Part shown: positions 1 through 64,000 of the stretch, in pieces | Numbering within the stretch: the first letter of the stretch is position 1 | Layout: each line of letters opens with the position of its first letter | Origin: a virus | DNA length: 64,000 bases | Virus record (IMG/VR): IMGVR_UViG_3300007734_000755 | Coordinates: 50,838-114,837 of that record | Reading direction: 5' to 3' (one strand) | Program-made: the position numbers and the translations under genes | The notes under the pieces: model-generated | Seen by the model: only the letters and a program-made list of their open reading frames with translations | What the model was told of the DNA's origin: nothing | Database searches by the model: none

Positions 1-28
1 TTAGCAGTAAATCTTTTCTCTTTGACAT
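1..28 (-). CDS. 5' end of an unidentified gene, cut by the window edge
   Basis: Only nine codons are inside the window, beginning MSKRKDLLL. The start is supported by a good Shine-Dalgarno sequence (TTAGGAG) about ten bases upstream and by a CTATTTAT late-promoter-like element at 55-63. The product cannot be named from so little sequence. The late-type signal suggests a separately initiated virion or late gene downstream of the sigma-like gene. Confidence 0.6.
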
Positions 29-54
29 GTTCTATTTCTCCTAAGAAATCACAA

Positions 55-63
55 ATAAATAGT
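55..63 (-). promoter_or_regulatory. late-promoter-like element 1
   Basis: Coding-strand ACTATTTAT lies 27 bases upstream of the start codon of the gene at the left edge. It matches the element seen at seven other gene starts in the window. Confidence 0.5.
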
Positions 64-73
64 AGTGAGAATT

Positions 74-316
74 CTAAAAAGCCCAATCTTCGTTCTTTGC
101 GGCCTGTTTAATTTTCTCGATTGCCTTATCTTCGATCTGTTTAATTCTAACGTAGGAAACCCCCATTCTTTTTGAAGCCTCTTCCAGAGTTAGAGATCCG
201 TGTTTTCTTGTGCAGATTAACACACAATTTAAATCATCTGGATATTCTATATAGTTTCTACATTCTGTTTTTAGACAGGGCGTATTTGTCTTCTGGCAAA
301 TTTCATCACAATACAT
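74..316 (-). CDS. zinc-ribbon plus sigma-region-4-like helix-turn-helix protein
   Basis: A protein of about 80 residues. The N-terminal third has Cys at 3, 7, 14, 19, 31 and 35, which suggests metal binding. Residues about 44-73 (LTLEEASKRMGVSYVRIKQI and following) match the pattern of sigma70 region 4.2, the helix-turn-helix that reads -35 elements. By family knowledge such small proteins can act as sigma-like or coactivator factors, but the specific role here is inferred. The ATG at 316 has an AGGA eight bases upstream. The alternative ATG at 325 would overlap the preceding stop codon as ATGA. The gene is last in the operon that holds the IMPDH-like gene. Confidence 0.75.
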   Translation of the reverse strand: MYCDEICQKTNTPCLKTECRNYIEYPDDLNCVLICTRKHGSLTLEEASKRMGVSYVRIKQIEDKAIEKIKQAAKNEDWAF

Positions 317-321
317 TATGA

Positions 322-648
322 TCATCCTGGGAGAGTTTCGTCGAGGATATCATAGATATCTTCTATCTCCTCGTGGTTTAGATCATACAGTACCTTTGAT
401 TTCTTGGCAAGAACCTCTTGCTTTTCAATGTAGGGCTTCTTTAATCTTCCGGAAATCTTATTCCTTTGCTTATAATTTTCCACAATAGTTCTCGCATTCT
501 CATCCCCAGCTAGATAACTTTCAATAAAGAACTTTATAATTCTAGATGGGTGAGGAAGGTTTTCGAACTTAAGTGAGGAAAGAAACTCTCCATATTCATA
601 TTCACCTAGATTGCATATAATTCTCTTTTGGTAGACTGCCGATTTCAT
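322..648 (-). CDS. hypothetical protein, 108 aa
   Basis: I do not recognise this protein. It is charged and predicted mainly helical, with a basic middle (residues about 60-75) and an acidic C-terminus. Its ATG overlaps the stop of the IMPDH-like gene as TAATG, and its own stop overlaps or abuts the start of the sigma-like gene, so the three genes are probably translated in a coupled way. A transcription-related role is possible from position alone, but no motif proves it. Confidence 0.7.
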   Translation of the reverse strand: MKSAVYQKRIICNLGEYEYGEFLSSLKFENLPHPSRIIKFFIESYLAGDENARTIVENYKQRNKISGRLKKPYIEKQEVLAKKSKVLYDLNHEEIEDIYDILDETLPG

Positions 649-1706
649 TATTTATTCCTTAGAAGGATGTGGGTTTCGCTTTCAATGATAGAAGAGTTAG
701 ACTGAAGGGTTATTTTTGCCTTCTTGTGCATATCCTTTATGTTTGACACTCCTGAATATGACAGCCCACTTCTGATTCCTTTTTCAAGATCACTCAAAAT
801 ATCTATAACTGTTCCCTTGTACGGGACTGTTGTCGAAATACCCTCTAGTGACCCTATAGAGCCTCTCCATTTTTGTTGTGCTTCTGGGGATGCCATGCCC
901 TGGTAGATTTTATACTTTCGACCATCTCTTTCCAGAACAACACCGGGGGATTCGTCTGTACCAGCTAAGAGCGAGCCAAGCATAACAAGGTCAGCTCCAG
1001 CAGCGATTGCCTTAACAATATCTCCAGAGTTTCTTATGCCACCATCAGCAATTAATAAGGTCTTAGTTCCCTTCTTTGCCTTTGCGCAGTCCATTATGGC
1101 AGTTATGCTAGGAACTCCGTGTCCAGTCTTTATTCTAGTTTCACAAATGCTCCCATTCCCAATCCCAACCTTAATTGAATCTGCACCCCAATTACTTAGG
1201 TCTCGGAAGCCTTCTCCTGTGGCAACATTTCCAACCATAAGATGGCAATCGTAGAGATATTTCTTCAACACCCTCATTGCGTCCTTAACGAGTATGTGGT
1301 GACCATGTGCAACATCTATGCAAAAGATACGACAACCATTTCTTACTAGCTCCTGGGCTCTCTCCAAATAGTCTCCGGTGATTCCAATTGCACATCCGGC
1401 GTATGGAGCCTTATTAAATAACTCTACTTGTTGAGCAACAGAATTATATCTGTGTATAATTCCTAATCCACCGCACCCAATTATAGCGTTAGCCATCTGG
1501 TCCTCTGTTACTGTATCCATCGGACTAGAAATTATGGGAAGTTCAAGTACTCTGCAATCTTCTGTTAGAAACGGATCATCGTAATCCGTGTTCTTCTCCT
1601 TCTTTCTGATTGGAAATTTTGTTGTTAGGATAATATCCTTCCTCGTCTTTACTTCACTAAACTGTGGCACTAAAAGACAATCATCAAACGTATATGTTTT
1701 TTTCAT
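648..1706 (-). CDS. IMP dehydrogenase / GMP reductase family enzyme without CBS domains
   Basis: A TIM-barrel purine nucleotide oxidoreductase of 352 residues. Visible signatures are SPMDTV at 61-66 and KVGIGNGSICETR at 179-191, with the presumed catalytic Cys188, followed by the phosphate-binding IADGGIRNSGD and the segment GMASPEAQ. The core resembles IMPDH, but the length and the short flap ending EGISTTVPYKG are like GMP reductase, and the Arg-Tyr pair of the IMPDH flap is not evident. It therefore either makes XMP from IMP or deaminates GMP to IMP. The residue after the Cys is Glu where both families usually have Thr. With the PurA-like enzyme at 14.9 kb it may rebalance purines for phage DNA synthesis. 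Confidence 0.85.
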   Translation of the reverse strand: MKKTYTFDDCLLVPQFSEVKTRKDIILTTKFPIRKKEKNTDYDDPFLTEDCRVLELPIISSPMDTVTEDQMANAIIGCGGLGIIHRYNSVAQQVELFNKAPYAGCAIGITGDYLERAQELVRNGCRIFCIDVAHGHHILVKDAMRVLKKYLYDCHLMVGNVATGEGFRDLSNWGADSIKVGIGNGSICETRIKTGHGVPSITAIMDCAKAKKGTKTLLIADGGIRNSGDIVKAIAAGADLVMLGSLLAGTDESPGVVLERDGRKYKIYQGMASPEAQQKWRGSIGSLEGISTTVPYKGTVIDILSDLEKGIRSGLSYSGVSNIKDMHKKAKITLQSNSSIIESETHILLRNK

Positions 1707-2033
1707 TTATTTACCTTGAATCCTTTTTATTTCTTCTGTTAGAGATGCTTCATCAAACCCAGATTCTGGGTAAACTAACTCATGGAACTTTTGTCCCTTA
1801 ATATAGTATATTGTTGGGACTCCCTCTTCAACAAACAATTCTGCCAACTCTTCCTCTTCATCAATATCAACCTCACAAAAGTCTAGCTCCTTGAATTTAA
1901 GGGATACGTCTTCGTATAGTTGCTCTATATCCGTACACACTGGGCAGTCGTCACTCTTAAACTTTACCAGGAAGGGTTTCCCCGCGTCAACCATCTTTTT
2001 AAATTTAAACAAATCAAGATCTTTCGGCTTCAT
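1707..2033 (-). CDS. thioredoxin-like protein
   Basis: A 108-residue thioredoxin-fold protein. The redox motif CPVC is at 30-33 after the strand FLVKFKS, and the conserved cis-proline is in GVPT at residue 73. The standard thioredoxin CGPC is replaced by CPVC. The start is set by a strong AAGGAGG nine bases upstream, inside the end of the preceding zinc-ribbon gene. It could reduce the C-terminal cysteine pair of the phage ribonucleotide reductase (18.6-20.5 kb), a usual role for phage thioredoxins, but this pairing is inferred. Confidence 0.85.
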   Translation of the reverse strand: MKPKDLDLFKFKKMVDAGKPFLVKFKSDDCPVCTDIEQLYEDVSLKFKELDFCEVDIDEEEELAELFVEEGVPTIYYIKGQKFHELVYPESGFDEASLTEEIKRIQGK

Positions 2034-2283
2034 TTGGTACGGCCTCCTTTGCTTTGTCTATACATTGTGGGCAAAAAAGTCTCACGACGGACTCCTCATA
2101 CTTAACCACTACCACCCAGGTATTGGCCATTTCCCTAGATTTCTTGTCAAATTGGGCAGAACACACGTCACACTTGTCAGGAAGTCTACTAAACATTCCA
2201 ACCTTTTCGGATAGGTCCTTTTCGACTTCCTTTCTTTTCTCCAGTGTTTGGCTTCTTTCTATTTTTTTTAGAAGATTTGACAT
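2014..2283 (-). CDS. small zinc-ribbon protein
   Basis: An 89-residue protein with a charged helical N-terminus and two CxxC knuckles (C38/C41 and C71/C74) flanking a short beta region containing WVVVVKY. This spacing suggests a zinc ribbon. The function is unknown, though similar small proteins occur in T4-like marine phages. Its ATG overlaps the dUTPase stop as TAATG, and its 3' end overlaps the thioredoxin start by 20 bases, so the three are co-expressed. Confidence 0.75.
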   Translation of the reverse strand: MSNLLKKIERSQTLEKRKEVEKDLSEKVGMFSRLPDKCDVCSAQFDKKSREMANTWVVVVKYEESVVRLFCPQCIDKAKEAVPNEAERS

Positions 2284-2747
2284 TATACTCCAGTAGAACC
2301 AAAGCCGCCATCCTGTCTATTGGATAGGGTAAGAGTCCTAAAATAGAGATCTTCGTTTTCTGGAACCTCAACAAACTCTGGTAGCTTGATTGGGTAGACT
2401 ATAATCTGCGCAATCTTCTCTCCCGGATTTATTTGTTGAGATCCAGAACCAACATTGTGTATGTTAACCATTACTTCTCCAGTGTATCCCGAATCAATAA
2501 TACAGGCTCCGACCAACAATTGTTTTTTGCTTGCTATACCTGACTTATTCTTAACTTCACATACGTGTCCAGACGGGACAGCAATTTTGATTCCTGTTGA
2601 TAACAGTCGTGATTCCCCGGCCCAAATAAGCACGGGCTCTGTCCCGTGATAGAATACGTCAGCTCCCGCATCCGATTTATTTGCCCGATTGGGCAGCTTT
2701 GAATCCTCATAAATTTTCTTAACGTCTATAAACAAATTAACCTCCAT
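2283..2747 (-). CDS. dut: dUTPase (deoxyuridine triphosphate nucleotidohydrolase)
   Basis: A trimeric dUTPase of 154 residues, close to the usual length. It converts dUTP to dUMP and diphosphate, keeping uracil out of DNA and feeding thymidylate synthesis by the phage ThyX. All five motifs are visible: DAGAD at 26-30, the KNKSGIA segment, the IIDSGYTG motif near 82-89 carrying the catalytic Asp, GEKIAQI, and the C-terminal arm RQDGGFGSTG. The start codon lies inside a perfect inverted repeat (2737-2769) that overlaps a candidate promoter, so expression may be controlled there. Confidence 0.95.
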   Translation of the reverse strand: MEVNLFIDVKKIYEDSKLPNRANKSDAGADVFYHGTEPVLIWAGESRLLSTGIKIAVPSGHVCEVKNKSGIASKKQLLVGACIIDSGYTGEVMVNIHNVGSGSQQINPGEKIAQIIVYPIKLPEFVEVPENEDLYFRTLTLSNRQDGGFGSTGV

Positions 2748-2769
2748 TGGTGTTGTCCAAGGAGGTTAA
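2737..2769 (-). promoter_or_regulatory. inverted repeat over the dut start codon
   Basis: On the coding strand TTAACCTCC and GGAGGTTAA form perfect 9-base arms. Inside them TTGG and CCAA add four more pairs, leaving a six-base loop and one bulged base. The dut ATG is in the 3' arm, and the candidate -10 element (2763-2768) is in the other arm. It could be an RNA hairpin that hides the start or a dimeric repressor operator. No U-tract follows, so a terminator is less likely. Confidence 0.55.
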
Positions 2770-2791
2770 CATGGTCTTACTTGTCTGTCAA
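2763..2791 (-). promoter_or_regulatory. candidate sigma70-type promoter for dut
   Basis: TTGACA at 2786-2791 is followed after 17 bases by TAACCT at 2763-2768. The -35 is consensus and the -10 is weak (3 of 6). It would start transcription only about ten bases before the dut ATG. The -35 is just inside the 3' flank of the preceding gene. Confidence 0.4.
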
Positions 2792-2795
2792 TCGC

Positions 2796-3611
2796 TTAGA
2801 CGTAAGATCCTGAGGATAGAACGACAAATACCCCAGCGACCGGAGTATGTGATTCCTTGGCAGACGATGAAAATTCGACAATTATTCCACCAGCAGTGTT
2901 TATTGTTCCCGTGGCAATCAAGAAGGCTTTTCTGTATAAGGCCGAAGATAGATCCGTTGCTGACGCAGTAGCCACGCTCCCTGTTGGACCGAACGAGGTG
3001 TTAGACCCGGTCGCAACCTTGGAAGCAAATACCGAAGCGTCTGACGGCTTTATTAATCTGATCTGATCTCCAGAGGTCATTTGACCCGCAACATAGACCA
3101 CTAGGTGTGATGGGGTTCCAGCTCCAGTGATTGCTGCGCCAAACTTGATTGAGGCAGTAGCTGTGGTTCCGCCCAAATAGTAGGGGACGTATGCTGATTG
3201 TGGGCCATCGTTACTGTAGATGATGACCGGAGAAACAGGGGCATTAGACTTAGAACAATCCGTTTGAACTGCGCCGACAAGTGGGAAATAGTAATGCTTT
3301 GCTGCCGAACTTAGACCAACCGCGCCGCTTAGTGAGGATGAAAGAAACGCACCAACATTGGTAACTTCTCCAGAGAGTCCGGCATAAGTCCACGCACCAT
3401 CGGCATTTGACACGGCATCACTCAATTGCGTAGCTGATGCCGCAGTAAAGGTTGGAGAGGTTCCTGCCTTACCATATAGAGCAGTGTTTACAAGGGCCGC
3501 TTGGTTGGCAGCAACGCCTCTATCCACTTCTGAAACGTTGGTATACCCAGCCGGGTGCAATACGTTATTATATACTGCCGCAGCCTTTCTTTTTCTGTGT
3601 CCACTTGCCAT
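2796..3611 (-). CDS. structural-type beta-rich protein, 271 aa (decoration or fibre candidate)
   Basis: A protein rich in Ala, Ser, Thr, Gly and Val, beginning MASGHRKRKAAAVYNN and then a long low-charge beta-rich region. This composition is typical of head decoration or fibre proteins and unlike the surrounding metabolic genes. I recognise no named domain. It lies far from the virion cluster, between dnaE and dut, but has its own late-promoter-like element (3635-3643) and a TAGGAG ribosome site, which supports expression with the virion genes. Confidence 0.7.
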   Translation of the reverse strand: MASGHRKRKAAAVYNNVLHPAGYTNVSEVDRGVAANQAALVNTALYGKAGTSPTFTAASATQLSDAVSNADGAWTYAGLSGEVTNVGAFLSSSLSGAVGLSSAAKHYYFPLVGAVQTDCSKSNAPVSPVIIYSNDGPQSAYVPYYLGGTTATASIKFGAAITGAGTPSHLVVYVAGQMTSGDQIRLIKPSDASVFASKVATGSNTSFGPTGSVATASATDLSSALYRKAFLIATGTINTAGGIIVEFSSSAKESHTPVAGVFVVLSSGSYV

Positions 3612-3634
3612 TCTTCGATCTCCTAAGTTCAGTA

Positions 3635-3643
3635 GTAAATAGT
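3635..3643 (-). promoter_or_regulatory. late-promoter-like element 2
   Basis: Coding-strand ACTATTTAC lies 24 bases before the start of the 271-residue structural-type gene. TATAAT sits directly upstream of it. Confidence 0.5.
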
Positions 3644-3661
3644 ATTATAAAACGCGAAATA

Positions 3662-6600
3662 CTATCCGACCATCTTCCAATTCTTAGAAATGCCCATACA
3701 AGAATAGCTCTTATAGTTCTCATCATAATCTAGTTTGGCAACATATGGTCTGTTTAAATAGATTAAATCCTTTTCAAGATCTACTCCCCAGCACTTTATT
3801 TCAAACGTCTTTGAGGAATCATCCGCTACCTGCACTGCATAATAGTTCTTGCTATTTTTTGACTTCTTTACCTCAAAGGACATTGGGATAAACCAACAAA
3901 CTCCAAGTTCTGCATCAAACTTGGAGATCGGATAAATCATCTTATCGTCCAATCTCTTATAAAGTTTAGGATCCATAACCAACTCTATGGGGAAGAATCC
4001 CAACAACTCCTTACAATTCTGTATTACCTCGGCCTTTGAGAAGTCTCCCTCTGACTTATAGAGCTCAATATATTCATCAAACTTCTTCTTTGTCTTTGGT
4101 CTTTCTGCGCTAAACGACATCCAAAAATGCTTTGTTCCTGTAAATCGATTGTCTATCAAACAATCCAGCGCTCCGCATCTGGCAAGAGCATCAAACCCTC
4201 TCTTGTTGAGCTTGGAATAAACAATGTCCTCGTTGAAAAGCATTTCATCAATCGTCTTGAATGGCCGATTATTTAGGACTTGTTCGACAGCCTTATCTCC
4301 CAATCCCTTGATTGAGTTTAAAGGTTGATAATAAGTCTTACCATCGGTTGAAACACGCCATTTATCTCCAGAATTATTGATATTTGGGGACTCAATTTTA
4401 TAACCCAGAGACTTAATAGTAGAAATGGCCTTAGCCTTTCCATCATCATCCTTGGTTTCTTCATCTAGGTACGACGCAATCCATTCAGATGGATGATAAG
4501 TAAGAAGGTATGCACACTGATAGGAAAGGATGCTATAACAAACGGCATGAGATTTATTAAAGCCGTAACCAGAGAAGAACTCAAAGGTTTGCCATAGCCT
4601 CTCCGCATCATCAACTTGAATATTCTTTTCAGCACATCCTTCCATAAACTTAACATAAATCCCGTCCTTTACTTCATGACCCTTTCCGGTGCCCTTCTTG
4701 GTAAGTAGTTTTCTAAGTAGATTGCCCTCGTCAAGAGACAAGTCCTTTCCTAGCTTGTGGGCAATCAACGCAATCTGTTCCTGAAAGATGAGAAATCCAA
4801 AGGTCTCCCTTGTTATTTCTTCTACAATTGGATGCAGGTATGAAATACTTTCCGGAGATTCCTTGGCCTTAACATAGTTCTCGTCAACCTTAGCCGATAA
4901 CGGGCCTGGTCTAAAGATCGAGGTTACTGCCGATAGGTCAATGATACTCGTTGGCTTTGCCTTCTTACAAAACTCCTGCGCGCCTCTTTCTGCAAATTGA
5001 AAGACTCCAACCCAGCTTCCGTCATGAAATACGTTTTTATAAACTTTTTGGTCATCAAAGTTTATGACTGACGGGTGTAGTTTTTTATCATAGAAATCTC
5101 TTATCTCCTTAAATGTTGGAGATGGATTTCCGTTCTTGACGAGGATCCTAGAAATAGTATTTTCTATTAGTCGAAGGGTTGTTAATCCAAGAATGTCGAA
5201 CTTGATAAACCCTAGAGGCTCCAAGTGTCTTACATTCTGGCCCTCACTCCATGGGGTTTGTGTAACACCGCCAGAATTTATCAGCGGCATATATCTTGAG
5301 ATATTTTCAGATACAATTACGCCACCAGCGTGCCTACTCGCACTTCTCACTTGTCCCTGTAAGACACCAATGCTCGTCTTTATATCTGGATATTTCGTAA
5401 GAAAGCCTTGCAGGCTTTCTGAATATTCCATCAACTCCTCAAAGGTTGGCACGTACTTACCAGCAGTTAGCCCGTGTTTTTCCTTTGCGGCAACCATCGC
5501 TTCCTTTTCCATCACTGATGTTACATCATTTACTTCCTGATATGGAACGCTATAAAGTTTTGAGAGATCCTTGATAAGAGAACGAAGTTGTAGAGTGTTC
5601 CAGTTTGAAATTGGAACAACGCTGTCATTTCCCCATTCATCAATAAGCATCTGTTTCAATGCCATTGGATCAGAGGTATCAAAGTCGATATCTGGATAAT
5701 CCTTTGCGTTTTTTTGTAGGAACCGGCTAAACAACAGACCGTATTTAATTGGATCTAGTTGAGTGATATTCAGCAAATATGATACCAAGGAACCTGCTGC
5801 CGATCCTCTACCTGCTCCGACTAGCTGATTCTCCACTGCCTTATCGGCAATAGCCTTCATTGTCAGAAAGTACTTAGAGAATCCGCGATCCTTAATAATC
5901 GATAATTCTTCTCTTATTCTTTCAATATATTGCTTATTGGTTCCAAAGCCAAATTTCTTCATTGATTCAGAACACATTTCAACAAGGGCCTGAAAGTCAG
6001 TCTTGCCCTCTGGCACAACAAAGCTTGGAAGTCTCACCGATGAGTCTGGCAGAAAGGATTCAATATGAGCGTGAGCAATTTCATAGGAGTTTTCGATTGA
6101 TTCAAGTACTACTTGATCGTCATAATCACAACCTACCTGTTCCGAATACTTCTTGTATGCATCCCACATTTGTTGCCCGTTCTTGGGGTACAGCTCACAC
6201 TTAAGATCTTCACGGCTCTTGGGAAGAGTTTCTAGAGAGAGATTCTTTGATCCAAGCCAACCAAGCATCTTATAAATTTCTCTTTCCTTCCACAACTCTG
6301 GTCTTGGATAATGGCTATCGCAGGTTGATACGAGCTTAACCCCGTTCTCTTTTGCAACGGAGATGATAAGGTTGTTGATGCTGTGTTGTTCTGAGTAGGC
6401 ATTCCATTGTAATTCGCAATAGAATCTGTCTGAAAAGATTTCCTTAAAACTCTTAACAGTTTTATTCATCTCCTCGAATACTTTTTCTTCTCCCTGCTCC
6501 TTGTAGGCCCAAAACGATTTGGATAAAATCCCACCCATGCAGGCAGAAAGAACTATTACCCCCTCGTTATGTTCCTTCAACATTTCGTAGTCGATTCTTG

Positions 6601-7075
6601 GAAATCTGTAAAAATTTCCTGGTCTGTAAGATTTTGATACTAGTTGATAGATATTAGACAGACCTACTGGGTTTTGTGCCAGCAGTACAAGATGCGCTCT
6701 GAAATTTAGAGAATTCTTTTCCAGTTGCTTGGATTCCTCTTCGTCTTCTACTACTACACCGCTCTCCTCATTGTCATCCTTCTTTGTCTTCTTATCTGCC
6801 TTGCTTTTATCATAGGCGACTTTCCAATCTGATATAGATGGGACAAAATAAGCCTCAACTCCGAAGATTGGCTTGAAGGTCTTTCCCTCGGCCGCTAATT
6901 TCTTTGAGTGCAAAACTTGATATGACAGGCCGTTCATGTTACCGTGATCTGTTAGTGCTAGGGCATCTGCTCCATTCTCCATGGCATAATCAATATGCTG
7001 GGAGGGGTAGCCTAGGCCATCAAAAACACTGAAGGTTGAGTGTCCGTGCAGGTTGGTGAATTTAATATTTGGCAT
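3662..7075 (-). CDS. dnaE: DNA polymerase III alpha subunit (DnaE-type, family C)
   Basis: A complete family C replicative polymerase of 1137 residues, about the size of bacterial DnaE. The N-terminal PHP domain is visible from HGHST (10-14) and LTDHGN (41-46). The palm follows, with GAGRGSAAGS, then PDIDFD near residue 460 and KFDILGL near 625, which supply the three catalytic aspartates. The thumb/fingers region has the DnaE-like SHAVCYSILSYQCAYLLTYHP. T4-like phages normally use a family B polymerase (gp43), so this is an unusual replacement. A family A polymerase fragment is also present at 26.3 kb. It is last in a chain of overlapping genes from 10.5 kb. Confidence 0.95.
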   Translation of the reverse strand: MPNIKFTNLHGHSTFSVFDGLGYPSQHIDYAMENGADALALTDHGNMNGLSYQVLHSKKLAAEGKTFKPIFGVEAYFVPSISDWKVAYDKSKADKKTKKDDNEESGVVVEDEEESKQLEKNSLNFRAHLVLLAQNPVGLSNIYQLVSKSYRPGNFYRFPRIDYEMLKEHNEGVIVLSACMGGILSKSFWAYKEQGEEKVFEEMNKTVKSFKEIFSDRFYCELQWNAYSEQHSINNLIISVAKENGVKLVSTCDSHYPRPELWKEREIYKMLGWLGSKNLSLETLPKSREDLKCELYPKNGQQMWDAYKKYSEQVGCDYDDQVVLESIENSYEIAHAHIESFLPDSSVRLPSFVVPEGKTDFQALVEMCSESMKKFGFGTNKQYIERIREELSIIKDRGFSKYFLTMKAIADKAVENQLVGAGRGSAAGSLVSYLLNITQLDPIKYGLLFSRFLQKNAKDYPDIDFDTSDPMALKQMLIDEWGNDSVVPISNWNTLQLRSLIKDLSKLYSVPYQEVNDVTSVMEKEAMVAAKEKHGLTAGKYVPTFEELMEYSESLQGFLTKYPDIKTSIGVLQGQVRSASRHAGGVIVSENISRYMPLINSGGVTQTPWSEGQNVRHLEPLGFIKFDILGLTTLRLIENTISRILVKNGNPSPTFKEIRDFYDKKLHPSVINFDDQKVYKNVFHDGSWVGVFQFAERGAQEFCKKAKPTSIIDLSAVTSIFRPGPLSAKVDENYVKAKESPESISYLHPIVEEITRETFGFLIFQEQIALIAHKLGKDLSLDEGNLLRKLLTKKGTGKGHEVKDGIYVKFMEGCAEKNIQVDDAERLWQTFEFFSGYGFNKSHAVCYSILSYQCAYLLTYHPSEWIASYLDEETKDDDGKAKAISTIKSLGYKIESPNINNSGDKWRVSTDGKTYYQPLNSIKGLGDKAVEQVLNNRPFKTIDEMLFNEDIVYSKLNKRGFDALARCGALDCLIDNRFTGTKHFWMSFSAERPKTKKKFDEYIELYKSEGDFSKAEVIQNCKELLGFFPIELVMDPKLYKRLDDKMIYPISKFDAELGVCWFIPMSFEVKKSKNSKNYYAVQVADDSSKTFEIKCWGVDLEKDLIYLNRPYVAKLDYDENYKSYSCMGISKNWKMVG

Positions 7076-7391
7076 TTTGTCCTGTGTTGCTTGGGTTGTC
7101 TAATTGTTCGCTAAGAGCGAAAATTTGATTCGATAAAATCTTCTCTTTATTTCTTAACTCACACTCCATCATATAAAATCTTTGGGCTTGTTGCACATGT
7201 CTCTTTTTTTCTTCTTGAAGTTCTTCGTAAAGCTTTCCATAGAGAGTATTTTCTGGTTCTACCAGACAAAGGACCGAATTTATGTTGTTCATCAACTCAT
7301 AAGCTTCTTCAAATGTCATAGTAACGGGACGCCCGTTTATTGGAACTGTGAGACGTTTGTATTCTTCATGCTGAGAAAGCCCGTTATACAT
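7062..7391 (-). CDS. hypothetical protein with C-terminal coiled coil
   Basis: A protein of about 109 residues I cannot name. The N-terminal half contains LTVPINGRPVTMTFEEAYEL, and the second half is a charged helix likely to form a coiled coil. The ATG at 7391 is preferred because GGAG lies about six bases upstream. The gene overlaps the end of the AAA+ ATPase gene and the start of dnaE, so it is likely coexpressed with both. Confidence 0.65.
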   Translation of the reverse strand: MYNGLSQHEEYKRLTVPINGRPVTMTFEEAYELMNNINSVLCLVEPENTLYGKLYEELQEEKKRHVQQAQRFYMMECELRNKEKILSNQIFALSEQLDNPSNTGQNAKY

Positions 7392-8559
7392 CAACCGCTC
7401 CTCTTACTTCTGAATTATAGGCAAAAATTTCTGCTATCGTTGCCGACTCTCTTTCTCCTAATTCCTTTGGAAGCTCTTTTCCGCCCGATAGGCGATTCCA
7501 GGCCAATCTTAACTCATCTCTATTAAGAGAGCCAACGTGGCATATAGAGGATAATCTACCTGGTCTTTTCATAGCATCATCTATCTGAACTATCGGCTGA
7601 TTTGTCGTGATTAACAATCTTATGTTGCAAACGTCTCCGAGGATGCCATCTCCCATGTTTAGAGCTGCTGAAATGGCATCGATGGAATCCTTCATTCTCT
7701 CCTTTACCAAGATATCTGCGTCCTCAAGAATAAGAACCATTGGACGATTTTCCTTCTTGTGTGATAGCAACGCAGGTAACATATCCGGCTCTCCAAGTTT
7801 CGCAACGAGAGAGGGAGGAACGATAACAAACGAACAATGCTTCCCAAGCTCGGCAATTATAGAACGAATCAGATAGGTCTTCCCTGTTCCCGGAGGGCCA
7901 CTGAGAATACTAATCTTCCCCGTTGGGAATTCTTTCTTTAATTCATCAGATAAAAAGATTTTTTGTTTTTGAAGCTCAGCTGAATAATACTCTGGCGTAA
8001 ATGCACACCCTACCTTGCCAGTTTTTTGGATCGAAATCCCCTCTATAGAGGACAACATCATACCGACTGAACTCTTATTCTTGTCCTCTGCCGGCGGCTT
8101 CTTAAACGGGAGAAAAACTCTCTTGAGAGAGTCGAACATATCTTTGTTTGTTGTACGAAGTGATATGTATTGATACTTCCCGGAATAATTCGATCCCTTT
8201 TGATAGACAACGTTTGTATCCCCACTCTCGTTCACGAAGATGGCACACTCTACAGGATCCTCATCAGAATCCACAATTTCATCGTATTCAGATACTAGGT
8301 CTTGCTCTTCCGAGGAATACAACTCAGCCATATTGAATTTGTATTCTGCCAGTGCTTCCTCGACCTTAGAGTGGGAAAGAGTGGTCGATACCATAAACGT
8401 TCTTAGAGTCTTTTTTTCATTAACTGCCTTTTGCAGGAAGGCATCATCAAATATCCCAGCACCGCGCTCGGTTCTCCCGGCAAATCCATATTGAAACCAC
8501 GGAAGGTTTGTAACCTTTTTTGAAGAAAGTTTATTAAACTGATTCTCTGTCGTATTCAT
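7384..8559 (-). CDS. AAA+ ATPase
   Basis: A protein of about 391 residues with a single AAA+ module in its second half. Walker A is GPPGTGKT near residue 225, Walker B is VLILEDAD near 281, then LLITTNQ as sensor 1 and an arginine-rich KRPGRL. This pattern is nearer to Cdc48/proteasome-like or BCS1-like remodelling ATPases than to clamp loaders. The N-terminal 190 residues look like a substrate-binding region. T4-like marine phages often carry such a gene of unknown role. The ATG at 8559 is chosen because AAGGA is eight bases upstream, while the upstream GTG at 8565 is too close to it. Confidence 0.85.
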   Translation of the reverse strand: MNTTENQFNKLSSKKVTNLPWFQYGFAGRTERGAGIFDDAFLQKAVNEKKTLRTFMVSTTLSHSKVEEALAEYKFNMAELYSSEEQDLVSEYDEIVDSDEDPVECAIFVNESGDTNVVYQKGSNYSGKYQYISLRTTNKDMFDSLKRVFLPFKKPPAEDKNKSSVGMMLSSIEGISIQKTGKVGCAFTPEYYSAELQKQKIFLSDELKKEFPTGKISILSGPPGTGKTYLIRSIIAELGKHCSFVIVPPSLVAKLGEPDMLPALLSHKKENRPMVLILEDADILVKERMKDSIDAISAALNMGDGILGDVCNIRLLITTNQPIVQIDDAMKRPGRLSSICHVGSLNRDELRLAWNRLSGGKELPKELGERESATIAEIFAYNSEVRGAVDV

Positions 8560-8782
8560 ATTCACATTCCTTAAGCTCTTCGTAGTAATTGTTTAATTCG
8601 TTTTCAAATGAGAGTGAACATTCCTCGATTATGGCAGACACTAGATCTCTATACTCAAATGGAAGAGAATAAAAATCCTTCTTGAGTGCATCTGGCACCT
8701 GGTTTTTTAACATTATTGAACTCCAAATCCATTCTGGTCTAATCTTCGGGTTGGAGATCCCCGGTAATTCTGTCATAATCAT
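8534..8782 (-). CDS. hypothetical acidic protein
   Basis: A protein of about 82 residues with no recognised domain, ending in the acidic run ELKECEYEYDRESV. The ATG at 8782 has GGAG six bases upstream; an ATG at 8794 is possible but poorly spaced. It overlaps the genes on both sides, a sign of translational coupling with the AAA+ ATPase. Confidence 0.6.
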   Translation of the reverse strand: MIMTELPGISNPKIRPEWIWSSIMLKNQVPDALKKDFYSLPFEYRDLVSAIIEECSLSFENELNNYYEELKECEYEYDRESV

Positions 8783-9704
8783 CAAATACTCCACAGTCTA
8801 TTAATCTTTCTTCAAGATCTTTTATTTTGTTATAGCGAAAGTATTTAATCTTCCTTTGCATCTTATAGTGATAATTGGAAGAAATATACTTGACATACCC
8901 ATCCCAAGTCGAAATATCATGTATTCTATACCCAGGAAGGATGGTCGCTCCCTCTAGTGTAGCACAGCTGAACACCTCGTCAAGCCGGATATCTTTGTTA
9001 GAAACTCTCTCGCTCGGATTCCTTCTCTTTAAAAGCTTCAAATCTATTTGTTCACTGGAAATTCCAGTGTATTTCCATTCCCCAATAACCAGAGAATCAA
9101 GATTCTTCTTAAACTGAGGCAACTCTTCTCTAAAAAACGTAAACCCAATAGGAACCCCGTCTCTGATAGACTTGCCTTCTAGGGTAAAATAGAAATTATT
9201 TTTTGAACTTTTAATTCTTTTTCTAAATCTCTGCAATTTCCAGGGTGAATAAACTGTGTGTGGGAATGAAACATAAAACTTATCTGGCTTTATGAAACCA
9301 GATAGTTTCCCAGAGATTTTTAGAGCATAGTCCGCTCCAATTAGAATAGATGATGCGTAGCAATCCTTCTTACCCACATCTCTTACTGGTACTGAGGCAT
9401 ACCAGATTGGTATCCTCATCTTGAAATTGTTCTTAAATTCTACTGGAAGCTGAGCAAGTATGGGATCTTCTACCCATTCGCCCACGACTGTTTTCATGAG
9501 AGGAACATACCTCTTGTCCACTATTACCCAAATAGAGTTACATCCTGCTATGGCACACTCCAAGACACTTCTGTGGAGGGCCGTATAATTCTTATTCAGA
9601 GGAGAGAGAGAACTCGGCCACGGGAGTCCATCATTTGATGGACCATTCTGTATTGGAATGATCCCAACCAAGTGGTTTGCGTAAATTCCCGGCAATCTTT
9701 CCAT
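8739..9704 (-). CDS. hypothetical protein of T4-like phages, possible nucleotidyltransferase-like fold
   Basis: A 321-residue protein beginning MERLPGIYANHLVGIIPIQN with an early hydrophobic motif AIAGCNSIWVIVDKR near residue 50-64. The alternating strand/helix N-terminus recalls nucleotidyltransferase/glycosyltransferase Rossmann-like folds, and I associate the layout with a conserved hypothetical of T4-like cyanophages. No catalytic residues can be assigned with confidence. The start has AGAGGA six bases upstream, inside the end of the preceding gene, giving a 109-base overlap. Confidence 0.7.
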   Translation of the reverse strand: MERLPGIYANHLVGIIPIQNGPSNDGLPWPSSLSPLNKNYTALHRSVLECAIAGCNSIWVIVDKRYVPLMKTVVGEWVEDPILAQLPVEFKNNFKMRIPIWYASVPVRDVGKKDCYASSILIGADYALKISGKLSGFIKPDKFYVSFPHTVYSPWKLQRFRKRIKSSKNNFYFTLEGKSIRDGVPIGFTFFREELPQFKKNLDSLVIGEWKYTGISSEQIDLKLLKRRNPSERVSNKDIRLDEVFSCATLEGATILPGYRIHDISTWDGYVKYISSNYHYKMQRKIKYFRYNKIKDLEERLIDCGVFDDYDRITGDLQPED

Positions 9705-10477
9705 ACTTCGTCCTCTGTTCTTTTATCAATTATTATTGATGACGAGGTTTCATACTCGTTCAGATCTTTATCTTGTATGTGTCTCTTAACCCACTCTAGT
9801 TTTATTCTTAGTTTATTTTCTAGCAGAATCTTATTAACCTGCTTTCCTATATAAAACGAAGAATATTCTGGATTTCTCAATTCTTCCATTGTCAATTCTG
9901 AGTGGGACATCAGTCTTTTCTTATCAGTTGATAGATAAATGTTCCTAGGAAATAACCCTTCAGCTGGAATTATATGATAAAATTTATTATCAATAAACTT
10001 AGTATTGAATTCATCCAAAACATATAGGTGTTCTTTTCTTTCTCCTGTTGGAGTTAGAAATTTTATCTCTCTAGTATCAAAGATTCTTAGTTTATTAAAC
10101 TTAAATTTATAAATTCTTTGATTCTTAGATACAACCTTCAATATTTGACTTTCTTCATCTAAGTAAAACTCTGTTACATTCTCAGCCAAAGGAATCTTTC
10201 CACTTAGAGATTGAATATAATATAGATGATTATATACACTCTTTTTTGAATAGGGCTTTACAAATTTTCCCTTTGGGAAATTAAGTTGTTTGTTTTCCTT
10301 ATCCATACCAATTCTACTCAGGTTCATAGAATAGTCTATGAACTCAAAAAACCGAGGTTTTGAGTTAATCTTGTAGAGAATTGGATTTCCAGTAAAATAT
10401 GAATGTATTAATGAAGAGATATTAAGGCCTATGTTAATCTCATCGTATTCATATATATGAGTTTTTAAATCATTCAT
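9596..10477 (-). CDS. hypothetical protein, 293 aa
   Basis: An AT-rich gene whose product is basic, rich in Lys, Ile, Asn and Tyr, with no domain I recognise. Its last 36 codons overlap the next gene in another frame. Such a long overlap suggests either an out-of-frame C-terminus after a past frameshift or a real long overlap. Its start overlaps the end of the 64-residue gene upstream by eight bases. Confidence 0.65.
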   Translation of the reverse strand: MNDLKTHIYEYDEINIGLNISSLIHSYFTGNPILYKINSKPRFFEFIDYSMNLSRIGMDKENKQLNFPKGKFVKPYSKKSVYNHLYYIQSLSGKIPLAENVTEFYLDEESQILKVVSKNQRIYKFKFNKLRIFDTREIKFLTPTGERKEHLYVLDEFNTKFIDNKFYHIIPAEGLFPRNIYLSTDKKRLMSHSELTMEELRNPEYSSFYIGKQVNKILLENKLRIKLEWVKRHIQDKDLNEYETSSSIIIDKRTEDEVWKDCREFTQTTWLGSFQYRMVHQMMDSRGRVLSLL

Positions 10478-10664
10478 TTATCCTTGTTGTCTCGTATGCT
10501 ATAAATCTATAGCCTACTATATCAGATATGCCATATTCTGGGGTCACCATAAATACGGGAATCAGTGATACCTCGGACCATTCTACATCCTCTGGCATAT
10601 CATTTAAGACTTCCATTAATTTTATGGGTTTTGAAAAAACCCTACTTTCATATTTTCTCTTCAT
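10470..10664 (-). CDS. hypothetical protein, 64 aa
   Basis: A small protein beginning MKRKYESRVFSKPIK, not recognised. Its ATG overlaps the stop of the paralogue array as ATGA, so it is the fifth coupled gene of the thyX-array operon. It lacks the array's shared LPA motif and is probably not a member of the family. Confidence 0.65.
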   Translation of the reverse strand: MKRKYESRVFSKPIKLMEVLNDMPEDVEWSEVSLIPVFMVTPEYGISDIVGYRFIAYETTRINE

Positions 10665-10924
10665 TTTAATCCTGCCTCCGGATAATAAAACACCAACAAT
10701 TTCTCGGCAAGTGTGTTTTGACTCATATCTCGATCGTTACCCATGTTCATCATCCGACCCATATGGAACCAATAAAAGGTTCCATATTCTTCTACAGCCG
10801 GTAGGTCGTTGTCTCGGTGCTCACGCCACAGGTCGAGATCGTCCTTTCTTTTCCAGCAAAATGTTCGATATATTACTTCAGGGCTGTTATATCTTGATGT
10901 AATCGTGAGTCTAATTTTTTTCAT
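10661..10924 (-). CDS. array paralogue 4: small MKKIRL...LPA protein
   Basis: One of four tandem related genes. Shared features are an N-terminal strand MKKIRLTI, an aromatic-rich centre, and the motif HRDNDLPAVEEYGTFYWF, meaning an Arg-x-x-x-LPA turn followed by a Tyr/Trp strand. The ATG at 10924 overlaps the previous stop as ATGA and has AAAGGA five bases upstream, so it is preferred over 10930. The LPA motif resembles the HRxDGPA repeat of the protein at 40.3 kb. The function is unknown. Confidence 0.7.
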   Translation of the reverse strand: MKKIRLTITSRYNSPEVIYRTFCWKRKDDLDLWREHRDNDLPAVEEYGTFYWFHMGRMMNMGNDRDMSQNTLAEKLLVFYYPEAGLK

Positions 10925-11187
10925 ATACATCCTTTAATCAGGGGTAGGTCTTTAAGAGTCTTGTCATAGAAATGAGGGTAGTCTTCTCCTGTTCTCCAGG
11001 TGGCAAATAATCTATCCTTGTAATAATAGTCACAATGAGTAGACAGACAAACAGCTGGAAGGTTGTTTTCTCTATAATAATATGTGCTGTACTCATAAAT
11101 ATCAAAAAATACTCGGCACCACTCTTTATATGAGTCGTGCTTGTCCCTACCTTGACTTGTACGTAACAATATTTTCTTACGTCTCAT
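10921..11187 (-). CDS. array paralogue 3: small KKILL...LPA protein
   Basis: An 88-residue member of the tandem family. It begins MRRKKILLRT and carries YYRENNLPAVCL followed by DYYYKDRLFATW, aligning with the other members around the LPA turn. Its start overlaps the preceding stop as ATGA. Ribosome binding is weak, so translation probably depends on the upstream gene. No function is known. Confidence 0.7.
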   Translation of the reverse strand: MRRKKILLRTSQGRDKHDSYKEWCRVFFDIYEYSTYYYRENNLPAVCLSTHCDYYYKDRLFATWRTGEDYPHFYDKTLKDLPLIKGCI

Positions 11188-11468
11188 ATTTTAATATCTT
11201 CAAATTGAATTTCTGGAGTGAAGGTACATTCTTCTTCTGTTTCGTGTCTGCTCTTTATTATCAAAGCATTTTCGTACCAATAAAGATATCCAAATTCATA
11301 TGCAGCTGGTAAATCATTTTCTCTATATGAATAGAAAACGTTATCAGATTCACCTCGGAACCACTCCACGGAAAAATACCCTCTATCCCACGAGTGGTTA
11401 GTTTGGTGGTATGATAAATTTCTTTTAATTGAACTGGAGTTCAATACCAACCTAATTTTTTTCATCAT
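11184..11468 (-). CDS. array paralogue 2: small MKKIRL...LPA protein
   Basis: A 94-residue member of the family beginning MMKKIRLVLNSS, with YRENDLPAAYEFGYLYWY in the centre. An ATGA overlap joins it to the gene upstream, and either of the two first Met codons could be used. It is more similar to paralogue 4 than to paralogue 1 at both ends of the shared segment. Confidence 0.7.
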   Translation of the reverse strand: MMKKIRLVLNSSSIKRNLSYHQTNHSWDRGYFSVEWFRGESDNVFYSYRENDLPAAYEFGYLYWYENALIIKSRHETEEECTFTPEIQFEDIKI

Positions 11469-11722
11469 AGATATTTCTCTCGAAAGTATGGACGAACCAA
11501 TTGTAGTGGTCCTGGGCCTCTGACGTATCGTGGGCCAGGACTGTCACGATTCCAAGTGGCATAAAAACGCCCTTTTTCGTCATAATATACTCCCACTATA
11601 GAATCGTACTGGGCGGGTAGAGAGTGGTCTCTGTGTATTCCGTCGTAAACTTCACCTCCCTCCCAAAAATCCTTAGACCATGTGATGTAATCTCTTCTTA
11701 TTGTTAGCCTCACAGTCTTCAT
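11465..11722 (-). CDS. array paralogue 1: small MKTVRL...LPA protein
   Basis: An 85-residue first member of the family, beginning MKTVRLTIRRDY, with IHRDHSLPAQYD and then VYYDEKGRFYATW. The end of the motif (YYDEKGRFYATW) resembles the second half of a MORN-variant/YwqK-like repeat. It starts ten bases after the thyX stop, with an AGGA seven bases upstream. Confidence 0.7.
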   Translation of the reverse strand: MKTVRLTIRRDYITWSKDFWEGGEVYDGIHRDHSLPAQYDSIVGVYYDEKGRFYATWNRDSPGPRYVRGPGPLQLVRPYFREKYL

Positions 11723-11730
11723 TTCTAATC

Positions 11731-12384
11731 CTAGGACAGTTGAAATATTTTTGATAAAGCCTCAGCGATAGCGTTCGCAACTTCTCTGTGTTCCTTCTGT
11801 GTTGCCACATCCTGCCGAACTTCAAGATAGTGGATCCACGATCTAATTGATCCCTTCATATACATTCTAGTCTTGGTTAAGCCCTCTGGGAGAACCTTAC
11901 GAGCAACTTCCTTTGCAATCCCCTTATCTATGGCCCACTCATAGGCTTCCTTGGATGACTTCAACACGCTCTCTTGATAGATCTTCCATTGAAGTTTTAG
12001 AGAATCATCCTCAATTTCTATTGAATTTTGACGATTTTTATCGTCTTGCAGTCTCGCATCTGAAAGCTCAAAAGTATCATCGAGATCTCTAATGTCTGAA
12101 TATCGTTGCGAAAATTCTTGGAACGAAAAGCTCCGGTGTCGTAGGATTTGTCTCGCTATATCTCTCGTTGTTTCTATTTCGAATGTTGCATCAACCATTT
12201 CTAGTGGTGACCAGTGGTGATTCTTTATAAGATATTTGATAAGGCGATCTGACGTTTGTGTGTTCATCTGGTTAGATGGATTTGATACTCTTGCGCAATA
12301 GGAAACGAGATCCTTGATATCTTCTATATCTGTTTCCTCTAACTTTCCCGCTGGCTTTGTATGTGATATTAAGCTAACCTTCAT
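11731..12384 (-). CDS. thyX: flavin-dependent thymidylate synthase
   Basis: A ThyX of 217 residues, which makes dTMP from dUMP using methylene-tetrahydrofolate and FAD/NADPH. The signature RHRxxSxxxxSxRY is present as RHRSFSFQEFSQRY at 82-95. The C-terminal part keeps the expected RSWIHYLEVR-type segment. With dUTPase and RNR it supplies thymidine nucleotides for phage DNA. A candidate sigma70-like promoter lies just upstream, and the paralogue array follows in the same operon. Confidence 0.95.
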   Translation of the reverse strand: MKVSLISHTKPAGKLEETDIEDIKDLVSYCARVSNPSNQMNTQTSDRLIKYLIKNHHWSPLEMVDATFEIETTRDIARQILRHRSFSFQEFSQRYSDIRDLDDTFELSDARLQDDKNRQNSIEIEDDSLKLQWKIYQESVLKSSKEAYEWAIDKGIAKEVARKVLPEGLTKTRMYMKGSIRSWIHYLEVRQDVATQKEHREVANAIAEALSKIFQLS

Positions 12385-12405
12385 TTCTTCTCCTAGTAGG
12401 AGGTT

Positions 12406-12434
12406 AGTGTCTCATCTAGGGAGTTAGTTGTCAA
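12406..12434 (-). promoter_or_regulatory. candidate sigma70-type promoter for thyX
   Basis: TTGACA (12429-12434), a 17-base spacer and GACACT (12406-12411). The -35 is consensus and the -10 matches only 3 of 6. It is in the short gap just upstream of thyX. Confidence 0.45.
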
Positions 12435-13207
12435 CTGTCTTTTTCTATTCTAGATAGAAGTTGGTTTCTCTTCCAATGAAGTCCGATTGGATTTTCAACT
12501 TCTTTATTGACAAAATTATTTACTAACGAAGTTGCTTTTTTTATCGAGACAAAATTAATCCCGGCATCGGGAAGCTCCTTGGCATCATTGTTGATAACAA
12601 TGAAATTATCTTCTCCAAAATCACTCTTATATTTGTCCATGTTAGCGACACACATATGCCACAGATTTGAGGTGAGATCCGCAGGAAGAACACGATCTCT
12701 TTTTTCGTTCCTGTCAAGAGCCGTCTCCAGACTCGTATAGACAAAGATCATTGAGCAGTCATATCCTTGTCTTACTAGCTCCTTTCTTATTCCGTTGGTA
12801 ATTTTATAATCACCGCCCGTTCCATCAATAACAATTCCAATTCTTTCCTTGGAATATGAGTTAAGCAATCTATTCGTCTTATCCTTTGCTACAATTCTAG
12901 GTGAATTTGGCCCACGATTAAGCTTATGAAATTCATCTGGTGGGAGATCCGCAAGCTTAGAAGGGTCTACTCCGGCTTGTTTTAATAACATTGTATAAAC
13001 AGTATCGGAATTGGACATCTTTAATCCAAACCCGGTTAGGGTGTTCATGTTTCCCGACTTGTATCCAAATATTTTATTTGTAACATAGGACTTTCCAGAT
13101 CCAGGTCCCCCGGCCAAGAAAACAGCCTTGAGAGCCCCCTTATCATAAAGCCCCTCGGAAAGAACAGATGTTATCTCCTCTTGGATGAGTGTCAACAAAT
13201 TCTTCAC
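12431..13207 (-). CDS. P-loop kinase (zeta-toxin-like) with N-terminal LSE leader
   Basis: A 258-residue protein in two parts. Residues 1-18 (MKNLLTLIQEEITSVLSE) are a helical leader like those of other genes here and resemble a T4 capsid-targeting sequence cleaved after Glu. The rest is a P-loop kinase-like domain with GGPGSGKS at 33-40, then IVIDGTGGD and a RNEKRDR lid segment, as in zeta-toxin or AAA_33 families. The start is GTG in a GTGA overlap with the gene upstream, with AGAGGA ahead of it. It may be packaged in the virion and act on the host after injection; this is inferred. Confidence 0.8.
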   Translation of the reverse strand: MKNLLTLIQEEITSVLSEGLYDKGALKAVFLAGGPGSGKSYVTNKIFGYKSGNMNTLTGFGLKMSNSDTVYTMLLKQAGVDPSKLADLPPDEFHKLNRGPNSPRIVAKDKTNRLLNSYSKERIGIVIDGTGGDYKITNGIRKELVRQGYDCSMIFVYTSLETALDRNEKRDRVLPADLTSNLWHMCVANMDKYKSDFGEDNFIVINNDAKELPDAGINFVSIKKATSLVNNFVNKEVENPIGLHWKRNQLLSRIEKDS

Positions 13208-13455
13208 TTGTCCTCTTCTTCCTTTTTGATGCCTTGTGTGCCTGTGTACCCCTGTACCCCACCACCGGAGCAGGAGGACATCTCCTCAATGGTTTCTGAA
13301 TCTTCGGATTTCTCTTCTTCCTTCTCGGAAACAATGATTTCCTTGCCAGTTTTCTTGTCTATATTCTTCTTTGAGGACTTTTTTTTCTTGTCCTCCTTGA
13401 AGGTATTTTCAGCCAGAAACTGCTTCCATCTATTATTAATATCTCCATAATCCAT
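13204..13455 (-). CDS. small charged protein with LAE leader (internal-protein candidate)
   Basis: An 83-residue protein. It begins MDYGDINNRWKQFLAE (1-16), strikingly like the T4 internal protein leader ending in FIAE, which gp21 protease cleaves after Glu. The remainder is almost only Lys, Glu and Ser plus a Gly/Thr stretch (SGGGVQGYTGTQG), and is likely disordered. A late-promoter-like element lies just upstream. I infer a packaged internal protein. It is coupled to the P-loop kinase gene by a GTGA overlap. Confidence 0.7.
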   Translation of the reverse strand: MDYGDINNRWKQFLAENTFKEDKKKKSSKKNIDKKTGKEIIVSEKEEEKSEDSETIEEMSSCSGGGVQGYTGTQGIKKEEEDK

Positions 13456-13472
13456 AGTATTTTACCTCAACA

Positions 13473-13480
13473 ATAAATAG
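13473..13480 (-). promoter_or_regulatory. late-promoter-like element 3
   Basis: Coding-strand CTATTTAT lies 18 bases before the LAE-leader gene, the shortest spacing of the set. TATAAT occurs a few bases upstream, at about 13484-13489. Confidence 0.45.
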
Positions 13481-13484
13481 AGTA

Positions 13485-14543
13485 TTATATAGTAATCTTG
13501 CCGATTCTATCGTCAACATTTATCTTAGTTACTCTATCAAACCCCTCTTCTTCGGTTGGCCTTTCATATCTATTCAACATTGATAAAATTACATCTCTTG
13601 AGATTTTCTTTGATTTTCCTTGAGTTCTCAACTGTTCGTCTCTATCCTGGTTTATTTTGATTAATTTTTCCATATTCGACTTATCAATCATGAAGTCAAC
13701 GGCCACTCTTGTAAATCTGTTTCTGTTAAATTTATTCAACCATTGTTTTCTTGTTTTGACATTCATGTTCGTCATATCAATAATGATATCCTTCTCGCTC
13801 TTAGCAGCCTCCTCGATATTTCGCTGAAGCATATTGCTAATACGTTTGTTTAGTTCTTCAATTTTTGGGTCATTTTTCCACATATCATTATATGTAAGTC
13901 CGTTTTCTTCCGCAACTCTATCAACAATGGCATCTCGAGATATAACAGTTGAACTGTTAAATTGCACATTATTTTTTATCCAAGTTGATTTTCCCACCCC
14001 AGGAGGGCCTATTAGGACAAAAAGCTTCTTCTTTTGTATGTCCTCTTGCCCCTCTATCATTGTATATGCCTCCGGAACATGAATAATTTTACATCCAAGG
14101 TTGTTATCGTTACAAAATTCCTTAAAAATAGGGAAATGTTCTTCGCGGTCATCATAAAACGTTATGTAATCAATATATGGGTTGTTAGACAGCAGACTTT
14201 TTACGTGTGCTAGCTTAGATTCGGCTGCTCCACCATCATCGGCAAGCCCAATATATGGAAAACCTAGTTCTTTCTGGGATAATAATTCCTTAACTCTATT
14301 GGAAAACAACTCTTTTCTACCAGTAAGCATAATAACGTAGCATTCTTTGTCCGAGAGATGTTCAAAAGCCCTTTCGCATATTTCATTATTCCACCATGAA
14401 CCATCGGGAACCGGAGGAACCAGTGGCTCCATAAGGGAGGCAGTGTTTCCCCACCATTTTCCTCTCCATTTGTTTGGTCTTCTGGGGCTTTTAAATAGGG
14501 TCCCATCAAAATCAAATATGACGAGGTGTTTTATAACGTTCAT
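13485..14543 (-). CDS. polynucleotide kinase-phosphatase-like protein (HAD phosphatase then P-loop kinase)
   Basis: A 352-residue two-domain protein. The N-terminal HAD phosphatase has DFDGTLF at 11-17, with the nucleophile and acid Asp11 and Asp13, and MLTGRKE later. The C-terminal kinase has GPPGVGKST near 180-188 and IIIDMTNMN. T4 Pnkp has the opposite order (kinase first), so this arrangement resembles eukaryotic PNKP or other end-healing enzymes. It likely repairs RNA or DNA ends. The ATG at 14543 has GGAGGT just upstream and overlaps the stop of the GC-rich gene as ATGA. An open frame continues upstream through the GC-rich insert but is an artefact of GC-rich sequence. Confidence 0.85.
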   Translation of the reverse strand: MNVIKHLVIFDFDGTLFKSPRRPNKWRGKWWGNTASLMEPLVPPVPDGSWWNNEICERAFEHLSDKECYVIMLTGRKELFSNRVKELLSQKELGFPYIGLADDGGAAESKLAHVKSLLSNNPYIDYITFYDDREEHFPIFKEFCNDNNLGCKIIHVPEAYTMIEGQEDIQKKKLFVLIGPPGVGKSTWIKNNVQFNSSTVISRDAIVDRVAEENGLTYNDMWKNDPKIEELNKRISNMLQRNIEEAAKSEKDIIIDMTNMNVKTRKQWLNKFNRNRFTRVAVDFMIDKSNMEKLIKINQDRDEQLRTQGKSKKISRDVILSMLNRYERPTEEEGFDRVTKINVDDRIGKITI

Positions 14544-14851
14544 ATGACCTCCGGTAATAAGGGTAATGGGCACCAGAGGTCTGGCGAGATCGGCGTATCC
14601 GTGCGGGGGTCGCGCATGGTGCCACCGACTTCGTAGGCGATACCGACACCGACCCAGCCGTCGCACCCGTACACGACATGCTGCCCCTCCGCTGGCCTCT
14701 CGTCTGCCAGCCTGCGCCAGCCTGCGGCGGCGACCTGTGCCCGCAGCGCCAGAGTCTCTGCGCCTGCGCGTGTTGGCATCCACCGTGGCTTTTGCACCTC
14801 AGCCAGCCGCTCCACGCGGTCGGCTCTAGCTAATATTTCGGTCGTAGTCAT
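14540..14851 (-). CDS. DUF551-like protein in a GC-rich imported segment
   Basis: A 103-residue protein rich in Ala, Arg, Gly and Pro. The C-terminal part has the DUF551 pattern: GWRRLADERPAEGQHVVYG, then SPDLWCPLPLLP. DUF551 proteins are of unknown function and occur in phages and bacteria. Codon use is strongly GC-rich, in sharp contrast to both neighbours, so the gene was probably acquired recently from a GC-rich genome. Its ribosome site (AAGGAA) is AT-rich and phage-like, and its last codons contain the GGAGGT used by the next gene. Confidence 0.75.
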   Translation of the reverse strand: MTTTEILARADRVERLAEVQKPRWMPTRAGAETLALRAQVAAAGWRRLADERPAEGQHVVYGCDGWVGVGIAYEVGGTMRDPRTDTPISPDLWCPLPLLPEVI

Positions 14852-14862
14852 GATTTTATTCC

Positions 14863-15933
14863 TTAAAAAAATCTATCAATCATTTTGTAGCCTGATTTAT
14901 CATCAAAATCAGACAGTGCCTTAACTGTTTCCTGGAATTCATCGCAAACATATGGGTTATCCGAAAAGTAAGTTACAGCTCCTATTTTAGAGGCTGCTTT
15001 GCTTATCCATCTCTGGAAATCTTCTCTATTCGAGAAGTTCAATAAATCTTTTTCATTATAAATTTTCCAGGTTCCAAGTTCCTCGAGGACATCAATCTTA
15101 TTTACTATTAATTTATTTACTCCGTTCATCTTAATGGCTTGAGCTACCAGATTCCAATTCATCCAATTACACTGTCTCTTCCTTCCAGTTGTTGCTCCGA
15201 ACTCTTTTCCTAGTTCTTGAACTTTTGAGAAGATCGGATCACTTGGTTGAAAGTCCTTTGCTCCAACATAAGTGTCGTATGCCTTTATAACTCCATAAAC
15301 ATCTCTCATGTGTTTATGGTTAAAACCATTTAGCATAAGAGAGCCAATTCCACAATGGCTAGAGGTAACATATGGGTAATCTCCCCAATCTATATCAAGC
15401 CCAAAGGCTTGAGCCCCCTCTGCCAAAACAGAGAATACGTCATTTCTGGTATAAAATTCACTATACATATCGATAAGATATTTTTGTAACAATGGCTCAG
15501 ATTCTGCTCTCCGACCAGTTCTAGCATATTTGTTACTATATGCTGGACCATTCCCGGTCTTAGTCGTACCAATCCTGGAGTCTTTTGAATCGCTTAGAAT
15601 GTCTTCTGGTGTAACGATATGTGCGTTCTTGGCTACAAAGACAAGTCCTTCGGTTTTTATTCCGTTATCATTTAAATATTTTATTTCTTCCAAAAATTTA
15701 TCCACATTAAGAACACAGCCGGGGCCTACTATTGATTTAATACCGTGAAATATCCCAACAGGGATAAGATGAGTTACAAACTTCTTATTGTTGTGATAAA
15801 TGGTATGTCCAGCATTTCCGCCGCCAGAAAACCTAATACAATGTGTATATGACTTCTTTCTTGCCCAATCGTAACAAATTTTTCCCTTGCCCTCATCTCC
15901 ATATTGCAACCCCAAAACTACATCAACCTTCAT
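14863..15933 (-). CDS. adenylosuccinate synthetase-like enzyme (PurA/PurZ family)
   Basis: A 356-residue member of the PurA family, which joins aspartate to a purine nucleotide. GDEGKGK at 12-18 keeps the catalytic Asp13, and NAGHT (40-44) supplies the catalytic His. Other signatures are TTKTGNGPAYSNKYAR, YPYVTSSH and EFGATTGRKRQCNW. The short length and GGGNAGHT resemble archaeal PurA and phage PurZ rather than 430-residue bacterial PurA. In PurZ, which makes 2-aminoadenine precursors from dGMP, the Asp is reported as Ser, so AMP synthesis from IMP is favoured. The ATG at 15933 has AGAGGT upstream; an upstream Met at 15987 has no ribosome site. Confidence 0.9.
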   Translation of the reverse strand: MKVDVVLGLQYGDEGKGKICYDWARKKSYTHCIRFSGGGNAGHTIYHNNKKFVTHLIPVGIFHGIKSIVGPGCVLNVDKFLEEIKYLNDNGIKTEGLVFVAKNAHIVTPEDILSDSKDSRIGTTKTGNGPAYSNKYARTGRRAESEPLLQKYLIDMYSEFYTRNDVFSVLAEGAQAFGLDIDWGDYPYVTSSHCGIGSLMLNGFNHKHMRDVYGVIKAYDTYVGAKDFQPSDPIFSKVQELGKEFGATTGRKRQCNWMNWNLVAQAIKMNGVNKLIVNKIDVLEELGTWKIYNEKDLLNFSNREDFQRWISKAASKIGAVTYFSDNPYVCDEFQETVKALSDFDDKSGYKMIDRFF

Positions 15934-15998
15934 GATACCTCTTGTCTGTGATATGAACACTGTACCTCGTCCCAAGAAGAAGGTCAAGTCCGTGTTGA

Positions 15999-16349
15999 TT
16001 AATCCCTATATTTTTTCCAAGCATGTTTCTTTCTTCTTATCAAATATAGAGGGTTGTTTTGATTGTCGTGCGCCTCTCTCTCAAACGGGGATTCAAGATA
16101 TGCTAATTTAGAATTTTTATATTCTATCAATCCATTTAAATAATAATAGACATACAATATAAAAAACATAAAGAACCAAAGTTCTCTTTGTTGTCTATAA
16201 TGAATCATTTCGTGACGCCAAATTTTTTCTGGTAACTTATCCCGGCAGAAAATAAATATTCCAAGTGAAATTGCATAAATTTCTATAGGAGCGATCTTTG
16301 ACAAGACAATAGGAACCTTAGAATTCTCTACGATAATAGGAAAATCCAT
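15999..16349 (-). CDS. membrane protein with HExxH motif (putative zinc peptidase-like)
   Basis: A protein of about 116 residues. It contains HEMIHYRQQRELW (HExxH), one or two hydrophobic segments (around ISLGIFIF and FFMFFILYVYYYL), and ESPFEREAH downstream, whose Glu could be a third metal ligand. Small proteins of this pattern occur in phages and bacteria with unknown function. The ATG at 16349 has GGAGG upstream; the TTG at 16361 overlaps that site and is rejected. A terminator hairpin (16367-16404) lies just before it. Confidence 0.7.
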   Translation of the reverse strand: MDFPIIVENSKVPIVLSKIAPIEIYAISLGIFIFCRDKLPEKIWRHEMIHYRQQRELWFFMFFILYVYYYLNGLIEYKNSKLAYLESPFEREAHDNQNNPLYLIRRKKHAWKKYRD

Positions 16350-16366
16350 CTTGGCCTCCAAAGAAG

Positions 16367-16404
16367 AAAAGAGCTGCTGAATTAAATAGTCCAGCAGCTC
16401 TTTT
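16367..16404 (-). terminator. rho-independent-type terminator
   Basis: A perfect 13-base stem (AAAAGAGCTGCTG / CAGCAGCTCTTTT) with a 12-base loop, followed by a T-rich stretch on the coding strand. It lies between the 86-residue gene and the HExxH gene. The loop contains ACTATTTAA, a variant of the late element. Confidence 0.75.
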
Positions 16405-16426
16405 CCAGGCCAATATACTTTGATTA

Positions 16427-16687
16427 TTAAAAGATTCTAACGTGTCCGACAGGACGAGTATCGAGTAGTTTTATCCACTCATCTCTGTTTAGAGGGCATC
16501 CATATGGACCCTGAAGCATTTCAACTGCAACATCACCGGCCCTTGGATCTTGTGAAATGCTACGTCTAACCGTAGCTTCCCATATCTTTTGAGAGGCTCT
16601 GTTTGCTGCCTCGTTTCCAAAGGCTTGTCTGAACTCATCTAGAGTTGCACAAGGGTCTGGTTGTGAGAGAAATTGTTCAACTGTCAT
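16427..16687 (-). CDS. hypothetical protein, 86 aa
   Basis: A small helical protein beginning MTVEQFLSQPDPCATLDEFR and ending DTRPVGHVRIF. I do not recognise it. It is the last gene of a small operon that begins at 17.7 kb and ends at the strong hairpin at 16367-16404. Confidence 0.65.
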   Translation of the reverse strand: MTVEQFLSQPDPCATLDEFRQAFGNEAANRASQKIWEATVRRSISQDPRAGDVAVEMLQGPYGCPLNRDEWIKLLDTRPVGHVRIF

Positions 16688-16689
16688 GG

Positions 16690-16941
16690 TTACACCTCTT
16701 CTAAATATCCAACCATACCAGATGTTGGTACAATTGAGAATTGTTTACCCTGAAAATCAAACTTTTGGATCGTTGAGGTAACGACAACTGCTAGTGCGCC
16801 ATTGTCCTTCCCAGACAGAATCTTAACAACCATCAATTCTCCGGGCTTCTTAGCCCAGGCCATCATTAGTTCTGCTCCAGTGGTTGATTCTTCAACCACT
16901 TCGGACACCTCAATATAACCATTGATTGGGTTTAATTTCAT
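16690..16941 (-). CDS. hypothetical protein, GroES-like pattern
   Basis: An 83-residue protein. The start MKLNPINGYIEVSEVVEEST resembles the first strand of GroES (MxxRPLxDxVxV), and the end IVPTSGMVGYLEEV resembles the GroES C-terminal strand. A co-chaperonin role, like gp31 of T4 which helps fold the capsid protein, is therefore possible. The middle is shorter than in GroES and the mobile loop is not clear, so this is a hypothesis. It is coupled to the 80-residue gene by an ATGA overlap. Confidence 0.65.
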   Translation of the reverse strand: MKLNPINGYIEVSEVVEESTTGAELMMAWAKKPGELMVVKILSGKDNGALAVVVTSTIQKFDFQGKQFSIVPTSGMVGYLEEV

Positions 16942-17180
16942 TCTTCTTCTCCTGGCATCATATCAAACATTTCTGTTAGTTGATCCATATCCTGGTTATC
17001 CTTGCGGAGTTTATATGCCTTTAGAGCCGTCTTAATTTCTTCCTTAGAAAGCCATCCATTTTCAATATAGGACTTTCTAAGATCTGTCTTTTGTTCTCTA
17101 TACGGCTTAATTGCGTCCTCTAGTGCTGCCACCGAGGTAACATAATCTACTACGTGTTGTTCCTTTGTCTTCTCGCTCAT
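16938..17180 (-). CDS. hypothetical helical protein, 80 aa
   Basis: An all-helical charged protein (ALEDAIKPYREQKTDLRKSY, KEEIKTALKAYKLRKDNQ). The layout of two helices with a KxxIKxxxKAxKLRK segment is faintly like GapR/DUF2312 nucleoid proteins, but this is not strong enough for a call. It is a member of the 17.7-16.4 kb operon. Confidence 0.65.
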   Translation of the reverse strand: MSEKTKEQHVVDYVTSVAALEDAIKPYREQKTDLRKSYIENGWLSKEEIKTALKAYKLRKDNQDMDQLTEMFDMMPGEEE

Positions 17181-17199
17181 TGTGCTCCTTTTTTGTTTA

Positions 17200-17451
17200 T
17201 TAGAATTCTATTTCTAGTTCTTCTTGAACCACTTCCGTGGTTGTTGACTTCCAGTTGAATACCCGGAAGTCTCTTGCGTCTACATCATAGACCGTTTCGG
17301 ACCCGATGGCAAGGACCCTTTTTTTGTTTTCCTTATCCTCCGTCAGCCCTATTTTTGTCTTTTGTTCAATTGACATCTCTGATATTTTCAGAAATCTCAT
17401 TTTCCTGACTTCTCCGTTTTTCTTCCGGAATTCTCCGACTCTTACCAGCAT
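17200..17451 (-). CDS. small SH3-like beta-barrel protein candidate (DUF2693-like)
   Basis: An 83-residue protein. FRKKNGEVRKMRFLKIS and the C-terminal TVYDVDARDFRVFNWKS match the general pattern of DUF2693-type SH3 beta-barrel phage proteins, in which a strand from a basic hairpin pairs with an aromatic C-terminal strand. The function of that family is unknown. The assignment is from pattern only. Confidence 0.6.
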   Translation of the reverse strand: MLVRVGEFRKKNGEVRKMRFLKISEMSIEQKTKIGLTEDKENKKRVLAIGSETVYDVDARDFRVFNWKSTTTEVVQEELEIEF

Positions 17452-17460
17452 TTTTTCCTC

Positions 17461-17706
17461 CTATCCAATCATTCCACTCTTGTGGATTACGTGTATAATG
17501 TTGTCTGTACGTCTAAACTCAAAACTTCTCCATTCGGAGTCCGTCTCTTCTCTGCCCAAAGAGGACAACGCGGCCAGCCTATAGCTCTCAAGTATGGCGT
17601 TACACCTCATTATCTCATGAGCCTCTTCTTCGCTCACTCTAAACGAAATGATGTGTTCGTCTTGTACACAATTACTGTGTGTACTTGTTATATTTATAAT
17701 TTCCAT
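17461..17706 (-). CDS. hypothetical protein, 81 aa
   Basis: A small protein beginning MEIINITSTHSNCVQDEH, first gene of its operon. I see no known domain. A good promoter (17727-17755) lies 21 bases upstream of the start codon. Confidence 0.65.
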   Translation of the reverse strand: MEIINITSTHSNCVQDEHIISFRVSEEEAHEIMRCNAILESYRLAALSSLGREETDSEWRSFEFRRTDNIIHVIHKSGMIG

Positions 17707-17726
17707 ATTTGCCTCCGACAGGAGAC

Positions 17727-17755
17727 AGTATACTAGGGATAAATTATCTTGTCTA
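17727..17755 (-). promoter_or_regulatory. sigma70-type promoter
   Basis: TAGACA (17750-17755), a 17-base spacer and TATACT (17727-17732), five of six matches in each hexamer with ideal spacing. It drives the small-gene operon from 17.7 to 16.4 kb. Confidence 0.65.
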
Positions 17756-17776
17756 CTGCTAGAAAAAACTTATTCT

Positions 17777-18010
17777 TTATGACGCTTTTTGTGCAGCGTT
17801 GTAATCTGGGTCTTCCAGGCGAAAGACTCTCTTTTCTAATCTTTCAACTCTCTTTTCGATTTTTTCCACTTGCTCAAATTTTACAAGTAGTTTTTCTACC
17901 GAAAGTCTAATTGATGTTATTTCATTGTGAAGTTTCCACGATACCCCGATCAGAGTAAAGACTATTGTTAAGGCCATTCCAGCGAATGCAAGCCAATTAT
18001 CAACGCTCAT
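17777..18010 (-). CDS. small membrane protein with coiled coil (holin-like)
   Basis: A 77-residue protein. It has one transmembrane segment (about 7-25, LAFAGMALTIVFTLIGVSW) and then a long coiled coil rich in Glu, Lys and Val (VEKIEKRVERLEKRVFRLED). This layout is common in small phage membrane proteins such as hemolysin XhlA-like or holin-associated proteins. A late-type element lies upstream, which fits a lysis role, but there is no direct proof. Confidence 0.65.
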   Translation of the reverse strand: MSVDNWLAFAGMALTIVFTLIGVSWKLHNEITSIRLSVEKLLVKFEQVEKIEKRVERLEKRVFRLEDPDYNAAQKAS

Positions 18011-18031
18011 AATAATCTCCTAGTTACTAGA

Positions 18032-18040
18032 ATAAATAGT
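18032..18040 (-). promoter_or_regulatory. late-promoter-like element 4
   Basis: Coding-strand ACTATTTAT lies 22 bases before the holin-like gene. A CTAGGAG ribosome site is between them. Confidence 0.5.
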
Positions 18041-18051
18041 AATCTGCGTAG

Positions 18052-18603
18052 CTAACTGCCTTTCCCAACAACTCTGAAAATTGTATTATTGTTGTCTTGT
18101 GGCTCCCATATAGTCCATATAAAATCCATCGTCGGAGAGGATTTAGAATGTTTTTCTCCGCCAAACTGCGGTCTCCAGTTTAGCGCCAAGATCTTTGCGG
18201 GCGGATATTTTTCAAATATCTTAGTTCTTGATTTGGCGTGCCAAAAAGTAGACTTTGTTAACATTGCGACATAAGAACAATTATCAAGAGACTTTATAAT
18301 AAAGGCCTCGGCTAAGCTAAATGGAGGATTTGTTATAATCCCGTCGCACTTAAATTTTCTCGATGATAAATCAACTGTTAAGAAGTCATCCCCAGTTTCA
18401 ATGTCAGAACTCTTTACCTCATCAAAGTACGACGTAAGAACCTTCGCCATTGCGCCATCACCGCAGGCAGGCTCTAAAATAATAACAGATTTAGGCCAAT
18501 CAATATTGTCCAATAGAACTTTCGTTACTTCTGCTGGAGTCGGATAGAAGTCCCTTTCGTTCCTCGTTCCGTTTCCGCCTATAATGTTTGAAGAGTCTAT
18601 CAC
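18052..18603 (-). CDS. class I SAM-dependent DNA methyltransferase-like protein
   Basis: A 183-residue Rossmann methyltransferase. FYPTPAEVTKVLLDNI and LEPACGDGAMAKVL form the SAM-binding motif I region, and NPPF near residue 92 is the catalytic motif of N6-adenine/amino methyltransferases. No target-recognition domain is obvious. It may protect phage DNA from restriction. Its start overlaps the end of the ribonucleotide reductase gene as ATGA. Confidence 0.85.
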   Translation of the reverse strand: MIDSSNIIGGNGTRNERDFYPTPAEVTKVLLDNIDWPKSVIILEPACGDGAMAKVLTSYFDEVKSSDIETGDDFLTVDLSSRKFKCDGIITNPPFSLAEAFIIKSLDNCSYVAMLTKSTFWHAKSRTKIFEKYPPAKILALNWRPQFGGEKHSKSSPTMDFIWTIWEPQDNNNTIFRVVGKGS

Positions 18604-20456
18604 TTTAATTCACAAGCTCCACCGCTACAGGCTATCTCTCCCTGTAGGTTTGTTTCATCATCTGTCTCAAAGACCATTGAGAGATCAACATTCTTTAATG
18701 TTTCCATTAGGGATTCAAATTCCTCCTTAGAACAATCAGTAAACGGCATTTGCCTATAATTTCCGCCATCGTGTGGAATGACACTAAGACCTGAATAATA
18801 ATTTTTATTATTCCACATCCATTCTCCAACTTCGTCCCATCCGCTATCCTTGATAGCTATTGTTGCAGAGACGTTATGCGTGTTTTGTCCCTTTAGATGT
18901 CCTGGCTTTATCCAACTATTGTGAATTTTCTTAATTCTTTCTAGAAGATCTACCTCACTCTCTGTTCTAAGGATAGCGCCTTCTGGAGCTTTTTGCGGAA
19001 CAGAAATAACAGCAGAATCGTGTGGTCTAAAATATTCATCCTCAACTAGTTCTGGGTGGTTGTCGGACAGGTATCTATAAATGGCCTCGCCCTTACCAAC
19101 ACGAAGTCTGCGAATATAAAAATCGTTGTGCCAGGCATGAACACCGCTGGAGGTTCCCAGGATTAGGCTTGTAGTTCCAGACGGCTTAACAGTAGTTACT
19201 CTTGCTGCCTGATTAATTCCTATCAGAGCAGCAACTCTCTTGTTCTCTTCTATAGCTATCAGGGCTGCCTGCCCCATGTCCAACTCTGTTACCTTGTTAG
19301 ACGCTATTCCGGTCATCCCAATGCCCAACAGAGCCTCTTTCTCGGTTGTACGACGCCACACATCTCTTAGATAGTGAAAGTCGGTATATGAGGCTTGTAG
19401 TGTGCCTATGAACGATGCAGCTTTTACTCTAGCATTGAAGTCCTCTTGAGATTCAAGATCACTAACGTTTGTCTCGACAAGATTACAGAATTGGTTACTT
19501 CTTAGTGCAATTTCGGCACACGGGTTTGTTCCCCATTCCTTATCGTTTGTAAAGAAGATTCCTGGCTCGCCAGCTCCGGAGGCTCTTATTCTATCCCAAA
19601 TTCCAAGAAAATAATCCTTGGTGATACGGTGTCTAAGAATCACTGCCGAATTGTTTGCTCTTCCTCGGTGAGGGTGGGTTTCCGACCAGTTCCCAGACTT
19701 GGCAGCGATCATTTCATCATCATCTGCGCTAAACAAACAGATAAGAGCAGAGCGCCTAATTCCGCCTGCAAGTACGGCATCCGCAATGTAGCAAATAATA
19801 TCATGTACCTCAATTGGTTGAAGTTTGTCTCCCTCTTCCTTTCCATTTAAAACTCCCTCTATTTTTAATAGACATTCCTTTAGTGGTTGTGGGCCGGGAG
19901 CCTTACCTCCGGCGGTTATAAGTCTCGAACCCTTTGCTCTAATATCTCTGAAGTCAAACGTAAGACTTGATCCGCCCTCAAAGTACGATTTCATTAACGA
20001 TTTGACCGCATCGGCCCATCCCTCAATGCTATCTCCAACAAGATATCTTCTCTTCCTCTTACCGTTTGGTTTCTTTATTTCTGGAAGTTTCTCAACGTGA
20101 TGTTTTTGGACCGAATATCCTACGCCTGTTCCGCCCAATAGGAGGAACATGATTTCGTTGAATGCCCGATAATCATCCACCGCCGTGAATGCACAATTAA
20201 AGATTCTTGATGGACATACGTCGATCGCCTTCCCGGCAAACTGCATTGATCTCATAGATGGCAAGACCTTTCTTTGAAGGACAAACTGATACGCCTCTTT
20301 GATTTGTTCTGAAAGTTCTGGAAACTTGCGTATATGCATTTGCATATTTCTATCTACTGTTTCCTCGTATGTCTCTCTTCTAAGCTCTTCTCTAAGATAG
20401 CGAGCATACTTCATATGATGCGTAATGTCGCTCAAAATTTTCTGTGAAATATCCAT
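18600..20456 (-). CDS. adenosylcobalamin-dependent (class II) ribonucleotide reductase
   Basis: A 618-residue RNR. Visible are GGTGVGYSV, the active-site region NPCAEIALRSNQFCNLVE, VKPSGTTSLILGTSSGVH and the C-terminal redox pair CSGGAC. The compact single-subunit plan and the absence of a radical-carrying beta-subunit gene nearby fit the B12-dependent monomeric type (as in Lactobacillus RTPR and several phages), which reduces ribonucleoside triphosphates using host cobalamin. A near-consensus promoter (20485-20514) precedes it. The reductant may be the phage thioredoxin at 1.7-2.0 kb. Confidence 0.9.
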   Translation of the reverse strand: MDISQKILSDITHHMKYARYLREELRRETYEETVDRNMQMHIRKFPELSEQIKEAYQFVLQRKVLPSMRSMQFAGKAIDVCPSRIFNCAFTAVDDYRAFNEIMFLLLGGTGVGYSVQKHHVEKLPEIKKPNGKRKRRYLVGDSIEGWADAVKSLMKSYFEGGSSLTFDFRDIRAKGSRLITAGGKAPGPQPLKECLLKIEGVLNGKEEGDKLQPIEVHDIICYIADAVLAGGIRRSALICLFSADDDEMIAAKSGNWSETHPHRGRANNSAVILRHRITKDYFLGIWDRIRASGAGEPGIFFTNDKEWGTNPCAEIALRSNQFCNLVETNVSDLESQEDFNARVKAASFIGTLQASYTDFHYLRDVWRRTTEKEALLGIGMTGIASNKVTELDMGQAALIAIEENKRVAALIGINQAARVTTVKPSGTTSLILGTSSGVHAWHNDFYIRRLRVGKGEAIYRYLSDNHPELVEDEYFRPHDSAVISVPQKAPEGAILRTESEVDLLERIKKIHNSWIKPGHLKGQNTHNVSATIAIKDSGWDEVGEWMWNNKNYYSGLSVIPHDGGNYRQMPFTDCSKEEFESLMETLKNVDLSMVFETDDETNLQGEIACSGGACELK

Positions 20457-20484
20457 TAAAACCCCTGTTGTATGGTGTTCGTGT

Positions 20485-20514
20485 AGTATAGCGCGGGATG
20501 TGTTAGGTTGTCAA
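20485..20514 (-). promoter_or_regulatory. strong sigma70-type promoter for the RNR gene
   Basis: TTGACA (20509-20514), an 18-base spacer and TATACT (20485-20490), 6 of 6 and 5 of 6 matches. It drives the RNR and methyltransferase genes and is probably an early or middle promoter read by host RNA polymerase. Confidence 0.75.
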
Positions 20515-20523
20515 CTAGGACAG

Positions 20524-21096
20524 TTATATTTTCTGTAGGAGAGATTTCAGAGACTTAAGAAGCGTCTCCTCAATTTTCTCTCTTGGGGCAAAACTGCCCT
20601 TGGGCCTTGGAAGACGAGTTGGCGCGTCCTTAATGGTAGAATCTAAACTATTATCTAGGGAACCAGAGGGGACAACCTCTCTTTCTGGCTTCGTGGCGGC
20701 ACTTAGCTTGTTCTCGGAATCAACCGTCTTTGCAAAGGCATCTCTTCTGGCATTTGCCTTGGCGACAACTTTTGTAAAGATAGGAAGATTTCCCATTACT
20801 TCTTCCTTGGTGCAATTCTTCTTTGTAACCTTGCTTATAGCAGCAAGAGTCTTTGGACCAAGATATCCGTCCGGCTTATTCTTAGTACCGTTTTCTCCGG
20901 TAACATTATATCCCATTTTGATTAGGTCAGATTGTAGTTGTCCAATCGGGCTATTCTCAATTCGGCTTGAATAGTGTTCTGCTCCCTTTGAAGCAAGTTG
21001 TCCTGCGCCGGGTCCAAGTTTCCTACCGGCGTCCTGTTCACTTAGGACCTTCTTGATCTCTTCCATAATAATCTTTCTTAAGAAACTTTGTTGCAT
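20524..21096 (-). CDS. peptidoglycan-binding-domain protein with N-terminal LSE leader
   Basis: A 190-residue protein. Residues 1-20 (MQQSFLRKIIMEEIKKVLSE) form the leader helix seen in other genes of this window and end in a likely prohead-protease site. Residues about 51-90 (IGQLQSDLIKMGYNVTGENG, then DGYLGPKTLAAI) match a peptidoglycan-binding domain 1-like fold. The rest is low complexity, ending in a helix LLKSLKSLLQ. It is preceded by a late-type element, although it stands between replication genes. Inference: a packaged protein delivered with the DNA that touches the cell wall. Confidence 0.75.
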   Translation of the reverse strand: MQQSFLRKIIMEEIKKVLSEQDAGRKLGPGAGQLASKGAEHYSSRIENSPIGQLQSDLIKMGYNVTGENGTKNKPDGYLGPKTLAAISKVTKKNCTKEEVMGNLPIFTKVVAKANARRDAFAKTVDSENKLSAATKPEREVVPSGSLDNSLDSTIKDAPTRLPRPKGSFAPREKIEETLLKSLKSLLQKI

Positions 21097-21117
21097 ATAG
21101 AATATCTCCTGTGTTTT

Positions 21118-21126
21118 ATAAATAGT
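21118..21126 (-). promoter_or_regulatory. late-promoter-like element 5
   Basis: Coding-strand ACTATTTAT lies 22 bases before the peptidoglycan-binding leader gene, followed by a CAGGAG ribosome site. Confidence 0.5.
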
Positions 21127-21132
21127 TTGATT

Positions 21133-22494
21133 TTATTTTGCAGTCCGATATTTATCAAAGATTTCCTGTTTCTTGTTTTTTGTTTTCTTAAATTTCATGG
21201 GTTCTTGTTCTGGTTCATTTGGTTCGTCTAGCACCTCAATCTTAACCACGGAAGTATCCATAAAAATTGGCATAACAATACCATCTGGGCCATTTCGATT
21301 CTTAGCAATAAAGAATCTGCCAGAATTGGTCTTTTTATCATCCATAGTTCTTGATAATGAGAAGATAAAGTCAGCCACGAAGCATTTGTTAAATGCCTCA
21401 GAAATAGATTCCATTGTAACGATCTCTGCGTTTAATCCCGATCTGTTTGTTTGAGAGGCTGTTATAATTGGACAAGTAAACTCCTGAGCCATTGCTCTCA
21501 ATTCTTCATAGATTGATTCCAACTCAGTTCTCTTCTCCTTATACACAACTGTCGGCTTTAACAGATCTCCATAATCCACAATAATTAAATCTACCTTCTG
21601 TCCCATCGACATAACCCTCTTAGCATGATTCTTAATTGTTGTCGTTGAGGCTGATTTTGTTGGATATTCCTTAATAATAAGCTTACCCTTAAGATCTTTA
21701 ATGCCCTCCAGAACAGCATCCTTCTCATTCATTAATTCAGACAGCGGAACTCCGGTTAAACAGGCATCGTATCTTCCGGCTATGATCGTATCGGACAATT
21801 CAAGAGTATAATGAAGTACGTGTAGGCCCGCCTTTAGTGCCTGAGCTCCTAGATGTACTAGGAGATGAGTCTTTCCAGCCCCAGTTGGAGCTACTGCCAC
21901 CGTTAATTCCCCTCTTCCAAAGCCGCCCTTTGTAATAGCGTCAATTTGCGGCCATCCGGTAGAGACTGGATTTCTGTCCTTAGCTAGGAACCTTTTTTCG
22001 AAATCTAGTTTGTAATCATAACCAAAGTTGTTGTCTGTCCCTAACTTAAGGGCGTTTGTTACGATAACACCAATCTCATCTAGAGAGGTAGACTTCCCCA
22101 TAAGAGCGGCACTCTTAACAAGAGCTTCCTTGATTTTCTGACGGCGACAAAAATCTAGAGAAGTATCCTTAATATACTCCTCGTCCTCTATTTCTGGTGA
22201 TGCCGTTATCCTGGCGAAGTAATCCCTTATTTGTTTATTAAGGGCATCATTGTCATCTTCTAGTTCTGTACGAAGGATTGTCGTCATTGTTGAATTCGAT
22301 GGGTACATATCATACTTGTCTCTGTACTCAAACAACTTCTTACAAAAGAACTGAAGGTATTTCAACTCAAAGAAATTAAGATCTAAAACTTCTCTTAGTT
22401 GGTCTGCAAACTGCCTATCCTGAAATATTAACTGCGTTAATCGTTCCTGGAACGATTTCCCAAATTTAGAAAAATCTATTTGGTTATTACTCAT
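21133..22494 (-). CDS. replicative DNA helicase (DnaB/gp41-like)
   Basis: A 453-residue RecA-fold helicase. The N-terminal 160 residues form a helical domain. Walker A is APTGAGKT near 204, and Walker B is LIIVDYGDLL near 307, followed by ITASQTNRSG. It should unwind DNA 5'-3' at the fork and cooperate with the phage polymerase. A primase is not visible in the window. It lies directly after the exonuclease gene. Confidence 0.9.
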   Translation of the reverse strand: MSNNQIDFSKFGKSFQERLTQLIFQDRQFADQLREVLDLNFFELKYLQFFCKKLFEYRDKYDMYPSNSTMTTILRTELEDDNDALNKQIRDYFARITASPEIEDEEYIKDTSLDFCRRQKIKEALVKSAALMGKSTSLDEIGVIVTNALKLGTDNNFGYDYKLDFEKRFLAKDRNPVSTGWPQIDAITKGGFGRGELTVAVAPTGAGKTHLLVHLGAQALKAGLHVLHYTLELSDTIIAGRYDACLTGVPLSELMNEKDAVLEGIKDLKGKLIIKEYPTKSASTTTIKNHAKRVMSMGQKVDLIIVDYGDLLKPTVVYKEKRTELESIYEELRAMAQEFTCPIITASQTNRSGLNAEIVTMESISEAFNKCFVADFIFSLSRTMDDKKTNSGRFFIAKNRNGPDGIVMPIFMDTSVVKIEVLDEPNEPEQEPMKFKKTKNKKQEIFDKYRTAK

Positions 22495-22502
22495 TTGTTT
22501 CC

Positions 22503-23468
22503 TTATTTATTGTGTAGTGAGACCTTATTAAGTCTGGCGAATAATTCAACCCAAGAATAATTACCTGTTCCATCTTCCATCATAAACTTGCGAATATTTG
22601 TCTTGTTGAACGACGATGGATAGTTGTCGATTATATCTCTTGTCTTTATTGTTGTATCAATAGATACAGATGGAGAATACAGTTGCATCATTTCATAGTT
22701 TTCTCTGATAAGAGATTCTGATTTTAAAATTGAGCTATGCAGTTGCAGAGGCTTGGCCACATTCTTGCACGCATCGAAGATTTCGGTCAACATCACAGAT
22801 TTTTCTTCTCGAAGGCTCGGGAATCTCTTTGCCATAGTCTTGATTCCGACCCCCTCTGCTCCTGGCAAATTATCGGAAGCATCACCAACAAACGCCCTTG
22901 CAAGAGCAAAGTTGTTGGGGTGGATATCAAACTCTCCCACAACCTTATCAACGTCATAGATCTCTTCCTTGCAGGGCCTATATAAAAACGTTGTCGAATT
23001 TAGAAGTTGTAGGAAGTCCTTGTCGTTAGATACGATGACCTTATTATCACTTGGAAGCTCTCTACAGAGAATAGAAATAATATCGTCTGCCTCAACAAAA
23101 TCTAGATAAATTTGTGCTATTGGCATTTCATTTAAATATTCCATCACTCTAGAGTTCTGCCAATACTTGTTTTTTCTTTCGTCATCTTCACTTAATTCCC
23201 CAAAGGTTCGATTCAGCCGAACAGGCTTTCTACCCTCCTTATAATTACTGTTTATGGCTCTTCTTCGTATAGAAGATTTATGTCCATCCCAACAAAAGAA
23301 AATCTTATCGGGTTCTATTTCTCGAACCATTTTTTGTAGAATCTTAAACGTTCCCTTTATTCCTCCAACAGGATCTCCATTGGGGCCAAGAGATGGATCC
23401 ATAAGATATGCTCTAAAGAATAGATTAAGCCCATCAATTATTAAAATTTTATCGGGTGTTTTACTCAT
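22503..23468 (-). CDS. 5'-3' exonuclease / RNase H (FEN family)
   Basis: A 321-residue nuclease with the FEN/PIN-like pattern. LIIDGLNLFFRA at the N-terminus carries the first Asp, FFCWDGHKSSIRR the next, then VEADDIIS with the acidic pair, and VSNDKDFLQLL and FVGDASDNLPGAEGVG with later Asp residues and the helix-hairpin. It resembles T4 RNase H (rnh) and the 5' nuclease domain of Pol I. It would remove RNA primers, completing the exonuclease-less family A polymerase. It overlaps uvsX by eight bases. Confidence 0.9.
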   Translation of the reverse strand: MSKTPDKILIIDGLNLFFRAYLMDPSLGPNGDPVGGIKGTFKILQKMVREIEPDKIFFCWDGHKSSIRRRAINSNYKEGRKPVRLNRTFGELSEDDERKNKYWQNSRVMEYLNEMPIAQIYLDFVEADDIISILCRELPSDNKVIVSNDKDFLQLLNSTTFLYRPCKEEIYDVDKVVGEFDIHPNNFALARAFVGDASDNLPGAEGVGIKTMAKRFPSLREEKSVMLTEIFDACKNVAKPLQLHSSILKSESLIRENYEMMQLYSPSVSIDTTIKTRDIIDNYPSSFNKTNIRKFMMEDGTGNYSWVELFARLNKVSLHNK

Positions 23469-24600
23469 CTATATCACAATCCTCTTCTGAATCATCAATG
23501 TCGTAAAAACTCTTAGCACTTCCTTCCTTAGAATCAAACTTGTGGATCACTTCCTTATCCATAACTCTGAGGACCTGAGATCTAAAATCATCATCCTTTA
23601 GCTTCTCGATCCAATCCTTAAATTGAAATTTGACTTCCTTTCCATCATCAAATATCAGAGTATACCAGGCCCCACCCTGCTTCAACTTGTCAGAGTTCTT
23701 TATAGCCTCAAACCAACTTTCCTCATCCTGAATAGCAATATCCTCTCCACCCCACAAAATCTTAAAGGTACACTCTCTTCCCTGAGTGCCAAATCTAGAT
23801 TTTTCGATCTTCGCCTTAAGCTCATTACCAACTCTAAACCCAGCATCGTTTAATATAAAACTAGCCTTACCCTTTCTGGCCGTAAGCCAGATTCGCAATG
23901 AGTACGCATAAGCCAGTGCTTTCCCACCAGGAGTAAAGTATGGCGTCATCATAGCTTCCTGCGGAGTTCTTGCAATATTGGTCTTCAATTGATTTAGGCA
24001 GAGCAGAGTGCTCCCGGAGTTTGCAAGGGGCTGTATGAGCTTGGAGAAGGCCTTAGAAAGGATTCTGGGCTTCACTGCCATAGATGACTGCGGATTGAAG
24101 TCTCCCTCAACGTCCGTTTCTGTTGGAGTAAACGCAATAGAATCCCATACAAACAACAGCTTATTTTGGTTTGCCGCCAATAGGGTCTCAATTGTTTCTA
24201 AGACAAATTCTACCGACCGTGCCTGTACATACAACAGATTAGAAATGTCTACTCCGGCACTTGTCATGAAGTCTGACGAGATGGCGGATTCAGAATCGAA
24301 ATAGATAACATCTATTCCCATCTTCTGCGCGTTGGCCGCAACCTGTGCTGCCATATAGGACTTACCGGCAGATTCCAATCCTGCTAACTCCACAATCTTA
24401 CCAGTTGGTATTCCGGCGACCATTCCCTTGCATATGATGGAATCTAGCCATCTTGAGCCGGTTGGAATCCAATCATGGACATCTGTGGGATTGAGTTCAC
24501 CCAAATCAAATGCAACAATTGATCCATCTTTCTTGTTAATCATGTCCCTCATTTGAGACATGGGGATTCTTCCCTTAACTTCCTCTTTCTTCTTCTTCAT
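23461..24600 (-). CDS. uvsX: UvsX-like RecA recombinase
   Basis: A 379-residue strand-exchange protein. Walker A is GLESAGKSY near 68-76, then DSESAISSDF and LFVWDSIAFTPT as the Walker B region, and LLCLNQLKTNIA as a DNA-binding loop-like segment. The C-terminus is acidic (DDSEEDCDIDE), as in T4 UvsX and RecA. It drives recombination-dependent replication with the gp32-like SSB upstream and the gp46-like nuclease at 62.5 kb. AGGAG is seven bases before the ATG. A hairpin lies upstream. Confidence 0.92.
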   Translation of the reverse strand: MKKKKEEVKGRIPMSQMRDMINKKDGSIVAFDLGELNPTDVHDWIPTGSRWLDSIICKGMVAGIPTGKIVELAGLESAGKSYMAAQVAANAQKMGIDVIYFDSESAISSDFMTSAGVDISNLLYVQARSVEFVLETIETLLAANQNKLLFVWDSIAFTPTETDVEGDFNPQSSMAVKPRILSKAFSKLIQPLANSGSTLLCLNQLKTNIARTPQEAMMTPYFTPGGKALAYAYSLRIWLTARKGKASFILNDAGFRVGNELKAKIEKSRFGTQGRECTFKILWGGEDIAIQDEESWFEAIKNSDKLKQGGAWYTLIFDDGKEVKFQFKDWIEKLKDDDFRSQVLRVMDKEVIHKFDSKEGSAKSFYDIDDSEEDCDIDE

Positions 24601-24620
24601 TTTTTAACTCCTAATAGGTT

Positions 24621-24654
24621 AAGAGGGAGAATGAAATTATCCATTCTCCCTCTT
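24621..24654 (-). other. 13-bp hairpin between ssb and uvsX
   Basis: Perfect arms AAGAGGGAGAATG and CATTCTCCCTCTT with an 8-base loop. It is followed on the coding strand by AACCTATTAGGAG, the uvsX ribosome site, and not by a U-tract. It may be an RNA processing or stability element, or a weak terminator that lowers uvsX relative to SSB. Confidence 0.6.
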
Positions 24655-24656
24655 AT

Positions 24657-24716
24657 GCACACGGCAGGCGCGACCTGGTGTGGAAGGGTGGCAACGGGAC
24701 GGTGCGCGCCGTTGAG
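24657..24716. other. GC-rich patch in the ssb-uvsX gap
   Basis: About 60 bases of strongly GC-rich sequence (for example GGCGCGCACCGTCCCG on the coding strand) in an AT-rich surrounding. It is non-coding except for a 32-codon GTG frame of doubtful reality. Like the DUF551 segment it looks imported. Confidence 0.5.
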
Positions 24717-24753
24717 AGATTTTGATCCGAAACACACCCTAACTGGTCAAGTC

Positions 24754-25506
24754 TTAGACTCCAAGAGACTTGAGAGCAGAATCAAGTTCTTCTGCTTCAC
24801 CGGGGACAGCCGTAGAAACATCACCCCCTTCTTCACTGCCGCCGTTTAAGAATTTATCCAAGGCTTCGGCAACCTGCCCAGTTGTTTTACGCTCGAAGAT
24901 CGCATTGAAATCTAGACCGTGGCTGAGGAAATCTTCGATTTCCTTCTTGGTTTGCGCCAACGGTGTTGACTTGCGCTTTGGCGTCATAACCGCCTCTGCG
25001 AACTTCTTTCCACCCTTCTTTGTGGATTGGACGGTTAGATCCAGTCCCTCGGTAACATCAGTGATATCGCCGTAATCGGGATTAAGCATTAGCTTAAGTA
25101 ACTCTTCGTAGATTGTCTTAGAGAACCCCCAAACCATAACGCCCTTGTCCTCTTCTCCTCTAGCGATGACCGGAGCAAAGAACCGTTGTTTCGATCCAAT
25201 CTCCTTGGCCATTGTGCGACTTTCCTCATCGCCCTCTTTATAGAGCTTAGAGACTAGATCACAGATCGGGCAGGATTCACTTAGGTTTCTCTTGAGACAG
25301 AAGATACTCGTAACCTTCTTTGAGTCCTCGCGTAGGTAATGGAAGAAGAATTCCTTGAGTGGATCTCCATCCTCGGTGGGCACAATACGAATTGTGGTGT
25401 CCACGTTTTCTAGAGGCTTCCAATAGGTTACGGTCTTACCCTTTCCGCCGGTTCTATCATTCAGCTTAGCCAATTTTTCTTTAATTTTTTTAATATCGAA
25501 CGCCAT
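24754..25506 (-). CDS. 32: single-stranded DNA-binding protein (gp32-like)
   Basis: A 250-residue SSB. The zinc-binding pattern is visible as IFCLKRNLSESCPICDL, the OB-fold part as RFFAPVIARGE and VMVWGFSKTIYEEL, and the C-terminal tail is acidic and Gly/Ser-rich, as in gp32. It coats single-stranded DNA and recruits helicase and recombinase. It is preceded by AGGAG and followed by a 150-base gap containing the GC-rich patch and hairpin. Confidence 0.88.
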   Translation of the reverse strand: MAFDIKKIKEKLAKLNDRTGGKGKTVTYWKPLENVDTTIRIVPTEDGDPLKEFFFHYLREDSKKVTSIFCLKRNLSESCPICDLVSKLYKEGDEESRTMAKEIGSKQRFFAPVIARGEEDKGVMVWGFSKTIYEELLKLMLNPDYGDITDVTEGLDLTVQSTKKGGKKFAEAVMTPKRKSTPLAQTKKEIEDFLSHGLDFNAIFERKTTGQVAEALDKFLNGGSEEGGDVSTAVPGEAEELDSALKSLGV

Positions 25507-25522
25507 TTTTATTCACTCCTGT

Positions 25523-26347
25523 TTATTGTTGTATTATGTTGGTATTAGCAACGAGGTAGACAAAATTTGTATCATAGTTTGTAGTTGTTATCTTGTAAGA
25601 GATATCAATTTCCGTACCGGAATAGGCCTCTTTCGTCTGCTGTTGGATCAGTTTAGTCAAGTTTTTGTTCTGTGTCAAGTCCTCTTTTCCGATGGCATAA
25701 AGAAAAACTTTCTGCATTGGTTGAGACAACTTGTATAAATAAGCCTCTTGTCCATCCTCGATATTATATATCCCAACAGTAGAGATTCTGTCTATCTCTC
25801 TTGTTGAAGACATCTTACCAAAGACTTCCTTTCCTGTCAATAAGTAGTTTATCATATGAAAAGTGGTTACAATTGTCTGGTTTATGCTCTCATAATACTC
25901 TGTAATCGATAAACCACCAAGAAGATTTTCTACTTGTGAGTTAGAAATTATCACAATTCTGTTTATGAGAGAGCTTCTAGCATACTCCTGAAGAATGCCA
26001 AATACTACCTTATCCCTGATTTTCTTCTCGTTGGAAATAAGGGCCGAATCTGGTCTTATATAAAGAAGGTCTACCTTTAGATGTTTAATCTTCTCTAAGA
26101 TTCTCAATGTTATACCCGATATCTCTCCACCACCCGCTAAAATTACGGTGGCGTCTCCCTTCAATTTCCCCAGTAGCTTTATTTCCGGAATGTTATCTTC
26201 GTATTCTTCTATAGAGTTCTTTTTGGGGATAGAAAAGCAATTTTTGCCCTTTATTCCGACATCTATTTTGTATATTTTATATTCTGGATATTGTGAGAAT
26301 AAGTCAGCAATACAACATCCACCATTTCCAATCCCAATTATGTTCAT
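25523..26347 (-). CDS. FtsZ/tubulin-superfamily-like protein (divergent)
   Basis: A 274-residue protein. It starts MNIIGIGNGGCCIADLF (glycine loop at 5-10, like the FtsZ GxGGxG start) and has AGGGEISGIT at 71-80, in the place of the tubulin signature GGGTGSG. It continues ILEKIKHLKVDLLYIRPDSA, as in FtsZ before its next strand, and SQVENLLGGLSITEYYESIN like the FtsZ region after it. The signature deviates (Glu-Ile-Ser for Thr-Gly-Ser), so GTP hydrolysis is uncertain. I recall similar proteins in T4-like marine phages. It overlaps the polymerase gene as ATGA and precedes ssb. Confidence 0.65.
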   Translation of the reverse strand: MNIIGIGNGGCCIADLFSQYPEYKIYKIDVGIKGKNCFSIPKKNSIEEYEDNIPEIKLLGKLKGDATVILAGGGEISGITLRILEKIKHLKVDLLYIRPDSALISNEKKIRDKVVFGILQEYARSSLINRIVIISNSQVENLLGGLSITEYYESINQTIVTTFHMINYLLTGKEVFGKMSSTREIDRISTVGIYNIEDGQEAYLYKLSQPMQKVFLYAIGKEDLTQNKNLTKLIQQQTKEAYSGTEIDISYKITTTNYDTNFVYLVANTNIIQQ

Positions 26348-27546
26348 AGTGTCCTCATATCTCCAAATCCCTTTCCAACTTTCCTGGTTATTAGAAATTT
26401 ACCAAAACAGGTATTAGAGAACGTTTCACAGATCTCCTTTGCCATGTCTTTTTCCGTTACATCCATATCAACCACAATAGAATCGTGAATTAGAAACTTT
26501 ACAAAAGATTTTTTGTTATGAAGTAACTTATCAACTAGAATTGCTTGTCTTAGAAAGACATCGGAGGCGGTACTTTGAACAATATAGTTAAGAGAATGCT
26601 CCGCATCTGCCATTATTTCACGTTGAAAGAAATTTTTAACTATATTTCCGTCATAATATTTGTTCTTTATAGAATTCTTATCATAAACGCTGCAAGATAT
26701 TTTTTCTTGTGAAGCAGTCAACTTATGGGTGCCACGCTCATCATACATCCACGCCAAGAACTTCTTCTTTGCCTCGTCTCTTGGTATCTCCTCGCAGAAA
26801 ATGTTTATTCTATTCCATTCGTGGACATCTATTTCTGGTTGTTTTTTCCCGTTTAGAGCTAGCATAACTCTAGGTTCGAAGGCATTGAAGTCCAGCTCCA
26901 GCAAGAAACTATTTGTTGATTCTATAGCTGGTCGCATAGCCTTCGACAGAGTCAAGATAGGGAAGCTATCGGGCTCAGTTGTAAGACGACCGGTAATTGC
27001 TCCGAACAAATTGTATTTGGTTGCTTTTTCTGTCTTTCCCAGGCTTTTCCCCAATTGTATCAGGGAACTTACGCTTGCAACCTCTTTTAAGTGTTGTGGG
27101 GAAAACTTTACTTTTTTATCCGAAAGATTAATTAACATTCTGTTCAAATCATAAAGAAAATCATAGTTTTTTGGTCTCTCTTTTGTTAGAAAGATTTCTT
27201 GAATCAGCTCATTTCTTATAGAGAAGAATTCCTTGATGAAGGAAATCGGGACAAGATCATAGAAACAATATTCATCCAAGGAGACTTGAGCTGTTACGAA
27301 TGACTTAAGATAGGACCTTAATTTACTCTTGCTAATAAGATATCGCTCTCTCATAGAGTGAGAGCAGGCGTCTTCTATATTCTTTGTCCCGGCGTACAAA
27401 CAAGCTAGTTCATATTTTTTATCGCCCATCATTGGAGAATAATCCCAAGTATGAGATCCGCTCTCTAATGAAGAGAACTTTATGATTTCTCCGTCTACGA
27501 AACAGGAATCACATTTTTTCTTAGAGTCTATGAGTTCAAAAATCAT
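26344..27546 (-). CDS. family A DNA polymerase domain without exonuclease
   Basis: A 400-residue protein covering only the polymerase domain. GAITGRLTTEPDSFPIL matches the TGR region, motif A is LDFNAFEPR near 215 (usual DYSQIELR), the O-helix is IPRDEAKKKFLAWMY near 258 (Arg, Lys and Tyr kept), then IVQSTASDVFLRQ and motif C HDSIVVD near 352. It is much shorter than Pol I, with no 3'-5' exonuclease. A split family A polymerase is known from Rhodothermus phage RM378, but no exonuclease partner is visible here. A complete DnaE is at 3.7-7.1 kb. Confidence 0.85.
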   Translation of the reverse strand: MIFELIDSKKKCDSCFVDGEIIKFSSLESGSHTWDYSPMMGDKKYELACLYAGTKNIEDACSHSMRERYLISKSKLRSYLKSFVTAQVSLDEYCFYDLVPISFIKEFFSIRNELIQEIFLTKERPKNYDFLYDLNRMLINLSDKKVKFSPQHLKEVASVSSLIQLGKSLGKTEKATKYNLFGAITGRLTTEPDSFPILTLSKAMRPAIESTNSFLLELDFNAFEPRVMLALNGKKQPEIDVHEWNRINIFCEEIPRDEAKKKFLAWMYDERGTHKLTASQEKISCSVYDKNSIKNKYYDGNIVKNFFQREIMADAEHSLNYIVQSTASDVFLRQAILVDKLLHNKKSFVKFLIHDSIVVDMDVTEKDMAKEICETFSNTCFGKFLITRKVGKGFGDMRTL

Positions 27547-27567
27547 AGACGTATCTTACCAACTTGA

Positions 27568-28812
27568 CTATTTGCTGTCAAACTCGATTGTTGCTTGGTT
27601 TCGATATGTAACAGTTCCAACATTATCTGTAAAATATTTTATAGCGGCGATAGCAGCCTTTGCTGGATTGGTGTCCTGATTAGATCTAAAAATTTCTATT
27701 GACGTCTCTCTAGCTCTATCTAATGTTTCTTCTTCGACAGTACCAGTCAACTCTGCACTTCTAAACAAGAGATAGAGTCTTATGTAATCCTCTATCCCAG
27801 TAGGAGTCATAGTTTCTCTGGGAGTATCCTGTACGTTTGCTGTACCACACGGATTTATCAAATAACTCTTATACGAGGAGGTAGAGGCGATAAACGCAGA
27901 ATAAAATGATTTAATTGTCGTTATAAATTCATTAAGATAACTGTAAGAATCCATGTCGTATGGTATCACTCGATCGTAATATGTGTCAAAGAATAGTTGT
28001 AGCTTTTCCTCTGGATTCTCCTTGGTGAGTATCCCTGGTATAAAGTTTGCCGCAACTGTTTCGAAGTCTAATTGATTCTCTCCGGAATCCGCCGGTTTAG
28101 TCCTTATATCAACGTAAACTCTCCACGGAATTTCTCTATCAATTTTTAAATTATTTCTAATACACAGCTCTAGAAACGGTTCGTGATTTGGGTCCTCAAA
28201 AAACCCGGCTCTTTCATCTTCGTTTATGGTTTTCTCGTTATAAATCTCTATGCCTAATCCGGTATGTAATAAAGAAAAATCCACCGACTCGACGTACCCT
28301 GCTCTTGTGAAGTATTCTCTGTTGTTTTTCACAAAAGAAACAAGTTCATCGGCAAAATCATTAAACGACTTGATAGAATTTGTTTTATTTGATGATTTCA
28401 AATATTGAAAAAACCTTTGATATAGATTTTTTAGAAGCTCAACAAATTCGAGACTCCCGTTTATGTATCCTTTTAATGGCGGAATATCCTTTGCAAAATA
28501 CTTGCTATTTCTGCTCATTGAACCTAGAGCATAATATTCTTTATATTGTTGTCTTAGAGGAAATACAAAGTCTAAAACTGGCTGAATAGCCCTAACCTGA
28601 ATTTTATCCTTGCTGTAGGTACAGTGTCTTAGCAACCCTGGCTTTGGTATAATCGGGATACCTAGAGTGTCAACCTTCCCATAGAATGGCGATGTATACC
28701 AAGAGTCTAGGTAATATTTAGTATAAACAAGACCGGGTTTGGGAGAAACAAACAAATCATTTTTATCGTCGAACTCCTTCCTTCTTAAGAAAGTTTCTTT
28801 TATATTTCCCAT
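27568..28812 (-). CDS. hypothetical virion/baseplate-associated protein, 414 aa
   Basis: A Tyr/Phe-rich protein I cannot name (KPGLVYTKYYLDSWYTSPFYG at the N-terminus). It stands at the end of the baseplate gene run and before the polymerase gene, with AAGGAAC just upstream. Size, composition and place suggest a baseplate or tail component. No enzymatic motif is seen. Confidence 0.65.
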   Translation of the reverse strand: MGNIKETFLRRKEFDDKNDLFVSPKPGLVYTKYYLDSWYTSPFYGKVDTLGIPIIPKPGLLRHCTYSKDKIQVRAIQPVLDFVFPLRQQYKEYYALGSMSRNSKYFAKDIPPLKGYINGSLEFVELLKNLYQRFFQYLKSSNKTNSIKSFNDFADELVSFVKNNREYFTRAGYVESVDFSLLHTGLGIEIYNEKTINEDERAGFFEDPNHEPFLELCIRNNLKIDREIPWRVYVDIRTKPADSGENQLDFETVAANFIPGILTKENPEEKLQLFFDTYYDRVIPYDMDSYSYLNEFITTIKSFYSAFIASTSSYKSYLINPCGTANVQDTPRETMTPTGIEDYIRLYLLFRSAELTGTVEEETLDRARETSIEIFRSNQDTNPAKAAIAAIKYFTDNVGTVTYRNQATIEFDSK

Positions 28813-28821
28813 TTTGTTCCT

Positions 28822-31539
28822 TTATGGCAGCTTCGCGTCTTTACCAAAATGTTCAGCTCTGTCAAGCGATGTCACCTTTATCTTTTTAACGTTTTTGTTC
28901 TTCTTTGCTTCTTCCTTGCTCTTTGTTTCTGGAGGGATTACATTTTGAGCCTCTATTTTTATAATAGATTCAACGTCATTCTCTAGAAGCTGAATAACAT
29001 GATCAACTGGATTTGTCATCAAGATTGATACGCTATCAGTTATTTTTCCGCTAGCAACCGGAATAGAGGCGGTCTTCGTTTTTTCCCTATTGTTATTTCT
29101 TGGATTATAAAACCAGTCTGCCTTGGCCACTGTGGTATATTCGTTTGTTGAACTAAAAGTATCGGTCGTTTCCTTCACTTTATAATATCCGGCTATACCG
29201 GGATCGTTTTCTTCAGAATCTATTCCTAACGGATTAGAAGGAATACAAATCACTGAGTCGTAATCAAACATATTATTACCCAGCATTGTTGCACTAGTTT
29301 GATAATAAAAGAAAAATGTTCTCGATTCCTTATTGGAAAGAGCTTCTAACGCAAGAGCCGACCTAATCTTTGTAAAATCTTGCGCCATAAAGTTCATCGC
29401 TGTAACAGCACCACCATCTGCTCCAATCTTTATATGAATTATTCCTCTCTTAGAATCTTCAATCTCATCAAACTTGAACTCTGAATTCCCTAGGTTAGTA
29501 AACATCGGAGATGATATCTGCGAAGTCTTATTATTGATTTGCCCGTGATAAATTAACGGAAGAGCTTTATCGGTTGGATTTTTGCTAATCAACTCAGACA
29601 ACTTCCTCAAGTTAGTTTCGTCACTAGAAAAATATACTTGTTCCACCAAATCTTTTGGTGGAGGACTCTTTAAATAAAATTGAGTTTGTTTTATTGCAGT
29701 GGTTGGCGATTTGTCATCAAACCCAACTCTGTTGCGATATAATATTTCCGGAACCAAATCAGTTAGAATATCGGTTATAAATGCCCCAAACGAATATTCT
29801 AGAAGATCCTTCTTGAAAAATTTATTGTAGTACCACTGCTGGAAAACTCCGGTTTCTACCAGAAGGTCCCCAATGTTGACAGAGCAGGTTTCTTCCCCAA
29901 CCTTCATCAACACGCTTCCAAACATCATATGTGGTAGTGACACTTTTTCTTCTTTTTCTAAGAACATATATCCTGCCGACAGCAGTGCCTTTAATGGAAA
30001 AAACATTATATTCCCGTAGTGAGAAGTTTTTACTTTTTCATCGTATGGAGCGTTGAATATTCTTGCAAATATTCTGGTTAACAACTCTTCTGTTCCGGCC
30101 TTGTTTGTCTTGATAAATTCCTTTATGGTCGCATTTTCTTTAAATTTTGATGAGTTATACGTGCTTGTATTTTGAACAAGATCAACAAAATCTCCATTAT
30201 CGGGGTGTACTATCGAAAAGATTGTTTTAATTATAAATTCATCCGATGGGGTCTTTATCGTATTAAACCTCACCGAAAACAACTGACCCTGGCTCTTAAT
30301 TTGATCAAGAAACACCGTCGTCAACTCATTTTTTAATCCGCTCATAAGGAGGGCTATTGTCTTGTTTGTTCTTGAAAGATCTTTCGTTATATCTTTTATT
30401 TTGAACTCTTTTCTTTTCTGCTCAATTTTGCTTATTTCCCCAACTTCGTGTTCTGTTTTTGAATTTCTTAGTTGTTCATCTAATAATTTTGATTGATTCT
30501 TCAGATCTCCAAGTCTTTTTAGTTTATCAAGAGATTCTTTCTTTATCTTTAAATTTTCAATATTTTTTGAAGTTGGTGCAGGCTTAGATATGTCGTTCAC
30601 GGCGCGTAAAGATGTATCATGAAAGTTATAGAAGGACACTCCAAGAGAAATTACCCCTTTTTCATCAAATCCAAAGTCATGCTTAAATTTGTTTAAGAGA
30701 TAAACCTTTTTTTCCTTGGCCTCTATTACACTTATCAAGTGGTCGCTTACTCCAGTTATTCCATTGGCAACCTTACGCCCGTATTCAAGCCTTATTATCT
30801 CTTTTTTTGTATCGAGATTAGTAACTAACTTCATAAAACTTAGGCCATATGGAAGCTTTGTTTCGCCCTTTCTACACGGAGTTCCCTGTTCATTAATTTC
30901 TTGCGTAAGAACATTCATATTCCCAAACACAAACTTAATGTCTATCATAGAATTTATGTGAGTAGACAAATTGAACTTGTTCTCAACAGAAATATCTAAG
31001 ATTCCACATCCTTCCGACCTTGCATTTTTGTTGTTTAAGATAAAGTCCAAATCGTATTTTTGTTTGAACGGAAAGTCTATAAATTGAAACTTATCTCTGG
31101 GCGTTTTTTTGTATCCATATTGAAGTTTCACATATGGCTGAAGAAAGGCCGCCTGATACGGTTTCATTGATGACATAAACAACAGGTAGTCTTGAAGATC
31201 CTTAGAAGAGACTGATTGGCCTTTTAGAGTTTCATCTATTTCAAATATGTCTAGGAATCTTCCGTTTAGGAAAATAAACTTATCCTCCTTCTCACCTGCT
31301 CTTTCCACAATAAATTTATTAAAAGAAGCGTCAGTTCCCAACCCCTTACGCAACGCATTATACAGAGCCAGTTGAGTTGGTGTTCCAGGAAAAGTCTTAT
31401 CATAAAATAAACGCGCCAGGACGCTTTTTTTTCTTTCTCCTCGAGAAAGAATAGGGGTGATAAATTCAGATATCCATCCCTGTGGGTTCAGATGATTAAG
31501 AGGGAAATAAACATTTAATTCGTTAGATAATTCTATCAT
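28822..31539 (-). CDS. large baseplate-associated structural protein, 905 aa
   Basis: A long protein with mixed domains. It has a beta-rich N-terminal half, a central coiled-coil-like stretch (around LKIKKESLDKLKRLGDLKNQ), a second beta-rich part and a Lys-rich C-terminus (EEAKKNKNVKKIKV). It lies directly after the gp53-like gene, where T4-like phages keep large baseplate wedge or hub proteins. I cannot match it to a specific T4 gene. Confidence 0.65.
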   Translation of the reverse strand: MIELSNELNVYFPLNHLNPQGWISEFITPILSRGERKKSVLARLFYDKTFPGTPTQLALYNALRKGLGTDASFNKFIVERAGEKEDKFIFLNGRFLDIFEIDETLKGQSVSSKDLQDYLLFMSSMKPYQAAFLQPYVKLQYGYKKTPRDKFQFIDFPFKQKYDLDFILNNKNARSEGCGILDISVENKFNLSTHINSMIDIKFVFGNMNVLTQEINEQGTPCRKGETKLPYGLSFMKLVTNLDTKKEIIRLEYGRKVANGITGVSDHLISVIEAKEKKVYLLNKFKHDFGFDEKGVISLGVSFYNFHDTSLRAVNDISKPAPTSKNIENLKIKKESLDKLKRLGDLKNQSKLLDEQLRNSKTEHEVGEISKIEQKRKEFKIKDITKDLSRTNKTIALLMSGLKNELTTVFLDQIKSQGQLFSVRFNTIKTPSDEFIIKTIFSIVHPDNGDFVDLVQNTSTYNSSKFKENATIKEFIKTNKAGTEELLTRIFARIFNAPYDEKVKTSHYGNIMFFPLKALLSAGYMFLEKEEKVSLPHMMFGSVLMKVGEETCSVNIGDLLVETGVFQQWYYNKFFKKDLLEYSFGAFITDILTDLVPEILYRNRVGFDDKSPTTAIKQTQFYLKSPPPKDLVEQVYFSSDETNLRKLSELISKNPTDKALPLIYHGQINNKTSQISSPMFTNLGNSEFKFDEIEDSKRGIIHIKIGADGGAVTAMNFMAQDFTKIRSALALEALSNKESRTFFFYYQTSATMLGNNMFDYDSVICIPSNPLGIDSEENDPGIAGYYKVKETTDTFSSTNEYTTVAKADWFYNPRNNNREKTKTASIPVASGKITDSVSILMTNPVDHVIQLLENDVESIIKIEAQNVIPPETKSKEEAKKNKNVKKIKVTSLDRAEHFGKDAKLP

Positions 31540-31542
31540 TAA

Positions 31543-31887
31543 TTAAAATCCATAAAGGTTTAGGATGACATCCAACGGAACCGGTATTTTTATGATATCT
31601 CCAAATTTAATATCAGCTTCGGTGGCTATCCCGTTAAAAAGCGCAATTAGCCACCAATATTGAGAATTTCCATAATGGGTATGAGACATCTTATATAATC
31701 TCTTTCCAAGTCCCCAGGTTTCGTTGATATATGTAATCCCAGATAGCTCAGTTTCGGAAGGCTGTCTTGTTGTCGCCGTGCCAGTTTGGATAAGACCAGA
31801 TGGACCAAACCTGCTACTAAATATTTTTTTATAATCAGAATCAATATTCTTAATGATATTTTCTTTTTTATATCGAGAAATAGACAT
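31543..31887 (-). CDS. 53: baseplate wedge subunit gp53-like
   Basis: A 114-residue protein. YINETWGLGKRLYKMSHTHY and NSQYWWLIALFN, then DIKFGDIIKIPVPLDVIL, give the LysM-like plan of gp53 (small fold with YG, WW and Gly-Asp-x-Ile-x-IP). It binds the baseplate wedge arms in T4. Upstream AAGGAG supports the start. It is followed by the 905-residue gene. Confidence 0.8.
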   Translation of the reverse strand: MSISRYKKENIIKNIDSDYKKIFSSRFGPSGLIQTGTATTRQPSETELSGITYINETWGLGKRLYKMSHTHYGNSQYWWLIALFNGIATEADIKFGDIIKIPVPLDVILNLYGF

Positions 31888-31889
31888 AA

Positions 31890-32543
31890 TTATTTTTGAC
31901 TCCTTAGAATGTTTACGGGATTACCCCCACCACTGATAAACCCTGGCGTGTAATGGTGTAGCACATTAAAGTTAAAGGATAACGAATATGCCTTTGGATA
32001 GGTTTCATATCCCTCTCCTCGAGAGAATACTCCCTTGGTTAGGTCGTGCTTTATAACAACTCCCCCATCAAAATATCCCAATAAAGAACTGTCTGTCGTC
32101 TTATCATAGATTAAATTAGAGAAGAAGATTGTAACGAGAGGAGGAGATGATATAACATTTACCGCGCCATTCTTTTGATATGACGGATATAAATTTTGGA
32201 CTAGAGTATTCAATTTATCGGCAATCTCTCTTGAGTGAGCCAGCCCGTTGGATGGAAGAGTTAAGTCAAAGGAAATTTTTCTTGTAGTTCCTTGATAGAT
32301 GGGAATCGGGTCCATTCTTCCATACACCTTCTTAGAATCATATGATAAAGAAAAGTTGTCAGACACGTCCTTGATATAAGCCGGGAAGGCTATGGATTTT
32401 GATTTTAGATCATCTGTGTTGCGAGTTGGAAAATAAAAGACCAGATTATATCCTGGCATCTTTGTGCTGATATTGCTCTCATAGTCTGGAGCGTTAATGC
32501 TAACACTACTATCAACTATTTCTTTTATCGTTGGTATTGCCAT
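31890..32543 (-). CDS. baseplate/tail-tube-initiator-like protein, 217 aa
   Basis: Residues about 70-100 (YGRMDPIPIYQGTTRKISF) and later LYPSYQKNG resemble proteins that cap or initiate the tail tube (gp48/gp54 position) in myoviruses of this group. The precise T4 counterpart is uncertain. It lies between the tape-measure candidate and gp53, the expected place for hub or initiator proteins. Confidence 0.6.
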   Translation of the reverse strand: MAIPTIKEIVDSSVSINAPDYESNISTKMPGYNLVFYFPTRNTDDLKSKSIAFPAYIKDVSDNFSLSYDSKKVYGRMDPIPIYQGTTRKISFDLTLPSNGLAHSREIADKLNTLVQNLYPSYQKNGAVNVISSPPLVTIFFSNLIYDKTTDSSLLGYFDGGVVIKHDLTKGVFSRGEGYETYPKAYSLSFNFNVLHHYTPGFISGGGNPVNILRSQK

Positions 32544-32546
32544 AAT

Positions 32547-34145
32547 TTAGAGTCTCCGAGCGGGTGGATTAGTTGAGGTTAGGGCACCAGCGGCAGTATC
32601 CACAACTCGTCCACCAATCTTATAGTCTACAGACAACTTTAGTCCTGTTCCGCTTAGAACTTTGCTTAATTCAGCCATTGCCGCTCCTCCCCTGCTCATG
32701 GCTGAATCGGGGTCCGAGAGCACTTCCTTTAAAGTCGTTCCGACAGACTTACCAAAGGCTTCGAAGGATGACTTAAGTGCAGCGGTATTTCCAGAAACAA
32801 TTGGAGATAGAAATTTTTCGTCCAGAAGTCTTGTGAGCTTTATGGCAGAGTCGGTTCTGCTTCTATCGGAGATCTTAACCTTCTCTGCAAAGGTTTGCGC
32901 CGCCTTACCAGCCTCCAACAGGCCGTCTCTAGCCTCGGCAAAATCTTTAGAGAGGCTAAGGTCTACCATCTTGTCTGCGCGCTCCCTAGGGGTATATCCC
33001 TCTGTTATGAGGGGCCTCTTAGATATATCGGCTATATCTCTAGACAGATCAGTTGATTTATTTAATAAACCGACAACCGTCTTCAAATCCACCCCTGTTG
33101 ATTCTTGAAGCTGCTTTGCGAAATTTCTCTTTGCCTGCGTTGTATTCAATTCTGAATATTTATCTGCCACGCCAGCTATGGCCTCGTATATCATCTTGGC
33201 ACGTTCTTCGTCCTCAGCCTGAAACGCCTTAAACGTATCGAAGGAACCACCCATAAAGGACAGGACTCGATTTATTTGTCCACCCTTTTCGAATCCGGAA
33301 TCTATATCATCAAACTTTCCTACAATGTCAATAAGACCAGACATAGACTGCCCAGTTCTGGCAGCGGTCATCTGCAATCTTTCAAATGACGCTATAGCCT
33401 TATCTGCCGTTTGAACAGAGAATCTATCGAGATTGGTATTAAATGCAGTAAATACAGCATTTGTATTTTGTCCCGTAGATTTTGCAAACCTCTCAAGTTG
33501 TTCAGAAAACCTAATAGCGGCCTCTGTTCCGCCTCCCATCGTATTCTTTGTAAAATTTAGCAGATCCGAGGTGGCCCTTAGACCTATTCCAAATTTATCA
33601 TTAAACACAAGGAGTTGAGACATGGCCTTGCGGTTATCCTCGAAGCTCTTGCTTTGTGTTTCCGTTATTCTTATGGCTGCATTATAAGAATCCACAAGCT
33701 CCAGATTTGCTTTCTTTAAAGAATCATACGAAATACCAAGCGTGGCTAAATCTCGTGCCTGTTCCCCGATTGCTTTCTGAAAGCTTTTATCCTGTCCATA
33801 TTGGACTAGTGTTTTTTGAAATTCTTGAGCGTTTGTATAGGCTCCCTTGAATAGGGTCGTTACATCCTTTATGGCTGCTCCGAACTCTCCCTTTGCCATA
33901 TGTGAAAAGGCAGACATGGCTGCGGTCTCTGTCTTACTTCTTTCATATAGTTCATATACCGCTTCTGACAGGTCCTTAATATTAGATGCGGCCTTGTCTC
34001 CTGCGGTTCCCAAAAGTCCAAATGCCGAAGCCAGGGCCTTAGTTGTTAACTCTACCTTCGCAAAGTCCTCTAGGGTTGCTTCACCACCAAGAACTCTAGA
34101 TGCGGTTTCGCTAGCACCATTTAATAGATCATCCCCTACTCCCAT
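32547..34145 (-). CDS. tail tape-measure-like protein, 532 aa
   Basis: A long, nearly all-helical protein rich in Ala, Lys and Ser with GGxxD-type linkers (for example LSFMGGSFDTFKAFQ) and no Cys. This composition and its place after the gp26-like gene and before gp53 match a tape-measure protein (gp29 position). It is shorter than tape measures of many long-tailed phages. Sheath and tube length cannot be compared here. Confidence 0.65.
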   Translation of the reverse strand: MGVGDDLLNGASETASRVLGGEATLEDFAKVELTTKALASAFGLLGTAGDKAASNIKDLSEAVYELYERSKTETAAMSAFSHMAKGEFGAAIKDVTTLFKGAYTNAQEFQKTLVQYGQDKSFQKAIGEQARDLATLGISYDSLKKANLELVDSYNAAIRITETQSKSFEDNRKAMSQLLVFNDKFGIGLRATSDLLNFTKNTMGGGTEAAIRFSEQLERFAKSTGQNTNAVFTAFNTNLDRFSVQTADKAIASFERLQMTAARTGQSMSGLIDIVGKFDDIDSGFEKGGQINRVLSFMGGSFDTFKAFQAEDEERAKMIYEAIAGVADKYSELNTTQAKRNFAKQLQESTGVDLKTVVGLLNKSTDLSRDIADISKRPLITEGYTPRERADKMVDLSLSKDFAEARDGLLEAGKAAQTFAEKVKISDRSRTDSAIKLTRLLDEKFLSPIVSGNTAALKSSFEAFGKSVGTTLKEVLSDPDSAMSRGGAAMAELSKVLSGTGLKLSVDYKIGGRVVDTAAGALTSTNPPARRL

Positions 34146-34167
34146 ATCAAATCCTCTATATTAAGTA

Positions 34168-34395
34168 CTACTCATTATCTTTTTTATTTTCCTCGAGGTA
34201 TCTATCGAAGAACCAATCTCGTAGTTTTCTTGGCAACATATAGATCTCCTCGAATGACCACCCCATATGAGTCTTCATTAGATAGATTTTTTCGTATACG
34301 TCGTTTATATAGTCGGCGGGAAGCTCAATGAATTCATAGTTCGGGCCAAAAAAAGTTTGCTGCCAATGGCACGCCCCCCTTATTTGTGTGACCAC
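34168..34395 (-). CDS. downstream reading frame of a possible +1 frameshift (gp51/chaperone-like)
   Basis: The frame encodes FFGPNYEFIELPADYINDVY and then a short helix with SFEEIYMLPRKLRDWFF, a motif that resembles small tail/hub assembly proteins. It overlaps the gp26-like gene by 62 bases in the +1 frame and has no good ribosome site or ATG at the overlap. A run of seven T (34348-34354) lies where the two frames would join. Either a +1 frameshift produces a fused C-terminus, or translation begins at a rare start, or the run is a sequencing error. Confidence 0.6.
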   Translation of the reverse strand: MVTQIRGACHWQQTFFGPNYEFIELPADYINDVYEKIYLMKTHMGWSFEEIYMLPRKLRDWFFDRYLEENKKDNE

Positions 34396-35164
34396 ACTTA
34401 GAACAATCGCTTGTATAATCGAATATTAAATTAGGATTAAGCTCGGAATAATTTGATCTTAGGAATCTAGAATCCCTAACGGGCATTGCCTCAAGGAACT
34501 GGACAATTGTTTCCGTGTCTGTCTTTCCGTTAACAGACAACATCATGTATCTATATCTCGTGAGAAGAGATTCCGCTGGAAGGTTATTTGAAACTCTTTT
34601 TTGTACCACTTGTTCCACAGCGGTCTCATCCTCCCCCGTTAAGAGTTTTACTTCTATTGTCGCCTTAGAAACCGGGAGTGTCATCATTATCGTTCCTGTT
34701 TCCAATATCGTGCAATCTTCTCTTGGGACGAGTTCTTTTATCTTCATATTACTGAAATATTCAGTATGCTTGTTCTCTGTATTACAATTTTCACACTTAT
34801 AGGAAAAATTATACTCATCTCCAAACGCATTTTTTCTAACATTCAAAAGAATTGCATTCTTATCTCCAACAAGAAGATCCTTGGCTCGTATTCTCTTATC
34901 AACCAACAAGGACTCTATAACTCTATCAACAGCTATGCCAGCTTTTTGTAGTCCAGGAGACACCAACAGGTCCTCCTCTCTTGCTGTCATGTACTTTACT
35001 TCTAGCTTTTCTACGCCAAACAGCGGGGAGTCTACTGGATAGAATTTCCCCTGTGATGGTAGGTCTACGAAGTCGGTTGGAACCTCGTAAACGCCTCTAG
35101 GTCTTGAGCCAGTATTCCCGCCACCAAGACCGGGTGGCAGGCCAAATTTGTTTGCATTACTCAT
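34334..35164 (-). CDS. gp26-like baseplate hub assembly protein with zinc-ribbon motifs
   Basis: A 276-residue protein. A Gly/Pro-rich start is followed by the conserved DFVDLPSQGKFYP and KYMTAREEDLLVSP, as in the T4_baseplate family that includes gp26. Two CxxC pairs (CENC, CSKC) suggest zinc binding. The end GVPLAANFFWPEL is typical of the family. The last 62 bases overlap the next frame, with a T-run just before the stop, so some ribosomes may shift to the +1 frame. Confidence 0.8.
   Translation of the reverse strand: MSNANKFGLPPGLGGGNTGSRPRGVYEVPTDFVDLPSQGKFYPVDSPLFGVEKLEVKYMTAREEDLLVSPGLQKAGIAVDRVIESLLVDKRIRAKDLLVGDKNAILLNVRKNAFGDEYNFSYKCENCNTENKHTEYFSNMKIKELVPREDCTILETGTIMMTLPVSKATIEVKLLTGEDETAVEQVVQKRVSNNLPAESLLTRYRYMMLSVNGKTDTETIVQFLEAMPVRDSRFLRSNYSELNPNLIFDYTSDCSKCGHTNKGGVPLAANFFWPEL
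34348..34354 (-). other. T7 homopolymer, candidate +1 frameshift site
   Basis: Coding-strand GCA GCA AAC TTT TTT TGG in the gp26-like frame. Dropping one T gives AAC TTT TTT GGC CCG, the frame of the next gene. Seven identical bases allow the peptidyl-tRNA for Phe to slip. Confidence 0.45.
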
Positions 35165-35179
35165 TTTTTCCTTTTTTGA

Positions 35180-35869
35180 TTAAATACCTAATATTCGCAG
35201 GACAGAATCTTCTTCGGCATAAACACCTCGGAAGCCATAACTCGCCCAGTCGTAATTCAATTCTACCTTAATTGTAGAAAGTTTTTCACCGTCATAAGTT
35301 AAATCAGTTGGAGTAATTCCAGTTATAAAGGCCTGATTTAACCGCCATGATTCAAACACCTTGCCCTGTTCATCTAGTACCTTTATTTCAACCTTCCCTA
35401 GAGCGGCTGTTAGTTTCTGTTTTGATAAATCTAGAACAGTTCCCTCGTTCGAAGTTCTAACATAGCCGGTATTTGGGCCATTGTTAATAAAAGAAGAAAT
35501 CTTATCTCTAATATTATAGAGAGAGTTTGGAAGAACTAAATCACGCTCCCCAGTCCCTATTCCCATTGGGCTGGCATAATAGGCCGAACTATACAACTTA
35601 GACATAAAGTATCCAAGGGTGCTAACAACGGCTTCATCGTCCAATATCTGAATTACGTCAAACGATACCGGACCCTGCCACTCTACCTTCTTCGGATAAT
35701 TAAATTTATATTCTAGAAGCTCATAGGATTCTGTTGTCACTTTGTACTTCGGAACAGTGACTTCTCTAATGATGGCAGCATCAACGCCCTTTATGTTTAA
35801 TATAAAGCGGTGGCTCTGTTGTGCCTGTTTCCCGTTTACAAGGGAACTTTTGTCGAAGAATAGAGGCAT
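35180..35869 (-). CDS. tail tube-like protein (gp19 paralogue), 229 aa
   Basis: It has the tail-tube pattern shared with the next gene: SHRFILNIKGVDAAIIREVTV, then WQGPVSFDVIQILDDE, and a C-terminal FESWRLNQAFITGITPTDL plus YDWASYGFRG. The paralogue at 35.9-36.5 kb has matching SHRFILYLDGIPTYFVKSAT and YETWVLNNPWISKVDFG. One protein is probably the tube subunit and the other a tube-end or initiator variant; which is which cannot be read from the sequence. Confidence 0.8.
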   Translation of the reverse strand: MPLFFDKSSLVNGKQAQQSHRFILNIKGVDAAIIREVTVPKYKVTTESYELLEYKFNYPKKVEWQGPVSFDVIQILDDEAVVSTLGYFMSKLYSSAYYASPMGIGTGERDLVLPNSLYNIRDKISSFINNGPNTGYVRTSNEGTVLDLSKQKLTAALGKVEIKVLDEQGKVFESWRLNQAFITGITPTDLTYDGEKLSTIKVELNYDWASYGFRGVYAEEDSVLRILGI

Positions 35870-35882
35870 CGTTACCTCCTAA

Positions 35883-36458
35883 TTATTTTGGGAATGACGG
35901 AGGATTGCCAGAATCGCCATCTCTCAGTTCTGCCCAATCGTAGGTGAACTCAACTCCCATCTCGATTAGACCTTCCTTATCGTAGTCGGCAGATCCAAAA
36001 TCTACCTTGCTGATCCATGGATTATTAAGAACCCAAGTTTCGTATGTAGCACCCTCAGAATCAATTCTTTGAATTTTAACCTGCTTGAATGGGAATTTGG
36101 CCTTTGAAATGGTCTTTCTGAAATATTCTGGATTTGACGATGACTCGCTAAAATTAGAGGGATAGACATATCCTGCCTTTCTAACATAATCAACAAATTT
36201 CTTTGACATATTATAGTCAATGGTGTCAACTAGCTTTATTTCTGACTTCCCGTTCCATTCTACGGATCCTGGAAAACGAAACTTATGTCCAAGAAACTTG
36301 TGTGTTCCACCCTCTGTAATTGTGAACGATGGCACAGTTGCCGACTTTACAAAGTATGTTGGAATGCCATCAAGATATAGAATAAATCTATGGCTTCTCT
36401 TGGGATCTAGGCCAGCCTTATCTGCTGCCCAAATTGGTTTGACTGGTGGCTGCGCCAT
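35883..36458 (-). CDS. 19: tail tube protein gp19-like
   Basis: A 191-residue tube subunit directly after the sheath gene, as in T4. Features are SHRFILYLDGIPTYFVKSAT, VEWNGKSEIKLVDTIDY and a C-terminal YETWVLNNPWISKVDFG with VEFTYDWAEL. Each is typical of the beta-barrel tube protein of contractile tails. It is closely followed by a diverged second copy. Confidence 0.88.
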   Translation of the reverse strand: MAQPPVKPIWAADKAGLDPKRSHRFILYLDGIPTYFVKSATVPSFTITEGGTHKFLGHKFRFPGSVEWNGKSEIKLVDTIDYNMSKKFVDYVRKAGYVYPSNFSESSSNPEYFRKTISKAKFPFKQVKIQRIDSEGATYETWVLNNPWISKVDFGSADYDKEGLIEMGVEFTYDWAELRDGDSGNPPSFPK

Positions 36459-36471
36459 TTATATTCTCCTA

Positions 36472-39366
36472 TTAAGCATCAAACGATGCACCGCTCTTGG
36501 TGATAAAGAAATCAATTGCAATAAATTCAATTGCTCTCGCTGGTTTAATTAGTACCTTGGCATAAAGTATATTCTGATCAATTAGGTCAGGAGTTGTGGT
36601 TGTTGAATCTAGAATCAGTCTATATTCAGTAGTGCCAAATCTAGCCTTAACATCCGAGAGGAACGGCTCTGCCTTATCCTTAAAGTTATTCCATGTATCC
36701 TCTACGTTTGGTTCGAAGAGGATACCGTTCGAAATTAAATTAATCCCTCTCTTGACATACAGCATTAATCTGCGAACATTAATTCTATCAAGGGCACTTG
36801 GGACTGCTTGTAGTGTCTTTTGCCCAAAGATAACAATTCCCTCATTTGGGAACGAGGTAATCGGATTGACGTTTACTAAATAAAGCTTATCTCTGTCTGC
36901 TTGATTTAGTTTCTTGACAACATTAACAACATTAACCCCCGCATTACCAGTTGACAACCCACCTCTGTTGAAACCGGCAGGAGCGAACCAGGGAGCTTGA
37001 ACCTTGTCTGTGTAGGACATCGCTCCGACTGCCGGGATAGACGGAGGAATCGGCAGGATCTTTCCAGAATTTGCATCTGAAATTTGTACCCAAGGATAAT
37101 AAACTGCACCATAGCTTGTGTTAAGATTTCTTCCCTTGATTTGATCTACCACAGAATCAACAGATGCCGCTCTTATTAAAGTTCCATCCTGATCGCTATT
37201 CTCGTATTTTGTAACATATGACGCCTGGTTTTCGGCTTCTCCAGAGGCATCAATAACAGCTAACATGTCGCCTCTTTGTTCTGCCATCTGCGCTAGATAT
37301 TGAGTAATTGGCTCAAACACAAGACCAGGAACAGAAACCAAATTAGCTTCTACTTCCTCCGGATCTCTTACTAAATCTATGGCGCGCTTGTAGGTATAGT
37401 AAACATAGTTACTGTCGTTGTCGGAATTAGAATCCATTATTGTGTTTCTAAGCGGCTCGCCTTCTAGAATATTAAATCCGTCAGAACCACCCTGAAACAC
37501 TGTCGTAAAGGAATTAACACCTGTGTTTAGAAGAGCATCATATGTGCCGCCAATAGAGGTGTATGACGTTCCATCAGCCTTAGACCCAGATACGTGCTTA
37601 AAGAACGTTCCTGTCCAAGTTAATCCAGAGCCAGAGGCTCCAGTAATTTCGATATCATCAAGGCTGAACTGCCACGCATAGGTTAATCCACCTCCTGCAA
37701 CTCCATTGGTAAATGCTACCGCACCAGTTACTGGAAGTCTTAAAATATCATTGACTCCATCATTGTACAATAGTGATGAGACATCTCTAGTTGTGGACGC
37801 TCCCCAATCTGCTAATTTATATGTTGTTAAAGAATCTTCCTTTGAATCAGCTCTCTCCCTGAGGGAGGGAAACGTCCACACATAAGTCGTGGCAGAATGA
37901 TCAGAACCGGTTATAGCCGAAGAGGAGTAATTCTCTCCTGCGGTGAGAACCTCTATCATACCGGATTTTGTACTTCTAAGAGAAGAGATGGATGCTGTGA
38001 CATTATTATATTTTAGTGGGCCAAGAACTCCAAACGGAACTAAAGAAGAATCTAGCTGGTCACTATACATTTCAACTCTAACAAACTTAGAGTTGTTGTC
38101 GTAGAGGCCAATTTCTGTTTGTCTTCTATCGGTGTCATCCCAAGAGAAATATTTGTCGCCTATTTTTCTAGCAACATAATTCGGAGATGATGGATCAAGA
38201 GTACAGCCAACATAGGATTCAACCAATTTCTTATTAGAATCGGTATCGTAAACTCGTCTAATTTCTATATCAAATGAGGCATATTTTTGAGCGTCATTTT
38301 GCGGAGGAATAATGTTATTAATCGTAACCTTTAAATTGTTTCTGATCCATTCGCCAGAATCAAGCGCGACAAGCCTGAACAGCTTGGCCGCCTTTGTTGC
38401 GGGGGTATATGAAGAATCCGTTCCTGCTGCTACCTGAGAAATGAACCACCCGGTTCTAGCCGCATTGTCTTCGCTAGCTGGTCTGTTAAGCCTGCCAGTG
38501 TGGAAGTTTGTAAGTGGTACAATAATGCCCACCATCTCTTGGGATGAGCTTGTTAGAACAGAGTTTGTTACTCCATTAAAGAGATCATTTTCGAACGTTT
38601 CTCCAAGCCAATATCCATAGAAGCTGCTATTGTCAGAAGCTAATCCAGATACGGAATCTGGGTTTGCATTCTGAGGATTTGTGTTGAAAGTTTTTCTAAT
38701 AAATTTACCTGATGAGGGAGAGAAATTGAATTTCTTAGCTGTGCTAACATCAACACCAGCCGAGCCGCTCATGTAAACAGTGAAATTTCCGTCTGTTGAT
38801 TCCTTCATAGACGAGTTGCGATAGTCAGTGTCGTGTCCGCCGCCAAAAATGTTTCCTCCTAACACTGGAACGGTGCCAGAGCAGTACCAGATAGCAGCGA
38901 GTGTTCCGATTAGTTGTGAACCTGCGGATGCTGAATTGAAAATGAATAGGCCAACAGATCCATGCTTTGTATCGGTGGTGCTTGGTCCGAACTGCCAACC
39001 AGCATATCCGGCATTGTTGTCTGTTGTTGCAGTTGCGGTATCGCTTTGCACGCCAAGCATTCTAACATAGGTAACAGTTGGGCTGTTTGCAAGCCAAGCC
39101 TGGGCAGCATAACCTCCGTATGTTGGACCGGCTGGGATGCCACTTCTCCATACATCGCCAGACGAATCTCCACCGGCAACCGGTTCTCCGAATGTCTCTA
39201 CAAACTCCTTATAGGATGAAACAGTAACAGGACGCATCGCTGGCCCTCTTTGTGCTCTACCGATGATTACTGGTCCTACAGGGGCCGCATTCTTCTGAAC
39301 CTGTGATTGATCGACTTCGTTCAGAAAGACACCTGGGGATGAAAAGTTGAAAGATTTTACTGTCAT
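36472..39366 (-). CDS. 18: contractile tail sheath protein gp18-like
   Basis: A 964-residue sheath subunit, larger than T4 gp18 (659). N-terminal FSSPGVFLNEVDQSQ and GPVIIGRAQRGPAMRP are typical. The C-terminal part has VEANLVSVPGL, FGQKTLQ, LDRINVRRLMLYVKR and the ending IEFIAIDFFITKSGASF, the standard sheath core that clasps neighbouring subunits. The extra length is in the middle (about 110-500) and probably forms outward-facing domains. A late-type element precedes it. Confidence 0.92.
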   Translation of the reverse strand: MTVKSFNFSSPGVFLNEVDQSQVQKNAAPVGPVIIGRAQRGPAMRPVTVSSYKEFVETFGEPVAGGDSSGDVWRSGIPAGPTYGGYAAQAWLANSPTVTYVRMLGVQSDTATATTDNNAGYAGWQFGPSTTDTKHGSVGLFIFNSASAGSQLIGTLAAIWYCSGTVPVLGGNIFGGGHDTDYRNSSMKESTDGNFTVYMSGSAGVDVSTAKKFNFSPSSGKFIRKTFNTNPQNANPDSVSGLASDNSSFYGYWLGETFENDLFNGVTNSVLTSSSQEMVGIIVPLTNFHTGRLNRPASEDNAARTGWFISQVAAGTDSSYTPATKAAKLFRLVALDSGEWIRNNLKVTINNIIPPQNDAQKYASFDIEIRRVYDTDSNKKLVESYVGCTLDPSSPNYVARKIGDKYFSWDDTDRRQTEIGLYDNNSKFVRVEMYSDQLDSSLVPFGVLGPLKYNNVTASISSLRSTKSGMIEVLTAGENYSSSAITGSDHSATTYVWTFPSLRERADSKEDSLTTYKLADWGASTTRDVSSLLYNDGVNDILRLPVTGAVAFTNGVAGGGLTYAWQFSLDDIEITGASGSGLTWTGTFFKHVSGSKADGTSYTSIGGTYDALLNTGVNSFTTVFQGGSDGFNILEGEPLRNTIMDSNSDNDSNYVYYTYKRAIDLVRDPEEVEANLVSVPGLVFEPITQYLAQMAEQRGDMLAVIDASGEAENQASYVTKYENSDQDGTLIRAASVDSVVDQIKGRNLNTSYGAVYYPWVQISDANSGKILPIPPSIPAVGAMSYTDKVQAPWFAPAGFNRGGLSTGNAGVNVVNVVKKLNQADRDKLYLVNVNPITSFPNEGIVIFGQKTLQAVPSALDRINVRRLMLYVKRGINLISNGILFEPNVEDTWNNFKDKAEPFLSDVKARFGTTEYRLILDSTTTTPDLIDQNILYAKVLIKPARAIEFIAIDFFITKSGASFDA

Positions 39367-39396
39367 CTAACGAGTCTCCTATGATTCTAACTCTTA

Positions 39397-39405
39397 GTAA
39401 ATAGT
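39397..39405 (-). promoter_or_regulatory. late-promoter-like element 6
   Basis: Coding-strand ACTATTTAC lies 31 bases before the sheath gene, in the short gap after the gp15-like gene. Confidence 0.55.
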
Positions 39406-39421
39406 TTGGGTAAGATGAAAA

Positions 39422-40267
39422 TCATTGTCTAAATGGGGTATCTAGATTGCCAAGGGTATTTATGTCCCCCAATACGACTCGTTCCCTCTGTATTCTCACT
39501 TTTGCAGGGCCTTCCCTATAGACAACGTTTGGAGTTTGTTGTGATGTCTGTGAAGTTGTGGTAAACCCAAGAACATTGATAGAGAATTTTGCCTCATATA
39601 TTTTTTCTGTCTCCCCTATGTCCGGCGAGTTTGATGAGAATCCGGTATCCTTTGGCATAAAAACCTCATATTTGAATCCGTCATATTTTATAGTAAAGAC
39701 CTGGGAGTTGTAGGGAACGACAACTCTTTGTATTGGAGCCATCATTTCATTGATCTGTTGCATATAGATCGCCTTCAATGAAATCTCGTACTTCATATCA
39801 TAATAGGAGGGATAGGGAACAAATACATATTCATTAACCACCTCTATATTATCCATCTTAAAATTTTGTTGTCCACGGACTCGATTGGACTTGGCATTGG
39901 CGAAGTTTGATGTCTTTTCCTGGTTTATTTTTCTCCAAAAACCAAACTGACTGTTCTTATAATCTAAGCCCTTTCTTATTATTCCCGGAAGCGGGCGATT
40001 TCCGACATCTGTTAGCTGAACACCGGTTCTTTGCAGTTGAATCTGTGGAAAGTCTAGGAATCCATTTTCATCCCTCATGTCATTCTGTTCTTTGATTTGA
40101 TAAGCTCTCTCCCTGGAAAACCAAACGACAGGAACCTTTCTCATGCCATCGTTGGTAATGGTTTGAATGTCCAGGGTTTCGTTTAACCAAGTAAACAGCG
40201 CCATGTCCACGGTCTCGAATGTGGAAGTTGGAGTTGAATTATTCTGATTTTTGTATGACGTATCCAT
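39422..40267 (-). CDS. tail completion / sheath stabiliser (gp15-like)
   Basis: A 281-residue protein placed between the neck genes and the sheath gene, the position of gp15, which caps the tail end and joins it to the neck. Internal features are VPVVWFSRERAYQIKEQN and VNEYVFVPYPSYYDMKYEIS. The match is by position and general similarity to gp15-like proteins of marine T4-like phages. It is coexpressed with the neck genes. Confidence 0.7.
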   Translation of the reverse strand: MDTSYKNQNNSTPTSTFETVDMALFTWLNETLDIQTITNDGMRKVPVVWFSRERAYQIKEQNDMRDENGFLDFPQIQLQRTGVQLTDVGNRPLPGIIRKGLDYKNSQFGFWRKINQEKTSNFANAKSNRVRGQQNFKMDNIEVVNEYVFVPYPSYYDMKYEISLKAIYMQQINEMMAPIQRVVVPYNSQVFTIKYDGFKYEVFMPKDTGFSSNSPDIGETEKIYEAKFSINVLGFTTTSQTSQQTPNVVYREGPAKVRIQRERVVLGDINTLGNLDTPFRQ

Positions 40268-40269
40268 TG

Positions 40270-41490
40270 TTATCCTCTTCTATATATGATTCTGATTGTC
40301 CTTCCTTTCCTCCCTATTGATTCTGTCATGCCCCTCTGCTTCTTAGCCTGTTCCCACCGCTCTTTTGTTGGATAACCTATTCCATATAAATGATATAATG
40401 GTTCGTGTTCATTTCCAAACACATCAGTAAATGATTTTGTATAAACCACAGCTGGGCCGTCTGTTCTATGAATTTGCCCATTTAGATACCACACCTCTAT
40501 TCCGTTGCTAAGTATGTCTGCTGGTCCATCGCGTCTATCAAGACGCCCATTCAGAGTCCACTTCTTATTTCCCCTTGTTTCAGTGTACGTTCTTCCATCT
40601 CCTAGGTTTATGTGTTTATATTCATTTGTTTGGCTTATTGTATTCTTGGGTAATTTATCCGATAACTTCTTAACTATTTCGTTTAAACGGAAGAACAGAT
40701 GACTTTCTTCGAGATCATCATCTTCCTTATCCTTGAACTGGCTCTCCTCTCCATCATAGTGAAATTGATATTTTTCTTCTGGGTTTTTCTTTGAGATGAA
40801 GATGATCAATGGTTTTTCCCTGGAGTGATATTTTTCATAATATTGCAGTCCAGGAGCTGCCGTACACCACCTTGTACCCTTCCCCAGCTGTATTGCTGCT
40901 GCTTTATTTTCTGGTATAAAAATTTCCCAGTTCTCATCCTCATAGATTTTGTTGATTATCGCATTTTTTTCTGCCTTCTTTTGTTTATATTCTTCATAGG
41001 CTGGCATTGCATCATCAACAATTTTAACGAATTCATCTGTTGTCTTTATTGAATATATATCCTGTTTGGCTAATATTCTGCCGATTCCCTGTTCCTTGAT
41101 TTGATAGAAGGTTTCTAGTGGACGGCTTAGTATAATATAAAATACCACATCTTTTTCATTAACGACACTAGACAGAAAAACGCTTATAAGCCAATTGAGG
41201 GCTTCTGCTCGATTTGAAGGAGAAATATCGTCTGGAATGGCGCTTTTTATCATTTCTTCCATTCCCTCGGTGCTATATTTTGCGTTCAGAGAGTCTTCTG
41301 CTATTTCTTCCTTTGTCATACCCATTCTTATAGATTTTTCATCAGATACGAATCTAGCGAAATATTTTATAGAGTTTCTCATAACCTCTTCGCACTTTGA
41401 CTTAAATGCCTTAGACTTGAATCTTGGGAGGACTTGTTCCATCTTTATTTCATTAAGAATTCTTCTATTTTCAAATATAATTCTTATCAT
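40270..41490 (-). CDS. WCTA-motif protein with HRxDGPA repeats, 406 aa
   Basis: A multi-part protein. The N-terminus MIRIIFENRRILNEIK may be a leader. The middle (about 190-260) has WEIFIPENKAAAIQLGKGTR followed by WCTAA and YQFHYDGE, a motif I know from phage proteins of unknown function. The C-terminal 100 residues hold repeats of the MORN-variant/YwqK type (RLDRRDGPADI, then QIHRTDGPAVVY). It begins with an ATGA overlap after the neck protein gene, so it is made with virion proteins. It may be an internal or effector protein. Confidence 0.7.
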   Translation of the reverse strand: MIRIIFENRRILNEIKMEQVLPRFKSKAFKSKCEEVMRNSIKYFARFVSDEKSIRMGMTKEEIAEDSLNAKYSTEGMEEMIKSAIPDDISPSNRAEALNWLISVFLSSVVNEKDVVFYIILSRPLETFYQIKEQGIGRILAKQDIYSIKTTDEFVKIVDDAMPAYEEYKQKKAEKNAIINKIYEDENWEIFIPENKAAAIQLGKGTRWCTAAPGLQYYEKYHSREKPLIIFISKKNPEEKYQFHYDGEESQFKDKEDDDLEESHLFFRLNEIVKKLSDKLPKNTISQTNEYKHINLGDGRTYTETRGNKKWTLNGRLDRRDGPADILSNGIEVWYLNGQIHRTDGPAVVYTKSFTDVFGNEHEPLYHLYGIGYPTKERWEQAKKQRGMTESIGRKGRTIRIIYRRG

Positions 41491-41978
41491 TGGGCTGAAA
41501 AATTTCCTTTTCTAGATTTAATGCAGGTTGCCACTATTTCTACCTTATTCTCATCCTGTCCATAGGGAGAAATTGGTTCCTTTAGTTTGACAATTTCAAA
41601 CAGGATTTGGTTGTGAAGAATAAAATCTCCCTCTCTAACATATAGGTTTTGGTCCTCTGTTAACCTTCTCTTGTGGAAGAACACTTCAATATTTCGTTCC
41701 TTCTCTAGACCAAACTTATCAACTCTCGTCTCGACACCACTTGGCTTAACAAAGGCATAAACTCTTATGGGAGGGAGGAAATTTTTCTGAATGGCTTCAC
41801 CATATAGAGGATGATATTCAGTGGTGTTTGTATCAATTGCGTAATAAAGGATAGCCTGGCCAACAACTCTTTCTGCAACCTCTGTAACGACTTGTTTATT
41901 AAAGTCCCTCTCTGGCTGGTTAATAAACAGCGGAGCGGGAGGAGCGGCGGGTTGTGTAAATTGGTTTATTTTTGGCAT
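41487..41978 (-). CDS. neck / head-completion protein, 163 aa
   Basis: A beta-rich protein with VVGQAILYYAIDTNTTEYHP and FFHKRRLTEDQNLYVREGDF, a pattern of T4-like neck proteins (gp14 position). It lies between the gp13-like protein and the gp15-like gene, with one overlapped start after it. The exact T4 counterpart is uncertain. Confidence 0.7.
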   Translation of the reverse strand: MPKINQFTQPAAPPAPLFINQPERDFNKQVVTEVAERVVGQAILYYAIDTNTTEYHPLYGEAIQKNFLPPIRVYAFVKPSGVETRVDKFGLEKERNIEVFFHKRRLTEDQNLYVREGDFILHNQILFEIVKLKEPISPYGQDENKVEIVATCIKSRKGNFSAQ

Positions 41979-41988
41979 TGTTTAAATT

Positions 41989-43227
41989 TTAACCAACGTA
42001 TATCGGGAGGGGCACCATCTTCATTGTGTCTGCCGTATTCTTTACCATCGCTGCCTGTGTTTCAGCAATCTTGGAATAGGTTAACTCGTCCAAGACTTTT
42101 ATCAACTCATCTCTGAGCGATGTTTTTTCCTTATCTGCCTCTGCTAGAAGAGCTGAGGAATTAAGTGTAATCGTAACACCTGGAGCCGGAATAGCTCCAC
42201 TAAACTTTCCTCGGATCTGGCCCAGCATTTCCTTGCTAAGAGCTAGGGCATATCTTCTAATCCATTGCTTTCCAATGCTGTTAATATTTTGATAGGGAAT
42301 ATTCTCAAACGGTAAGGTATTAAGGTTGTTAATACCAGAAATCTCTCCTGGAGTATCGCCCTCGTCCCATCCATCCGGAACAACATAAAATTTAAAAAAT
42401 ACCTTATGAACATCCGTTACAGCCGGGACTGGGTATAATCTCAGTTTGTTGTTAACGATCTCATAGGAGTGGTGTGAGGTCCTTGTATAGATTGAATCCT
42501 CATACATCATCGCCTGTAACTTATTCTGCCATGTGGGGATAACCTCAAAGGTGGAATCGTCTGTATACATACCGTACGTTGACATATTTCCAATAACATT
42601 CATCCCACCATAGTAAGCGAAGAATCTCCACATAGCCCGAGGAGTTATGTAATATATCTTTGTTATTACGGCTCTCTTGCCGTTTAGCTCTGGATATTGT
42701 GAATCGACAGCTTCCTGGAGATCATAGTCTTGAACGCTGGATGTTAGGTTAACCGAAGCAGAGTAGGTCGTTATATCACCACCAACACTTGTTGATGCCC
42801 CAAACCCCTTTGCGACGTTTCTGGGGAGTTGTGGGAAAAATCTTGGGAACTTCAGGGCGACGTTACTTCCGGACACAGAACCAGAAAGCAAATTGCCTGC
42901 ATTATCAAAGCTTCCGGTAGAGTTACCTAGGAGGCTCGGAAGAGCATTCTTGGCCTGATGGATATTGACAAGATAGGAATATTCTAGACAGGCTTCCTGA
43001 TAGGCTGCAAACACATTCTGGTTTGTTAGTTCTATATCAAGAACATCTCCACCCAATCTCTTGTAGACATAGGAAACCTGCTCTGCTGCCCCAGATAGAA
43101 AGTAGTCGTCGCTTATGTATGTTGTAAAGGGATATGAGGTTACAACCGCAGCATCGGTAGTTGTAGCTATCGAGGACAATCTAACAGTTGTTGTTGTTGA
43201 TATTGGTGTAAGGGTGGGTAGGGCCAT
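41989..43227 (-). CDS. neck protein gp13-like, 412 aa
   Basis: A structural protein with YISDDYFLSGAAEQVSYVYK near the start, a central ITPRAMWRFFAYYGGMNVIG and a C-terminal helix region (KEMLGQIRGKFSGAI, LRDELIKVLDEL). Order and content match neck/head-completion gp13 of T4-like marine phages, which attaches tails to filled heads. A late-type element precedes it, so the neck to gp15 run has its own promoter. Confidence 0.72.
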   Translation of the reverse strand: MALPTLTPISTTTTVRLSSIATTTDAAVVTSYPFTTYISDDYFLSGAAEQVSYVYKRLGGDVLDIELTNQNVFAAYQEACLEYSYLVNIHQAKNALPSLLGNSTGSFDNAGNLLSGSVSGSNVALKFPRFFPQLPRNVAKGFGASTSVGGDITTYSASVNLTSSVQDYDLQEAVDSQYPELNGKRAVITKIYYITPRAMWRFFAYYGGMNVIGNMSTYGMYTDDSTFEVIPTWQNKLQAMMYEDSIYTRTSHHSYEIVNNKLRLYPVPAVTDVHKVFFKFYVVPDGWDEGDTPGEISGINNLNTLPFENIPYQNINSIGKQWIRRYALALSKEMLGQIRGKFSGAIPAPGVTITLNSSALLAEADKEKTSLRDELIKVLDELTYSKIAETQAAMVKNTADTMKMVPLPIYVG

Positions 43228-43246
43228 TTACTATTTCTCCGCACAT

Positions 43247-43254
43247 ATAAATAG
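43247..43254 (-). promoter_or_regulatory. late-promoter-like element 7
   Basis: Coding-strand CTATTTAT lies 20 bases before the gp13-like neck gene, after the lipoprotein gene. Confidence 0.5.
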
Positions 43255-43288
43255 CCTTGTTAATGATAAACGGCAAAATAACACATTG

Positions 43289-45355
43289 CTATATTAGTTT
43301 AGATTTGGCAGTTAGGGTCTTAAGTATTGGTACGACCTTCTTGTCCTTTGTTGTAAATTGAATTTCGACCTGCAATAGATTCCCGATTATATTTATCTTA
43401 GCTAGATTATATGGAAAAATCTCCGGTGGAAAATAAATAGGGTCAGACCAAGAAGCAGTTTCAAGCTCCACCTTTGTGTTTCCGGCTCTTAATCTAAATC
43501 TTAATGCAGTTCCCTCTGGCAAATCTGCCTCTGCCGAGATTGACTGCCACAATTGTTTCGGCTTGTTCGTTGTAATTGGGTTAAGGTTTATACCTCCAAA
43601 GAATACCGTACTATATTGACCCTTGGGAGCCGTGAAGTAGTTAAGGGTGTATCCTGTCATATCTGAATATGTGTAGGGCGATGAACCAACTGAAACCAAT
43701 CCTACCTTCGTCATAGTCTTTGGTTCAATTTTCGCCGTACTTGAGCCGCCCTGATTAACCGCCCACACAAACCCATCATAATCCAGCGCAACACCAACCG
43801 GATTACCAGAACTCGAGACAAACCCCTCGGTCTTTGGTGGATCAAGATTCCCGTTTATTTTTACAATACCTCCAGAACTATCAACCGCAACATAGATATA
43901 TCCATCATTAGAACTTGCAACTCCTCTTCCCCCACCCCATTGCATACTTACAACCTTCCACTTTAATGTCTTTGGATCATAAACAGAAGCGGTATTACCA
44001 GAAGCAACCCAAACTCTCCCGTACTTGTCGATGTTCAACCCATAGGCTCCGGATGGATAGGCTAGAGCCGGAAGGGTACTGGATTTTGTAACAACGCCGG
44101 TTGAGGGATCAACCATAATTAAACTACCACAACCAGCCCCCTGTCCCCAGATAATCCCCTTCTGGTCGATTACAAGACCATATGGTTCACAACCAATATT
44201 TATATCTGTCATCGTTGCCCCGTCATTTTGATTTAGTCTAACGAGAGACTTCGTATTCCAGTAGCCAATCCAAACATTGTTATCCTTATCTACCGCTGCC
44301 CCTCTGGCATAGGTTCCCTTGTTCGGCTGGACAATAAACTTAACGCACTCGTCATTGGGAATCGTATTGCTACCCGTAGAAGTTTCAATAATTCCATTTC
44401 CGTTCTTGTCTATGCACTTTGATGTCTCTGATATAATCTTTGCCACCTTCCCATCTCCTCGACAGGCAACCCACACGTTTCCCTCTAGGTCCACAGATGT
44501 TCTTGATGGGTCCTGACAAACAGTATATCGCCCAACCTCCACGACAGTCTTGCAATCTACCTTTGATACCGTATTCTGCGGAGAGTTGGCGATCCAGATG
44601 AATTTTAGGTTTAATGAAATTTGAGACACATCAAGCGTTACATTACCCTGATCATTTAATCCAAGACCAGTTGAATTCTCGCTATTTAGATTCCAGGGAT
44701 TTGCACCACCAATTGTTTGTTGGTTACAGGTTAAATCACAATTTCCACAGGTAGACTTCACACCCTCGTCTGTCTCTCCATCACAATCATCATCCTTTCC
44801 GTTGCAAGTCTCTGCGGATGGTCCCACGTCACCCTTACAACCCTGCCAGAAGCCATCCACACACGACTGGGTTCCTTTCTTGCAAGCTCCCTTCCCCGCA
44901 GTTGGAGGATCGTATGAATAACATAATGTGGATGGGGTATTACAGATACAACCCACGATGCCTCCCTTAGAGCAATCTGGGCACGTTGTTGTAAAGTTGG
45001 GGTTTGTATCGTCGCAGTCGTTACCGGGTACACAATTAACTCCATACCCATCTCCGTCCTCATCTATACAAACTGCTATAGTCTCTTCAATCTCGGCGGA
45101 ATCCTCGGACACCTCTCCCGTATCCTCCGGTACTTCCTCTGCAACATCAACTCCCAACACCTCTTCTGTTGTATCCTCTGCTACCTCAGCAACAATAGCA
45201 ATATCCACATCTACCACAACATCGACTTGTGAGGAATCCTTTCCAAACATATTCGAGATCACTGTTGTATCAGGCCCATTTTGGCTCTGGATTGTGGGAT
45301 TTGCAACCTGACTTGAACAGGCCACAAGTAAGATAAATATCAATTTTTTAAACAT
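43289..45355 (-). CDS. lipoprotein with MopE-type metal-binding motifs and NHL-like propeller
   Basis: A 688-residue secreted protein. The lipobox LLVACSS follows a short Lys/Phe signal, giving a predicted lipid-anchored N-terminus. Acidic Val/Glu/Asp-rich residues then lead to MopE-type motifs (DEDGDGYG, DCDDTNP, CNGKDDDCDGETDEG) which bind calcium or metal. The larger C-terminal part has NHL/Vgb-like repeats (VDLEGNVWVACRGDGKVAKI, INIGCEPYGLVIDQKGIIWG), suggesting a six-bladed propeller. Such proteins are typical of Myxococcota and related bacteria. It is bounded by a terminator upstream and the neck genes downstream and looks like cargo displayed on the host surface or virion. Confidence 0.85.
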   Translation of the reverse strand: MFKKLIFILLVACSSQVANPTIQSQNGPDTTVISNMFGKDSSQVDVVVDVDIAIVAEVAEDTTEEVLGVDVAEEVPEDTGEVSEDSAEIEETIAVCIDEDGDGYGVNCVPGNDCDDTNPNFTTTCPDCSKGGIVGCICNTPSTLCYSYDPPTAGKGACKKGTQSCVDGFWQGCKGDVGPSAETCNGKDDDCDGETDEGVKSTCGNCDLTCNQQTIGGANPWNLNSENSTGLGLNDQGNVTLDVSQISLNLKFIWIANSPQNTVSKVDCKTVVEVGRYTVCQDPSRTSVDLEGNVWVACRGDGKVAKIISETSKCIDKNGNGIIETSTGSNTIPNDECVKFIVQPNKGTYARGAAVDKDNNVWIGYWNTKSLVRLNQNDGATMTDINIGCEPYGLVIDQKGIIWGQGAGCGSLIMVDPSTGVVTKSSTLPALAYPSGAYGLNIDKYGRVWVASGNTASVYDPKTLKWKVVSMQWGGGRGVASSNDGYIYVAVDSSGGIVKINGNLDPPKTEGFVSSSGNPVGVALDYDGFVWAVNQGGSSTAKIEPKTMTKVGLVSVGSSPYTYSDMTGYTLNYFTAPKGQYSTVFFGGINLNPITTNKPKQLWQSISAEADLPEGTALRFRLRAGNTKVELETASWSDPIYFPPEIFPYNLAKINIIGNLLQVEIQFTTKDKKVVPILKTLTAKSKLI

Positions 45356-45388
45356 AGTAGTTCTCCGTCTAAGTAACTACTATACCAC

Positions 45389-45438
45389 AAATAGAAACCC
45401 CCTGGTAAAATTTCTTCTAACAAGGGGCTTCTATTTTT
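45389..45438 (-). terminator. hairpin terminator before the lipoprotein gene
   Basis: Arms AAATAGAAGCCCC and GGGGTTTCTATTT pair over 13 bases with one G-U pair and about a 21-base loop. The 3' arm is U-rich and runs on into TTTG. It isolates the lipoprotein gene from the leader-bearing gene upstream. Confidence 0.7.
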
Positions 45439-45451
45439 ATCGGTTGTTTAA

Positions 45452-45886
45452 TTATACTTCCTGTTCATATTGCGCTACTACGTCTTCTATTTCTGATTTA
45501 GAATTTCTGACAAGAAGAATACACGCATACTCGTTATCCGCCCCGAGTTCAGCATTATCAAAGGGATGCACAGCGCAATAAAGATGTACTTTATTACCGG
45601 TTGAATTCTTTGCCGCTCTCCTTACAATGTCGCCGCCAGATTCGTCATAAATCTGTTGGAGCGAGGTCTCTGGATCTGATACGGTTAAACCTAGTAATTT
45701 CACAAATTGTCTTGGTGTATATATTTTATCGTCATAATCTATTCCTAATGGAATTTTAGATTCATCTTCGTCGTCTTCTGAGTTGTCCTCTGGCTCGTCC
45801 TCAAAGCTCTCAAAGTCGCTTTGTTCTCTTAATATCTTTTTTATTTCCCGAAGGACCATTTTCTTTAAAATCAAACCATTATTCAT
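45452..45886 (-). CDS. acidic protein with N-terminal LRE leader, 144 aa
   Basis: Residues 1-21 (MNNGLILKKM then VLREIKKILRE) form the shared leader with a likely cleavage after Glu21. A run of Asp/Glu residues follows, then a folded part (YTPRQFVKLLGLTV, DNEYACILLVRNSKS). It lies directly after the capsid gene and before the lipoprotein gene, between two terminators, so it is a separately terminated transcript. An internal/packaged protein is likely. AGGAG eight bases upstream fixes the first ATG. Confidence 0.7.
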   Translation of the reverse strand: MNNGLILKKMVLREIKKILREQSDFESFEDEPEDNSEDDEDESKIPLGIDYDDKIYTPRQFVKLLGLTVSDPETSLQQIYDESGGDIVRRAAKNSTGNKVHLYCAVHPFDNAELGADNEYACILLVRNSKSEIEDVVAQYEQEV

Positions 45887-45924
45887 ATCGGATTCTCCTG
45901 TGTTATAATTAGTATATCAAATAC

Positions 45925-45964
45925 GCAAAGACCCTCGTTGAATCTCTCCAACGAGGGTCTTTGC
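45925..45964 (-). terminator. strong terminator hairpin after the capsid gene
   Basis: A perfect 16-base stem (GCAAAGACCCTCGTTG / CAACGAGGGTCTTTGC) with an 8-base loop, just after the major capsid stop. It probably sets the end of the capsid mRNA, although the trailing T-tract is weak. Confidence 0.75.
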
Positions 45965-45983
45965 TTAACTATTCTCTAGCTGT

Positions 45984-47768
45984 TTAGCCGATTAGGTCTT
46001 GTACAACTACTAGGCCGAAAAAGTCTGGGCGTACCATTTTCTTCGCGTATCTTGTCATTAGACCCTTTCTTGGAACGAAATCTTCAGTTCCAAAGATGGT
46101 TGGGGTGATCATCAGCGGGACGTATGGAGCGTAGACATAGCCACTCTCTAGGAACGCCTTGCCTCTACGACCAACTAGGATTAGATTTCTTGGGAAGTAT
46201 GGATCAACATACACATCCCATTTCTTGCTAATCGAGCCAGCCTTAACCGCACCAATTGAACCACCCTTGACGTCTTCCATCGAGATATCAGCTCTGAAGC
46301 CAGAGGTGAATTCTAGAATGTTCGCAACTTCTGGAGAGGTTACGAGGAAGTTTGCACCACCACGAAGAGTCTTTCTGTGAATCTGAGCAGACACATCGTT
46401 GATTGTCTCAACAAGGGTCTCGTACCACATGCTAACATTTCCGGTGAAGTCAGGAGGGGCACCAACAGAGGTTACGGCAGCGCCGGTGTCTCTATTGAGG
46501 AACTTACCTGGTCTACGGCTCCAGTATTTAGTTGCTGCTGTCGCACCCTTGACTAGATCGTTGAGGATTTCCTGATCGATTTCTAGAGCAACATGCTCAG
46601 AAAGGATACTGGTTAGCTCAACTTCTGCATCGAGGTTGTGATAGGCATTTAGGTCCTGGCCGAGTTCCGGTGACCACTTAGCCTTGAGCTTCTTGGTTTG
46701 TGCCGTAACTGCAATGCTGTCAACCTTGATGTCCAATTCTGGAATTGAGGCATTACCATCAGAGTTAATGAGGTTGCCCTGTGAACCACCAGCCGCTCCT
46801 TCGTCAAACAGAGTTGTAGCGACTACTGATCCAAGCGCCCCACCGTTCGCCCAAACATCTCTAATGATCCACGAAGCTTTATCGGCAGGGACCTTTACGG
46901 TTCCCGCTGCGGAGCCAAGATCATCATTCGCCGTTTTAGACAAGACAACGATATATTTCGTAGAGTCCGCTGGATCAATCTGTGTTAGTCTTCTAACTGT
47001 TGAGACAGTTTTGGTTGTGAGAACAGTCCCAGAGACCTGGATAACATTCAGTCCAATAAGATTGTTTGTATCAAAGTTCGTGAAATCGGCAGCAGTAAAT
47101 GTCATAGCTGCGTAATAGTTTGTACTATCGCTTAGTACATCAAGATCGTACTTTATGACTGCTAGAGCGCCTTCCTCTGTCAGTTCAGTTCCTTTCTTTT
47201 GGCCATCAAGTTGAGTTATGGTGAACCCCTTAAAAGAAGTTACTTCTGTAATAGCAGTGCTGACTGCCGTTGAAGAAGCGGAAGGACTAGAAAACCCATT
47301 GTTTAGGGCGTAAAAGCTATTTTCCGCGTTAATTCCAGTTAGGCTTACACCACCAGTAATCTCGTGGGCTACCTTACCACCACCATAGATAGATGAGCCA
47401 GCGACAGCGTTTCCGACTGTTGAGCTCCCATTATAGGTAAAGTCCATGAAGAAGATAAGGCCAGATGGAAGGCTCATTGGTTGAACTGCAACCAACTCAT
47501 TTGCAATGAGTCCACCAAACACTCTTCTAACAATTGGGAATGCTACAGCGGCAAAGCCCTCAACGTCACCAGCGGACATTGTGGAAGCCTCACGCAATAG
47601 TTCCTTTGCCTGATTCTCTAGAAGACGAGCCATTGTCGTCTTATTTTGTTCTCTATCGATTCCTTCAAGTAGACCTGTCTTTTCCCATTTCTTTGAGAGA
47701 GCAGCGCCTTCACGAAGGAGATTTCTTTCTACAATATTTTCTGTTAATCTTTCAACTATACTTGCCAT
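45984..47768 (-). CDS. 23: major capsid protein gp23-like
   Basis: A 594-residue HK97-fold capsid protein. The N-terminal segment ends in a likely prohead-protease site LLRE at 57-60, directly before ASTMSAGD, and is matched by a second LLRE at 17-20. VEGFAAVAFPIVRRVFGGL and LELDVEL-type regions, GLIFFMDFTY and a C-terminal SKKWDVYVDPYFPRNLILVG are typical of gp23. It is about 70 residues longer than T4 gp23, with a probable insertion around 140-310. It follows the scaffold gene. Confidence 0.93.
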   Translation of the reverse strand: MASIVERLTENIVERNLLREGAALSKKWEKTGLLEGIDREQNKTTMARLLENQAKELLREASTMSAGDVEGFAAVAFPIVRRVFGGLIANELVAVQPMSLPSGLIFFMDFTYNGSSTVGNAVAGSSIYGGGKVAHEITGGVSLTGINAENSFYALNNGFSSPSASSTAVSTAITEVTSFKGFTITQLDGQKKGTELTEEGALAVIKYDLDVLSDSTNYYAAMTFTAADFTNFDTNNLIGLNVIQVSGTVLTTKTVSTVRRLTQIDPADSTKYIVVLSKTANDDLGSAAGTVKVPADKASWIIRDVWANGGALGSVVATTLFDEGAAGGSQGNLINSDGNASIPELDIKVDSIAVTAQTKKLKAKWSPELGQDLNAYHNLDAEVELTSILSEHVALEIDQEILNDLVKGATAATKYWSRRPGKFLNRDTGAAVTSVGAPPDFTGNVSMWYETLVETINDVSAQIHRKTLRGGANFLVTSPEVANILEFTSGFRADISMEDVKGGSIGAVKAGSISKKWDVYVDPYFPRNLILVGRRGKAFLESGYVYAPYVPLMITPTIFGTEDFVPRKGLMTRYAKKMVRPDFFGLVVVQDLIG

Positions 47769-47806
47769 AATGTTTTATCTCCTTTGATAAAAGTTAAATG
47801 GAATAT

Positions 47807-49534
47807 TTAAATTCCCGCTAATCGTTTCATACGTTCAGCAAAATCATCCTTCGGTTTGTCTTCCGCTCGGGAAGCTCTTAGAAGGATTGAAGAAGAACGT
47901 CTTTCAACTGCCTCGCTCAATGATTTGGGTCCACTGTTACTTGTTGCGTCCCGCATTGTGCTCTGTAATGTCTCGTAAAGCAATTTTACTTCTTCTGTCG
48001 TCTTAGCACCATTGATGGACTCTACAATCTTGTTTTTCTGTCGCTCATTTAGGGAGCCGTCCATTAATGCCTTATTTATATATAGTAATCTATGATTCAA
48101 AAACCTCGATTCGTTAACATTTTTTTCATATCTAGAAATCTTCGTTAATAATCTTTGATTTTCCTTGGTTACATTTTCTATGAGAGCAATTGACTCTCCG
48201 AGTCCAGCCTTGAGTTTCTTGTTTGTTTCCTCAAGAGTTTCAACTTCCTGTTCCATTTCCTGGATTTCTGCCTGTAGATTCGCAAGTTCTACGTCGTGTT
48301 CTGCTTCCTCTGGGTTTACACCAGTCCACTTAGAACGAGGTCCAGATCTCTTCCAATCAAGCTTAATGGTTTCATCAATCTTGTCCTTGGAAGCAGCTGG
48401 GGCCTTCTTATCGGCGGAGGGCTTCTTTGTCTTGTTGTCTAGTTCCTTCACCATATCAATAATATACTTAAGTTCAGCTCCAAGTCCAGGATGTTTCTTC
48501 TCAACCTTGCCCTGCATGTTTATTAATTTCTGCATAACAACCGCAAGAGACTGTTTCTTGGCAGCTTCGTTGAGTTCATCCTCTTGTAGGATATCATCGT
48601 CGTCAAAATCTTCCTCGTCATCATCTATATCATCAAAATCATCGTCCGAATCAAAGTCATCATCCTCAACGCTGGTCTCATCTCCCAGGTCGGTGCCGTC
48701 CTTGACTGGTTCTGAATCGAAGTCTATTTCAAAATTTTCTTCGCCTTCTGAGTCTTCTTCCTCACCAAAATCGTCGTCCATGCCGTCGTCCAACTCTTCA
48801 TCAGAGTCGAAATCGTCGTCTAGGTCTTCCTCTTCCTCGTCAACTCCAACAACTTTGTCTCCTCTATATTCATCTAGCCCCTCAATAGAATCGTCATCGT
48901 CGTCATACCCCTCAAGGTCCGGGCACGCACAACTTTCAACATCATTGCCACACTCCTCGCAGAACTCGTCCTCTCCAGCAAGATCCGTATCTTCCTTGCC
49001 GTATGGAAAATCATCGCTACCAATCTCTTCCCATTCATCATCGTCTGATGCCCGGTTGTTTTCCTTAAGTCTTGGTCTCTTCATTAATTGTCTCAACTCC
49101 TGAAGCGCCATCTGATCAACAGATTCCTTCTTGTTGTTTTCAAATCCAAACTCCGAGAGAGAATCTAGGTCTATTTCCACAACTCCAGTTGGATATGCCT
49201 TATCATCAATAATTTCTCCGTCCTTAAAGGCATATTGTAGTTTCCCGAATAAATCCGACTTTGCATCCGAATCATCCTTGGCCTTCTCTGGATCTACAGG
49301 CTGCGCAGATGCAGTAGCGCCAGTTGCAGCCATTGGCATGGCCGGAGGCATCGCAGGAGCTGATGGATCTACAGGAGGAGCTGTTGGCGGTACTTCCGTT
49401 TGTTCTAGGAGTCTTTCTATTTCTCCCTCAAACTCCGCTGAATATTTCTCAACAATAGCTTGCTGAGCATTTCTTACAGCAGCTTCCTTCAGTTCCTTAG
49501 CGTCTAATATCGCCTGTTCTAACAATGAACTCAT
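47807..49534 (-). CDS. 22: prohead core scaffold protein gp22-like
   Basis: A 575-residue acidic protein. The first 60 residues are helical, then a Pro/Ala-rich stretch (VPPTAPPVDPSAP), then very long runs of Asp/Glu (residues about 170-330), and a coiled-coil end (LQAEIQEMEQEVETLEETNK). This is the plan of T4 scaffolding core proteins, which are chopped up by the prohead protease and leave the head. An open frame on the other strand at 48.2-49.1 kb is a shadow of the Asp/Glu runs. Confidence 0.85.
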   Translation of the reverse strand: MSSLLEQAILDAKELKEAAVRNAQQAIVEKYSAEFEGEIERLLEQTEVPPTAPPVDPSAPAMPPAMPMAATGATASAQPVDPEKAKDDSDAKSDLFGKLQYAFKDGEIIDDKAYPTGVVEIDLDSLSEFGFENNKKESVDQMALQELRQLMKRPRLKENNRASDDDEWEEIGSDDFPYGKEDTDLAGEDEFCEECGNDVESCACPDLEGYDDDDDSIEGLDEYRGDKVVGVDEEEEDLDDDFDSDEELDDGMDDDFGEEEDSEGEENFEIDFDSEPVKDGTDLGDETSVEDDDFDSDDDFDDIDDDEEDFDDDDILQEDELNEAAKKQSLAVVMQKLINMQGKVEKKHPGLGAELKYIIDMVKELDNKTKKPSADKKAPAASKDKIDETIKLDWKRSGPRSKWTGVNPEEAEHDVELANLQAEIQEMEQEVETLEETNKKLKAGLGESIALIENVTKENQRLLTKISRYEKNVNESRFLNHRLLYINKALMDGSLNERQKNKIVESINGAKTTEEVKLLYETLQSTMRDATSNSGPKSLSEAVERRSSSILLRASRAEDKPKDDFAERMKRLAGI

Positions 49535-49555
49535 ATTTTTATCTCCGTTTAATAA

Positions 49556-49978
49556 TTATCCAACCCCAGATGATCCTGACCAGTTATTCCCAGTCGCAGA
49601 ACCCAACGGAGGCACCCCTCTTGGAATTGGAGTAAGCCCTGCAATTATAGAGGCAGAACTCTGGGCAGACGTGTCTGAAATTAGGTATAGGTCCTCTATC
49701 CTCCAATCTCCGGTATATGATGACCCTGATGAAACAACAAAATAGTTTGATGCAGAGCCAGAAACCCCCTTCGCACTGAACCCTACTCGGAATGGTACAG
49801 ATGATCCCACGTTTGCAATCGTTACAAACTTAGCAACATATGGGAATTGTATACACAGTGGAGTGGCAGATCCCGATGGGACTGTTATGGAAGCAGAGGC
49901 ATACGGAATTCCGCTCATTTGATATGAGCCTACCGACCCCAGGCCAGCATTGGGCCACTGCATTGTCTCGTTCGCCAT
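49556..49978 (-). CDS. small beta-rich head decoration-type protein, 140 aa
   Basis: A Gly/Ser-rich protein beginning MANETMQWPNAGLGSVGSYQ and ending ATGNNWSGSSGVG. I recall proteins of this pattern next to capsid genes in marine T4-like phages, where they are described as structural. It sits between bS21 and the scaffold gene. A decoration or fibre role is likely but not proven. Confidence 0.7.
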   Translation of the reverse strand: MANETMQWPNAGLGSVGSYQMSGIPYASASITVPSGSATPLCIQFPYVAKFVTIANVGSSVPFRVGFSAKGVSGSASNYFVVSSGSSYTGDWRIEDLYLISDTSAQSSASIIAGLTPIPRGVPPLGSATGNNWSGSSGVG

Positions 49979-49998
49979 GTTCTATCTCCTGATCTCTA

Positions 49999-50262
49999 TT
50001 AATTAGATCGTGATTTCTTGTTTTTCTGTCTTTCTGTCGTATTATCTATCGACTCTCTTTCGGCTCTTAATTTTTGAAGAACTTTCTTCCGTCTGTGTCT
50101 TGCCTTAACCTTCTTTACCGAGGGTGGCTCGTAGAACTCTCTGTTCTTAACCTCCTCAACGATTCTTTCTTTCTTAACCTTGTTAAGAAATCTCTTAATA
50201 AGCTTCTCTGGATGTTCCCACTGCTTCGCCCTAACTTCTACGTTAAAATTTTTATTTGCCAT
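49999..50262 (-). CDS. rpsU: ribosomal protein bS21 homologue
   Basis: An 87-residue protein. NFNVEVRAKQWEHPEKLIKR and NREFYEPPSVKKVKAR match bS21 (REFYEKPTxxRKR), with a Lys/Arg-rich helical tail longer than usual. bS21 sits near the anti-Shine-Dalgarno end of 16S rRNA, so a phage copy may bias initiation to phage mRNA. Phage bS21 genes are known in large and environmental phages. The ATG at 50262 has AGAGGA at good spacing; the GTG at 50265 is a less likely alternative. It lies between head genes. Confidence 0.82.
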   Translation of the reverse strand: MANKNFNVEVRAKQWEHPEKLIKRFLNKVKKERIVEEVKNREFYEPPSVKKVKARHRRKKVLQKLRAERESIDNTTERQKNKKSRSN

Positions 50263-50272
50263 CACTTCCTCT

Positions 50273-50638
50273 TTAAAACTTTTTCATTCCAGGAATCCTG
50301 GAAAGTATTGATAAATCTATACCCGGGTCGCCTTCCTCTTCCGAGGAAGCGTTAGATACGTCTGATATTGGAGTAATATTCTCAAAAATATTTGAATAAG
50401 CTCCATTGCCGATCGCATCCGCAAGCATCTTTCTCTTGTCGCTTATCGGAGTTGTCTTTTGTCTTGATTGAGACAAGACTCTATTTGTTGGCTGTCTATT
50501 CTCTGATACAACAGCCTTTTGTTGTCCTCTTAGAACTTCCCCAATTAGATTAGAAAGAAGTCCCTCCTCTAGGAGCATTTCGCTAAGACACTCCTTCACA
50601 ATTGGCTTCATTAGTTTCTTCATTTCTATCTTTGTCAT
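50273..50638 (-). CDS. prohead core-associated hypothetical protein, 121 aa
   Basis: A protein with a helical N-terminus (MTKIEMKKLMKPIVKECLSE, then MLLEEGLLSNLIGEVLRG) and a Ser/Asn-rich low-complexity C-terminal half. The start resembles N-termini I associate with prohead-core genes of marine T4-like phages and is also like the leader helix elsewhere in this window. It lies directly after the protease gene, with TAATG overlap. Confidence 0.65.
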   Translation of the reverse strand: MTKIEMKKLMKPIVKECLSEMLLEEGLLSNLIGEVLRGQQKAVVSENRQPTNRVLSQSRQKTTPISDKRKMLADAIGNGAYSNIFENITPISDVSNASSEEEGDPGIDLSILSRIPGMKKF

Positions 50639-51234
50639 TAATCGCTCTCTAATAGAATATCATTCAATGCCCGATAAATTTTGTCAGCCTTTGTAAAAAT
50701 GTTTGGATCCTTATGTTCCTTAAAGAGGAAGGCTCCCGTTGTTGACGGCTCTGATACAAGATCAAAACAAATTAGTTGGAAGTCGTCTTGAACTACGGTT
50801 TCTCCACCCTGCTCCTTGGTGGAACCAAGACCTCGTGATGAAACTCCCAATTTAACTCCACCCCTAATAAGATCCTTTGCAATCTTTCCAGAGGGAGTAT
50901 CCAAGATTCTTAACTTTCCAATAACCTCATCGTTTTTCATTTCAATGAAGGAAACTAGATGAGAAGCGTTTTTTAACTCAATAACGCTAGAATCTGGGTG
51001 GTCCAGTTCTCCCAATGCTCTTTTCTCGGAAACAAGCTTTCTATAATTTTCTACTTCTCGTTGTAGGATCTTCTTGGGATATATTCTACCATTACCGTTC
51101 TTTGTATCGGCCTTCTGGAGCCTTCCGGCAAGGATAAGTTCCTGTCCAGAGGCATTCAGAGATCTTTCCTCCTCTGTTAATAGAGTTGAATCGTTTTCTA
51201 ATTCTAGGAATTCTGTTAGGATATATTTATTCAT
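50638..51234 (-). CDS. 21: prohead maturation protease gp21-like
   Basis: A 198-residue protease of the herpes/T4 prohead family. AGRLQKADTKNGNGRIYP and the ELDHPD motif (His) appear early, then SSRGLGS with the nucleophile Ser and the FDLVSEPS segment. It cuts scaffold, capsid and packaged proteins after Glu in L-x-E sites, the same pattern seen in the leaders of other genes here. It lies between the 65-residue gene and the bS21 block. Confidence 0.92.
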   Translation of the reverse strand: MNKYILTEFLELENDSTLLTEEERSLNASGQELILAGRLQKADTKNGNGRIYPKKILQREVENYRKLVSEKRALGELDHPDSSVIELKNASHLVSFIEMKNDEVIGKLRILDTPSGKIAKDLIRGGVKLGVSSRGLGSTKEQGGETVVQDDFQLICFDLVSEPSTTGAFLFKEHKDPNIFTKADKIYRALNDILLESD

Positions 51235-51431
51235 TATTTTATCCCGCGAAGTAATCCAGTTAATCTAACCGCAGCTTCCTTTGTAGAAGCGAGTTGCCTT
51301 ATTCTTGAAACCTCAGCATCGAAGGACACCATGGCCGGATCATTTGTCAGGGGAGTGTCCTCGTTTAACTTCTTAAACCGTACAACCTCCTCCTCTATAA
51401 TTTGATTTAATCTTTCATATGAGATTTTCAT
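51234..51431 (-). CDS. small leader-helix protein, 65 aa
   Basis: It begins MKISYERLNQIIEEEVVRF, a helix like the leader helices in other genes, and ends RLTGLLRGIK. ATG at 51431 is used because the upstream ATG at 51440 has no room for a ribosome site. It is coupled to the protease gene by a short overlap. Its function is unknown; it may be part of the prohead core. Confidence 0.6.
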   Translation of the reverse strand: MKISYERLNQIIEEEVVRFKKLNEDTPLTNDPAMVSFDAEVSRIRQLASTKEAAVRLTGLLRGIK

Positions 51432-51446
51432 AGTCAGCATCCCTTT

Positions 51447-51800
51447 CTACAATTTGTTGGCGGTCTCTTCATCCACTTTGTCGTCCAAAGATTGTGACCC
51501 TGATTTGATCTTAAAATTAAAGCCATCATCATCCACTCCCATACTTAACATATAACTAGTTCCAGAACTTAGACATCCAAGAAGGATACAATTAATAAAG
51601 GATCGCTCAAAACTAAATAGTTCTGTATATGGAGAAACTCCACAAAGAACTACTCCTACCCAAAACCCAATACACATTGGACAACGAAAGAATTTTCCCA
51701 ACAAACCTCTATCTGGCCTTATAGGATCAAATATCGATCCATAGCAAAGAATTGAAGTTAATCCATAGGATATTAAAATAAAATAAATTAGTTGAAGAAT
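51447..51800 (-). CDS. DUF1360-like small membrane protein with non-ATG start
   Basis: The frame continues upstream of the first TTG (51704) and encodes a conserved-looking first membrane part with YGLTSILCYGSIFDPIRP, then CPMCIGFWVG, a cysteine motif typical of DUF1360-type proteins. No ATG, GTG or TTG lies in the upstream part. ATT at 51800, with GAGG five bases before, is the most plausible start. Product about 117 residues. The C-terminus is hydrophilic. Confidence 0.5.
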   Translation of the reverse strand: MLQLIYFILISYGLTSILCYGSIFDPIRPDRGLLGKFFRCPMCIGFWVGVVLCGVSPYTELFSFERSFINCILLGCLSSGTSYMLSMGVDDDGFNFKIKSGSQSLDDKVDEETANKL

Positions 51801-51838
51801 TTGAACCTCGACTCCAACAGTTTATCAGAAGAAATAAA

Positions 51839-52303
51839 TTATTTAATGAATTTTAGCTCGGCATATACAGAAAGGTTAACCAGGAAAGAACTTGCGTTGG
51901 AGTTGTTAACAACAATCCCACAACTTCCATTTACCAAATAAACAGTTGAGGTAAGAGGGTCAATTTCTTGTCCAGCTAAAATTGGATACTGCACAGCTCC
52001 CGCTGTCGCCCTAATGATTGATCCTCCCGTCTTTTTCCAATAGCCAGAGAAACTCATTATTCCATAAGCTCCACCACTTTCCATAAGGACGTGTCCTGAA
52101 ACGTTCCATATGTCTCCGTTAGCGAATAATGATGAATCAAAAAGGGGAATTGTCCCACTTCCGCCAAGATTAGCAGCGGAATATGTTCCAGTTGGAACCT
52201 CAACTGTTGTTGGAACTGCCGCCGCTACTGCGGCAACCGATGCTACTAGTGCTGTGTCATCGTAAGAGGCTCCAGAAGTTGGTACGTATGTAAATCCTGA
52301 CAT
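51839..52303 (-). CDS. beta-rich fibre/decoration-type protein, 154 aa
   Basis: An Ala/Val/Ser-rich protein (ALVASVAAVAAAVPTTVEVP and SGHVLMESGGAYGIMSFSG). Beta-rich and low in charge, it groups with the next three genes as putative fibre or decoration proteins between the portal block and prohead block. No domain is named. Confidence 0.65.
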   Translation of the reverse strand: MSGFTYVPTSGASYDDTALVASVAAVAAAVPTTVEVPTGTYSAANLGGSGTIPLFDSSLFANGDIWNVSGHVLMESGGAYGIMSFSGYWKKTGGSIIRATAGAVQYPILAGQEIDPLTSTVYLVNGSCGIVVNNSNASSFLVNLSVYAELKFIK

Positions 52304-52346
52304 TATTTGTTTCTCCTATATTAAGTAGATATGTCAAACATTAAAA

Positions 52347-53537
52347 TTAATATCTTTCATACCACTGAAGAGCTCCATCTGTATCCACGTTTGCTGTTGA
52401 TTGTGCAGTTAATATAACACTCTCTCCAGGCAAGATTTCAAAAACCCAGGGAGAAAGATCCTCATCAATACGATCGTTCTTCATCAACGTTGCTGCCCAT
52501 CTCTCTGTTCCACCAGTATAGGTGATTCCAACAGTTGTTGACACACTAACTGGCGATTGATTTGTTAATATATCTGTATAACTGGGATTTGTTCCTCCCA
52601 GCGTTGGGTTTCTTACAAGCTTAAAGTTGGTAACCTTTGTCCCATCAGTTGTTAAATTAAGGTTGGATAGATCAATGTTCATGCGGTTTGTTACACCATT
52701 AAGAGAGCCGCTGTTTCTAAGAACAATCAACACCGTTTCCGCTTGAACAGTGTTTCGGGAGAATAGGGTGTGTCTTGAAACGGTTAGCGGATCATGAAAA
52801 ATAGGTACATATCCCTGTGGATTTTCTACAAATCCCATTGCTGAGGGGGTATACATAACGTAATTTCCGGTAGCAAATGTATTATAGTTGTGCGCCTTTA
52901 TAGGAAGATTAGGATTCAACATTGAACAGGATACTGCGGTGTTTCCATATTTTATGCGATGAACAGGGGTAAACCTTCCAGTGGCCGGATCTTCTATATC
53001 GAACTTTATTTCTCCAAACCCAAGCCATTGATATCCAATTTGATAAACATTCCCCTTACTGATATCCAGCCAAGGACAGGTGTTTTCGGACCACGAAGAT
53101 TGCGAATAAAATGTATCAACGCTGTTGACCCTGTGTATTACTCCAAAACTTGAACCAGAGGTTCCAAAGAACAGTCCGTCAACAGCATTACCAAGACCAA
53201 TAATTCTAAAATTTCCGTTTGCCGGAGCCGTCTCCCAAATACATGATGTTCTTATCACTCCACCAATACCGGGAACATATCTAACGGCCTTCTTGGTTAT
53301 AATTTTTGCTTCGGAGGATGATCCAGTTATTGTACTTAATTTTACTCGCGAGGATGATAAAGTTGTCGTTCCGCTTCCGACAGAACTTGTTGTAACCATT
53401 TCATCAATAATATTATATGCAAATGTCCAACCAGCTACAGGGCACAGGCTTGTTGTTCTTGCCTCACCAAATGCGGATATTTCTTTTGGATCTGTAAGAG
53501 AGATCACCTTGAACGGACCTGTTGCTGAGTGTGCCAT
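52347..53537 (-). CDS. large beta-rich virion protein, 396 aa
   Basis: A Thr/Ser/Gly/Val-rich protein (YVPGIGGVIRTSCIWETAP, SGSSFGVIHRVNSVDTFYS) probably of beta-sandwich domains, as in head fibres or lectin-like decoration proteins. No catalytic motif is seen. It is in the fibre block with genes before and after. Confidence 0.65.
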   Translation of the reverse strand: MAHSATGPFKVISLTDPKEISAFGEARTTSLCPVAGWTFAYNIIDEMVTTSSVGSGTTTLSSSRVKLSTITGSSSEAKIITKKAVRYVPGIGGVIRTSCIWETAPANGNFRIIGLGNAVDGLFFGTSGSSFGVIHRVNSVDTFYSQSSWSENTCPWLDISKGNVYQIGYQWLGFGEIKFDIEDPATGRFTPVHRIKYGNTAVSCSMLNPNLPIKAHNYNTFATGNYVMYTPSAMGFVENPQGYVPIFHDPLTVSRHTLFSRNTVQAETVLIVLRNSGSLNGVTNRMNIDLSNLNLTTDGTKVTNFKLVRNPTLGGTNPSYTDILTNQSPVSVSTTVGITYTGGTERWAATLMKNDRIDEDLSPWVFEILPGESVILTAQSTANVDTDGALQWYERY

Positions 53538-53860
53538 TATGAAATCTCCTCGCCAAATGCATTGAAACTTAGCGTTCCCAACGTTGCGTAAACTCTTATG
53601 ACATCAGTTGTGGCAAGAGTTATTCCCAATGTTGCCGCAAATGTTGTATTGCCTTCAATGGGTACGTCATAGTAAAGATATTGATTTGTTGCTAGCACAG
53701 CACCGGCTACCGCTATAGAGATTCTAAACGAAGTAGGTGTAGCAGATTGGTTACAAACAGTTATTGTCGAGACAACTGTTGATGTCAAAGCTGGAACTGT
53801 GTAAAACAGCGTTGAGGTTGCTGCTCCAGGAATAGATTGTCCTAATACTTTTAAACCCAT
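53537..53860 (-). CDS. small beta-rich virion protein, 107 aa
   Basis: A beta-rich protein beginning MGLKVLGQSIPGAATSTLFY, with ITVCNQSATPTSFRISIAV in the centre. The size and sequence style suggest a single small beta-sandwich, such as a tip or collar of a fibre. Its stop overlaps the start of the next gene. Confidence 0.65.
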   Translation of the reverse strand: MGLKVLGQSIPGAATSTLFYTVPALTSTVVSTITVCNQSATPTSFRISIAVAGAVLATNQYLYYDVPIEGNTTFAATLGITLATTDVIRVYATLGTLSFNAFGEEIS

Positions 53861-53862
53861 TG

Positions 53863-55344
53863 TTATGCTCCCATCATCATAAATATTCTTGCGTAACTCT
53901 TTTGTGCAGAACCAGTTGGCTCTGTTGTTGTTAATCTTCCAGCGGTTGTTGCGTATACTGGGTTCCCCGCTGTTAACGCTGGAATGCGAACAGTACCGTC
54001 AGAGCGCAAATCCATCACAGTAACATCAGCAAGTTCTGTAAAAGTCGCTGTAGACTTTAGATTGAATTCAAGTTTTGTTGCAGGATTGTAACCGTTTGGA
54101 GCCCCTCCAGCTTGATATGCTGAAACTGCCAAATCTACAACGCCAGGATAATAGTTTGCTGTATCAGTATTTCGAACCAAACGAGCAAGAACTTCTGCTG
54201 TTTGTGACTGAATAGACGAACCATGAACAGCTAATCGTGAATCTGTTCCGCCAACGTGGTATGTTGCATTACGATCCCCAATTTGAACAAGAGCCTTAGC
54301 TTCCCAGCCTGCACCCGACACCCAACCAGATGAACCAACAGCTAATGTGCCACCACGTCCAAGAATCATTCTGGGTGTTGATGTTGTGCCAAAAACTATT
54401 GGATGTGAGTAACCCGTCCGAAAATAGAGACATGCAAGCAGTGGATTATTTAGGAAAACTCCAGATCCATCAGCAAAGAACTGCCCAAGCATCGTTGGAA
54501 CAGCTGAGTTATTCTTGCCTTGCATACGAAATGATGCAAAACTATAATCTGCAAGTGCTGTTGATACGTAATCATTCTGCACATTGATCGTTGGTAGTAA
54601 AGGATCTGTTCCGACTGATGACGAGTAGGTTACATCGACATCATAAACTGGTGCGATATTAGTGCCAACACCGAACTTACCTGTTGTATTATTCCATGCA
54701 GCTTTTGTGCTTCCAAGTAAAGTTCTCCATCCAGGTAATAATGATGCAGAAGTCCAAGTGCTAACGCCCGTCGAATAAAGCATTTGATTTGCAGCTGTTG
54801 CAATAGATTTGGGTATTGCGGCAGAAGCTGTAGCAGATACATTGCTAATCATGATCGCCATTGATGAACTAAGATTTGCTAGTGCTGTTGCAGCTGAAGA
54901 GCTCAACGAAACAATGCTCGAACTCAGCGAGGCTAACGAGGCAGTAAGACCAGTCACTTGCGTATCGGAAATTTGTATAAGTGTTGAGGTTAGGGTAGAT
55001 ACTCTACCCTTTGAATCCACAGTAATAATGGCTGACCTGGTTGCGCTACCCAATGGCCCTGCTGCTCCACCACCATAATTTATTAATATAGGATTAGGGT
55101 AGGAGCCTGTGAGATCACCGCTTGTGGGGTCTGGTAGACTGCTAGAAACACTGGCAGTTGTAAGGGCAGTAACCCTTCCCTTTGCATCAATAGTTATAAC
55201 CGGAATTCTGTATGAATCTCCAATTGGGCCGGTCGCCAACCCAATCGTTCTAAGTTCTGGGCAGGGATATGAGCCCGTAAGATCACCACACGCGCTTCCG
55301 GTAGGCGGTCTACCTCTGGCTGTCGCACATGGTATACCCGCCAT
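53863..55344 (-). CDS. tail/head fibre-like protein, 493 aa
   Basis: The N-terminal part has two repeats of GDLTGSYP(C/N)P, each followed by a ITxDxKGRV strand, a common motif in phage fibres. A Ser/Leu/Ala coiled coil follows (LTASLASLSSSIVSLSSSAA), then a beta-rich C-terminal domain. This is the likely trimeric fibre of the block. No intramolecular chaperone (S74-type) domain can be recognised. Confidence 0.75.
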   Translation of the reverse strand: MAGIPCATARGRPPTGSACGDLTGSYPCPELRTIGLATGPIGDSYRIPVITIDAKGRVTALTTASVSSSLPDPTSGDLTGSYPNPILINYGGGAAGPLGSATRSAIITVDSKGRVSTLTSTLIQISDTQVTGLTASLASLSSSIVSLSSSAATALANLSSSMAIMISNVSATASAAIPKSIATAANQMLYSTGVSTWTSASLLPGWRTLLGSTKAAWNNTTGKFGVGTNIAPVYDVDVTYSSSVGTDPLLPTINVQNDYVSTALADYSFASFRMQGKNNSAVPTMLGQFFADGSGVFLNNPLLACLYFRTGYSHPIVFGTTSTPRMILGRGGTLAVGSSGWVSGAGWEAKALVQIGDRNATYHVGGTDSRLAVHGSSIQSQTAEVLARLVRNTDTANYYPGVVDLAVSAYQAGGAPNGYNPATKLEFNLKSTATFTELADVTVMDLRSDGTVRIPALTAGNPVYATTAGRLTTTEPTGSAQKSYARIFMMMGA

Positions 55345-55346
55345 AA

Positions 55347-55955
55347 TTAAACCCTATAAAGAATGCCGTAAGCGGTTTGATAAACGTTTACGTTTCCTTT
55401 TCGTGCCTTTTGCGGGATCTCTCCCAGTTCAGTAGTTTCTTCTTCATCTGGGTTGACATACATATCCTCGACACTTTCTTCATAGTTTTCAGCTACATTT
55501 ATGAATTCGTTTTCCTTATCCATAAATCTCTTAGTAAGAAGCAATATGACTTGCAATACATCTATTTTGTTGTTTGGAGGATAGAACGATTCTAGAGAAT
55601 TTAGAATAACCCCACTTCTTGTTGTCCCTCTTACAAGGGCTCCCTTTTCATCAAGAAATCTAAAATATCTATCCTGTGCAGGATAGGAATCAAAGGCAGA
55701 GTCTTCCTTTGGAACCGTGAATATCTTATTCTTAGTTGGAATTATAATAATATCCATTGATGGGTGGTCATAAATAACAATATTGTTGTCAAGTGTTTTT
55801 CTTATTTTTAGTTTTATCTTAATTAATCTATCACCAAATACAATCTTTAATCCATCTTTTTCATCTGGTTGTGACGAAGAAATATCTCCCAATGAAGCAG
55901 CATTCATTCCAGCGGCATCTATTTCCTTGTCTGTTATGGTAATAGTTATTGCCAT
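55347..55955 (-). CDS. hypothetical virion-cluster protein, 202 aa
   Basis: The N-terminal half is beta-rich (LIKIKLKIRKTLDNNIVIYD, HPSMDIIIIPTKNKIF), the C-terminal half helical, with an acidic linker (NPDEEETTELGE). Unknown. It lies between the helical protein after the portal and the fibre, so a head or neck role is likely. Confidence 0.62.
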   Translation of the reverse strand: MAITITITDKEIDAAGMNAASLGDISSSQPDEKDGLKIVFGDRLIKIKLKIRKTLDNNIVIYDHPSMDIIIIPTKNKIFTVPKEDSAFDSYPAQDRYFRFLDEKGALVRGTTRSGVILNSLESFYPPNNKIDVLQVILLLTKRFMDKENEFINVAENYEESVEDMYVNPDEEETTELGEIPQKARKGNVNVYQTAYGILYRV

Positions 55956-55958
55956 TCG

Positions 55959-56777
55959 TTAATTCTCTATCTCGTGTATTAGTTTTTGGAACTTAAGGAC
56001 CTTCTGAAGGAAGGATTCGTCTATCTCTTCTTCCTTCATCTTTTCAAATTTTATTTTTACTTCTGCGAGCTTCTTGAGAATTTCCTTGTCTTCCTTCGCT
56101 TCTGCTATTTTGTGAGCATTTGAAAGACTTGTTGAAATAACACCAAGCTCGTCATTCATAAAAACCAAGAAATCGGCATTGTCCTCTCCGCTCGATATCA
56201 TAAATTTTTTCAGCAAGATTTTTTGATTTTCTAAAAGACCGGAATATTTTTTGTTAAATGAATTGAGAAAACTATGAATTACGTATTTATCGATCTTTTC
56301 CGCATTTTCTTCGATAGTCTCCCTGGGTGAGGACATTTTCATAATGATTTGTCTCTCCATCAACATTCTTGTTGGAATGTCTCCCTTCTTATTAAAAATT
56401 TGATGTATAGTTGCTACATCCTTGTAGTTCGGAACATAATTTGAAAAAAAGTTTGGCGTCAGTTTTCTATTGATTTTTGCTATCATAGAACTCTGCTGTT
56501 GAAATATGTGTTTTTGATTAAGTCCTGCAAACATAATCTTGGCCTCTTCAAGAATTTTTTCTGCCAGTTCCTTGTCTGAGTTCCGAGTATCTAAAATTGT
56601 TCTATATAATTTCAATTCCTCTCGAAGAACCTTCCCCTCACCAAAATACTCCACAAAGAGAGACTTTACTTCGTTAACACGAAGTTCGTCTTTATCGAGT
56701 TTTGCTCTTGTATATTCTCTAACAAGAGCCTCGTATAAAAACAAGGTATTTCTTTTTTTATTGTGGGATATTTTCAT
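55959..56777 (-). CDS. helical hypothetical protein after the portal, 272 aa
   Basis: A strongly helical, Lys/Glu-rich protein beginning MKISHNKKRNTLFLYEALV. No motif is known. Its place directly after the portal suggests a head-core, portal-associated or packaging role. No beta content or membrane segment is seen. Confidence 0.62.
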   Translation of the reverse strand: MKISHNKKRNTLFLYEALVREYTRAKLDKDELRVNEVKSLFVEYFGEGKVLREELKLYRTILDTRNSDKELAEKILEEAKIMFAGLNQKHIFQQQSSMIAKINRKLTPNFFSNYVPNYKDVATIHQIFNKKGDIPTRMLMERQIIMKMSSPRETIEENAEKIDKYVIHSFLNSFNKKYSGLLENQKILLKKFMISSGEDNADFLVFMNDELGVISTSLSNAHKIAEAKEDKEILKKLAEVKIKFEKMKEEEIDESFLQKVLKFQKLIHEIEN

Positions 56778-56780
56778 GTT

Positions 56781-58811
56781 TTACTTTTCCATTAAAGATT
56801 TAATGTCTTGGTCAAGTTTATTTAATTCTTCTTCGACACTCTTGTTATAATTAGTGTCCATTGACTCAGCAATACCCTTTGCAAGTCTGTCTGCTGTAAC
56901 ATATCCGTGTCCGAAAATGTTTCTCTTAGAATTTGATCCGAAGGAATCACCGCCAAGAGCGTTCATGTGTCTCTTTCTTGGTCCGCCGTCCTCTCTCTTG
57001 TCTGTAATTGGAGGAGTGTGTCTCTTTCCTTTCGAACCTGCGGTTACATACGATCCGTCTGCGTATTCTACCCTAACAGCACCACTCTTATTTCTTCTGA
57101 CAGCGTTATAATCTCTCTTGGCTGGAGCCTCCGCTGGCGGCATGGCCAGCAACGGTGTTCCACCCTCCTCTCCAGCCTTTGGCTCTCCTCCACCAGCAGG
57201 AGTCGCCCCCTCCTCTCCCGGAGCCGCTGGGGCTAGCGCATTTCCTAGCCCGCCTGGTGTCATGGGAAGTTCAGACTCGGAGCCGCCAGTTGGTTCTTCT
57301 CCTCCGAGATCTGCTCCTCCGACTCCACTAACACCACTCATGTCACTGGCGGTTGAGACGTCCTGAGCAGAGGCTTCAATGGCCGCATCAACTCTCTTGT
57401 CATAAAATCTTTGTCTTTCCATCTTCTCTAGTTCTTCATCAGAGAAGCCGAAGATATTCTTCGAAATCCATTGTCTTGAGAAGAAATTTTGTCCAGCAGC
57501 AGAAGCCGCTACATCTAGCTTACTCTTAAGGCCTTCCAGTTCTTGCATTTGGGCTATCTTTGAAGGATTGTTTAAAGATAATTTAAACGAAGTGAGGTCA
57601 TCTCCTCTAAATCCTAGCGTATAAAGATGAACCATCCCGATTTTTTCCATCTCTGTTAACATTGCTCTCTGTAACCTCTGTACTGTTCTTGCAAACCTTA
57701 CGTCCTTCTGGGCCAGTGTAGACTTGTCATCTCTCTCTCCATCTGATTGTGAGAGATAAGCCTTGGGTATTTTTATTGCAGAAAACAACTTGTCCTTAAG
57801 ATACTTGATATCATCGATAGAGTCGATTCCCTTTTGACCAGCAAGAGGTTCTATCGTTGAATTAGATCCGGCTCTTACTGGGAGGTAATAATCTTCTTCA
57901 ACACTCATCGGATTATATCTTAGGTCTACTTGTCCCGACTCATCATTGACGACCTGGTGCCTCTTCATCTGGGTCATTACTTTTTGCATATATTGCTCAA
58001 CATCCTCCGGAGGAATTCCAGTAACGTCGATCTTAAACACCTTCCTGTCTGGTGCCCTGATAACTCTGGATGCCATCATTGCATCCTCAACCAACACGAG
58101 TTGTCTCCAAATTCTTCTCGCCGGATCCAAGACGGATGTTCCATACGGGCAGTATTTATCATTGCCGAGGACTCTAAAATGAGCAACCTGCCAGTTTTCG
58201 AACGTTAGTCCGCCGGCATTCCACTGAAATTGAATGTAGTTAGGGTTTGTTGCATCTTCTCCCTCTAGTCTTTCAATTTCTGCTGAGGGTAATCCAATAC
58301 CAGATTTGACTCCCATTGTTTCATCGGTGTCAAGATACAGAAAAAAATCTCCATACTTACACATGGTTCTTGCCCAGTTAAATAAGTTTGATTCTATGCT
58401 AAGAACTTTATAGAACAGGACATCTAAGATATTTTTTATTTCTTCATTTCTACAATCAATCTTTAGAACCTTTGAAACCTCTGTAAACGTGGTCATCTCA
58501 TCTGCGTAAATGTCTAGACAAGAAGCGAGCTCTGGAGCAAACTCCATCTGCTCAAAGTCAACATACCTCTGGGCGCGGCTCTGAATAGCCATATTCCCAG
58601 ATCTAAGAGAGTCAAACGGGTTATATGTGTTTTTCTTATAGGATAAACCACCAAGAGAATTAAACTTACTGGCATATTTATCTAGTTCATATTTCTTCTC
58701 CTTGGTTGGCCTTTGCGCCCGAAAGTTTATGATCGGGCCAGAAAAAATCTTAGTTAGTCTCTTAAAGAGAGGATTAGCGTTGTTCTTTGGATTGTTATTG
58801 CGATCTGCCAT
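56781..58811 (-). CDS. 20: portal protein gp20-like
   Basis: A 676-residue portal subunit. QSRAQRYVDFEQMEFAPELA, LDIYADEMTTFTE and the core YIQFQWNAGG match T4-like portals. The last 180 residues have a Gly/Pro/Ala-rich low-complexity insert (VGGADLGGEEPTGGSE) and a positively charged segment before the helical end. It forms the dodecameric channel for DNA entry. It follows the terminase gene and is in the standard T4 order. Confidence 0.93.
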   Translation of the reverse strand: MADRNNNPKNNANPLFKRLTKIFSGPIINFRAQRPTKEKKYELDKYASKFNSLGGLSYKKNTYNPFDSLRSGNMAIQSRAQRYVDFEQMEFAPELASCLDIYADEMTTFTEVSKVLKIDCRNEEIKNILDVLFYKVLSIESNLFNWARTMCKYGDFFLYLDTDETMGVKSGIGLPSAEIERLEGEDATNPNYIQFQWNAGGLTFENWQVAHFRVLGNDKYCPYGTSVLDPARRIWRQLVLVEDAMMASRVIRAPDRKVFKIDVTGIPPEDVEQYMQKVMTQMKRHQVVNDESGQVDLRYNPMSVEEDYYLPVRAGSNSTIEPLAGQKGIDSIDDIKYLKDKLFSAIKIPKAYLSQSDGERDDKSTLAQKDVRFARTVQRLQRAMLTEMEKIGMVHLYTLGFRGDDLTSFKLSLNNPSKIAQMQELEGLKSKLDVAASAAGQNFFSRQWISKNIFGFSDEELEKMERQRFYDKRVDAAIEASAQDVSTASDMSGVSGVGGADLGGEEPTGGSESELPMTPGGLGNALAPAAPGEEGATPAGGGEPKAGEEGGTPLLAMPPAEAPAKRDYNAVRRNKSGAVRVEYADGSYVTAGSKGKRHTPPITDKREDGGPRKRHMNALGGDSFGSNSKRNIFGHGYVTADRLAKGIAESMDTNYNKSVEEELNKLDQDIKSLMEK

Positions 58812-58820
58812 TTTTATTTC

Positions 58821-60404
58821 CTACTTTAGAAGCCAAGAATATTCTCTTGAATTTGTATAAGCTTCTGACCATCTCTTTCGCTTTTCTGCCGAAACATTTT
58901 GTGACATTCCAGGAATTGTTGTATCAATGGTTCTTGAATTAGTCTTGATAGAATTAATTAGAGCCTTTCTATATTCTACATCTCTTTGTGAGATTATTAA
59001 AGCTCCCTCGTGAACCCAACAAGAAATTGCACAACTCATGACTAGATCGTCATTATAACCCTTCATCGCTTCCGCCTTGCCGTTGTTCCACACGAAGGTT
59101 TTTAATTCATCTACCAACCTTTCTGAATTTATTTTTATTTGTCCGGTTCTAATAAACTCGTCTAATTTCACAATAGCAAGAGATCTCATTTTTTGGTTTG
59201 TTGTAAAACCAGGAATCGCAGTCGGATCGTAGGTGGCCTCAACCGGCTCAATAAAATCTGAACTGCCTCGCTTGTGATGATATATCGCCGGATGGTTTGT
59301 TGCCTTAAGTTTTTCTAGGACCCCATAGCCATATGTGTTGTTCTCTACAATAATAAGACAGAAACCATATTCCTTAGACGTGCTATAGAGAAGATCGGCA
59401 TATAGTTCTGGGGTAATTTTACCCTTATATTCCGCTACCTGTTCCATAGAATCAACATCAAAGACGTGGAATGCCGAACTGTCTTCGGCATCTCCTCTCG
59501 CCACATCGGCGGCCAATAAATATCTTTTGTTTTGCTCTGGCTCTTTAAATATCCAAATATTGTTATCTATGCCAGCTTTTCTTATTGGCTTGATCGTACA
59601 GTCTCGGATCTTTTGAATCACATCTCCATCAATAAGAGTATTGCCGGAAAAGTTAAATGAACATTCTAATTCTTGAGCTATTGCCTTTGGGCTCATGTTT
59701 TTTGATTCACCATCGAACCACTTCTTGTCTCGACCTGGGTGAACGTCCCAATTTAACTTGATTGGGTTAAAATCATTAACGCCTGTTTCAGCATCAATAA
59801 AGGTCTTGTGAAACCAGTTTCCAACCCCCTTTGGAGTAGACACCACTATACAACGACCACCAGTGGAGATGGTGGGATAAATACCGGCCCACATTTCTTC
59901 CATACCCTGAATTATTCCAGCCTCATCAACAACAAGTAATGATAGAGCCTCAGAACGACCAGAGTCTCCTGTGGTAGATGCCGCCTTAATCCAAGATCCA
60001 TTATTTAGTTCAAAAGTGTTTTTGTTGTCACCCTCAATTTTTGCAATCTTGATCCACTCGGGAAGATTTTTATACATTCCCTTGACTTTTCTGACCATTC
60101 CGACCGCAACGTTTAGCTGAGTGGCTACGGAGAGAATCGACTTCTCTCTATGAAATAGCATCATCCATAGAACGAAGCCTGCCACTGACGTTGAGAGACC
60201 AAGTTGACGGGCCTTTAGAACTATATTAAACCTATAATCTTGGAATTGTTTTATACAGTTTTCTTGAAACGGATAAAGCTTGAAATCAAGTAGCCCTTCC
60301 ATAGGATGGGAAATTTTAACAAAGTTGTTTATAAAGTAGACTGGATCTTTTCCACATCTAATAATTTCTTTAACAATTTCCTTCTTTGTTAACTGATAGG
60401 TCAT
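58821..60404 (-). CDS. 17: terminase large subunit gp17-like
   Basis: A 527-residue packaging motor. The Walker A-like loop KARQLGLSTS is at 64-73, Walker B LLVVDEAG near 157, the coupling motif VVSTPKG, and the nuclease domain has LLAADVARGDAEDSS (first acidic cluster) and IIVENNTYG later. This gives ATPase plus headful nuclease. Its start overlaps the preceding gene by four bases. Confidence 0.95.
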   Translation of the reverse strand: MTYQLTKKEIVKEIIRCGKDPVYFINNFVKISHPMEGLLDFKLYPFQENCIKQFQDYRFNIVLKARQLGLSTSVAGFVLWMMLFHREKSILSVATQLNVAVGMVRKVKGMYKNLPEWIKIAKIEGDNKNTFELNNGSWIKAASTTGDSGRSEALSLLVVDEAGIIQGMEEMWAGIYPTISTGGRCIVVSTPKGVGNWFHKTFIDAETGVNDFNPIKLNWDVHPGRDKKWFDGESKNMSPKAIAQELECSFNFSGNTLIDGDVIQKIRDCTIKPIRKAGIDNNIWIFKEPEQNKRYLLAADVARGDAEDSSAFHVFDVDSMEQVAEYKGKITPELYADLLYSTSKEYGFCLIIVENNTYGYGVLEKLKATNHPAIYHHKRGSSDFIEPVEATYDPTAIPGFTTNQKMRSLAIVKLDEFIRTGQIKINSERLVDELKTFVWNNGKAEAMKGYNDDLVMSCAISCWVHEGALIISQRDVEYRKALINSIKTNSRTIDTTIPGMSQNVSAEKRKRWSEAYTNSREYSWLLK

Positions 60405-60991
60405 GCAATTCTTTTCGGTGTTGCTTCAGCCTTCTTCTTGTTCTTTAGAACGTCCTTGTGATATTTTTCATACTGATCGATTATTTCGCTCTTATATTCT
60501 TCTGGCTCTGGTATCCCAGTTAGCTCGTATGACTTATGTGCCGTTATCGAAGTTCTAACTCTAGAAATTGGTTGAATCAACACGTCGAAATCCTTAACAC
60601 TCTTTCCGCTCTTTGTTTCTCTCTTGAGTTCCTTTACAGCCAACGTCTTTCCTGTGGTCTTCTTAAACTGCTTCTTAATAAAGGCCAAACACTTCTCAAT
60701 CATATCTTCAATCTCGCCCTCAAACTTTGAAGGTCCCATCTTGGAAATCTCATGTAGGGAGAGTTCAACATGATAATTGATCGTTAGTTTTCTTCCGCCA
60801 ACCTTAACTCCAAACCCGTCCATAATTCTCTTGTCAACAAGAGGATTCCCTTCTTCCCTACGAAGACCGATCTTGTTATCTTCATCTTCATTATAGGTCG
60901 GACCATCATAGGCCAACGATGCCGCCTTGTAGATTCCTCTAACAATTTCATAGATATCATTTTGAATATCGTTATTTACTATTTCGGCCAT
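60401..60991 (-). CDS. hypothetical protein in the small-terminase position, 196 aa
   Basis: A protein with mixed helix and strand (RIMDGFGVKVGGRKLTINYH) ending in a Lys-rich tail (DVLKNKKKAEATPKRIA). It is not clearly similar to gp16. Its place directly before gp17, with ATGA overlap, would fit a small terminase, but that is only positional. Confidence 0.6.
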   Translation of the reverse strand: MAEIVNNDIQNDIYEIVRGIYKAASLAYDGPTYNEDEDNKIGLRREEGNPLVDKRIMDGFGVKVGGRKLTINYHVELSLHEISKMGPSKFEGEIEDMIEKCLAFIKKQFKKTTGKTLAVKELKRETKSGKSVKDFDVLIQPISRVRTSITAHKSYELTGIPEPEEYKSEIIDQYEKYHKDVLKNKKKAEATPKRIA

Positions 60992-61337
60992 TTGTTGTTC
61001 TTCCTTCTATTTTCAAGATGTAACACCTAAAACAGGAATTAAATTTCTGCATATAAATTTCATCTTCTGACTTGTATGCCTGTTTGTTGCACAATAAACA
61101 ATTTTTGAAATTGTTCTTATTAACTAGCTTTTCCTTCATTATAAACCCACCCTGATCAACACATTGTTCGTGTGGTTGTTGTCTATAGTATTTCTCTACA
61201 GATCTAACTTGATCAAGATAGACTTTTTCTTTTTCGGGAGTCCAAAGGTCTGATGGGTTTAATATGGCCTGTTGCCCATATTTTTCTTCAATAGCCTTCT
61301 CTAGGGCCGAAATTTGTTTATAATCATAATTCGGCAT
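60972..61337 (-). CDS. small Cys-containing protein, 121 aa
   Basis: It starts MPNYDYKQISALEKAIEEKY, with CLLCNKQAY and FNSCFRCYILK, two CxxC pairs in the second half that suggest a zinc knuckle. ATG at 61337 has AAGGA five bases upstream; an upstream TTG at 61463 would read through the 51-residue gene in another frame. Function unknown. Confidence 0.65.
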   Translation of the reverse strand: MPNYDYKQISALEKAIEEKYGQQAILNPSDLWTPEKEKVYLDQVRSVEKYYRQQPHEQCVDQGGFIMKEKLVNKNNFKNCLLCNKQAYKSEDEIYMQKFNSCFRCYILKIEGRTTNGRNSK

Positions 61338-61344
61338 CAGTTCC

Positions 61345-61500
61345 TTACTTCTTTGGTTCTTGCGCGCCCTTACGGACCTTCTCGCTCCAACCCTTAGTGT
61401 TGGGGTCGCCTGGCTTCGGCCAATTATGGCCTTTTCCGCCGGGAGCTTGAGTAAATGGAGCAACCTTTCCTGGTCCGCTTCCTTTCTGTTGTTCTGCCAT
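61345..61500 (-). CDS. small basic protein, 51 aa
   Basis: A frame of 51 codons beginning MAEQQKGSGPGKVAPFTQAP and ending GWSEKVRKGAQEPKK. AGGAGG eight bases before the ATG is ideal, and a late-promoter-like element lies just upstream, so it is probably the first gene of the packaging operon. The composition (Gly, Lys, Pro) implies a disordered protein. Function unknown. Confidence 0.65.
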   Translation of the reverse strand: MAEQQKGSGPGKVAPFTQAPGGKGHNWPKPGDPNTKGWSEKVRKGAQEPKK

Positions 61501-61524
61501 AATAAATCCTCCTAAGATTGTGTA

Positions 61525-61533
61525 GTAAATAGT
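61525..61533 (-). promoter_or_regulatory. late-promoter-like element 8
   Basis: Coding-strand ACTATTTAC lies 25 bases before the 51-residue gene, at the head of the packaging genes. Confidence 0.55.
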
Positions 61534-61539
61534 GTTAAA

Positions 61540-61998
61540 TTACTTAAACTTCTCGTATAAATAGATTGAACCGCCGCCAATGATGGCTCCAATTGCTATC
61601 CCTATTGTCATCCACAATTTAGAGTTGTCATCTCGAATCACTATAGGCGGCCTTTGTTTGTTCAAGAGATCAAGGAGTCCCTTCTTCTCTTTGTCACAGT
61701 TGGCTAGAGATAGATTCAATATATTGATCTGCGAGTCAGAAAAAGTCTTTTGTTGTGATTTCTCCAGGAGACATTTTTCTGCATCTCTCTTGGTACGAAA
61801 TTCTTCCTTTGTTTGGCAACTAGCGTTTGTGTATTCTAGTTCTGCTTGAATAACTGCGTCTGCCTGATAATTATACAGTATTCCATCATAGGGAGATTCT
61901 TCCCCCTTCTTTATGGGGTACACGCAGGGTCCCAACGGTTGTTGTCCGAATGCCGTGACTGGAATTATCAAAAGCAAAAGAAAAGCCATTACTTTCAT
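61540..61998 (-). CDS. membrane protein with signal peptide and C-terminal anchor, 152 aa
   Basis: A hydrophobic signal-like N-terminus (MAFLLLLIIPVTAFGQ), a Cys-containing charged middle, and a C-terminal transmembrane helix (LWMTIGIAIGAIIGGGSIYL). It overlaps the previous gene by four bases. Together with that gene it could be a spanin-like lysis pair or a virion-associated membrane pair. The predicted cleavage is not a lipobox. Confidence 0.62.
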   Translation of the reverse strand: MKVMAFLLLLIIPVTAFGQQPLGPCVYPIKKGEESPYDGILYNYQADAVIQAELEYTNASCQTKEEFRTKRDAEKCLLEKSQQKTFSDSQINILNLSLANCDKEKKGLLDLLNKQRPPIVIRDDNSKLWMTIGIAIGAIIGGGSIYLYEKFK

Positions 61999-62447
61999 TT
62001 TGGGATGTCCTTCTTATAGACTTCAATCCCAAACCTCTTGTAAATGTCTTCGGCTCTAGAATCGGGATTTTTTGTGATGGATTTTGTTAAAGAAGTAATC
62101 CTAGCAGTCTTAGAGGTTTTAATCTCCTCGAACGCCTTGAGCTCCTCGCTGTTTAATATCTCTATCCTCTGATTATAAATATCCATTTCAGATTTTAGAG
62201 CTTCTTCTGTTTCCCTGCCGACTCTTTGGACTTCTTGAACGAATTTAGAATTATCGGCTTCGTTCTTAGATAGAAGTGATATTAGTTCTTGTGAAAATTT
62301 TAATTGAGATTCCTCAGATTGCTTCAGGTATTGGAGTCTCGTATCCGATTCGTTGGTTGAAAAATGCTTATACATCAAAACGATTAACACAACCAATAAT
62401 ACGTTTAATATATATGACCAATATTTTTTTGCAAAAATTAAGAACAT
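61995..62447 (-). CDS. membrane-anchored coiled-coil protein (i-spanin-like), 150 aa
   Basis: An N-terminal transmembrane helix (about 12-26, ILNVLLVVLIVLMYK) followed by a long charged periplasmic-type helix. This is the layout of inner-membrane spanins (Rz). The overlapping downstream gene has a signal peptide and could be the outer partner. Not proven; other single-pass proteins share this layout. Confidence 0.62.
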   Translation of the reverse strand: MFLIFAKKYWSYILNVLLVVLIVLMYKHFSTNESDTRLQYLKQSEESQLKFSQELISLLSKNEADNSKFVQEVQRVGRETEEALKSEMDIYNQRIEILNSEELKAFEEIKTSKTARITSLTKSITKNPDSRAEDIYKRFGIEVYKKDIPK

Positions 62448-62469
62448 AAAGATATACTCCCTATGTTAA

Positions 62470-64000
62470 CTAGTTTACGGAGGCAAACCCGTCCTCGTTC
62501 TTTTGGACTTCAATTATTTTATCCACAGAATCTTTCAATGTTTCAAGGTGGGTAACGAGCAGAACGACCTTGAATTCACTCTTAATCATGTCAAGAACTC
62601 TAACAAACCCCTCCAGATGTTCAGCGTCTAGCGACGTTGCCGGTTCATCCAGGATAAAGATATCGCTAACCGGAAGGCTTCCACATTTGACCAGTGCCAA
62701 CCGTATCGCCATAGCAACAAGAGATTTTTCTGCGCCAGAGCAATTTTCTATTGATCTAGATAAATATCCGGGATGACTAATATAAATTTCTAATTTTCCA
62801 TCTTCATTTTCAAAATTTGCTTCAAAATCAACAACGTTGCACAACAACTTGTTGATTTCTTCGTTTATGATCGGAAGACTCTTCTTTATCAACTCAAAAG
62901 GGATCCCGTTATTGTGAACACATTTTAGGAATAATTCATATACAGAATATTCTTTATTTAATCTTTCCAGTTCTGCCTTTTGCTCCTCAAGTCCAAGTAT
63001 GATCTGTTCTGTGGCGGCAACTTTTTTTATTGCCTCTAATTTATCCCTCACGCCAGCAGCTATGTGCTGATTAATTATTTTAATTTCATCCTCAACGGCT
63101 AGTTTGTTCTCTCTCAGTTCATTGATATTCTCATAGAATTCCCTACTATCTTCATATTTTTTTAGGTTATTATTGATAATATTCAAGTTGTCTATATGCT
63201 TTCTTAAATTTTCGTTTTCTTCATTGAGAATTAATTTATACTTGAGAAGAAGAATTTCCGATTCGGCAATAGTATCCTTAAGGGAAGTAAATGAATTTAA
63301 TTTACTCTGTGCGTTATGAGACCTGAGGGTTTCTATTTCTTCTGTCATTTTTTCTAATTCTTGCTGTAAGGCTAAGAATTCGCTCTTGATAGTAATTGAT
63401 AGTTTTTGTGACTCTAGGGCACTTTTCTTGAAGGAACAGTCGTTGAATTGTGATGTTCCGCAGGAGGCGAGCTTTATCTTTTCACGATTCTTATTATGCA
63501 TGTCCAAATCTTTCCTTTTGGATGAAATATTAAAAGATAAAATACTATATTGTGAAACCAGAGCAGCTTCTTTATTTTTTATATCTAGTAGCCACTCGAC
63601 ATCGATTAATGATTTCTCTTGTTCTAATAAATCAAGAGAGTCTGTTCGTCTTTCTATACTCAATTCCTGTCTACTAATTTCAGCATGGCATTTCTCTACC
63701 AGATCTTCAAAATAAGACTTTTTTCGCTCCAGATCTTTAAGGTTTATATTAATATCTACCTTTGTAATTCCATCGTCTAGTCTTTGGACTTCCAACATCT
63801 TCTCATCTCGGGCTTTCTTTAAACTCTCCATGTTCTCTTCGATCTCATGGAGATTAACATCTAAAATTTCTTTTTTTGTTACAGCTTCGAACAGCAACTT
63901 AGAATAATCCTTAACTTGAAGTTTTTTGATTAAAGACTTTAATTCATTCGCTTCTTGATTAGCCGGCTTGTGTTTTCTTTCAAATACTTGTAGATCCAGG
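62470..64000 (-). CDS. 46: SbcC/Rad50-type recombination ATPase, gp46-like, 3' part
   Basis: The frame is open to the right edge, so the N-terminal Walker A half is outside the window. The visible part is a long coiled coil (residues with Glu, Lys and Leu repeats), then a C-terminal ATPase lobe with SGAEKSLVAMAIRLALVK (signature), FILDEPATSLD (Walker B and D-loop) and LLVTHL (switch His). It works with a gp47-like nuclease, expected outside the window, in end resection and recombination. Two Cys are near the coiled-coil turn, but no CxxC hook. Confidence 0.88.
   Translation of the reverse strand, partial: LDLQVFERKHKPANQEANELKSLIKKLQVKDYSKLLFEAVTKKEILDVNLHEIEENMESLKKARDEKMLEVQRLDDGITKVDININLKDLERKKSYFEDLVEKCHAEISRQELSIERRTDSLDLLEQEKSLIDVEWLLDIKNKEAALVSQYSILSFNISSKRKDLDMHNKNREKIKLASCGTSQFNDCSFKKSALESQKLSITIKSEFLALQQELEKMTEEIETLRSHNAQSKLNSFTSLKDTIAESEILLLKYKLILNEENENLRKHIDNLNIINNNLKKYEDSREFYENINELRENKLAVEDEIKIINQHIAAGVRDKLEAIKKVAATEQIILGLEEQKAELERLNKEYSVYELFLKCVHNNGIPFELIKKSLPIINEEINKLLCNVVDFEANFENEDGKLEIYISHPGYLSRSIENCSGAEKSLVAMAIRLALVKCGSLPVSDIFILDEPATSLDAEHLEGFVRVLDMIKSEFKVVLLVTHLETLKDSVDKIIEVQKNEDGFASVN

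Follow-up and report, generated by a model that had tools for sequence, protein, structure and literature searches.

A predicted FtsZ/tubulin-fold protein encoded between polymerase and SSB genes in a clade of uncultured phages

The replication operon and its genomic setting

The window, i.e. the whole stretch of 64,000 nucleotides analysed here, is part of a virus record of 114,837 bases. It contains an intact ORF with an ATG start codon, just 5' of which lies a GAGGA sequence. As originally predicted, this ORF, whose product is named TUB here, lies between the genes of a family A DNA polymerase (PF00476) and of a gp32-type single-strand DNA-binding protein (SSB; PF08804) (Table 1). The polymerase is small: motifs A, B, and C are present, and the exonuclease domain is absent (alignment A5). 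No relative of this polymerase was found by tblastn in annotated phages.

Table 1 Features located in the window, with their coordinates and the basis of each assignment
Feature	Position	Strand	Basis
DnaE-type polymerase III alpha, complete	3662-7075	-	
DnaB-type replicative helicase	21133..22494	-	PF03796 E 1e-24
5'-3' exonuclease / flap endonuclease	22503..23468	-	PF02739 E 2e-27
RecA/UvsX-type recombinase	23461..24600	-	PF00154 E 2e-34
gp32-type SSB	24754..25506	-	PF08804 E 6e-17; phrog_1192
TUB, predicted tubulin/FtsZ-fold protein, 274 aa	25523..26347	-	ORF; AlphaFold2 pLDDT 92.3; Foldseek top 50 all FtsZ/TubZ
Core helix H7 of TUB, residues 148-171, including Asn156 and near-invariant H164, M165, N167	25835..25906	-	model secondary structure; conservation
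Asn136 of TUB, aligned with FtsZ Asn165 of T6 (guanine side)	25940..25942	-	hhalign register
T4 position of TUB, residues 70-80 (LAGGGEISGIT)	26108..26140	-	hhalign with FtsZ
T1 loop region of TUB, residues 3-14 (IIGIGNGGCCIA; family IGLGxAGCNIA), PhuZ-like GxxGxN	26306..26341	-	conservation tables; hhalign register to PhuZ
ATGA overlap, polymerase stop/TUB start	26344..26347	-	overlap in 69/118 distinct loci
Minimal family A DNA polymerase, 400 aa	26344..27546	-	PF00476 E 4e-8, 33 bits vs cut-off 34.3

The original prediction of a T4-like phage holds loosely, since the phage is a myovirus with a tail sheath, a T4-type SSB, and UvsX/RecA, but it carries a DnaE-type polymerase as well. This complete polymerase III alpha is separate from the minimal family A polymerase, and DnaE is present in five of the seven clade records tested. 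Upstream of the family A polymerase, two genes (27568-28812 and 28822-31539, minus strand) encode proteins of 414 and 905 aa, in an order that is kept in the clade loci reaching that far; neither protein has a match in PHROGs, and the 414-aa protein has a weak Pfam match to DUF7833. Purine and deoxynucleotide genes at 648-1706, 11731-12384, 14863-15933, and 18600-20456 (minus strand) encode IMPDH/GMP reductase, ThyX, PurA, and a B12-type ribonucleotide reductase. A Z-genome (PurZ), considered because of the adenylosuccinate synthetase, was rejected, as the GDEGKGK motif is that of an ordinary PurA. The gene at 13485-14543 (minus strand) may encode a nucleic-acid end-repair enzyme; in its product, an RNA-repair-type HAD domain (HAD_SAK_1) is fused to an AAA_33 domain of the kinase type. 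Anti-phage defence was also rejected, the lone weak PADLOC match (E 0.006) being taken as chance.

The order polA>TUB>SSB>RecA>exo>DnaB is observed in all loci found with TUB as the query, as far as the contigs reach. To escape the circularity of this search, the polymerase profile was used as an independent query. All polymerase-led loci with enough downstream sequence (79 of 79) carry TUB between the polymerase and the SSB; as these loci were drawn from the best 80 of at least 585 polymerase candidates, the count applies to the closest portion of the polymerase clade. The coupling to polymerase and SSB is thus stronger than first proposed, being obligate in the clade as far as tested. With regard to the junction between the polymerase and TUB genes, 118 distinct loci were compared: 69 exhibit a stop/start overlap, 13 a gap of at most 60 bases, and 36 a longer gap. 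The ATGA overlap suggests translational coupling of the two genes. The longer gap corresponds to a MazG-like gene in the five loci inspected (L003:5679-5990, L002:2639-2950, L064, L076, and L040); this gene is of the nucleotide pyrophosphohydrolase type (YNKLVRDRIPEII) and is present in only part of the clade. Pairwise TUB distances correlate with the corresponding distances of polymerase, SSB, and RecA at r 0.58-0.63, close to the level observed among these neighbours themselves (0.64-0.68), as expected for joint descent.

The Microcystis phage Mel-JY01 exhibits the same SSB, RecA, exonuclease, and helicase module, together with a related polymerase, and no TUB. TUB was undetectable in all 80 loci of the Mel-JY01 clade that were searched, which are the best 80 of 109 relatives. 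As the gene order is the same without TUB, the module functions without it, and the presence of TUB in one clade and its absence in the sister clade point either to a clade-specific gain or to a loss in the sister clade. In the seven loci of the Mel-JY01 clade inspected, the polymerase is followed, at the place expected for TUB, by an unrelated conserved gene encoding a protein of about 135 aa (LKTQLVCTFTRK...KKETNTIYTINALNELI; e.g. L193:6417-6830 and L197:6227-6631).

Predicted fold and family of TUB

A tubulin-like protein was originally proposed on the basis of GIGNGG at the N-terminus and AGGGEISG at the position of the tubulin signature, the latter lacking the usual Thr-Gly-Ser. Both stretches are present, at residues 5-10 and 71-78, respectively, and Thr-Gly-Ser is indeed missing. 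Structure prediction and comparison with FtsZ and PhuZ, suggested at the time as a check, support the proposed fold. The AlphaFold2 model of TUB, computed from an alignment of 57 members (A2), has a mean pLDDT of 92.3 and a pTM of 0.90, and its first 50 Foldseek rows against the PDB are all FtsZ or TubZ, with a best E of 1.2e-11 and query-based TM-scores of at most 0.75. A second model, that of a member 36% identical to TUB of the window (L060), has a pLDDT of 93.9 and again matches FtsZ/TubZ alone in the top 50 (best E 1.5e-14). When predicted viral structures are compared, the best matches with a name carry the annotation FtsZ, cell-division protein, or tubulin.

Both models comprise the GTPase domain, the core helix H7, and the C-terminal domain of the two-domain tubulin fold. 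The proposed FtsZ-like order of strands and helices is also found in the model of TUB, except for H8 and H9, which are lost or replaced, and the chain stops soon after the last strand, without a PhuZ-like C-terminal tail. TUB is thus predicted, with high confidence, to adopt the FtsZ/tubulin fold. The GxGxxG at the N-terminus and the weak TrkA_N and Pyr_redox_2 matches of a few members could instead point to a Rossmann-type dehydrogenase, originally named as an outcome that would refute the proposal, but this reading is almost certainly wrong and was ruled out, as the 50 best PDB rows of either model are FtsZ/TubZ without exception and the matches extend over both domains.

At the sequence level, TUB of the window has no match in Pfam or NCBIfam, none below E 0.2 in PHROGs, and none in the PDB. 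Among the 57 members, neither PF00091 (best E 0.019, in seven members) nor TIGR00065 (best 0.05, in six members) was matched above its curated cut-off. When profiles are compared with hhalign, the A2 profile aligns with the PhuZ profile over 153 columns, from T1 to H7, at E 1.8e-4 (probability 48), whereas seven families from the TUB neighbourhood, used as controls, score 0.05-0.6 in the same comparison. Against FtsZ alone, the value obtained (E 0.07) is at the level of noise; the aligned register is nevertheless as expected. The profile comparison with tubulin families thus gave a match above the controls for PhuZ and not for FtsZ alone. TUB does not appear to belong to the sequence family of PhuZ or of TubZ; its nearest sequence match is the PhuZ profile.

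At least 132 distinct homologous proteins were collected from uncultured viral contigs, by contig scans and from the loci found with the polymerase. Two scans of viral contigs were performed, giving 83 loci with TUB relatives that are 32-92% identical; the total confirmed by the second scan was 103. Comparison of TUB with its closest relative gives a dN of 0.037 and a dS of 0.457, and the ratio of 0.08 indicates strong purifying selection. No match to TUB of the window or to one relative was found by tblastn in 50,697 annotated phage records, and the sole match among 84,980 species genomes of bacteria and archaea is a phage fragment in a WOR-3 MAG. This phage-type piece of about 5 kb, with polA, TUB, SSB, and RecA (L094; CP070664.1, deposited as a chromosome), is flanked by runs of N; it was taken as a scaffolding error, and an integrated phage was rejected. 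In the open-access literature, we found no tubulin described for phages of this kind. TUB represents a new, phage-specific family with a predicted FtsZ/tubulin fold, and the phages that carry it form, on our reading, a large group of uncultured tailed phages, mostly marine according to the IMG sample numbers. As the family libraries are blank for TUB of the window, sequence profiles can be said to overlook such proteins, which calls for caution.

Nucleotide site and probable role

The residue equivalences given here are based on the hhalign register and on the secondary structure of the model, rather than on superposed coordinates. The T1 loop is kept as GxGxAGCN, with G7 in 132, G10 in 130, and N12 in 67 of the 133 members. 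Asp29 of strand 2 is found in 118 of 133 members, Asn156, where H7 begins, in 124, and the position of Asn136, which corresponds to FtsZ Asn165, is Asn in 123. We take these T1 residues, Asp29, and both asparagines to be on the nucleotide side, as in tubulin and FtsZ structures, the asparagines presumably being near the guanine.

The motifs associated with the phosphates and with catalysis show a different picture. The PROSITE tubulin signature [SAG]GGTG[SAT]G is found in none of the 132 distinct members (8/8 FtsZ controls), and GGG[ST]G[ST] in no member; T4 of the family, G-S-G-x-I-S-G-A, falls two residues short of the FtsZ loop. The Gly-Ala-Gly of T3 is absent as a family trait, with a conserved E47-x-Y49-E50 in its place. 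With regard to the T7 acids, which in FtsZ/tubulin GTPases complete the active site of the adjoining subunit, no conserved Asp/Glu is observed at residues 168-172, after H7, and the NxDxx[DE] pattern, searched anywhere in the sequence, occurs in just 10 of 132 members. As the T4 signature, the T3 Gly-Ala-Gly, and the T7 acids are missing, nucleotide binding is the most that can be deduced for TUB, and, with phosphate loops so heavily altered, this binding itself could be lost. Of the GTPase-fold protein initially proposed, the fold therefore stands, and the GTPase is not supported. A functional cytomotive GTPase like PhuZ or TubZ, which would polymerise, hydrolyse GTP with non-canonical residues, and position or segregate phage DNA, appears rather unlikely for lack of these same three motifs and of the PhuZ-like tail, even though the T1 GxxGxN and the guanine-side asparagines are retained, PhuZ is the nearest profile, and phage tubulins are known to position DNA (PMC4244570).

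The most conserved residues of TUB are specific to the family: Q120 and R124 are invariant (133/133), and Y23, E47, Y49, E50, S125, H164, M165, N167, and T190 are near-invariant. Since several of them (Y23, E47, Y49, E50, Q120, R124, S125, H164, and N167) replace the phosphate loops, and since a MazG-like gene is often inserted beside TUB, the protein might have been repurposed for another small ligand or for an enzymatic task in nucleotide supply, with no scaffolding. This is quite improbable in our view: the genetic partners of TUB are replication proteins, and we know of no nucleotide-supply enzyme with a tubulin fold. The family-specific conservation also argues against an FtsZ mimic, which would join or cap the FtsZ polymers of the host and halt its division during infection. 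FtsZ is the closest solved structure and a frequent phage target (T7 Gp0.4, lambda Kil, T5.008), but TUB has no FtsZ-like T7 loop or H8 for mating with FtsZ, and its gene overlaps the polymerase gene in a replication operon instead of lying in a host-takeover region; we therefore give this mimicry little credit.

Because of the place of the TUB gene and its coupling to the polymerase, we rate a role in the replication/recombination complex as the most likely. We see about even chances that TUB, as a tubulin-fold protein that binds a nucleotide and hydrolyses it poorly, is an accessory of the module for replication and recombination, which comprises the polymerase, SSB, RecA, exonuclease, and DnaB. 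The module of the sister clade, which works without TUB, counts against this reading. TUB would be made in step with the minimal family A polymerase and would still bind a guanine nucleotide, with hydrolysis probably poor or nil. Such poor hydrolysis leads us to propose a static scaffold or a nucleotide-dependent switch, which may be a monomer or short oligomer or else a stable, non-dynamic filament, and which would hold or place the replication complex rather than act as a PhuZ-like dynamic spindle. In PhuZ, the T7 acids are required for hydrolysis (D190 in 201phi2-1, PMC4244570; D198 in RAY, PMC10299810), and PhuZ without the T7 Asp is still GTP-dependent in its assembly and forms stable filaments (D190A, PMC4244570; D198A, PMC10299810). 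By analogy with these mutants, TUB, with its T7 acids lost in evolution, could serve as a scaffold that the nucleotide stabilises or could form a static filament.

More tentatively, and with the odds against it, TUB may bind the family A polymerase or the SSB, with a guanine nucleotide as a structural cofactor, and would then be the first tubulin-superfamily protein to serve DNA synthesis directly, rather than movement or division. Operon position is by itself insufficient to establish physical contact with the products of the neighbouring genes, and both the choice of binding partner and polymerisation are what we infer for TUB.

Comparison with known tubulins

Known phage tubulins are those of nucleus-forming jumbo phages and of partition systems, and they move or segregate DNA. 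If the proposed role of TUB is true, viral replication can also reuse the tubulin fold as a static component.

PhuZ of the phiKZ-like jumbo phages (201phi2-1 gp59) is the best profile match to TUB, with which it shares a phage-borne tubulin fold and the GxxGxN T1 loop. PhuZ exhibits T7 acids, a glycine-rich T4 of the GGGSG type, GTP hydrolysis, and dynamic filaments, whereas TUB has neither motif. The PhuZ gene is found among unrelated genes in nucleus-forming phages; in contrast, TUB belongs to a fixed replication operon and has a remodelled C-terminal domain. No relative of PhuZ or chimallin was detected in five clade records, the largest of 188 kb, in a search without a positive control. 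The possibility that these phages carry a canonical tubulin in addition to TUB was also considered and rejected, as searches of clade records with PF00091 and the PhuZ profile gave nothing above cut-off.

FtsZ is the closest solved fold, at the TM-score given above, with 10-16% identity to TUB, which lacks the T3 GAG, GGGTGTG, and NxDFAD and in which H8/H9 are missing or replaced. The Foldseek lists also include TubZ (4ei7, 4ei8, and 2xka), a mobile-element tubulin of the same fold from Bacillus plasmids and phages. TubZ is a GTPase encoded in a partition operon with TubR, whereas the operon of TUB shows no apparent partition genes, and the neighbours of TUB are the polymerase and the SSB in all loci. 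A predicted viral tubulin fold is also found in A0A6J5RW92, a protein of 452 aa from an uncultured Caudovirales phage annotated as 'FtsZ Cell division GTPase' (E 2e-10), and in similar BFVD entries.

Diverged FtsZ paralogs, as well as FtsZl1 and FtsZl2, have been described, and some archaeal paralogs are without functional motifs (Makarova and Koonin 2010, PMC2875224). These diverged superfamily members are a precedent for the divergence observed in TUB. Nevertheless, the FtsZl families are cellular, retain the GTP-binding loop, and lie beside membrane-remodelling genes, whereas TUB is encoded by phages.
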